Assembly (NCBI GenBank): GCA_027619545.1
Contig: JAQCFT010000014.1
Coordinates: forward strand, 1-33,072
DNA: 33,072 nucleotides
Direction: 5' to 3'
From: Verrucomicrobiota bacterium
GTDB taxonomy: Bacteria; Verrucomicrobiota; Verrucomicrobiia; Limisphaerales; AAA164-E04
This document shows, piece by piece, positions 1-33,072 of the stretch. The number at the start of each line of letters is the position of its first letter. The first letter of the stretch is position 1. Below the pieces are notes generated by a model. It saw only the letters and a program-made list of their open reading frames with translations. It had not been told where the DNA came from and ran no database searches. The position numbers and the translations under genes are program-made.

Positions 1-9
1 ATTTTCCTT

Positions 10-110
10 CAACGTGACCAATCGCTTTACTGAATTTGATGGTCAATATTGAATCTGCACCCTTCAACCTTTTTTCTCGCAAAGGCGCCAAGACCGCCAA
101 GGACGCAAAG
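10..110 (+). repeat. 101-bp direct repeat, copy 1 (contains GC-rich core module A)
   Basis: This segment matches 347-447 without gaps at 93 of 101 positions by eye, with an offset of exactly 337 bp. Its right half (about 75-110) is a GC-rich core built from short units such as GGCGCCAAGACCGCCAAGG. To its right, at 111-177, comes a second conserved block ending in GCACCGCTTTGGATAC. The same two blocks occur with nearly the same spacing on the opposite strand at 3060-3167, so this is one member of an interspersed composite repeat. Confidence 0.85.
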
Positions 111-252
111 ATTACTTTGGCACTCTCATCGCTGTCACCTCTTTGAACTACGTCTGACCTGGCACCGCTTTGGATACGGTCCGACATCTCAAGGAGCATT
201 CGAAACGCCATTTTACCCAATAGCTTTCCTATCTCATTCTCTGTCACATGTT

Positions 253-286
253 CCTTTGCGCCTTCGCGTCTTCGCGTCTTGGCGAT
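253..286 (-). repeat. Inverted copy of GC-rich core module A
   Basis: Read on the minus strand this reads as CGCCAAGACGCGAAGACGCG followed by AAGGCGCAAAGG, a variant of the core at 75-110. The two cores face each other about 140 bp apart. The similarity is at the level of repeated CGCCAAG/CGCGAAG units, not a strict base-by-base copy. Confidence 0.6.
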
Positions 287-346
287 AAAATGACGGTACC
301 CAACGAAAACCTTGTAGCCACTAAAAGGTTCAATTCTACTTTCAAT

Positions 347-447
347 CAACGTGACCAATCGCTTTACTGAATTTAATGATCGACGTTGAATCTGCACCCC
401 TCAACCCTTTTTCTCGCAAAGGCGCCAGGACCGCCAAGGACGCAAAG
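347..447 (+). repeat. 101-bp direct repeat, copy 2, abutting the kinase stop codon
   Basis: This is the second copy of the 10-110 segment (eight mismatches, no gaps). It ends 5 bp before the stop codon of the kinase gene, so it forms the immediate 3' flank of that transcript. Unlike copy 1 it is not followed by the second conserved block, because the kinase gene begins there. Confidence 0.85.
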
Positions 448-452
448 TTTTT

Positions 453-2780
453 TTAGAGAACTTTTCTCACCCATGCCAGCACGCGTCGAACGAGCCACAT
501 GTCTACTGCGATGATCGCAATAATGCTCATTGATATACCGGCATTTCCCCATACTCCATGATTGAATGGCAACAGCACCAGTGCTCCCACTGCAGCGTCG
601 ACAACCAATAGCGTCAAAGGCATGGCTGCCAGCATTCCGGGGAGAATGTAGTCACGTCCAATGGTGCCTCTCCGAATTCGGTTCAGTATTCGCCAGCCGT
701 ATAGGCTCGTGACGACAAGTGTCATGGGCACAAGTGTTGTCAGCATCATTACCCAGGGAATCGGTGTTTCGATATAATGGGTGTCATGAGATTGTGTCCT
801 CGAGTCGAGAACCCTTTCTTCGGCTTTCGATATCAAGTCCTGTTGTTGTTGTAATTCTGAAGCACTCTTTTGCTGTTCAAGTTCGATTCTGGATTTCTCT
901 ACCGGATCATTGATTAATTTCAAAACCTCGGCCCTGTGTTCCATTTCCGACTGCAACTGTTTCATTTCCACGCGCATCATGGCGATCTGTTGAGTCGCCT
1001 TCGTCTGCATCAGTTGCTGTTTAGCTTCGAAGCGATGTGCGTTGGCTTCAGATGCACGCATCATCCAAAATCCCCACCCCCATAGTAATGGTGGGATGAT
1101 CAAAGCGGAAACGATCAAGATGGTTATTGCATTCGGGCTCAGGTTTCGGAATGTTGCATGGTCAATCCTTCTACGCTCACGATGCGCTTTCTTGGCATGA
1201 CTCCACTCTATTCCATAAATCAAGACAGCCATGACCTGATTAACGACAATGAAGGGAAACAAGGGAATAGGCGGATGACCACCATAGAATGCGACCAACA
1301 TTCCAAAAAGCAGGAACGTTATGAGTGCTTGGAATAGATGCTGAGTGATCACAACAGAAACAAACCGTTTTTTTCGCTCATCATATGAAACCTTGGGACC
1401 TCGCCCCAATGGCACGCATGTAATACTCCTCCCCCATTCTTTCCAGGCTAAAACCGTCCAGAGCGACCAAACCATCAATGCAGCTATTCCTACCTGATAG
1501 CCACCTCCTGGTGCTGAACAGCGGTAGGATTCATCGACACCGAAAGTGTCGAACGTTCGACTCAACTCAAGCCAAGGTGCCGATCTGCCTCCAAACGTCC
1601 ATATACTGGTTATTTTTGAATCGGTGGGACCGGGATCCATTCGAGTAACATGATGAGGATACATGAAGTAGAGAGACAGAACCCATGCCACCAACCCAAT
1701 CAAGCCCAACAAACTTTGTCGCACCCTTGGGTCCAGCTTTGCCCAGCCACTGACCGCCTTCTGTTCATGAGCAGGAAAATCGCTGTGAGTCTCTTTGGAA
1801 GATTCTTGAGAAACGGAATGGACCTTCGGTAGTTTTGAAACCGTTTCCACCTGTGTCTTGATCTCAGATACCTTCTGCTGACGACGTTCCTTTTCCTTCG
1901 CTAGGGCCTGGAACACAATATCGTCGACCCCAGCATCAGCTCCTGATTTTTCCGAAGGCGGGCCAAATCGACCGAGAGGTAATTCTCCCGTCAGCAACTC
2001 GTAAAACACCACCCCCAATGAATAGATGTCTGCCCGATGATCCACTTCGGAAGGATTTTCAATCTGCTCGGGAGCCATATAATGAGGCGTCCCCATGGAG
2101 GCTCCGTGCTTGGTCAAACCAGTGACATTGGACGAACCGTCATCCAACATTTTGGCGATGCCAAAGTCAGCAATTTTGATGCGTCCCCTGGTGTCGAGCA
2201 AGATGTTCTCCGGCTTGATGTCCCTGTGCAACACGCCTTCGTCATGAGCAAACTGAAGGGCTTCACATATATTGGGAACAATCGACAAAGCCTTCTGAGG
2301 AGCAAATCGCTCGGTGCGCATGGCTTCACGCAGATTCACCCCTTCGACGAATTCCATCAAAAGAAAAAAGAAATCTCCCTGTCGACCAAAATCATACACC
2401 GCGACGATATTCGGATGATTCAAACGAGCCAGCAACTTGGCTTCGCGTTCGAAACGTTTGGCAAAATCAACATTTTGCGCCAACGAAGGTGACAGCACTT
2501 TCAAAGCCACCCAACGGTCCAGTTTGGGTTGACGCGCCTTGTAAACAAAACCCATTCCCCCCTGACCAATCAATGAATCGACTTCCAAATCGGGGAAAAC
2601 GGCACGCATCGTTTCCAGGGAGGGGGGGTGAATCGCCACGCTATCCGTCATGTGAGTCTCAGTCGCCATGGAGGCGCGAATCATCAAGCAAGCCGGACAC
2701 ATACCCTGCGGCGCCCCCTCTGGGATAGGTTTCCCGCAGGTCGGACAATTGGATTCAATTGAAGCATGTTCTTTCTCCAT
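453..2780 (-). CDS. Membrane-anchored Ser/Thr protein kinase with N-terminal zinc ribbon
   Basis: A 775-residue eukaryotic-type kinase that should phosphorylate Ser/Thr of unknown targets from the cytoplasmic face of the membrane. A four-Cys zinc ribbon (C12, C15, C28, C31) precedes a complete catalytic core: glycine loop GQGGMG (72-77), K94 in VALK, HRDIKPEN (185-192), DFG (205-207) and MAPE (235-238). The C-lobe is shortened and reads ELLTGELPLGRFGPP followed by DDIVFQALAKEKERR, a form I associate with Planctomycetes/Verrucomicrobia. From about 353 there are about eight hydrophobic segments, with a charged, Gln-rich coiled-coil stretch (roughly 620-690) between two of them; no PASTA, WD40 or TPR domain is visible. 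The ATG at 2780 follows AGAGG closely. The gene stands alone and is bracketed by interspersed repeats. The kinase call is firm; the signal sensed is unknown. Confidence 0.93.
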   Translation of the reverse strand: MEKEHASIESNCPTCGKPIPEGAPQGMCPACLMIRASMATETHMTDSVAIHPPSLETMRAVFPDLEVDSLIGQGGMGFVYKARQPKLDRWVALKVLSPSLAQNVDFAKRFEREAKLLARLNHPNIVAVYDFGRQGDFFFLLMEFVEGVNLREAMRTERFAPQKALSIVPNICEALQFAHDEGVLHRDIKPENILLDTRGRIKIADFGIAKMLDDGSSNVTGLTKHGASMGTPHYMAPEQIENPSEVDHRADIYSLGVVFYELLTGELPLGRFGPPSEKSGADAGVDDIVFQALAKEKERRQQKVSEIKTQVETVSKLPKVHSVSQESSKETHSDFPAHEQKAVSGWAKLDPRVRQSLLGLIGLVAWVLSLYFMYPHHVTRMDPGPTDSKITSIWTFGGRSAPWLELSRTFDTFGVDESYRCSAPGGGYQVGIAALMVWSLWTVLAWKEWGRSITCVPLGRGPKVSYDERKKRFVSVVITQHLFQALITFLLFGMLVAFYGGHPPIPLFPFIVVNQVMAVLIYGIEWSHAKKAHRERRRIDHATFRNLSPNAITILIVSALIIPPLLWGWGFWMMRASEANAHRFEAKQQLMQTKATQQIAMMRVEMKQLQSEMEHRAEVLKLINDPVEKSRIELEQQKSASELQQQQDLISKAEERVLDSRTQSHDTHYIETPIPWVMMLTTLVPMTLVVTSLYGWRILNRIRRGTIGRDYILPGMLAAMPLTLLVVDAAVGALVLLPFNHGVWGNAGISMSIIAIIAVDMWLVRRVLAWVRKVL

Positions 2781-2909
2781 ACCTCTTACTGAGACATTTC
2801 CGAAAAGTGGTTACCGAAAAAATGCAGTTTTTTTCAAAAAGAATCAAAGCCCGATGTAAAAGAATGGTGCATACTGAATCTCCAAGGGATTCCAAAATCC
2901 TTACGCTAT

Positions 2910-2942
2910 CTGGAATGCGGCGTGCAGCACCGCTCTGGATAC
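2910..2942 (+). repeat. 33-bp inverted repeat, left arm (module B)
   Basis: The arm ends in CAGCACCGCTCTGGATAC and matches the reverse complement of 3060-3092 at 31 of 33 positions. Related sequence (GGCACCGCTTTGGATAC) ends the composite repeat near 160-177. The arms are 117 bp apart, so in RNA they could pair into a long stem. Confidence 0.85.
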
Positions 2943-3059
2943 CTCACGGTAACGGGTAGGCTCCACTCATATCCGAATTCCTTCAAACCTCCCCAGCGTA
3001 TCCCATTTGATTACCCGATGACCACTTATGACCTGGAATAATCTTATCGTATACGGATC

Positions 3060-3167
3060 GTATCCAGAGCGGTGCTGCACACCGCACTCCAGAGTAACTG
3101 CAGCAATAAAAGCACCACAAAATTCTTTGCGCCCTTGGCGGTCTTCGCGTTCGCGCCTTAGCGAGCA
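3060..3167 (-). repeat. Composite interspersed repeat (modules A and B), reverse orientation
   Basis: Read on the minus strand, a GC-rich core (GAAGACCGCCAAGGGCGCAA) is followed after about 59 nt by the 33-bp module B ending in CTCTGGATAC. In the copy starting near 75 on the plus strand the same two landmarks are 61 nt apart. Equal order and near-equal spacing show that the two are members of one repeat family, not chance GC-rich matches. Its module B pairs with 2910-2942. Confidence 0.75.
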
Positions 3168-3230
3168 ACCTATCGACAGGCCACATTTCCCACCAATACA
3201 CCCAAAGGTCCTCTAAAACCCTCATTTTTT

Positions 3231-4613
3231 TCAGGCAAGTATTCTGCGCAAAACATGCCCCCCCACGTTTGTCAGCCGGAAATCACGCCCTGCGTAACGA
3301 TAGGTCAGTTGCTCATGGTCCATCCCCATCAGGTGCAGGATAGTCGCGTGAAAATCATTCACATGCACTCTGTCCTTGACGGCTCGAAACCCAAAATCAT
3401 CCGTCTCTCCGTATGTCACCCCCCCCTTGACGCCGCCCCCCGCCAACCAGGTGGTGAATCCATAGTGATTATGATCGCGTCCTGATCCGTTCTCGGACGT
3501 CGGGGTGCGACCAAATTCACCACCCCAAATCACGAGTGTATCGTCCAGCAATCCCCGTTGCTTCAAATCCGTCAGCAACGCAGTCATGGGTTGGTCGATG
3601 TCGCGACACAAGTCCTTGGCGTGTTTATCGTGATTCTGATGTGTATCCCATGGCTGCCCATCTCCATAGTAAACCTGAACAAACCGAGTGCCACGCTCCA
3701 CCAAACGACGTGCCAGCAAACATCCGTTTGCAAAATGTCCTTTGCCATACTTCTCACGAATGGATTCCGGCTCGCGCTCCAAATTGAACGCCTCACTCGC
3801 TTCCGTCTGCATGCGGAAGGCGGTTTCCATGGATCGAATCCTGGATTCCAAGACAGCATCCCCTCCGCGCTCATTTAAATGCAGTTGATTGAACTGCCGC
3901 ATCAAACCAAGTTGACGTTGCTGTGAGGGGAAATCCATCGATCCGTTGCTCAGAAACGGGATCAACTTTTTGACATCCAGATTCGAATGATTGACATACA
4001 CCCCCTGATGTTCCGAGGGCAGAAAAGCGCTGTTCCACAACACGGAAAACCTGACCGGCCTCCCCGGACAAAGCACCACATATGCGGGCAGATTTTCATT
4101 CTCGGTCCCCAGGCCATAAGATATCCAGGCCCCCATACTGGGCACCGAAGGTGTAATGGTGCCGTTGTTCATCATCAACAATGCGGGACCGTGATTTGGA
4201 TTGTCGCTGTGAAGAGAACGAATCACACACACATCATCCATGCATGCAGCAAACTTCGGCAACATGTCACTGATCGGCACACCACTCTGGCCTGCCTTCA
4301 GCCATTGAACAGGCGATGGAAGCAATCCTGCAGTTGCTCGTTCAGTGCGCAGATTCACTTCAGCCGGTCGTTGTCCCGCATATTTCTGCAGATCAGGTTT
4401 TGGATCGAACAGGTCTGCCTGGAAAGGACCGCCATTCATGAAAAGCTGAATCACCCGCTGGGCTCTCGGTCGATGAGGACGCTGGGCGGCTCGCTCATCA
4501 CTCCCCTTCATCACATTCGCCAGCCCCAGCATCCCCACACCCCCGCCCAGCCGGGCAATCATGGATCGCCGGGTCAGTAAATCATGAAGAACCGGTATAG
4601 AATCAGTCGACAT
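3231..4613 (-). CDS. DUF1501 family protein, probably exported
   Basis: About 460 residues. The family is widespread in Planctomycetes and Verrucomicrobia, is related in fold to sulfatase/alkaline-phosphatase-like proteins, and usually sits beside DUF1549/DUF1553 genes; its biochemical role is not settled. Family marks are FMNGGPFQADLFDPKP near the N-terminus, WGGEFGRTP and GRDHNHYGF in the second half, and the ending GRDFRLTNVGGHVLRRILA. The N-terminus (TRRSMIARLGGGVGMLGLA) resembles a Tat signal. I chose the ATG at 4613 because the longer frame up to 4790 lies inside the upstream gene and the family begins just before the RR motif. That start overlaps the 3' end of the DUF1549/DUF1553 gene by 11 bp, implying translational coupling. 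Confidence 0.92.
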   Translation of the reverse strand: MSTDSIPVLHDLLTRRSMIARLGGGVGMLGLANVMKGSDERAAQRPHRPRAQRVIQLFMNGGPFQADLFDPKPDLQKYAGQRPAEVNLRTERATAGLLPSPVQWLKAGQSGVPISDMLPKFAACMDDVCVIRSLHSDNPNHGPALLMMNNGTITPSVPSMGAWISYGLGTENENLPAYVVLCPGRPVRFSVLWNSAFLPSEHQGVYVNHSNLDVKKLIPFLSNGSMDFPSQQRQLGLMRQFNQLHLNERGGDAVLESRIRSMETAFRMQTEASEAFNLEREPESIREKYGKGHFANGCLLARRLVERGTRFVQVYYGDGQPWDTHQNHDKHAKDLCRDIDQPMTALLTDLKQRGLLDDTLVIWGGEFGRTPTSENGSGRDHNHYGFTTWLAGGGVKGGVTYGETDDFGFRAVKDRVHVNDFHATILHLMGMDHEQLTYRYAGRDFRLTNVGGHVLRRILA

Positions 4614-6612
4614 ACAAAAACGCGTTGCTGGTGATACATGTTTGGGCACAGCGGGCCAGGATCTCCCGGGGATGGGTATTGGAAACTGTCTCGCTTTGAA
4701 AATAAGATTCAAACAACATCTCTTCCTCAGATGTGGGAGAACGCCCCCAGACTTGCCGAAACAATTGAGTGACCCAACCTGATAAATCATACCCGCACCG
4801 AGCCATGATCCGATCGGCCAGTTGAAGCGAACAATCCCAGACGAACGGACCGTTCAAAGCAAACAACTGCTGGACCGGGGTGGTTGTGTTGATGCGTTGT
4901 TCGCTGTATCGATTCGGGTCCGGAAAATCGTGTAGTTTCAACATCACATTCAGATCACGGCGATGAACCGTGCCGTATACCGTGCGGCGAACATTCTCAG
5001 GTCGCGACAAATCCTGCGACGCGCCGCCGAATGATCGATCCAGGCGTTCGCTCACCGACAACATCGCATCACGCCACGATTCAACAGGAAGCCTTTGACG
5101 TGACATGTGCCACAACAACCTGTTCTGAGGATCCACCATCTGGCCTGGAGCATGCACCCGACTGGTCTGTCGCCAGGTGCGGGAGAGCAGAATTTCCCGA
5201 TGCAACCATTTCAATGACCATCCATGCGCCACAAACCGTGCAGCCAGGTCATCCAGCAACTCACGGTGCGTCGGAGCCGCTCCGCTCAGACCAAAATTTC
5301 CGGGAGTGGCAACAATACCCTCGCCGAAGTGTTCTTTCCAGACCCTGTTCACAATCACTCGTGCGGCCAATCCTCCGGCTTGATCGAAAATGGATTCGGC
5401 CCATTCAAGCCTGGCATCGCTATCCTTTCCAAGCGAACCACCGCCAAACACCGTGAAAAAACCTCTGGGAACCGAATCCCCCGGTCGATTGGGATCACCG
5501 CGCACATGACTCTCCAGGTCACGATTGGCATGCTCCAGATAAACCAGCTTGGTGGCATCCGGACCGTCGGGGAGGATTTCCAGGAACGCATCATCAATCG
5601 CGTGTGCCATTGGCAGATCGTAGTTCGGTGTGTTGGCCTTCAAGTCTGCGATTTGCTTCTTAATCTGCTCAGTTTTTTGTTCTGCTTCGGGTGATTCGTC
5701 CTTGCTCAATTGATTGATTTCCTCTTCCCAACGGCGAACCTGTTCCCGGGCATCGGCAATGGGTTTCCATTGTTCATCCGGCACAATCGGGCGGGAGGTC
5801 AGCCGAACGTTGGCAATGATCCCGGCCAAGGCATAATAATCCTGCATGGAAACCGGATCCGACTTATGATCGTGACAACGTGCACAGGACACAGTCAAAC
5901 CCAGCAAGGTACGGCTCATCATATCCACGCGTTCCTCCCACTCATCAGCCACGATGGTTTTGATCACTTCCGGGGCGAGTTTGAGTTCCTTCCAGTAAGT
6001 TGGACTTAGTCCCAGAAATCCCAAGGCTGGTATATCGTCAGGGCCGGTCGAAGGCATCAAATCTGTTGCAAGCTGACGTTTCACGAACTCAGGGTAAGGC
6101 AGGTCGTCATTGAAAGCCTGAATCACCCAATCCCGGTACAACCAGGCGCAACCCATATTCTCAAACCAAACGGCCGTCTGGTCCGCATAGCGCGCTTGAT
6201 CCAGCCACATCCGCGACCACTTTTCCCCGTAGGCAGGCGAAGCCAACAATTGATCCACCAAACGCGACCATGCATCGGGACGATCCTCAGCCAACGCATC
6301 TTCCATTTCCCTGGCATCAGGAGGCAACCCAACCAGATCAAAATACAACCGCCGAATCAAGGTGCGGAGATCCGCTTCTGGAGAAAGTGTCAGCCTTTCT
6401 TTGGACAAGGCACTCTCGATATAGGCATCGATTGAGCAATCCCCAAGACTAGTGTTTCGGAGAGGCAAGGGGCGGAATGCCCAATGATCCGCCCGCTCAT
6501 TTGCCTCAGACGATTCAGCTTTTGTATCCAACCAAGACAGACCACATCCAAACAAGCAAACCACGATCAATGATCGGCACAAAAGGTATTTGGATGAGAT
6601 GTGTGATCGCAT
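4603..6612 (-). CDS. DUF1549 and DUF1553 domain protein (PSCYT2/PSD1 type), exported
   Basis: A 669-residue protein with an N-terminal hydrophobic export signal (about 10-28). DUF1549 spans roughly 60-265 and carries the family heme-like motif CARCHDHK (C243, C246, H247). DUF1553 spans roughly 395-650, including RVIVNRVWKEHFGEGIV and the late RYSEQRINTTTPVQQLFALN. A charged helical linker (about 285-325) lies between them. The extra N-terminal cytochrome module (PSCYT1) found in many relatives is absent, so this is the short form. The partner DUF1501 gene follows with an 11-bp overlap. Such pairs are often found near carbohydrate-degradation genes, but the function is unproven. No good Shine-Dalgarno precedes the ATG; the leader is C-rich. 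An LFGC at 20-23 looks like a lipobox but has Phe at -2, so lipidation is uncertain. Confidence 0.92.
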   Translation of the reverse strand: MRSHISSKYLLCRSLIVVCLFGCGLSWLDTKAESSEANERADHWAFRPLPLRNTSLGDCSIDAYIESALSKERLTLSPEADLRTLIRRLYFDLVGLPPDAREMEDALAEDRPDAWSRLVDQLLASPAYGEKWSRMWLDQARYADQTAVWFENMGCAWLYRDWVIQAFNDDLPYPEFVKRQLATDLMPSTGPDDIPALGFLGLSPTYWKELKLAPEVIKTIVADEWEERVDMMSRTLLGLTVSCARCHDHKSDPVSMQDYYALAGIIANVRLTSRPIVPDEQWKPIADAREQVRRWEEEINQLSKDESPEAEQKTEQIKKQIADLKANTPNYDLPMAHAIDDAFLEILPDGPDATKLVYLEHANRDLESHVRGDPNRPGDSVPRGFFTVFGGGSLGKDSDARLEWAESIFDQAGGLAARVIVNRVWKEHFGEGIVATPGNFGLSGAAPTHRELLDDLAARFVAHGWSLKWLHREILLSRTWRQTSRVHAPGQMVDPQNRLLWHMSRQRLPVESWRDAMLSVSERLDRSFGGASQDLSRPENVRRTVYGTVHRRDLNVMLKLHDFPDPNRYSEQRINTTTPVQQLFALNGPFVWDCSLQLADRIMARCGYDLSGWVTQLFRQVWGRSPTSEEEMLFESYFQSETVSNTHPREILARCAQTCITSNAFLYVD

Positions 6613-6682
6613 GGACGGGGGGGATCTTACCCCAACTCATTCTGTGCGCAATGCAATCTTGTGTTTGAAAGTATGCTTGTTG

Positions 6683-6714
6683 TTTTTGACAGGATGAACA
6701 GGATTAACCGGATG
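6683..6714 (-). repeat. Short tandem repeat of ACAGGAT-type units
   Basis: The plus strand reads GACAGGAT, GAACAGGAT, TAACCGGAT, i.e. three imperfect 8-9-bp units just after TTGTTTTT. It lies in the 109-bp gap between the VNG-repeat lipoprotein gene and the DUF1549 gene. I recall this motif as a common intergenic repeat in many environmental bacteria; here it is a single short array. Confidence 0.55.
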
Positions 6715-6721
6715 ACCGCCT

Positions 6722-7435
6722 TTAAAGTTCAGTGGGTTGAATGGAAACGTGCTCCGTGGATCCTTCCACGCGGGCGTCGCCGGACAAGTAGAGGACAACT
6801 TTGCGGTCAGGATCCTCAACGATAACACTACCTTTGATGACTGCCTGATCGCTCAGACGAATTTCAATCGGATCGTCGTTGTTGTTTCGTTTGGCTTTGC
6901 CTTCCAGAACGAGGTTTCCTTCCAGAATGGTGTTGCCTGAAAGATATACATCCCCATTACGGAAGGTCGCATCCCCTTTCACATGGGCTCCTTGGAACTT
7001 CATGGTGCCATTGACGAGGTTCACTTGACCCTCCACCGTGACTCCATCGCCCAACTCAAGTCCACCGTTCACCGTCTTGATGTTTCCGCCTACTGAGCTT
7101 CCTTCCTCAGCGGAAATCCGGCCGTTCACTGTCTCCACATCTTCCTCCACCATGGCGTCCGATTTGATCTTGATGCTGCCATTGACGGTTTTTAAAAGAT
7201 CCGCACGAGCGCCTGCTCCCAGTTCCACACTGCCGTTCACCGTTTTGCAAACGCCTTCGACAATGGATCCGTCCGCGACTTTGATGCTGCCATTGACAGT
7301 TTTGAGGTCATGCTTCACCGTTTCATTGGAGGCCGTCCTGATGGAACTGTTCACGTGAACAGAGCAAGCAGTTACCAGAACAACGGCAGCCAAAGCAACA
7401 GTCCACACACATTTTGAGGTCAGATTAGAAAGCAT
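6722..7435 (-). CDS. Lipoprotein with seven ~19-residue VNG repeats (beta-solenoid-like)
   Basis: A 237-residue protein with a lipoprotein signal peptide (lipobox VTAC, Cys24). It then carries a regular repeat of the form TVNGSI-x-V-x-x-G-x-x-V-x-G-x-V-K. VNG triplets occur at 47, 66, 84, 103, 122 and 141, with a variant RNG at 160, so the period is 18-19 residues. After an Asn/Asp-rich linker (about 182-188) there are two further beta-like stretches. The pattern resembles DUF4097 and bactofilin-type right-handed beta-solenoids, whose turns have similar length, but I cannot assign it to a named family. A lipid-anchored rod at the cell envelope is an inference. The ATG at 7435 is preferred over an in-frame GTG at 7444. 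The gene lies 66 bp downstream of the MFS gene. No enzyme motif is visible. Confidence 0.82.
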   Translation of the reverse strand: MLSNLTSKCVWTVALAAVVLVTACSVHVNSSIRTASNETVKHDLKTVNGSIKVADGSIVEGVCKTVNGSVELGAGARADLLKTVNGSIKIKSDAMVEEDVETVNGRISAEEGSSVGGNIKTVNGGLELGDGVTVEGQVNLVNGTMKFQGAHVKGDATFRNGDVYLSGNTILEGNLVLEGKAKRNNNDDPIEIRLSDQAVIKGSVIVEDPDRKVVLYLSGDARVEGSTEHVSIQPTEL

Positions 7436-7501
7436 ACACAACACTACCCGAAATCGCTTCCTTGAGTTACAGAAAAAAGGAAAGAAATCCAGTAAACAGC
7501 C

Positions 7502-8788
7502 TCAATGCTTTGAAGGTATCTCCTTCAAACGGAACAAAAGAATCCCACCCACGATAAAAAAGAAAACTGTGGAGCTCAGTCCAGCCCGTTGACTGCCAAA
7601 GAGGGTGGTCAGTTGCCCCAGCAAAAGAGGGCCAAGGAAAGAGGTCGCTTTACCGGAAAAGGCGAAGAAGCCAAAGAACTCATTTTCCTTGTCCTTGGGA
7701 ACCAATCGCCCCATGAGTGAGCGACTGGCGGATTGATTCGGACCAGCGAGAAGCCCCATCAGGATGCCCGCTACCCAGAACAGGGTCCGGCTTGGTGCTG
7801 TGACCGCAAGCGTGGTGGCGATGGTCAATCCAATCAGAGAAATCAGGATGGTCTGGCGCGGTCCCAATCGATCATCCACGAATCCAAATATCAAGGCCCC
7901 GACACCAGCAGCCACATTCAAGACGATCCCGAAATACATGATTTCCTGCATGCTGAAATCAAAAATCTGTTCGGCATAAATCCCCCCAAAAGCGAATACC
8001 GTGATCAAGCCATCATTGTATACCAATCGAGCGATCAAAAACTTGAAGATCGTCTGATACTCCGTCCGGATCTCATGAAACGTGGCATTCAGGCGTTTAA
8101 AGGCCGACCTGACAGGGTGAGAGGTAACAGCATGACCGTTTGCTTTCGAGGGAGGAATCCACAGGAACATGGGCAAGGAAAAGAGGGCAAACCAGACTGC
8201 CACCAGAAGATTTACCGCCCGAATATTTTCCCCATTTTCCTGTGAGAACCCGAACCAAGGAACTTCCGGCTGAATCAGGCAAACCAGCGCCACGACCATA
8301 CAAGCCAGCCCTCCAAAATAACCGAAGCCCCATCCATAACCCGAAATCATTCCAATCTTGGAAGGTGGAGCAACTTCGACCAGGTAGGCATTGTAAAACA
8401 CGTAGCCCAATTCGTAACAGACATTGGCGAACACGAAGACGCCCAAAGCAAACCGTATCTCACCTTCAGTGGGAAAGAAAAGTAGGACGGTAGCAAAAAT
8501 GGTCAACCAAGTGGATACGATCAAATACCTCTTACGATGCCCGCCTGCATCTGCCAACGCTCCCAAAACCGGTGAAAGAATTGCAATGATGATCGCCGAA
8601 ACAGTGATCCCCAACGACCACAACTCCATTCCTCGAAGTTTATCTGATACGATACCCGAGGCAAAATAGGTACCGTAAACAAAGGTGACAACGAGGGTTG
8701 TGAATGCTGAATTGGCAAAATCGTACAAGGTCCACCCTAGAATGGCTTTCTTATTGGAATGAACCTGTTGCAACACCGGAGACAGCAT
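7502..8788 (-). CDS. MFS transporter, UMF1 / Atg22-like family
   Basis: A 428-residue polytopic inner-membrane protein, with the about 12 hydrophobic segments expected of the Major Facilitator Superfamily. The opening GWTLYDFANSAFTTLVVTF is the signature of the UMF1 (unknown major facilitator, Atg22-like) family. Further typical blocks are LSPVLGALADAGGHRKRYL after segment 2 and GLLAGPNQSASRSLMGRLVP in the C-terminal half. In yeast Atg22 exports amino acids from the vacuole; bacterial substrates are unknown. The ATG at 8788 begins 47 bp after the stop of the sugar ABC permease gene, close enough for one transcript, which hints at a link to the imported sugar but does not show it. Length is normal for the family. 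Confidence 0.93.
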   Translation of the reverse strand: MLSPVLQQVHSNKKAILGWTLYDFANSAFTTLVVTFVYGTYFASGIVSDKLRGMELWSLGITVSAIIIAILSPVLGALADAGGHRKRYLIVSTWLTIFATVLLFFPTEGEIRFALGVFVFANVCYELGYVFYNAYLVEVAPPSKIGMISGYGWGFGYFGGLACMVVALVCLIQPEVPWFGFSQENGENIRAVNLLVAVWFALFSLPMFLWIPPSKANGHAVTSHPVRSAFKRLNATFHEIRTEYQTIFKFLIARLVYNDGLITVFAFGGIYAEQIFDFSMQEIMYFGIVLNVAAGVGALIFGFVDDRLGPRQTILISLIGLTIATTLAVTAPSRTLFWVAGILMGLLAGPNQSASRSLMGRLVPKDKENEFFGFFAFSGKATSFLGPLLLGQLTTLFGSQRAGLSSTVFFFIVGGILLFRLKEIPSKH

Positions 8789-8835
8789 GACCGAGAAGCC
8801 ACTCCCGCATCAAGCACCGAGTAACACTTTGAGCT

Positions 8836-9825
8836 CTAAGATTTACTGACCTTGGCCCTTCTCGCGGCCGCAACACGCTTGACCACCTCGTCAGCCATGA
8901 CTCCGACCAATATAACGGCGCCAATGACCGCGTATTCGATATGCGTGGGGATCCAATCCACCAGGGTAATCATGTTACGCAACACCTGCATCAAGGCCGC
9001 ACCTATCACCACACCAATGATGGTGCCCTGCCCCCCCCGCAAGCTGCAGCCTCCCAGCACAGCGGCCGCAATGGCATACAATTCGTAGAAATTACCAAAA
9101 TCAGCAGGCTGAGCAGAATTGGTATCCAGGATAAACAATACCCCCCCCACCCCTGCCAGGCCGGCACAAATGACATAAGCCAGGATAATCATGAGATCCG
9201 TATTGATCCCACTGTACCGCGCGGCCTGTTCATTGCGTCCCAAGGCAAGCAAATACCGCCCATAAATAGTTCGATTGAGAAAAATGGATGCAACAATGGT
9301 CACGAACAACAAAAGAAAAAATGGAACAGGCAGGCCAAATGTTTCCAAGGGCACTCCTGGAACAGCGATGCGCCCGGTGCCGATCCATCGCAAACCTTCG
9401 AACAACTTGCCAAATCCCTGTGTCTGGTCTCCGGTAAATCCCCGGGTGATTCCTCGATACATCAATAATCCACAGAGAGTCACCACAAAGGGCTGCAATC
9501 TGAGTTTGGTAACGAGCAAGCCATGCAGCAACCCAATCACCACGGAAGCAAGGATCACAATCAAAAGCCCGACAGGCAGAGGCAGGGACATCTTGATCAA
9601 CAACCACGGTAAACCGCACCCTATCAGACATATCACTGATCCAATGGATAAATCAATCCCACTGGTAATGATGACAAAGGCCACTCCTATGCTGATAATC
9701 CCATAAAGGGAAGTCCTCAGAATCAGTCGTTCGATATTGAATGGAGTCGCAAAACTGGGGCTCATCATGGCAGTCAAAACACAGACGACTATGAAAATGC
9801 TGAGAATACCGTAGATCTTTTTCAT
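8836..9825 (-). CDS. Ribose-type sugar ABC transporter permease (RbsC-like)
   Basis: A 329-residue inner-membrane permease of the branched-chain/ribose type (BPD_transp_2). Marks include GIDLSIGSVICLIG near residue 60, LRLQPFVVTLCGLLMYRGI in the middle, and the cytoplasmic coupling region AIAAAVLGGCSLRGGQGTI that contacts the ATPase. About eight to ten hydrophobic segments and the length fit RbsC. It should form the transmembrane channel of the importer with the ATPase gene 22 bp upstream and the binding protein before that. The substrate is probably a monosaccharide, judged only by family. The ATG at 9825 starts a typical MKKIYGILSIFIVV signal-anchor. The downstream neighbour is the UMF1 transporter. 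Confidence 0.93.
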   Translation of the reverse strand: MKKIYGILSIFIVVCVLTAMMSPSFATPFNIERLILRTSLYGIISIGVAFVIITSGIDLSIGSVICLIGCGLPWLLIKMSLPLPVGLLIVILASVVIGLLHGLLVTKLRLQPFVVTLCGLLMYRGITRGFTGDQTQGFGKLFEGLRWIGTGRIAVPGVPLETFGLPVPFFLLLFVTIVASIFLNRTIYGRYLLALGRNEQAARYSGINTDLMIILAYVICAGLAGVGGVLFILDTNSAQPADFGNFYELYAIAAAVLGGCSLRGGQGTIIGVVIGAALMQVLRNMITLVDWIPTHIEYAVIGAVILVGVMADEVVKRVAAARRAKVSKS

Positions 9826-9847
9826 GAAAATACCTGATGCAATCTTT

Positions 9848-11405
9848 CTAATGTGACGGGAGGGTCGCCCCGGTGGCCAGTTGCATGACCGATTCCTCGT
9901 TGAGTTCTTCTCGATTCAATTCTCCGGTCAAGCGACCTTCATGCATGACCAACGCCCGATCGGACATGCCGATAATTTCTTCCATTTCACTGGAAACAAA
10001 CAAAATTGCCACGCCCTGTTCGGCGAGTTTTTCCATGAGTTTGTAGATATCCTGCTTGGCTCCGACGTCGATACCCCGGGTGGGTTCATCCAGGAAAAGG
10101 ACCTTAGGATGCATCGCAAGCCATTTGCCCAGCACAACCTTTTGCTGGTTCCCTCCGGACAGATACTGCACTTCCTGCATTTCGGAGGGAGTCTTGACTT
10201 TCATATCGGCCACCATCTGACGGCTGATCTCCTTTTCTTTGGAACGATTCAAGAAGCCTTTCTTTTGATCACGCTCCAGGCTGGCAAGACTCATGTTTTC
10301 ACGCACGGCCATTTCCAGAATTAATCCCTGTTGTTTCCGATCTTCCGGCACCAACGCCAAGCCATGATGAATGGCTTGCCGAGGGGATTGGATGGATGCT
10401 TGCTCATCACCGATAAAAATGGAACCACTTAATGCCGGTGTAATCCCGAAGACCGTTTGCAACATCTCGGTTCGCCCGGCTCCTACCAATCCAGCAACTC
10501 CCACGATCTCTCCGGCTTTGATTTCGAAATTCAATGCGTGTTTGGGATGTTGAGGTGTGACCAGGTTTTCAACCTTGAGCGCCACTCCGCCTGTATCCCT
10601 TGGTTCAAGAGCGTAATATTGTGAAACATCCCTCCCAACCATCATTTTCACCATCCGATCATGATTAATTTCGTCACGATCAATATCACCAGCGTTCTCA
10701 CCATCACGAAGGACCGTCACCCGGTTGGCCAGTTCCCGCACTTCTCCCAGTCGATGAGAGATATAAACAATGGCCACCCCTTTGGCAGCAAGGTCCTTGA
10801 TAACGACGAAGAGTTGCTCGGTTTCGTGTTGGCTGAGACTGGAGGTTGGCTCATCCATGATCAATACCCGAGCATTGATAGAAAGTGCCTTGGCGATTTC
10901 AACCATCTGCTGATGCCCGATGGTCAACTCACTGACGGTCTGGGCCGGGTTGACATTTAACCCGACTTTTCGAAGATACTCCCTGGAGGCCTCCCTCATG
11001 GCGGAAGTGTTGATCAATCCAAGCTTGAGCGGTTCTCTTCCGAGAAAAATATTGGAGGCAACGTCCAGATTATCCGCCAGATTCAACTCCTGATGAATGA
11101 GGGCAATTCCCTTCTCGAGGGCATCCTCCACTCCTTTGAATCGAATTGGCTGCCCATCCACCAACACCTCACCTGAATCATGCTCCTGCACCGGCGAGGA
11201 TTTTCATCAGGGTGCTCTTGCCGGCACCATTTTCTCCAATGACAGCCAGCACCTCGCCAGCGTGCAAGTGCATACTGACCCCCTTGAGTGCTTTCACTCC
11301 AGGGAAACTTTTGGATACGGTGCGGACCTCCAGCACCTTTGGACTGTTTGAGTCCTTAAGGCTGGAAGGCTTGGAAGATTCCGATGGATCGGAGGATTGG
11401 CTCAC
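9848..11405 (-). pseudogene. Ribose-type sugar ABC ATPase (RbsA-like), split by a frameshift
   Basis: Two adjacent frames together encode a normal-length (about 520 residues) duplicated ABC ATPase. The N-terminal frame starts with GTG at 11405, reaches Walker [10 protein letters not shown] (57-65) and LMKILAG, then meets TGA at 11180-11178. The rest continues in another frame from about 11191 ([13 protein letters not shown]) and has Walker B VLIMDEPTSS, the usual degenerate second Walker A GLVGAGRTE, signature LSGGNQQKV and Walker B VLFLDEPTRG. Relatives normally read LAGV followed by three residues and DSGE. This needs GGTGTGCAG where the sequence has GGTGCAG, so a 2-nt (GT/TG) loss is the simplest cause. 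The start overlaps the binding-protein stop as GTGA. A true mutation, a sequencing error and recoding are all possible; no slippery heptamer is evident. Confidence 0.9.
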
Positions 11406-12448
11406 CCTTCGCTCGATTCAGGTTCCATCGTCTTGGTTTTCAGATCATCCCAGAACTCCTGAACGTTGTCTTTGCGGATGGAGCGCGCAGGAATGTCGAT
11501 GAATTTGGATTCGGGAATGACGGAAGTATCCCCTTTGTAAATGGCGTTCAGCACTTCGATGGATTTATATCCATACATGTATGGGTTCTGCACCACGGTG
11601 CCGTGAATGGTTCCATCGACGATACCTTGCAGAGAAATGTCATCTTCATCAAATGCAACCACCTTAACCTCATTCAGTTTTCCGGCTTGAGCCAAAGCTT
11701 CTACGATGGCGGGAGGGTTGTAAGCGAATAAGCCGACCATACAATTGATGTCAGGATGACGGGTCAGTGTGTCTTCAGCGTTGGCTTTGGCGCGGACAGG
11801 GTCGCCCTGATCCGTCAGGGTGCCCAGAATTTCGTAACCGTTTCCGCTGAGAGAAGCCTCGGGCGGATCAAAGCGCATGGCGTCCTCAGTGCGATCCAGC
11901 AACTCATCGATGACCCCTTGTCGGCGCCGGCGACCATTATCCTGTTCGATACGGCCGACGTAAATCATGACCTTACCACCGTTGGGCAGGGCCTCTTTGA
12001 CCAGCTTACCGCACATGCGACCGGCGATATAGTTGTCCATCCCAATGTAAACTTTCCGATCCGAATCAGGAGCATCCGCATCATGTGTGATCAGAATGGA
12101 TCGACTGGCTACCTGGTTCAGGATGTCGAGCTGATTGGCTGGATCAATCACACTCACGGCAATGCCATTGACGCCACGGGCCAAGTGATCTTCAAGGACA
12201 CGTTTTTGCCCCACAGAACCGCCGGTGGGCATATCCACTTTATAATCCACATTCAGATCGGCAGCAGCTTTCTCAACGCCTTTCTGGGCGATCACCCAAA
12301 AAGAAGCCGGCATATTGGTCACGAAAGCGAAGAGCGGTTTCTTCTCACCTGCCCCATCGCCACCACCGCTTTGATCTGCTGGACCACAACCCGTTATACC
12401 CAAGCACAAAACCGCAAAAACGGCACTCAATACTGCAAATTTTTTCAT
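11402..12448 (-). CDS. Sugar-binding lipoprotein of a ribose-type ABC importer
   Basis: About 348 residues. The start at 12448 gives a classical lipoprotein signal ([13 protein letters not shown], lipobox ITGC, Cys21) and has AGGACGAG as ribosome-binding site; the longer frame to 12544 lacks both. The mature part is a Periplasmic_binding_4 (RbsB-like) domain. It opens with [20 protein letters not shown], followed by [43 protein letters not shown] and, near the end, [27 protein letters not shown]. It should bind a sugar outside the inner membrane and deliver it to the permease. It is first in the transporter operon, with a 4-bp GTGA overlap with the ATPase gene. A palindrome and a possible promoter lie just upstream. 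Confidence 0.93.
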
Positions 12449-12462
12449 GTTCTCGTCCTGAT

Positions 12463-12474
12463 ACTTAATTAAGT
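12463..12474. promoter_or_regulatory. 12-bp perfect palindrome before the binding-protein gene
   Basis: ACTTAATTAAGT lies 15-26 nt upstream of the binding-protein ATG, directly before its AGGACGAG ribosome-binding site. A symmetric AT-rich site here could be an operator, but 12-bp palindromes also arise by chance, and no regulator gene is adjacent. Confidence 0.3.
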
Positions 12475-12542
12475 CGATCCCTAGATGAAAGAGACGCCAA
12501 AGATAAACGATCCAATCCAGACCGAACAGCCCATGGTTCTCC

Positions 12543-12569
12543 ACACTAGGAATGACGCTTTGATGTCAA
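12543..12569 (-). promoter_or_regulatory. Possible sigma-70-like promoter for the sugar importer operon
   Basis: On the minus strand a perfect TTGACA (12569-12564) is followed after 15 nt by TAGTGT (12548-12543). It sits in the 152-bp gap between the SDR gene and the binding-protein gene. The -10 is poor (3 of 6) and the spacer short, so this is tentative. Confidence 0.25.
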
Positions 12570-12600
12570 ATAATCGGGCCCCCGTCAAGCCAAGGGAATT

Positions 12601-13368
12601 TCAGTGAAGCGTCAATCCGCCATTCACGTGGAGGTTCTGCCCCGTGACAAACTCCGAAGATTCGCTGGCCAGAAAGGTCACAGCACCCGACAAATCATCC
12701 GGCACACCCCAACGCCCGACAGGAATCGTCGGCAGATAAGCATCTTTCCATTCCTGGGGTTCCTTGTCATGGCGTTCAACCGGAATCCATCCCGGAGAAA
12801 CCATATTCACCGTAATACCAAAAGGAGCCAGTTCTCTGGCCATGCTTCGAGACCAGCCATTTTGCCCCCCTTTGGCAGCGACATAGGCACTGAAATTGGG
12901 AACCCCCAGATGAAAGACTTCCGATCCGATGTTGATGATGCGGCCCCAGTGCTTCTTTTTCATTTCGGGCAAAATGGCTCGCGTGATCAGATACGGACTC
13001 TTGATGAAGAAATCCAACATCTTTTGATAAAAATCCCAGGAATACTCTTCGATTGGATGATGCGGTTGATCGCACGTCGCATTGATCACCGCGATGTCGA
13101 CCGGCCCCAGCCCGCTCTTGATCCGGGCAACCATCTCATTGACCTGTCCTTCATCGGTCACATCCGCCTTGACGAGCATTCCCTCACAACCCGCTTCCTG
13201 GAACGTATTCAAAGCCGCTTGTGCTGTGGCTTCATCATTATAATAATTGATGGCGACTCGCGCCCCGGCCTGTCCCAGAGCCAGAGCCATGGAACGTCCC
13301 AACCCCTTCGTACTCCCGGTAACCAAGGCCACCTTGCCTGCCAATGAAAATCGTTGTTCGTGATTCAT
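12601..13368 (-). CDS. SDR family NAD(P)-dependent oxidoreductase
   Basis: A 255-residue classical short-chain dehydrogenase/reductase. The cofactor motif is TGSTKGLG (17-24), S149 lies in NIGSE, and the catalytic Y162 and K166 lie in SAYVAAKGG. The Asn of the usual NAG motif is present, but the motif reads NAT. The C-terminal GRWGVPDDLSGAVTFLASES and FVTGQNLHVNGG are standard for FabG-like and sugar/polyol SDRs. It lies 152 bp upstream of the sugar importer, so oxidation or reduction of the imported sugar or its derivative is a fair inference. A fatty-acid role is less likely because no fab genes are near. Cofactor preference (NAD or NADP) cannot be read with confidence. Malic enzyme is 72 bp upstream. 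Confidence 0.92.
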   Translation of the reverse strand: MNHEQRFSLAGKVALVTGSTKGLGRSMALALGQAGARVAINYYNDEATAQAALNTFQEAGCEGMLVKADVTDEGQVNEMVARIKSGLGPVDIAVINATCDQPHHPIEEYSWDFYQKMLDFFIKSPYLITRAILPEMKKKHWGRIINIGSEVFHLGVPNFSAYVAAKGGQNGWSRSMARELAPFGITVNMVSPGWIPVERHDKEPQEWKDAYLPTIPVGRWGVPDDLSGAVTFLASESSEFVTGQNLHVNGGLTLH

Positions 13369-13440
13369 GATGTTCGCTTAGACTGAAATCCATCATGTCA
13401 GACACCCGATCGGGATGCAATCAAGAGAAGACCTCACCTG

Positions 13441-14856
13441 CTATTTGCGGCTGACGCCCGTTTCCCTGGCGGTTCGCATGACTGCTTCAGCAACGCAAGT
13501 GACGACATTTTTATCAAACGCACTGGGAATGATGTAGTCCGGCACCAAATGATCCTCATCAATGACTTCGGCAAGCGCCTTCGCTGCGGCCAATTTCATG
13601 GTCTCATTGATTTCACTGGCTCGACAATCGAGCACACCACGAAACAGTCCGGGAAAACAGAGTACGTTGTTGATCTGATTCGGGAAATCACTCCGTCCGG
13701 TGGCAACGATCGCCGCATGCCTGGCCGCGATATCGGGCATGATTTCCGGAGTGGGATTCGATAAGGCAAACACAATCGAATCTTTGTTCATGGTCCGGAT
13801 GTCCTCCTCATCAAGAATCCCGGGACCGGAAAGACCGACAAAAACATCTGCGCCTCGAATCAGTTCTTTGAGAGATCCCTTTTCCTGATTCGGATTGGTC
13901 ATTTCAGCATATGCACGCTTTGCGGCATTTAAATCCGTTCGCTCAAGCGTGAGAGCTCCTTTCCGGTCAAACCCAATGACATTGATCACCCCCAGGGATT
14001 GGATCATTTGTGTGCAGGCCGTTCCGGCAGCCCCCACGCCCGCTACAATCACCCTTAAGTCACCGGGCTTCTTATTGACAATCTTCAAGGCATTGATGAG
14101 AGCCGCAGTGAGCACCACAGCCGTTCCGTGCTGATCATCATGAAACACAGGGATATCGAGTTCAGCCTGTAGTCGTTTTTCAATCTCGAAGCAGTTGGGG
14201 GCAGCGATGTCTTCCAGGTTGATGCCGCCAAACACGGGAGCAATCCGTTTCACGGTTTCCACAATCTCATCCGGATCTTTGGTATTGAGACAAATCGGAA
14301 AGGCATCCACCCCGGCATACTCACTAAACAGCATGGCTTTGCCTTCCATCACTGGAAGCGAGGCTTCCGGCCCGATATCCCCCAGCCCCAACACCGCCGT
14401 GCCATCGGTCACAATGGCAACCGTATTGCTTTTAATGGTCAATTTGTGAACCTTTTCAGGTTGTTCATGAATCGCAGTACAAACCTTGGCAACACCCGGG
14501 GTATAGGCAATGGAAAGCTGTTCGCGGGTTTTAATCGGCACTTTACTTCGCACGTGAATTTTCCCGCCCAAGTGTAAGAGAAAAATCCGATCGGACCAGT
14601 GAAGGACTTTAACTCCATCAATCTTCTCCAGAGCCGAGACCAATTGCTGTTCGTCTGTTTCCTCAAGATTATTGATCGTAATGTCTCGGATCATCTGGTC
14701 ACGACCCGGTTTGACAATGTCGATGGCCCCAATACTGCCACCCTGATCTGCAATTGACTGGATCAGTTTTGCCAAGACGCCCGCCTGGTTTTGAAGGCTA
14801 ACGCGCAGGGTAACGGGATTTCCCGGAGAAGATGTCAAATCATGAACTTCAGTCAT
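13441..14856 (-). CDS. Malic enzyme with N-terminal ACT domain
   Basis: A 471-residue malic enzyme that should decarboxylate malate to pyruvate with reduction of NAD(P), in the cytoplasm. Residues about 15-85 form an ACT domain (VTLRVSLQNQAGVLAKLIQS), a small-molecule-binding regulatory fold. The catalytic part has Tyr118 in YTPGVAKVC, Lys173 in MEGKAMLF, metal ligands in NLEDIAAP (E215, D216) and FHDDQHGT (D240/D241), and the nucleotide fold GVGAAG (273-278). It is the short bacterial type, without a phosphotransacetylase tail. The ACT domain suggests allosteric control, perhaps by an amino acid; the ligand is unknown. The gene is separated from its neighbours by 72 and 170 bp, so it may be a single unit. 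The ATG at 14856 fits the domain boundary. Confidence 0.95.
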   Translation of the reverse strand: MTEVHDLTSSPGNPVTLRVSLQNQAGVLAKLIQSIADQGGSIGAIDIVKPGRDQMIRDITINNLEETDEQQLVSALEKIDGVKVLHWSDRIFLLHLGGKIHVRSKVPIKTREQLSIAYTPGVAKVCTAIHEQPEKVHKLTIKSNTVAIVTDGTAVLGLGDIGPEASLPVMEGKAMLFSEYAGVDAFPICLNTKDPDEIVETVKRIAPVFGGINLEDIAAPNCFEIEKRLQAELDIPVFHDDQHGTAVVLTAALINALKIVNKKPGDLRVIVAGVGAAGTACTQMIQSLGVINVIGFDRKGALTLERTDLNAAKRAYAEMTNPNQEKGSLKELIRGADVFVGLSGPGILDEEDIRTMNKDSIVFALSNPTPEIMPDIAARHAAIVATGRSDFPNQINNVLCFPGLFRGVLDCRASEINETMKLAAAKALAEVIDEDHLVPDYIIPSAFDKNVVTCVAEAVMRTARETGVSRK

Positions 14857-15026
14857 GAGAGATTTCTAAGCTAACAACCACAAGAAAACCATCTTTGTTT
14901 GGAATCTTTGTACTTGGCTGAGTGCCAACTCCCCGCTCGGAACATTCGGAGCAGCATTGTATACAAAAGAAAGCATATGACCCAGATCCCTGAAGCAAAG
15001 TGTCGATGACACGATCCATTCGTTTT

Positions 15027-17669
15027 TCAAGGATCAAACCTCACCCAATCCAGATCCATCAAGCCACCTTTTCCGGGATTGAGGAAGCGAATCACCACAT
15101 CACTGCGTTTCTTAATGCTGGTGATGGAGCTCTTCAGTTCCACAAACTCATTGTAACCTCCCGTAGGTTTAACATCGAAGGCTGCCAGCATGGGACCCTG
15201 CACAGAACCTTCACGCACTTCCATGCGACACCCTGCTCCGCCGGAGGCAACACGCACGGTCAGGCCGGATACCTGTTCCAGTGCAATATTGGAAAAACGG
15301 GCTATCGCCCCGTGATCGATGGCACCCAGTTTGTTTCCGAGAATACGGAGTTTGTCATAGCCGTCGCAGGCTTCAGCTTCGATATGTCGTTGGCGTAGCC
15401 GTATCTCAGCAGATGCGCTCAACGGACTGACGGTTCCACTGCCAAAATCCGTGTAAGTGGCTTTCATGATTGCGAACCGCTCGTCATGTTTTCCATTTAC
15501 CGGAATGCTTCCAGCCAATCCTCTTGATGTGGCTTGCTCCTGTTGAGAGACTTCCAAATTGAAGATCCAGCGAACCATCATCTCGATTTCCTGTTCCGCA
15601 AGCTGCGAGTGCGGCAACATGGGAACTTCCCCCCACACACCGGCCGAACCATTTCGAACGCGCTGGACGGAGGCCATCAGGGCTTCATCTTGATTGCGGT
15701 AACGATCGGCAATTTCAATCAGCGCCGGCCCCACAATCCTCTGGTTCACGGCGTGGCAATTGAAACAATCACTCCCCCGCATGGCGGCCAATCCTGCGGG
15801 GACCGTTTCACCTTGGTCGAGTTTTTGTTTAAAACTTGCTGAAACCTGCACCTTGGCATCCATGAATTCGTCATTGTGTATCGAATCCCCATCCTCGGCA
15901 TCCACCACATGCACTTGGTAAGAAATCTTGGTATCAGGATCAAAAAAATCACCGTCCACAGGAGAAACAAAGCGAATACTCGGACGACTGTTCCCCACCA
16001 GAACGGGCACACTTGCCGAGGACATCGCCCCTTGGGCATCCCGCACCTGCAGTGTGGCGATATAGTTCCCCGGTTCCTTGATAGTGATCGATGCCTCCTG
16101 CCCCTCAGCAACCTGCTGGCCGCCTGGGTGCAGCAACCAGGTGTATGCCAACTCATCTCCATCAAAGTCCTGGGATCCTTCGGAAGAGAGTTGAACATTC
16201 AATGGTTCCTTGCCTGCATCCGGCGCAGCGCTGGCAACAGCGACTGGTGGAATGTTTCCACGATGATAGGAAATCTTCAGTAACTGGGAATCCATATTGG
16301 CACCCCAGGTCCGTCCGTAATCCAAAAGATAAAGACAACCGTCCGGCCCAAATTGAGCATCCACGGGACGCTGAATCAAAAAGCGTTCCTCATCACCTGC
16401 TTGACCGTCATTGCGCAACTCAACCGCTTGAGTGAAGGGTTCGATGCCCGTGAGATTGGATTCGGCGTCAAGTCGCGCCCAGTTCATGAAAGGTCGCTGC
16501 CAATCCCAGAACAAAAGGCAGTTGTCAAAATGCTCGGGGAAACCATCGGTCCCTTCGAATTCCGGACGGAAATGAAATACCGGTCCCGCGCAAGCGGTTC
16601 TCCCGCCGGAACCCAGCATCGGGAACTCAGGCGAATCCGCATAGGGCCAGTAAATAAAAGCCGGTTGAGCCGGAGGCAGGATGCGATTGCCCGTGTTGTT
16701 GGGGCTTTCATTGATCGGTCGCATGGGATCATATTTGGGACCGTTCGTGCCGGTGGCATAATCATGATCCGCATATGCAAAATTGTTTCCCACAAAATAA
16801 GGCCACCCGAAATTGCCTGCCATCCTGGCCTGATTGATTTCATCATAACCACGCGGACCACGTTCGGAATCACCCCCGGCATCCGGACCAACTTCTCCCC
16901 AATAAACCACCCCGGTTTGGTCATCCACGCTCATGCGCCAGGGGTTGCGACAACCCATGACAAAAATTTCAGGACGACCGCTACTTCCGTCTTTGGGAAA
17001 CAAATTGCCTTCGGGAATGTCATACCCACCATCCGCCTTCGGACGAATGCGCAAAATCTTTCCACGCAGATCATGGGTGTTGGCGCTGGATTTCTGGGCG
17101 TCCCATGGGAACTTTTCGGGTCGTTCGTCAATCGGCGCGGAACCACCGGTCGGATCACCCGGAAACGTGTTGTCACCCGTGGAGATCAAGAGGCATCCAT
17201 CGGGCGCGAACTCAACCGTTCCTGCATGATGGCAGCACTGAAGCCGTTGCACGGGAAATTCAAGCATGACCTTCTCAGATGCCATATCCAGCACATCATC
17301 CTTCATCTGAAAACGGCTTAATCGCTGCCCGGCATATTCAGGAGGTGAGTAAAAAAGATAAATCCACTGATTGTCAGGAAAGTCGGGATCCAACGCAAAC
17401 CCCAGAAAACCGTTTTCCTGCTCGGTAAATACTTCCAAGTGACCGGCAATCACGGATTCACCGGATTCTGGACGCAGGATATGCAAGGTTCCTTCGATGT
17501 CGTTGACGAAAATGCGGCCGTCGGGAGCAATCTCGAGTTCCATCGGTTTCAGGATGGACTGGGCAAGCACTTCGACATGATAACGATAATCATCGGATAC
17601 TGCCACACCCTGGAGTCGATCCGAAGCCGCCAAAAAACCAACACAACATAACAAGCAGAATAATCTCAT
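15027..17669 (-). CDS. Secreted glucose/sorbosone dehydrogenase-like protein with PKD, cytochrome c and CBM6-like modules
   Basis: An 880-residue exported protein with a short hydrophobic signal (3-16). Residues about 28-470 are a GSDH-type beta-propeller, the PQQ-dependent sugar dehydrogenase fold, with HHAGTVEFAPDG (148-159), ISTGDNTFPGDP, DLRGKILRI and GCRNPWRMSVD. A PKD-type domain follows (about 474-560: PVAVASAAPDAGKEPL, DFDGDELAYTW). Next is a cytochrome c domain with CFNCH (C635, C638, H639), the family's GPAL, and a likely axial Met683 in GEVPMLPHS. Residues about 755-880 look like a CBM6 carbohydrate-binding module ending LMDLDWVRFDP. The order suggests a substrate-bound enzyme that passes electrons to its own heme. 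This is inferred from domains; PQQ genes are not in the window. The neighbours, a prepilin-like protein and malic enzyme, do not define an operon. Confidence 0.92.
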   Translation of the reverse strand: MRLFCLLCCVGFLAASDRLQGVAVSDDYRYHVEVLAQSILKPMELEIAPDGRIFVNDIEGTLHILRPESGESVIAGHLEVFTEQENGFLGFALDPDFPDNQWIYLFYSPPEYAGQRLSRFQMKDDVLDMASEKVMLEFPVQRLQCCHHAGTVEFAPDGCLLISTGDNTFPGDPTGGSAPIDERPEKFPWDAQKSSANTHDLRGKILRIRPKADGGYDIPEGNLFPKDGSSGRPEIFVMGCRNPWRMSVDDQTGVVYWGEVGPDAGGDSERGPRGYDEINQARMAGNFGWPYFVGNNFAYADHDYATGTNGPKYDPMRPINESPNNTGNRILPPAQPAFIYWPYADSPEFPMLGSGGRTACAGPVFHFRPEFEGTDGFPEHFDNCLLFWDWQRPFMNWARLDAESNLTGIEPFTQAVELRNDGQAGDEERFLIQRPVDAQFGPDGCLYLLDYGRTWGANMDSQLLKISYHRGNIPPVAVASAAPDAGKEPLNVQLSSEGSQDFDGDELAYTWLLHPGGQQVAEGQEASITIKEPGNYIATLQVRDAQGAMSSASVPVLVGNSRPSIRFVSPVDGDFFDPDTKISYQVHVVDAEDGDSIHNDEFMDAKVQVSASFKQKLDQGETVPAGLAAMRGSDCFNCHAVNQRIVGPALIEIADRYRNQDEALMASVQRVRNGSAGVWGEVPMLPHSQLAEQEIEMMVRWIFNLEVSQQEQATSRGLAGSIPVNGKHDERFAIMKATYTDFGSGTVSPLSASAEIRLRQRHIEAEACDGYDKLRILGNKLGAIDHGAIARFSNIALEQVSGLTVRVASGGAGCRMEVREGSVQGPMLAAFDVKPTGGYNEFVELKSSITSIKKRSDVVIRFLNPGKGGLMDLDWVRFDP

Positions 17670-17727
17670 GGGAATCAGGTGAAAACCTAATCATGAGCTC
17701 GCTACGTGAACAGGAAAAAAGGAAGCG

Positions 17728-18492
17728 TTAATACTTGGATCTAATCAAATCCAGCTTCGATTCGAGTTCGGCAGGAATATCATCTTGATAGAAATATGCA
17801 TCGCGTGCCCCGCCGGTGCTCCAACTATGCAGGAAAAGCATTCGATCAAAATGAACCCACCTCACGGATCCGTCCATATACAAATGGTTCCCGCCCTCGG
17901 GCAATCCCTGACTGTTTTTGTGCGGAGGCATATTCTTGAAAGCCGTTTCGCGTCCACCTCCCCACTCCCCATCAATTTTCAGAACCGCATCCGCCGCCAA
18001 AGCCCAGCCTGGACGGGAAGTGGAGGCTTTGATCGGGCTGTGAGACCTGAATCTCCCTGCCGGATTGGTCCATTCCCTGATTCCGCCAAAATATTGATAT
18101 CCAATTTCCCAGGCGGGAAACTCAGCTTCGAACTGAGGAAACGTTGGACGGTTGGGGCAGGTCCAGATTTTGGAAACACCGGTAGGTATGGTTCCCTGGT
18201 TGGTATGAATCACCAATCCCACACTGGCAGCTGCCGCTACCTCGGGAGGATTCAGCGCAACCTGCACCGATCCGAACCGGGCCTCAAGCATGGTGTCATT
18301 GTTGTCGTCCGCATAGATCAACATACCGATACCAAGTTGCCGAAGATTGTTCATGCACTTGGCGCGCTTCCCCTTTTCCTTTGCCTTTGAAAGAGCAGGC
18401 AAAAGCATCCCCGCAAGAATCGCAATGATGGCGATCACCACCAACAATTCGATCAGGGTGAATCCGGTCGACCTGCGCACTTTTCGAAACAT
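17728..18492 (-). CDS. Prepilin-like protein with type IV/II N-terminal methylation motif
   Basis: A 254-residue type II secretion/type IV pilin-like protein. The motif [19 protein letters not shown] gives a cleavage site after G10, with E15 as the +5 glutamate, and a hydrophobic helix of about 20 residues. The C-terminal part contains CPNRPTFP and [14 protein letters not shown], the H-x-DG-like motif common to the large Planctomycetes/Verrucomicrobia family of pseudopilin-like proteins. These occur in many copies per genome, and most are of unknown function. The ATG at 18492 gives the usual short basic leader; the longer frame to 18528 would begin inside a terminator stem. No Shine-Dalgarno is present because the T tract of that terminator ends 5 nt before the ATG. 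The upstream neighbour is a large secreted repeat protein. Confidence 0.92.
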
Positions 18493-18497
18493 GATAC

Positions 18498-18544
18498 AAA
18501 AAAAAGAGCATGCCCGGCGACCTGTCAAACAGGACCGGGCATGC
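18498..18544 (-). terminator. Strong intrinsic terminator after the secreted repeat-protein gene
   Basis: On the minus strand a perfect 10-bp stem (GCATGCCCGG at 18544-18535 with CCGGGCATGC at 18517-18508) encloses a second stem CCTGT-TTG-ACAGG. It is followed by TC and eight T residues (18505-18498). It begins 9 bp after the stop codon of the 18554 gene. The T tract ends 5 nt before the ATG of the prepilin-like gene, so that gene cannot carry a normal ribosome-binding site of its own. Confidence 0.93.
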
Positions 18545-18553
18545 CGTCATCCA

Positions 18554-20623
18554 TTAACGCAACCGGTAAAAACGAGCTCCGCGAGCGGTGTCCACATCCT
18601 CGGTGAAGGTCGTGGTTTCGCCATTGCTGGAAACGTTTTCAGCCACCACTTCCCAATCACTCAGATTGTCGGAAGCCTCCACGGTATAGGAGCCATTGGT
18701 CGTTGAAGCCCAGGTCAACACCAGTTGGATCGCCCCGTTATCACCACCCGCACGACTGACGGACAATGAGGTTTCGCCACCTCCGGGTGTTTCTTCACCG
18801 GGGCCTACGTATTCAAAACGCATCCCGAGGTAAACCGTGCGAGTGGCGGTTTCGTCCTGCACATCATCAATGAGAAAGTTGAGTGTCTCACCTTTGGCAA
18901 CGGTTACTTCACCAATCGTCATTTCGTAATCATTGTATCCGGGCGTTCCAACAAAACGCCCGTCATTGGCATGCCAACGGGTAAATGCGTCTCCCTCCAT
19001 CGCGAAATTCAACGGTGTCTGTGTGGTGAGGTTTTCATCAAAATCAACCGCCCCGGTATCGCCCAGATTGAGGAAAACATTGTAGACCCCGCCAGTGGCA
19101 AAAGTCACACTGGTGCGCAAGGTCGGAGCATCATCTCCACTCAACGGAAAGGATTCCAATATGGGACCGTAAGATCCCAATCCCTCACGGATGTTCCAGA
19201 GGCTGTCACTCGATGAGTTGGCATTGACGGTCAACCAATCTTCCTGATTGGGATAAGTTGCGATGTCCGCCGGCCAGGTGTAAAAGGAGTTTCCAAACAG
19301 GTCTGTGGTGGGCTCAAACACACCGGGACTGACATTGAACTCGGTGATGGCAATCTGAGGCTTGCGCACAAACCGCATGCCCATATAAACAGAACGCAAT
19401 GCCGTTCCATCCTGCACATCGTCGATTCGAAAATCCACCTGTTCCCCGTCAGCGACATCGATTTGCCCAATGTGCATTTCATAATCATTGTATCCGGGCG
19501 TCCCCTTGAACTCGCCATCGTTGGCGTGCCATCTCACGAATTCCTCACCAGGCAAGGCCAAGTTTAGCGGAGTCGAATTCTGCTCATTCTCTGCAGGATC
19601 CACCGCACCGGTATCACCAAGGCTCATGAACACGTCGTAAGTCCCGCCTTGGGCAAACTTGATCGAGGTCTGAAGTGTTGGGGCATCTTCTCCGTTATTT
19701 GGAAAAGATTCAAGAATCGGACCATAAGAGCCCAACCCCTGACGAATGTTCCACAGATTGTCCGATCCGGAATTGGCGTTGACTGTCAGCCATTCTTCCT
19801 GTGAAAGAGTGGCATTCAGGGGACCGGTTTTGAACTGATTCCCACTGACATCCGTCACCCAATCAAAAGCGCCCGGACTGACCTGAATCTCGGAAATAGC
19901 GCCGCCAAGTTCGATCACTTTCAGAGTGATCCCCTGCCAGGTCGAAGTAACCCAATCATCGGCAAACCCGTTTTCGGTGTCATCAATGCGCACCTTGATC
20001 AAACCACCGTCTTCCACTTCCACTTCCCCCAGTGAGACCGTCTGCCACCACATGGTTCCCTGAGTGGTTCCATCGAATTGCGGATACCCGGGGGAGGTTC
20101 CACCCGTTGCTGGGGTGGCATTCAATTCTGAATATTCCACCAGATCGCCGTCACCGATGGCGGCCTGGATGGTTCCGTCGCCGGGATTTTCGCGTGAGTC
20201 AAGGAAGTTGAGAATCACTTCGTATTTTCCACCGATCGCGACATTGATGTCCATGAACAACTCGGGAGAATCCTCGAATCCGCTGGGAGCATGAGAAACC
20301 AGCATGGTGTTACCTGCCAATTCATAAATCAACCACTTGTTGTCTTCATCAAAGAAGATTTCCTGCAACTCTTCGTTGCCAAATGGCCTGGGATCGATCG
20401 CATCTTCGGGACCGACCACATGGGTATTGCCAAATCGATCCGGTTCTCCGCTGAAATCACCAGCGGAAAAGAAAAATGTAATGTTCTGCGCTTGTGCTCC
20501 GGTCCCGCCCACCAAGGCAAACAGCAACATCAGCAAACAGGATAAAGGACGAACTTGAGGGATGCGTAACGCTGAATTAGACCACACGACCGCACATTTT
20601 GAAACACTTAATGGAGATCTCAT
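18554..20623 (-). CDS. Secreted protein with duplicated ~180-residue module and verrucomicrobial C-terminal domain
   Basis: A 689-residue protein with a long N-terminal region, then a hydrophobic stretch (28-40) and an AQAQ cleavage site near 46. Residues 244-420 and 426-606 are two copies of one module; shared blocks include EDWLTVNAN/EEWLTVNAN, SLWNIREGLGSYGPILESFP, GDTGAVD, RWHANDG, GTPGYNDYEM and IDDVQD. The segment 47-238 looks like a more divergent copy (GGKYEVILNFLDSR, VRIDDTENG). The C-terminus (about 618-689: SYTVEASDNLSDW...RGARFYRLR) is of a type often seen at the end of secreted verrucomicrobial proteins, possibly a sorting domain. I recognise no catalytic motif; beta-sandwich binding modules are plausible. 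The gene ends in a strong terminator. The true start could lie further in, since the pre-signal region is unusually long. Confidence 0.85.
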   Translation of the reverse strand: MRSPLSVSKCAVVWSNSALRIPQVRPLSCLLMLLFALVGGTGAQAQNITFFFSAGDFSGEPDRFGNTHVVGPEDAIDPRPFGNEELQEIFFDEDNKWLIYELAGNTMLVSHAPSGFEDSPELFMDINVAIGGKYEVILNFLDSRENPGDGTIQAAIGDGDLVEYSELNATPATGGTSPGYPQFDGTTQGTMWWQTVSLGEVEVEDGGLIKVRIDDTENGFADDWVTSTWQGITLKVIELGGAISEIQVSPGAFDWVTDVSGNQFKTGPLNATLSQEEWLTVNANSGSDNLWNIRQGLGSYGPILESFPNNGEDAPTLQTSIKFAQGGTYDVFMSLGDTGAVDPAENEQNSTPLNLALPGEEFVRWHANDGEFKGTPGYNDYEMHIGQIDVADGEQVDFRIDDVQDGTALRSVYMGMRFVRKPQIAITEFNVSPGVFEPTTDLFGNSFYTWPADIATYPNQEDWLTVNANSSSDSLWNIREGLGSYGPILESFPLSGDDAPTLRTSVTFATGGVYNVFLNLGDTGAVDFDENLTTQTPLNFAMEGDAFTRWHANDGRFVGTPGYNDYEMTIGEVTVAKGETLNFLIDDVQDETATRTVYLGMRFEYVGPGEETPGGGETSLSVSRAGGDNGAIQLVLTWASTTNGSYTVEASDNLSDWEVVAENVSSNGETTTFTEDVDTARGARFYRLR

Positions 20624-20924
20624 GGTGACTACCGATACTCGAGCACCAGGCCAAAGACAAGCTCAATTTCCACTCGTCAAGCAGGTCGGGAAACATCACA
20701 AAAACATAGAAATCCATAATCGGGTAAGCCCGTCCTACCCTGCTTCAGATCTCTGAACATTGGGGCCCTTTTCACACTGACATGGAACCGCAACAGTCAT
20801 CCCCTGAAACGCACCCTCCTCACGATCGATCTCTTTCTCTCAGGAACGCTTTTGATGGGAAAGTTCGGGCAGGAAGTAAAATCCACCTTTCGGTTATCCA
20901 ACAATTGAACCGGGCCCCAACAAT
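20624..20924. other. Intergenic gap between the RND operon and the secreted repeat-protein gene
   Basis: About 300 bp without a credible gene. It contains a small hairpin-forming sequence at 20722-20740 (GGGTA...TACCC with a 9-nt loop) and direct repeats of AATTGTTGG just after the RND stop codon on the minus strand. A TTGACG on the minus strand about 50 nt before the 20623 start could be a -35 box, but I see no good -10. No T-tract terminator for the RND operon is apparent. Confidence 0.5.
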
Positions 20925-23900
20925 TCAAAATTTCAAATCCGAAACTCCCTGCATGATCCGTTCCCGCAAATCATCGAAAAACGTGTAGAACACCGGAACC
21001 ACAAGAAGTGTCAAAACAGTCGCTGTCGTCATCCCCCCGATCAAGGTCAGTCCAAAACTCTTGTAACTCAATCCCAACTCCGTCGGCTTGCTGAACGTCA
21101 ATGGAATCATACCAATAATGGTGGTCAACGCCGTCATGAGAATGGGACGAAACCGTCGATCGGCAGCGGTCAGCAACGCCTGTGTGCGCTCCAAACCCTC
21201 CTGTCTGAGGCGATTGACATAGTCCACCAGCACGATGCCGTTGTTAACCACCACCCCTATCAACAAAATGGCCCCGACGAAACCCAGCACGTCCAGATCC
21301 TTGCCGGACAACCAATGACTCCACACCACGCCAACACCTGCCAGGGGAATGGTCAGAATGATCGAAAGAGGCAGCACAAAACTTTCGAACAGAAACCCCA
21401 TCAACAGGTAAATGAACAACACGGAAATCATCGCAGCGAATTTCAGATTCTCAATGGTTTCATTGGTGGAAACATCATTCTGGCTCGCGCCAAAATTAAC
21501 ACCTTCAGGCAAATTATATCGCTTGGTCAATTCCATCAACCGTCCCCGCGCAGGCGCGGCTTGACTGGGTTCCAGATCGATTGTCAGGCTGCGATTGATG
21601 CGTTTGTTGCGACGTCGAATGCCATCCGAACTATCCAACATCCGAACATCGGTCACAGCGGAAAGCGGCACGGATCGACCATCGCGGGTGGGCACCTGGA
21701 AATTGGACAGCTCGGTCAGACGTTCCCGATCCGATTCTTCAAAACGGATCCTTACTGGAATTTCACGCCCCTCATAATGAAAACGCGGCAGCACACGCCC
21801 CCGCAAAGCATACCCCACGACACCGGCCACAAACTCGGGATTCACATTGGTCGCTTCCGCTCGGTCTCGATCCACCACCAATGCCAGCTCATTGGCGGCG
21901 CGCTCGCGACCGCTCCGAATCCCCACCACACCGGGAACCGCTTCAATGATGGGCTCAAGATCTTCCGCCACTTGATCCAGCACCGCCGCGTCATCTCCCT
22001 CCATGTGCACCACGAAAACTTCGCGTCCGGTCGCCTCTTCATTCTCACTTTCTCTTCCGGTTCGAAGTTTGACTCCCGGTTTTTTCGGCAAGGCATCCAT
22101 GACAATTTTCGACATTTCTGTTGCGGTCAGTTCATGATCCGAATCAGGCTCCACCCATCCTTCCAGTGAACCGCCGCGATCAAAATGCATCAGGAAAACC
22201 CCACTCAAGCCCAGTTTTTCCTTTTGCTCGAGCATGACTTTTTCCGCAGCATCAAAGTATTCAACCGCATCTTCAAAAATGGCATCCCGCGGCATCTCCA
22301 CACCGATGCGGAACGAAGTCCGATCTTCTTCCTGATTTGGAGCGAATTCAATTTGACGAAAAACGTAGCCGTATGAAACCGCCATCATGATGGCCAAAAC
22401 AATCACCAGATCCATCCTGCGCCGCAGAAAGAAGCTTAAAAACACGTGATATATCTGGTGCCATTTCTCCATGGATTTCTTGTAGGCCAGATCCAGTGTG
22501 CAATCAAAAAAGCGATGAATGGAGACAATCCGGGAAGACGTGGCATGATTTGAACGGGGACGCAGGGTGAGAAAAACACTCAACGGGATGAAGACAACCG
22601 CTACAATCAGAGAAGCCGAAAGAGCCACGGAAATAGGGAGAGCCAGGCGCATCAGAAAGAACTGACCTTCACCTTCCACCAGTGATACAGGAAGAAAAAC
22701 AATGATGGTGGTCAAGGTCGCCATGGTGATGGCGAGGGCAATCTCCGACGCCCCTTTGATACAGGCTTCGCGAGGCGATCGCCCATCCTGCATGTATCGA
22801 TAAATGTTTTCGGCCACCACAACCGAATTGTCTACCAACAACCCCACACAGATCACCAAAGCCAGGATGGAAAGCATGTTCAAGGTTTCACCCGCAAAGT
22901 ACATCACGATCAAGGCCATCAAAAGGCTCAGGGGAATGGACAAGGTCACAATCATGGTCAACCGGAATCGTCTCAGGAAAAAGAACAACACAAGCCCCGC
23001 CAGCGCACCCCCTATTTCACCGCCACCAATCAGACTGAAAATGGAGGACTGCACCATTTTTCCCTGATTGAAAAACAAATTCATTTCAACATCCGCAAAC
23101 AGAGGATTATTCTTCATTTCCTCGACAACCAATTCCAGACGTTCCCCAAGTTCCACGGAATTGGCCTCTCCTTCTTTAAACATGACGAGAGCTGCGGCTC
23201 GCTTGGCATTCAACTTAACACTGAAGTTTTTCTCCGGCTCCTCATACCGAATGACGGCAATGTCCTTCAGTTTCAGTTTATCCGTGATAGGGCGATTCCG
23301 GAAATCCTCCACCGAATGATAGGTCGCCACGGAGCGCAGCAGGAATTTTTTTTCCGCCTCATAAACCAATCCGCCGGCCATGGTGAAATTATCCCGCCCA
23401 AGGTCCTGTGCCAGCTCATAGATATTCAGTCCGAAGGCATCGGCTTTTTGCTTGTCGATTTCGATGATCACCTCCTTTTCAAGCATCCCGTTCATCTGCA
23501 CATTGGCAACGCCATCGATGCGGGAAAGGGGCAAGACAATCTTCTTCTCAACCAAGGTATAAATATCCGCCATCGTAGGATCCACCGCCACACCAAGGAC
23601 GGCCACCGGAATTCCGGACGGATCATGCTTCTGAATAAAATACCGCTCCACATCCTCAGGGAAGCGAGCACGTGCACGTTCCATTCGATCTCGAACTTCC
23701 CGATAGGCCACGGCGATGTCGGTTCTAGATTTGAACCGCATGAAGACATTCGCCCCGTTTTGTCCGGACCACGAATTGATGCTGTCCAGATGCTTGACCG
23801 TGGAAAGTTCTTCTTCCATGGGTTTCGTGATCTTCTCCAAGGTTTCCTCCGCAGGGGCATTGGGAAAAGGCACGTAAACGCTTAAAAATTTGGATTCGAA

Positions 23901-24056
23901 TCCACGGGGAAACAACTCCATCGGCAAACTCACCGCTGCAATGATCCCCACCACAATGATGGTCAACAACAACACCAGCACCGTAACGCGACGATCCAAT
24001 GAAAACCGAGCCAACCGGTACGACAGGGATTCGGATTCATTGGGGGATTCGCTCAT
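20925..24056 (-). CDS. RND efflux permease (AcrB/HAE type), second permease of the operon
   Basis: A 1043-residue inner-membrane resistance-nodulation-division pump, normal in length. It starts SLDRRVTVLVLLLTIIVVG (first membrane helix), followed by a large periplasmic domain including FPNAPAEETLEKITKPMEEEL. Helix 4 has the proton-relay region GLLVDNSVVVAENIYR with one Asp (AcrB has two in a row). A second periplasmic half and the late helix motif GVVVNNGIVLVDYVNRLR follow. It should use the proton gradient to export lipophilic compounds or other substrates with the adaptor encoded two genes upstream. Its ATG overlaps the TGA of the first permease by 4 bp (ATGA), so the two are co-translated. 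The pair differs enough in sequence to suggest a heteromeric pump, as in MdtBC, rather than a recent duplication. No outer-membrane channel gene is in view. Confidence 0.95.
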   Translation of the reverse strand: MSESPNESESLSYRLARFSLDRRVTVLVLLLTIIVVGIIAAVSLPMELFPRGFESKFLSVYVPFPNAPAEETLEKITKPMEEELSTVKHLDSINSWSGQNGANVFMRFKSRTDIAVAYREVRDRMERARARFPEDVERYFIQKHDPSGIPVAVLGVAVDPTMADIYTLVEKKIVLPLSRIDGVANVQMNGMLEKEVIIEIDKQKADAFGLNIYELAQDLGRDNFTMAGGLVYEAEKKFLLRSVATYHSVEDFRNRPITDKLKLKDIAVIRYEEPEKNFSVKLNAKRAAALVMFKEGEANSVELGERLELVVEEMKNNPLFADVEMNLFFNQGKMVQSSIFSLIGGGEIGGALAGLVLFFFLRRFRLTMIVTLSIPLSLLMALIVMYFAGETLNMLSILALVICVGLLVDNSVVVAENIYRYMQDGRSPREACIKGASEIALAITMATLTTIIVFLPVSLVEGEGQFFLMRLALPISVALSASLIVAVVFIPLSVFLTLRPRSNHATSSRIVSIHRFFDCTLDLAYKKSMEKWHQIYHVFLSFFLRRRMDLVIVLAIMMAVSYGYVFRQIEFAPNQEEDRTSFRIGVEMPRDAIFEDAVEYFDAAEKVMLEQKEKLGLSGVFLMHFDRGGSLEGWVEPDSDHELTATEMSKIVMDALPKKPGVKLRTGRESENEEATGREVFVVHMEGDDAAVLDQVAEDLEPIIEAVPGVVGIRSGRERAANELALVVDRDRAEATNVNPEFVAGVVGYALRGRVLPRFHYEGREIPVRIRFEESDRERLTELSNFQVPTRDGRSVPLSAVTDVRMLDSSDGIRRRNKRINRSLTIDLEPSQAAPARGRLMELTKRYNLPEGVNFGASQNDVSTNETIENLKFAAMISVLFIYLLMGFLFESFVLPLSIILTIPLAGVGVVWSHWLSGKDLDVLGFVGAILLIGVVVNNGIVLVDYVNRLRQEGLERTQALLTAADRRFRPILMTALTTIIGMIPLTFSKPTELGLSYKSFGLTLIGGMTTATVLTLLVVPVFYTFFDDLRERIMQGVSDLKF

Positions 24057-27000
24057 GGTTGGATGGAAGGTTGTTCCGGATCTATGGTATCGCTCTCGAC
24101 ATCAGGATGCATCCATCGGTCCAAAAGGAAATAAATGCTCGGCACCACAATCAAGGTCAGGACAGTGGATGAAATCAGTCCGGAGATAACGGCGATGGCC
24201 ATGGGTGTGCGAATTTCCGCCCCGTCGCCCAGTCCGATCGCCATCGGCAGCAACCCCAACACGGTGGTCGCAGTGGTCATCAGGATGGGACGCAACCTGA
24301 CAGAACAAGCGGTCAAAATGGCATCTTTGGGCCCCAAACCACGTGTCCGCAAAAGGTTCGTGTAATCGACCAGAACGATGGCGTTGTTGACCACAATTCC
24401 CACCAGCATGATCAAACCAAGAAAGACCACCACCGACAAACTTGTTCCGGTCACAGCCAATCCGACAGCCGATCCAACAAAAGCCAGAGGCACGGAGAAC
24501 ATGATGATAAACGGTTGCAAAAGTGATTCAAACTGGGAGGCCATGATGACGTAAACCAGGAACACACTCAATCCCATGGCCAGAAAAAGGCTGTTCTGGC
24601 TGTGCTGCCATTCTTCACTTTGCCCTGCGATGAAGTAATTCATATCAATCGGCCAGTCGATGGTTTGATCCAAGGTGGCTTTGATCGTCCCGACTGCCCG
24701 CCCCAGGGATGCATCGCCCAGATTAGCCTGAACCAAGGCCACGCGTTTGCCGTCAATTCGTCGAATTTCGCTGGGACCTTCCCCAATGCTGTAATCGGCT
24801 ACTGCGCTGAGTGGAATTGGCTTGTCGCTTCCCGGGTTCACGGTCAGATTGCCGATGTCATCAATCTTTTGCCGGTCGGCTTCATCCAGCCGGGCAATGA
24901 TCGGAATCCGCCGGTCTTTCATATTAAAACGGGTCGCCTCGTTCCCCTGCACCAGATCCCGTACCAAATCGGCCACCTGACCAATGTTCAACTCGTACCT
25001 GGAAAGCGCGGCACGGTCATAGGTGATCTGAATCTCAGGCGCACCGGGTCGCAGGGTCGTCTCGACATCAGCAAGTTCAACCAACCCCATCAATACTTCT
25101 TCCACCTCGTCGGCCATGTCCTTGAGTTGATCAAGATCGTCACTATGGATTTCAACGCTGATCGGTTTGCGTGTGCTGAACAAAACGGGACGCGTAACGC
25201 GATAAGTCAGATCCGGCACCCGATCGAGTTTGTTCCGCACTTGAGCCAGCACGCGTTCCTCGACCTGGGCTGGACCACCTTGCCCTTCAAGCAACAACTT
25301 AAAGCGGGCGGAATGTTCTCCCTCGTCGCTGCGTTTCATGTTGGTAATATCGTAACCAAAGGTTGTGAGGACGGTTTTAATGTCGCTCTGATCTGCCAGA
25401 AGAAAACTCTCGATATTGGAAAGGGTCTCAACCGTGACTTCCAACGGAGTCCCCACCGGCAGATTGAGTTCAACGGTGACCTCACCCTGATGGACTTCGG
25501 GCAGTAGTTCCGTATCCAATGAAAAACCAATCCAAACCGTCAACGCCACAGCCATGCCAACCAGCCCGAACACACCACTCGGCCTGTCGAGCGCACGTTC
25601 CAGCCAGCGAGGATACCTGTCTGTCAACCAGGTGAGGAGGTTTTGAGTGATCTCAACAGGCCATTTGACCAAAAGGCCGCCCATCTTTGCCGCCAAGGGA
25701 ACCAGCCTTTTCACCACCAAACGGGTCATTCCGGAGAGAGTCATGCCAATGACTTTGCCGACGAACTCCAGAACACATGCAATGACGCATTTCAGGCAAA
25801 CATAGGGAATCAGCAATTTCTTCCAACCTTGACGGACGTCGGAGAGATCAGCGAGCAAGCTTTCGACGGCCATCCATCGTTTCCATGTCAGGCGAGATAT
25901 TTCCCGACGTTGGATATTGGGTCTGGCCCGACTGGCGAGCATGGGGATGAAATATACCGCCACCAATAAGGAAGCGATCAGCGAAATCACCACCGCCATC
26001 CCCAGATCACCAAACACCTGACCAGCGATGCCTTCCACAAACACCATGGGCAGGAATACGGCGATGGAAGTCAATGTACTCGCGGTCACTGCGCCTCGCA
26101 CTTCCCTGGCCCCACGAATGGCGGCCGTTTTCAAATCATCTCCTTCCTGGATGCATCGATAAATGGATTCCAACACCACGATCGACGAATCAACCAACAT
26201 ACCGACCCCCAGCGCCAGTCCACCCAGGGACATGATGTTCAGCGAGACCTCGGACAGATTCAGCGGGGCGAAGGTGATTAAAATACTCATCGGAATACTG
26301 ACCGCAACAATGACCGTGCTCTTGAAATCCCTCAAAAAAAGAAACAGGACGATGACCGCCAAAACCCCACCCACCACGGCAGTCTGCCGCACTTCATTGA
26401 TGCTGTTTTCAATAAACACCGATCGATCGGCAACCACCTCCAATCGAGCGCCTTCGGTCTTGAACAGCTTGGCGGCCAACCGATCCCGGAACATGTTTCG
26501 AATCATCGGATTAAACCGTGCCATCATCTGCATTAAGGGAGGCATTTGAGACGGTCCCACAGTACCCACGGCCGATTTCACCGCCTGGGCCACGGACACG
26601 ATATTGGCATCTGCTTCCTTGTAGATGTCTATCTGAACACTTTCACGCCCATCGGTGCGGGTTACGATTTCACGATCCCTGTGGGAACGGCTGACCGAAC
26701 CAATGTCCCTGATACGCACCTCACCACTGGCATCTCGTCGGATGATGGTGTCTTCGATCTCCTTCTGGTTGGTGAATTCGTTGAGGGTTCGCACCATGAA
26801 TTCCGAACGTCCCTCCTGAACCATGCCGCCAGCCACGTTGATATTCTCCTGCTTCAGACGTGCGACCACCTGTTGAATGGAGACCCCAGTCCTACGCAAT
26901 GCCTGCTGATCCAGCATCACGTGGATTTCTTCTTCCAATCCCCCCCGAATCCTGACCGCAGCCACTCCAGTGATGGGTTCCAGCGCCCGCCGGATTTGAA

Positions 27001-27505
27001 TCTCGGCCAAGCGACGCAGGCGCCGAAGCCCGATTTCCCCTTCAAACCGAATCCCCTCCCCCGAAAGGCTCAATTCCATGATCGGATCCAGCGAGGGATC
27101 GAAATGCAAAATCAAGGGTTTCTCCACTTCCTGCGGCAAAAAGACCTGATCCATTTTTTCCAGCGTGTCCTGCGCCGCCTGCGACATGTCCGTTCCCCAA
27201 ACAAACTCCAACACCACATCACTGATCCCCGCCCGGCTGATGCTGCTGATACGGTTGAGACCGTTGACCACCCCAAGCGTCTCCTCGACCGGACGACTCA
27301 CTTCGTTTTCGACTTCCTCCGGAGCGGCTCCTTCATACTCGGTACGAACAGTGAGCGTGGGGTAATTGAGTTCCGGCATGAGGGTGACCGGAAGTCGTTT
27401 GAAGGAAAAGTAACCAAAGACCACCGCCGCAATAAACACCATCAACACGGCAACCGGACGGTCGGTTGTGAAGTGGGCGAGCTTATGGGAAGAAGGCTGG
27501 GCCAT
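24053..27505 (-). CDS. RND efflux permease with central insertion, first permease of the operon
   Basis: About 1150 residues, roughly 100 longer than a typical AcrB-type permease. The first helix follows TTDRPVAVLMVFIAAVVFG, then come TLMPELNYPTLTVRTEYEGA, VEETLGVVNGLNRISS, helix-4 motif GMLVDSSIVVLES with one Asp (about residue 440), and the late GIVVNNAIVLVDYTNLLR. The extra length lies mainly at about 535-640, between the two halves. There a basic segment (RREISRLTWKRWMAVE) and amphipathic or hydrophobic stretches (LLIPYVCLKCVIACVLEF) replace the usual short cytoplasmic link. I chose the ATG at 27505; an in-frame TTG at 27517 would add four residues. It begins 13 bp after the adaptor stop and overlaps the second permease by 4 bp. 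Function is as a drug or metabolite efflux component; the substrate is unknown. Confidence 0.94.
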   Translation of the reverse strand: MAQPSSHKLAHFTTDRPVAVLMVFIAAVVFGYFSFKRLPVTLMPELNYPTLTVRTEYEGAAPEEVENEVSRPVEETLGVVNGLNRISSISRAGISDVVLEFVWGTDMSQAAQDTLEKMDQVFLPQEVEKPLILHFDPSLDPIMELSLSGEGIRFEGEIGLRRLRRLAEIQIRRALEPITGVAAVRIRGGLEEEIHVMLDQQALRRTGVSIQQVVARLKQENINVAGGMVQEGRSEFMVRTLNEFTNQKEIEDTIIRRDASGEVRIRDIGSVSRSHRDREIVTRTDGRESVQIDIYKEADANIVSVAQAVKSAVGTVGPSQMPPLMQMMARFNPMIRNMFRDRLAAKLFKTEGARLEVVADRSVFIENSINEVRQTAVVGGVLAVIVLFLFLRDFKSTVIVAVSIPMSILITFAPLNLSEVSLNIMSLGGLALGVGMLVDSSIVVLESIYRCIQEGDDLKTAAIRGAREVRGAVTASTLTSIAVFLPMVFVEGIAGQVFGDLGMAVVISLIASLLVAVYFIPMLASRARPNIQRREISRLTWKRWMAVESLLADLSDVRQGWKKLLIPYVCLKCVIACVLEFVGKVIGMTLSGMTRLVVKRLVPLAAKMGGLLVKWPVEITQNLLTWLTDRYPRWLERALDRPSGVFGLVGMAVALTVWIGFSLDTELLPEVHQGEVTVELNLPVGTPLEVTVETLSNIESFLLADQSDIKTVLTTFGYDITNMKRSDEGEHSARFKLLLEGQGGPAQVEERVLAQVRNKLDRVPDLTYRVTRPVLFSTRKPISVEIHSDDLDQLKDMADEVEEVLMGLVELADVETTLRPGAPEIQITYDRAALSRYELNIGQVADLVRDLVQGNEATRFNMKDRRIPIIARLDEADRQKIDDIGNLTVNPGSDKPIPLSAVADYSIGEGPSEIRRIDGKRVALVQANLGDASLGRAVGTIKATLDQTIDWPIDMNYFIAGQSEEWQHSQNSLFLAMGLSVFLVYVIMASQFESLLQPFIIMFSVPLAFVGSAVGLAVTGTSLSVVVFLGLIMLVGIVVNNAIVLVDYTNLLRTRGLGPKDAILTACSVRLRPILMTTATTVLGLLPMAIGLGDGAEIRTPMAIAVISGLISSTVLTLIVVPSIYFLLDRWMHPDVESDTIDPEQPSIQP

Positions 27506-27518
27506 AGGCCGTTTCAAA

Positions 27519-28736
27519 TCATCCGTTATGCGCCTGATCTCCCGCAGGGGTGCTTTCCTCTGAAGGAGCGGATTCGCCGGGTTTCAAGTCCGGACTGGAA
27601 GGGTCCACCACTCTGACTTGACTGCCATCTTTAAGTCCTGTCTGCCCTGCGATGACCACCTGGTCACCTTCCTTGAGCACGGCTACAGGTTCCAGATTGT
27701 CCGCATCCTCCAAGCCCACCTCAAGCAAAACACGTTCAACCTTGTTTTCAGTGCCGATACGAAAGACAAAACGCTGTTCTCCGTCATAAACAATGGCCTT
27801 CTTGGGCAACAACAAGGCATCGGTTTTCGAGGAAGTAATGATATCGGCATCCACATACATCCCCGGCAACAAGGGACCGACATCCCGGAATCCGACGGTC
27901 ACCTTGATCATGCCGGATTTGGATTCCACCACGGGGGCGATGCGCATCACGTAACCTTCAAATGTTTTGCCAGGGAAAGCCGTCGATTCGACGCGCACTT
28001 GTTGATCGAAATGGATACGACTCAATTCCTTTTCCGGAACATACAATCGAGCCACGATGGAATTGAAATCAATGATGTTAAACAGGTCCTGACCTACCTT
28101 GATTTGGTCGCCCACTTTGACCATGCGATGGGTAATGGTCCCGGAAATTGGCGCCCGGATTTCGGTATAACCCAACTCACGCTCCATGTCTTCCAAGTTC
28201 AACTCCAATTGCCGCAATCGAAATTTCGCCTCATCAAAGACCTGATCACTGACCAACTGCTGCTGATAAAGGGATTGCTGGCGAAGAAATTCCTCACGTG
28301 CTTCATCCACTTGGTTCTTGGCCTTGTTCACCTGAATGAGCTGGATGTCATTTTCAAGCTGGAGGAGCAAATCACCGGCATGAACCACATCGCCTTCTTC
28401 CACACGAAGTTCCTTGACCCTGTTCGCGGTTCGGGCAGGCACTTTGACCTCGCTCTCGGCTTCAAGTGCACTGGAAGATTCCAAAACTGTTTCAATAGCG
28501 CCGCGCTCCAACTTCACCACTTCAACAGGAATGGCCGTGTCCTTTTCTTCCTTTGCCCCGGCAACATCCTTGGAACCTTTACCCCACTTCCCACAAGCTG
28601 TCCCGACAAGCGACAGGCACACAATGATCAAACAGCACCCAACTCGATGAATAGAGAAACGCCAACGCGAAATTGCATGGATCGAGGCGTCACGTTTTTG
28701 TGAAACCGGATTGTCTGGATCATTCCCTGGTTGCAT
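27519..28736 (-). CDS. RND efflux periplasmic adaptor (membrane fusion lipoprotein)
   Basis: A 405-residue HlyD/AcrA-like adaptor that should link the permeases to an outer-membrane channel. A hydrophobic segment (32-47) ends in the lipobox VGTAC, placing a lipid on Cys48; the about 30-residue leader before it is long, and a later start cannot be excluded. The lipoyl half-motif VKELRVEEGDVVHAGDLLLQL (about 107-127) precedes a short coiled-coil hairpin (about 130-187), then YTEIRAPISGTITHRMVKVGD, the second lipoyl half. Beta-barrel and membrane-proximal domains follow (VRVESTAFPGKTFEG; LLPKKAIVYDGEQRFVF; VVIAGQTGLKDGSQVRVVD). It heads a three-gene operon with the two permeases. Such pumps are often controlled by a nearby regulator; none is present here. 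Confidence 0.94.
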   Translation of the reverse strand: MQPGNDPDNPVSQKRDASIHAISRWRFSIHRVGCCLIIVCLSLVGTACGKWGKGSKDVAGAKEEKDTAIPVEVVKLERGAIETVLESSSALEAESEVKVPARTANRVKELRVEEGDVVHAGDLLLQLENDIQLIQVNKAKNQVDEAREEFLRQQSLYQQQLVSDQVFDEAKFRLRQLELNLEDMERELGYTEIRAPISGTITHRMVKVGDQIKVGQDLFNIIDFNSIVARLYVPEKELSRIHFDQQVRVESTAFPGKTFEGYVMRIAPVVESKSGMIKVTVGFRDVGPLLPGMYVDADIITSSKTDALLLPKKAIVYDGEQRFVFRIGTENKVERVLLEVGLEDADNLEPVAVLKEGDQVVIAGQTGLKDGSQVRVVDPSSPDLKPGESAPSEESTPAGDQAHNG

Positions 28737-28743
28737 GAAGCTG

Positions 28744-28950
28744 TTACAATATATTTCCTACCCTACGGGGCTCAATGACGCTCACCGCTTCCACACTGAG
28801 GCACATCAGGGCCATAATCAAGCAAAGATAAAACGGGACACTCGAACACGATATACCGGTTGGCAGAGCCGTTTGTTTCGACTTTCTGATTATTGCCTGA
28901 TAAGAAAAGATTAAAATCAGGCCGGCAAAGACCTGCCGCAGCGGGCACAT
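28744..28950 (-). CDS. Possible small membrane protein upstream of the RND adaptor (doubtful)
   Basis: A 68-residue frame beginning with ATG at 28950 and ending with TAA 7 bp before the adaptor ATG. It has two hydrophobic stretches (FAGLILIFSYQAII and FYLCLIMALMCLSVEAVSVI) joined by a basic link. A GGAG lies 12 nt before the ATG, further than usual. The spacing to the adaptor would allow coupling, but the composition is not strongly protein-like, another frame covers the same DNA, and I recognise no family. It may well be non-coding leader. Confidence 0.2.
   Translation of the reverse strand: MCPLRQVFAGLILIFSYQAIIRKSKQTALPTGISCSSVPFYLCLIMALMCLSVEAVSVIEPRRVGNIL
28895..28922. repeat. Short inverted repeat (7-bp arms) upstream of the RND operon
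   Basis: GCCTGAT and ATCAGGC are perfect arms around an A-rich 14-nt centre. On the minus strand the centre reads TTTTAATCTTTTCT, so it is not a normal terminator. It could be an operator or a leader hairpin, and may be chance. Confidence 0.3.
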
Positions 28951-29073
28951 GAATATCGATATCTCCACATCCAATTTCACAACAATGAGTTGCAATTAAA
29001 GATACCCCAAACATCCACAACCACTTCCTCAAAAAAGTAATCCGTCATCAACTTTTTGACCGGGAAAGGCACA

Positions 29074-30234
29074 TCAAGCTTCAGATGAACTCGCCGCAAC
29101 AATTTGACCGGCACCATCCAAGGAGCCAGCAGATTCATTTGGGGCAATGGCCTTCCGGATCCAACCGCCACCAACCACCAGGTCTTCCTGATAAAGCACA
29201 CAAGCCTGCCCTGGCGTGATGGCTCGTTGCGCCACATGGAGATCCACACGAGCCGTGTAGTCATCCACAGGCGTAATGATCGCTTCCGTTCCGGGATGGT
29301 TGTAACGAATTTTTGCAGTTGCCTGGATGGGCTCTTCAAGTGTTTCAAAGGGAATCCAATTGCAACGATCGATCAAAAAGGAAGTTTTGTCCAAAGCTTC
29401 GGCTGGCCCGACCACCACCCGATTCTGAGCCGGGTCCAACTCAAGTACATAAAGCGGATCCGGTGAAGAAATGCCTAACCCCTTGCGTTGCCCAATGGTG
29501 TAAAACTCAATCCCGTCATGACGCCCCACGACATTCCCCTCGCGATCAACTATATCCCCCTGATGGGGCTGAACCATGTTCGTTTTGGTCAGGAATCCTT
29601 TATAATCATTGTCGGGCACGAAGCAGATTTCCATGCTCTCTTCCTTGTCGGCAGTCCGAAGAGAGCAGTCACGTGCCACGTTCCGGCTGTCGTCCTTGGT
29701 CAATTCTCCCAGAGGAAACAAAATGTGCCGCAACAAATCCTGCCGCAGGGAGAACAGGAAGTAGCTTTGATCCTTGCGAGGATCCAACCCACGCTTCAGC
29801 AACATCCGGGAACCATCTTCATTCGGATGCACCCTGGCATAGTGTCCGGTGGCAATGTATTCGGCCCCCAATTGCCTTGCCCGGCTCAACAAGGTGCCGA
29901 ACTTGAGCTTCTCATTGCACATCACACAAGGATTGGGCGTGCGACCGGCTCTGTATTCATCCGCAAAATATTGAATCACTTGCTGCTGAAAGTCTTCCGA
30001 CTCATCCACCAGGTAGTATGGAATGTTCAGCTTATTGGATACACTGCGGGCATCCATCACCGCCTGGGGTCCACAACATTTGTCCTCCGCCCGCGAAACA
30101 CAGTCCTGCGGCCAAAGTTTCAAGGTAATGCCGATGACATCATAACCCTGTTCAATAAGTACGGCAGCTGCCGCCGAGGAATCTACTCCTCCGCTCATCC
30201 CGACCACTACACGTTTGCTTTCAGAATCACTCAT
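29074..30234 (-). CDS. mnmA: tRNA-specific 2-thiouridylase MnmA
   Basis: A 386-residue enzyme that transfers sulfur to uridine 34 of tRNA (Lys, Glu, Gln wobble position) using ATP. The PP-loop VGMSGGVDSS is at 11-20. The catalytic pair is C103 in NPCVMC and C204 in MEICFVPD; THETGHYA-type substrate-binding sequence is represented by YIATGHYARV. C-terminal domains include GQRKGLGIS and PGQACVLYQ...VVGGGWI, followed by an extra Ala/Ser-rich tail of about 25 residues. I chose the ATG at 30234, preceded by AGGCGG, because MSDSESKRVVVGMSGG matches the usual MnmA start; earlier in-frame starts would add a non-conserved leader. It seems to be a single-gene unit between htpG and the RND operon. The partner cysteine desulfurase is not in the window. 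Confidence 0.96.
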   Translation of the reverse strand: MSDSESKRVVVGMSGGVDSSAAAAVLIEQGYDVIGITLKLWPQDCVSRAEDKCCGPQAVMDARSVSNKLNIPYYLVDESEDFQQQVIQYFADEYRAGRTPNPCVMCNEKLKFGTLLSRARQLGAEYIATGHYARVHPNEDGSRMLLKRGLDPRKDQSYFLFSLRQDLLRHILFPLGELTKDDSRNVARDCSLRTADKEESMEICFVPDNDYKGFLTKTNMVQPHQGDIVDREGNVVGRHDGIEFYTIGQRKGLGISSPDPLYVLELDPAQNRVVVGPAEALDKTSFLIDRCNWIPFETLEEPIQATAKIRYNHPGTEAIITPVDDYTARVDLHVAQRAITPGQACVLYQEDLVVGGGWIRKAIAPNESAGSLDGAGQIVAASSSEA

Positions 30235-30452
30235 GCCGCCTGGTTTATATACATTCATCTCCAGCTCTGGAATCGAATTCCCATTCAAGCATAAGGCTGT
30301 AAGAAGTCGATCGAGCTTGAATCACTGCCCTCTTTGGGCAAATCACCCCATTGAGAATCCTGATATTGGACTACAAACGCACAAATTGCCATAAAAGAAT
30401 CTGCACCAAACCTCGCGGATCCGGCTTCTGCGGTGATGCCATTCAATAAAAC

Positions 30453-32300
30453 CTACTTCCCGGCAGCCAACACCTGCTCCAACAATTGATTCAACTGCCT
30501 GACCATGGTCTTGGGGTCTTCCACCACACCGGCTGCCAGACGTGCGTTATCCAGCAACTGCTCAACCACCTTGGTCGCGAGCAATTCGTTGGTTCCCTTC
30601 ATGGCGAACAATTGTGAAACGATGGGGTGCTGTGGATTCAATTCCATATCGAGTTTGACGGGCCCTGAATCCTGCCCCATGGATTTCATGAATCGACGCA
30701 TCTGAGCCGTCATGGTCTTGTCGCTGTCGAGGACCACGGCAGGACTTCCCACCAAACGTGTGGAAACCCGAACTTCCTCCACCTTGTCGCCCAGTTTTTC
30801 CTTCGCCCACTTGGCCAATGCTCCGGCGTCTTCTTCTGAAAGAGCTTTCTCGTCCTTGGCGTCCTCGATCTTGAGATCCGCCTTCTCCGCTGACGTCAGA
30901 GTCTTTTCTTCAAACTGCCCCAGATGATCCATCACGATTTCATCAATCGGATCATACAGGAAAAGCACTTCGTAATTCTTGGATTTGAACACTTCCAGAT
31001 AAGGACTGTCCTCAGCGGCATCGCGTCCGGATGCAAGGAGGTAGTAGATCTCCTTCTGATCTTCCGGCATGCGGCTGATGTAATCCTTCAGGGAAGTCTT
31101 TTTGCCCTTGTCCAAAACAGTGGACTCGTAGCGCAACAAATTGGCAAGGCTGTCGCGATGCGTGAAATCAGTGGCAACCCCTTCCTTCAGAAAACGATGG
31201 TAAAGGTCGTAAAGCTTGTAGAACGTCTCTTCATCCTTCTTGGAAAGCTCATCCAGATGCTTGAGGAACCGTGTGGTCAACACCTTGTTCAGTTTCTGCA
31301 TCAAGGCGCTGTCCTGCATGGACTCACGCGAGATGTTCAACGGCAGATCCTCGCTGTCCACCACCCCTTTGAGGAATCGCAACCATTCAGGGAAAAGCTT
31401 CTCGGCCTTGGATTGGATGAGCACCTTGCGGCAGTAGAGATGCACCTCGTTCTCGCTGCGGGCAACACCGAGCGTCTCCATGTTCTTGGCGGGAATATAT
31501 ACCAGAGATTTGATGGCCAACGGTGCGTCAGCGGAAAAGTGCAACCGAGTCAACGGATCTTCGTGATCATGTCCGATATAGTGATAAAATTCGTTGTATT
31601 CCTCATCCTTGATCTCGCTCTTGCTGCGGGTCCAGATGGCGCTGACTTTGTTGACGACTTCGCCGTTGAGTTCGATAGGAAAGGGAACAAAGTTGGAATA
31701 CTGCTTGATGATGGACTCCACCCGTGTAGACGTGGCGAACTCTTTATCATCCTCCTTGAGCTTGATGAAGATACGAGTACCACGAGGACAATCGGGGGCT
31801 TCGTCAATTTCGTAAGTGCCGACACCCTGGGAAACCCAGGTATGCCCTGACTGATCAGGAGCAAAGGACCGGGTGTGCACCTTCACCTCTTCCGCCACCA
31901 TGAAAGCGGAATAAAATCCCACACCAAATTGCCCGATCAGGTTCGCATCCGGCTTTTCCTTGCCTTCGGAAACCTGTTTCAGGAAAGCCTTTGAACCGGA
32001 ATGCGCGATGGTACCGAGGTTTTCGACCAGTTCATCACGGGTCATGCCGATACCGGTGTCGGTGATGGTGATGGTGTTGGCTTTATCGTCGGTGGCGATG
32101 CTGATCTTGAGTTCGGTATCGGGTTCGTGAATCTCCTTGCCGGAACTCTGATGGAAACGAAGTTTTTCACAGGCATCCGCCGCATTCGAAATAAGTTCCC
32201 GAATAAAGATTTCCTTATCGGTGTAAAGCGAATGAATGACAATATCCAACAGCTGTTGGATTTCCGCCTGAAATTCATGTTTTTCCGTTTTTTGACTCAT
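30453..32300 (-). CDS. htpG: Molecular chaperone HtpG (Hsp90)
   Basis: A 615-residue ATP-dependent cytoplasmic chaperone of normal bacterial length. The N-terminal ATPase (GHKL) domain shows ELISNAADACEKL (E35 catalytic, N39 binding Mg/ATP), DTGIGM (81-86), LGTIAHSG and GQFGVGFYSAF (123-133). The middle domain carries VKGVVDS-like sequence (FLKGVVDSEDLPLNISRE) with the conserved Arg that reaches the ATP, and ATDFTHRDSLANLLRYES. The C-terminal dimerization domain runs to LNQLLEQVLAAGK. A 56-bp gap separates it from the HEAT-repeat gene. A TTGACG lies about 37 nt before the ATG, but the expected -10 is weak, and there is no Shine-Dalgarno. No CIRCE-type heat-shock operator is visible in the gap. 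Identification is certain. Confidence 0.97.
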   Translation of the reverse strand: MSQKTEKHEFQAEIQQLLDIVIHSLYTDKEIFIRELISNAADACEKLRFHQSSGKEIHEPDTELKISIATDDKANTITITDTGIGMTRDELVENLGTIAHSGSKAFLKQVSEGKEKPDANLIGQFGVGFYSAFMVAEEVKVHTRSFAPDQSGHTWVSQGVGTYEIDEAPDCPRGTRIFIKLKEDDKEFATSTRVESIIKQYSNFVPFPIELNGEVVNKVSAIWTRSKSEIKDEEYNEFYHYIGHDHEDPLTRLHFSADAPLAIKSLVYIPAKNMETLGVARSENEVHLYCRKVLIQSKAEKLFPEWLRFLKGVVDSEDLPLNISRESMQDSALMQKLNKVLTTRFLKHLDELSKKDEETFYKLYDLYHRFLKEGVATDFTHRDSLANLLRYESTVLDKGKKTSLKDYISRMPEDQKEIYYLLASGRDAAEDSPYLEVFKSKNYEVLFLYDPIDEIVMDHLGQFEEKTLTSAEKADLKIEDAKDEKALSEEDAGALAKWAKEKLGDKVEEVRVSTRLVGSPAVVLDSDKTMTAQMRRFMKSMGQDSGPVKLDMELNPQHPIVSQLFAMKGTNELLATKVVEQLLDNARLAAGVVEDPKTMVRQLNQLLEQVLAAGK

Positions 32301-32356
32301 GGGCAGTGAAGTAAAAGTAACTTTGGCCGTTCGTCAAGGGAGGAAACGCTGATTTT

Positions 32357-33072
32357 TTAGCGGATAATGATATTTTTTGCCTGTTCAGGATCGATTTTTT
32401 CAATCGCCACACGGCACTCCTGCCCTACGCCGGAGAAATCATTGTTCATGGTGTCAAACAGGTGCGGGATCGCTGGCTTGGCTGCCGGCCCCATGTTACC
32501 AATGGCCGTCGCGGCAGTCGCCCGCACACCAATCACCTCATCCTTCAACAATGGAATCAACGCATCCAGACTCCCGATCGCATCCACCCCCAGACGCCCG
32601 AGTCCATAGGCAGCATAGTTTCGTATATCTTCGGAAGGATCATCCAGCGCTTCCTCCAGGTATCGCATCTGTTCCTCCTCCGGCAGGGCAATTTCAGCAA
32701 GGGTCTTCACCGCCACCATGCGCCGATGCTCACCAGGCATGGAGTCCAGCATGGGCTTGAGCGCAGGCATGGCTTCTTGTGGGTCCATCTTGATATGGGC
32801 GCCCACCAGGATCGCTTTGGACTGAATGGACATGTCAGGATGGATAAACAAAGGGATCAATTCAGGACCAAGAGAAGAGGCCTTCTCCCCCATCTCACGC
32901 ATCAGGTCCAAGGTTGGACGCAGCAGGCTACCGTTCGCGTCCTTGAGAATCTCCCGAAGGGCATCCAGCAAGGGACCGGCATCCGCAGCGTAATGTTGCA
33001 TCACCAACAAGGCGGGTTGTTGCGTGTAAACCGAACCTTTTTCCAATATTTCCTTCATGGCGGAAATGATCG
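32357..33072 (-). CDS. HEAT-repeat protein (5' end outside the window)
   Basis: At least 234 residues are visible and the frame stays open to the right edge, so the gene starts beyond it; an internal ATG at 33058 is probably not the true start. Helical HEAT/PBS-lyase-like repeats of about 35-40 residues are evident, e.g. LDALREILKDANGSLLRPTLDLMREMG, EALDDPSEDIRNYAAYGLGRLG and LIPLLKDEVIGVRATAATAIGNMGP. These form right-angled helical scaffolds for protein binding. No catalytic motif is present in this part; in Verrucomicrobia such repeats often end larger secreted or heme proteins, so the missing N-terminus may define its function. The gene ends 56 bp before htpG. Confidence 0.85.
   Translation of the reverse strand, partial: IISAMKEILEKGSVYTQQPALLVMQHYAADAGPLLDALREILKDANGSLLRPTLDLMREMGEKASSLGPELIPLFIHPDMSIQSKAILVGAHIKMDPQEAMPALKPMLDSMPGEHRRMVAVKTLAEIALPEEEQMRYLEEALDDPSEDIRNYAAYGLGRLGVDAIGSLDALIPLLKDEVIGVRATAATAIGNMGPAAKPAIPHLFDTMNNDFSGVGQECRVAIEKIDPEQAKNIIIR

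Follow-up and report, generated by a model that had tools for sequence, protein, structure and literature searches.

The window, by which we mean the whole 33,072-nucleotide stretch of DNA that was analysed, carries on its minus strand a gene for a predicted lipoprotein that consists largely of a repeat centred on the tripeptide VNG. The gene and the parts of its product are as follows.

6722–7435, minus strand: VNG-repeat lipoprotein gene, 237 residues plus stop codon, an open reading frame with full-length homologues
7367–7435, minus strand: predicted signal peptide, residues 1–23, from the sequence; the structural model has a helix at residues 6–21
7364–7375, minus strand: lipobox VTAC (V21-T22-A23-C24), from the sequence; Cys24 (7364–7366) is the predicted lipidation site
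7307–7363, minus strand: first turn, without the full motif, residues 25–43, directly after Cys24 with no linker
6905–7306, minus strand: seven turns of the form LxTVNGSIxV, residues 44–177, six with VNG and the last with RNG
6869–6904, minus strand: polar loop, residues 178–189, which breaks the solenoid and varies in length among homologues
6725–6868, minus strand: two C-terminal turns without the motif, residues 190–237

The start codon is taken as the ATG at 7435, with an in-frame GTG at 7444 as an alternative start. The VNG and RNG motifs begin at residues 47, 66, 84, 103, 122, 141 and 159, giving spacings of 19, 18, 19, 19, 19 and 18 residues. An earlier note on this DNA had described seven VNG or RNG repeats of 18–19 residues at 6950–7303. 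The number and length of the repeats hold, and the coordinates are those of the repeat part of the 6722–7435 reading frame; the first five of its spacings (19, 18, 19, 19 and 19) agree with ours, while the last, given as 19, is in fact 18. When the mature sequence was shuffled 100,000 times, six VNG were never reached and the maximum was four.

The same periodicity is found throughout the homologues. Of 312 motif spacings measured in 57 homologous sequences, 209 are of 18 residues, 86 of 19, 2 of 17 and 15 of 38, the last probably representing a turn whose motif escaped the search pattern. Over 273 distinct units the motif is [LVI]-E-T-V-N-G-S-I-x-[VLI]-G, with T conserved at 82%, V at 97%, N at 98%, G at 100% and I at 86%; the conserved residues are therefore those of the fold, that is, of the turn and the core. 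Homologues differ by the gain or loss of whole repeats, which is what a solenoid should show: in alignment A3 the window's protein and L058 have one more repeat than most others, and L063 and L068 one fewer.

The earlier suggestion of a lipobox and of export agrees with the VTAC sequence and its Cys24. A cysteine just before the first turn is present in the window's protein, P0002, P0003 and L014, and this anchor was seen in members from Verrucomicrobia and KSB1. The lipobox of P0002 and P0003 is weaker, its −3 position being Ser, and a strict pattern picks out just two proteins, that of the window and L014. L016 and the gammaproteobacterial members have, by eye, an ordinary signal peptidase I site. 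An export signal thus appears to be general among the members that we read, and a lipid anchor does not.

We then surveyed the occurrence of the family in bacterial genomes. Within the window's order only three of 196 genomes carry the gene (the window's own, G010 and G045), and in a sample of 387 genomes from the phylum it was found once, in the window's own genome. A search of 58 genomes gave matches in five, three of which we count as family. The match in G024 (L006) and a second match in G010 (L008) were left out as they look like classical DUF4097 proteins, as was that in G056 (L005), which lies in a large membrane protein. A scan of genome contigs using a three-sequence alignment as query found 57 loci; we assign 56 of them to the family and the remaining one (L069) to DUF4097. 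Most of the 56 are from Xanthomonas, Lysobacter and Stenotrophomonas; the remainder are from Woeseiaceae, Steroidobacteraceae, KSB1, Thermoanaerobaculia and two Verrucomicrobia. Among 200 genomes sampled from the order of a Xanthomonas member, 146 give a match at E up to 1e-15, although some of the weakest of these could be DUF4097 rather than family, and in the phylum of L016 the count is 6 of 247 genomes. The architecture is not unique but common to a large family. A tree of 25 rows sets the five rows from outside the Gammaproteobacteria apart from the other twenty with support of 99/97; it has many long branches, and the program warns of false joins. The patchy occurrence near the window may reflect transfer. 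Searches for viral and plasmid relatives found none, and literature searches found no published description of a VNG-repeat protein or of an exported bactofilin.

The neighbours of the gene differ between lineages, and we saw none that is kept across phyla. In the window an MFS/ATG22-like transporter gene lies upstream (7502–8788, minus strand) and a DUF1553/DUF1501 pair downstream (3231–6612, minus strand). GC content is even along the window (0.47–0.54), and around the gene we noticed neither a promoter nor a convincing terminator. Further along, at 8836–12544, genes for a periplasmic binding protein, an ATPase and a permease make up a complete ABC importer of the sugar type, which adjoins a short-chain dehydrogenase-like reading frame. 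In G045 the VNG gene lies 263 bases after an RND pump pair and faces a DUF1501/DUF1553 pair. Such a DUF1553/DUF1501 pair is next downstream in both genomes (L015 6788–11111 in G045), in opposite orientations, with 41.6% identity between the DUF1501 proteins. The window also has an RND pair (20925–28736), 53% identical to the one directly before the VNG gene in G045 (L015 2–6657); it is 13.5 kb from the VNG gene, and its linkage, compared with the arrangement in G045, may be due to chance. In the KSB1 locus two similar papain-like C1 peptidase genes stand in tandem right after the VNG gene (L014 2999–5387), the first of them PF03051.

In Xanthomonas-type genomes the gene is divergent from envC or gpmI. 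The 52 gammaproteobacterial loci have nearby an EnvC-like M23 gene in 49 cases, an M28 peptidase in 45, an S41 protease in 44 and GpmI in 21; since these loci come mostly from close relatives, the counts largely reflect shared descent. Among 33 further regions from the Xanthomonas order, a 34th having stopped short of the gene, GpmI plus EnvC occur in only eight and the M28 gene alone in one, and we saw no EnvC/S41/M28/GpmI neighbourhood in other phyla. We therefore draw no function from gene context. In seven genomes of the Xanthomonas order the VNG gene is instead divergent from a gene of the histidine phosphatase superfamily which by eye resembles gpmA. The gpmI product is the BPG-independent phosphoglycerate mutase and gpmA encodes an unrelated phosphoglycerate mutase, so that in L112, L122 and the like one enzyme has possibly been replaced by the other in place.

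Structures were predicted using AlphaFold2. With an alignment of 32 members the mean pLDDT was 92.3 and pTM 0.85 (five models, 90.8–92.3); from the single sequence without homologues the values were 80.9 and 0.77. The prediction, a check proposed at the outset, is thus a confident β-solenoid, and together with the repeat spacing it bears out the idea of one solenoid turn per repeat. Each turn in the model has a strand formed by LxTV, a turn at NG, a strand formed by SIxV, a loop and a short third strand, and these three short strands suggest a three-sided β-helix. The predicted solenoid begins right after the signal peptide and reaches nearly to the C-terminus, with no helical cap. The motif Asn, 98% conserved, is placed by the model at the turn between two short strands, which would fit an Asn ladder, and from the strand pattern we infer that the V, I and V/L side chains of the repeat fill the core.

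Structural comparison made with VIA-align superposed the model on pertactin with an rmsd of 2.3 Å over 207 residues (Z 18.4), whereas for GlmU the rmsd was no better than about 11 Å. Pertactin is a right-handed helix and GlmU a left-handed one, and from the low rmsd on right-handed helices we read the window's solenoid as right-handed. The β-solenoid rise is about 0.48 nm per turn, and on this textbook value the ten modelled turns would span about 5 nm. The description of the protein as a rod is therefore too strong for a single copy. Foldseek returned no match for either model at E up to 0.001. No Toastrack entry was seen among the 50 superpositions listed for each model, which does not exclude that fold.

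The window's protein scores below every Pfam and NCBIfam cut-off, in agreement with the earlier note, which could not assign it to a named family. Membership by score in DUF4097, bactofilin, LiaX or Ice_binding was accordingly rejected. An origin from the hexapeptide β-helix was also rejected: hhalign gave 34% for E. coli LpxD and 8% for LpxA, and the superposition on GlmU is poor. A search of the PDB by sequence gave only an antifreeze protein (E 0.38) for the single protein, and nothing at E up to 1 for the profile. Of the 32 members, two match phrog_3163 in PHROGs (4.6e-6), and against Pfam at E up to 1 there are matches to DUF4097 in ten (best 1.1e-4), hexapeptide in six, Ice_binding in four and bactofilin in three (best 1e-4). 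PapS, a shape-giving lipoprotein, was also considered and dropped: the portion of PMC11369160 available describes an OmpA-like domain and no solenoid.

The strongest profile match is with DUF4097 (PF13349), the Toastrack domain of LiaG type. The resemblance to DUF4097 proposed in the earlier note stands at the level of profiles and falls short at the Pfam cut-off: the window's protein scores 9.4 bits against a gathering cut-off of 22.9, the G010 homologue reaches 20.7 bits, also under the cut-off, and no protein of the window's genome matches DUF4097 at E up to 0.001. Using hhalign with two DUF4097 sets, the set of six proteins with at least three VNG gave 98.0% (1.9e-13; reversed control 0.5%) and the other eleven, mostly with SGG replacing VNG, gave 88.5% (2.7e-6; reversed control 0.3%); an earlier profile comparison had given 96%. 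The best match covers template positions 129–233 of 280, a span of about 100 columns, and owes its strength to the repeat motif. The two share repeated T-x-[NG]-G-x-[IV] strands in a right-handed β-helix. Unlike Toastrack, the window's protein has an export signal and a very regular repeat of 18–19 residues, and it lacks the N-terminal region: in the model the mature protein opens with the first solenoid turn, whereas the available text of PMC11237479 gives a seven-stranded N-terminal region as a Toastrack feature. On these sequence comparisons we place the VNG family beside the Toastrack β-helix, as a probable variant without the N-terminal region. The profile match may reflect homology or the convergence of a short repeat, two β-helices having perhaps arrived separately at an NG turn. 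We regard the family as a variant of a Toastrack-like β-helix rather than a new kind, an uncharacterised and ordinary-looking family of envelope solenoids.

Our best explanation, held with moderate confidence, is that the protein is an exported short right-handed β-solenoid of about ten Toastrack (DUF4097)-like turns acting as a passive scaffold in the envelope. The fold, the export signal and the family are well supported by prediction, and the scaffold role is our inference. In the window's bacterium a lipid on Cys24, with no linker following it, would seat the first turn at the membrane, and the NG of each repeat would form the turn between two short strands. The flat, strand-lined faces, about 5 nm long, could then bind partner proteins or the wall, with the scaffold lying on a membrane face that is either periplasmic or outer. 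Against this explanation, the available portion of PMC11237479 argues that Toastrack is an intracellular domain, while the VNG family carries export signals. The limited share of members with a DUF4097 match (ten of 32), the dependence of the profile match on the repeat and the change of gene neighbours from one lineage to another also count against it.

An unlikely alternative is an exported counterpart of bactofilin, in which subunits would stack end to end into periplasmic filaments or sheets and form an envelope skeleton. The NMR structure of BacA superposed on the first, single-sequence model over all 103 of its residues (rmsd 2.4, Z 12.4), and both are right-handed three-sided β-helices, the window's protein by its model; a solenoid running from the signal peptide nearly to the C-terminus with no helical cap would also suit stacking. 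However, the bactofilin profile probability was 6% and 10% in two comparisons, BacA was not among the 50 superpositions listed for the better, 32-member model, and a lipid attached to the first turn would get in the way of stacking there. PF04519 has no match to the window's protein at E up to 10, and none in the window's genome at E up to 0.001. The protein further differs from bactofilin in its predicted export signal, where bactofilin is cytoplasmic, and in having ten turns as against a domain of about 110 residues. The likeness is one of shape only, and the profile search that the earlier note had proposed favours DUF4097 (98%) and gives no support to kinship with bactofilin (6%). We think it somewhat less likely again that the family forms a periplasmic skeleton in its own right, with exported Toastrack-derived solenoids stacking by their ends or flat faces into filaments. 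If this were true, stacked solenoids would play the part of bactofilins, but on the outer side of the cytoplasmic membrane, and most members of the Xanthomonas order would have them.

More doubtful still is a role resembling that of the C-terminal part of LiaX, as a sensor of envelope stress or a brake: the β-helix would keep a signalling partner inactive for as long as the envelope is undamaged. All 32 members match the LiaX model (NCBIfam NF038025) weakly (best 8.4e-12), LiaX having a stretch with the same kind of repeat, and its C-terminal domain is reported as inhibitory in the available part of PMC11601895. The match nevertheless rests on the repeat and is far below the cut-off: the window's protein scores 44.6 bits against 350, over positions 367–426, only 60 of the 512 in the model. 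In addition, no two-component system, PspC or LiaF-like gene was seen beside the window's gene, by reading frames and Pfam. Finally, a β-helix that binds or cleaves polysaccharide, like the pectate lyases, or an ice-binding protein is very improbable: there are many superpositions on lyases and on an antifreeze β-helix, and Pfam Ice_binding gives 0.19 for the window's protein (best 0.0011 among the 32 members), but Foldseek found nothing at E up to 0.001, the conserved residues are those of turn and core, and we saw no regular face of Thr such as ice-binding proteins have.

The preferred reading, a passive envelope scaffold, concerns a compact, single-domain, highly regular β-solenoid which 146 of the 200 genomes sampled from one order carry and whose member in the window lies under all Pfam and NCBIfam cut-offs. 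The VNG family is well suited to a study combining structure and deletion, and it offers a way of testing whether Toastrack-type repeats are also used outside the cytoplasmic membrane.
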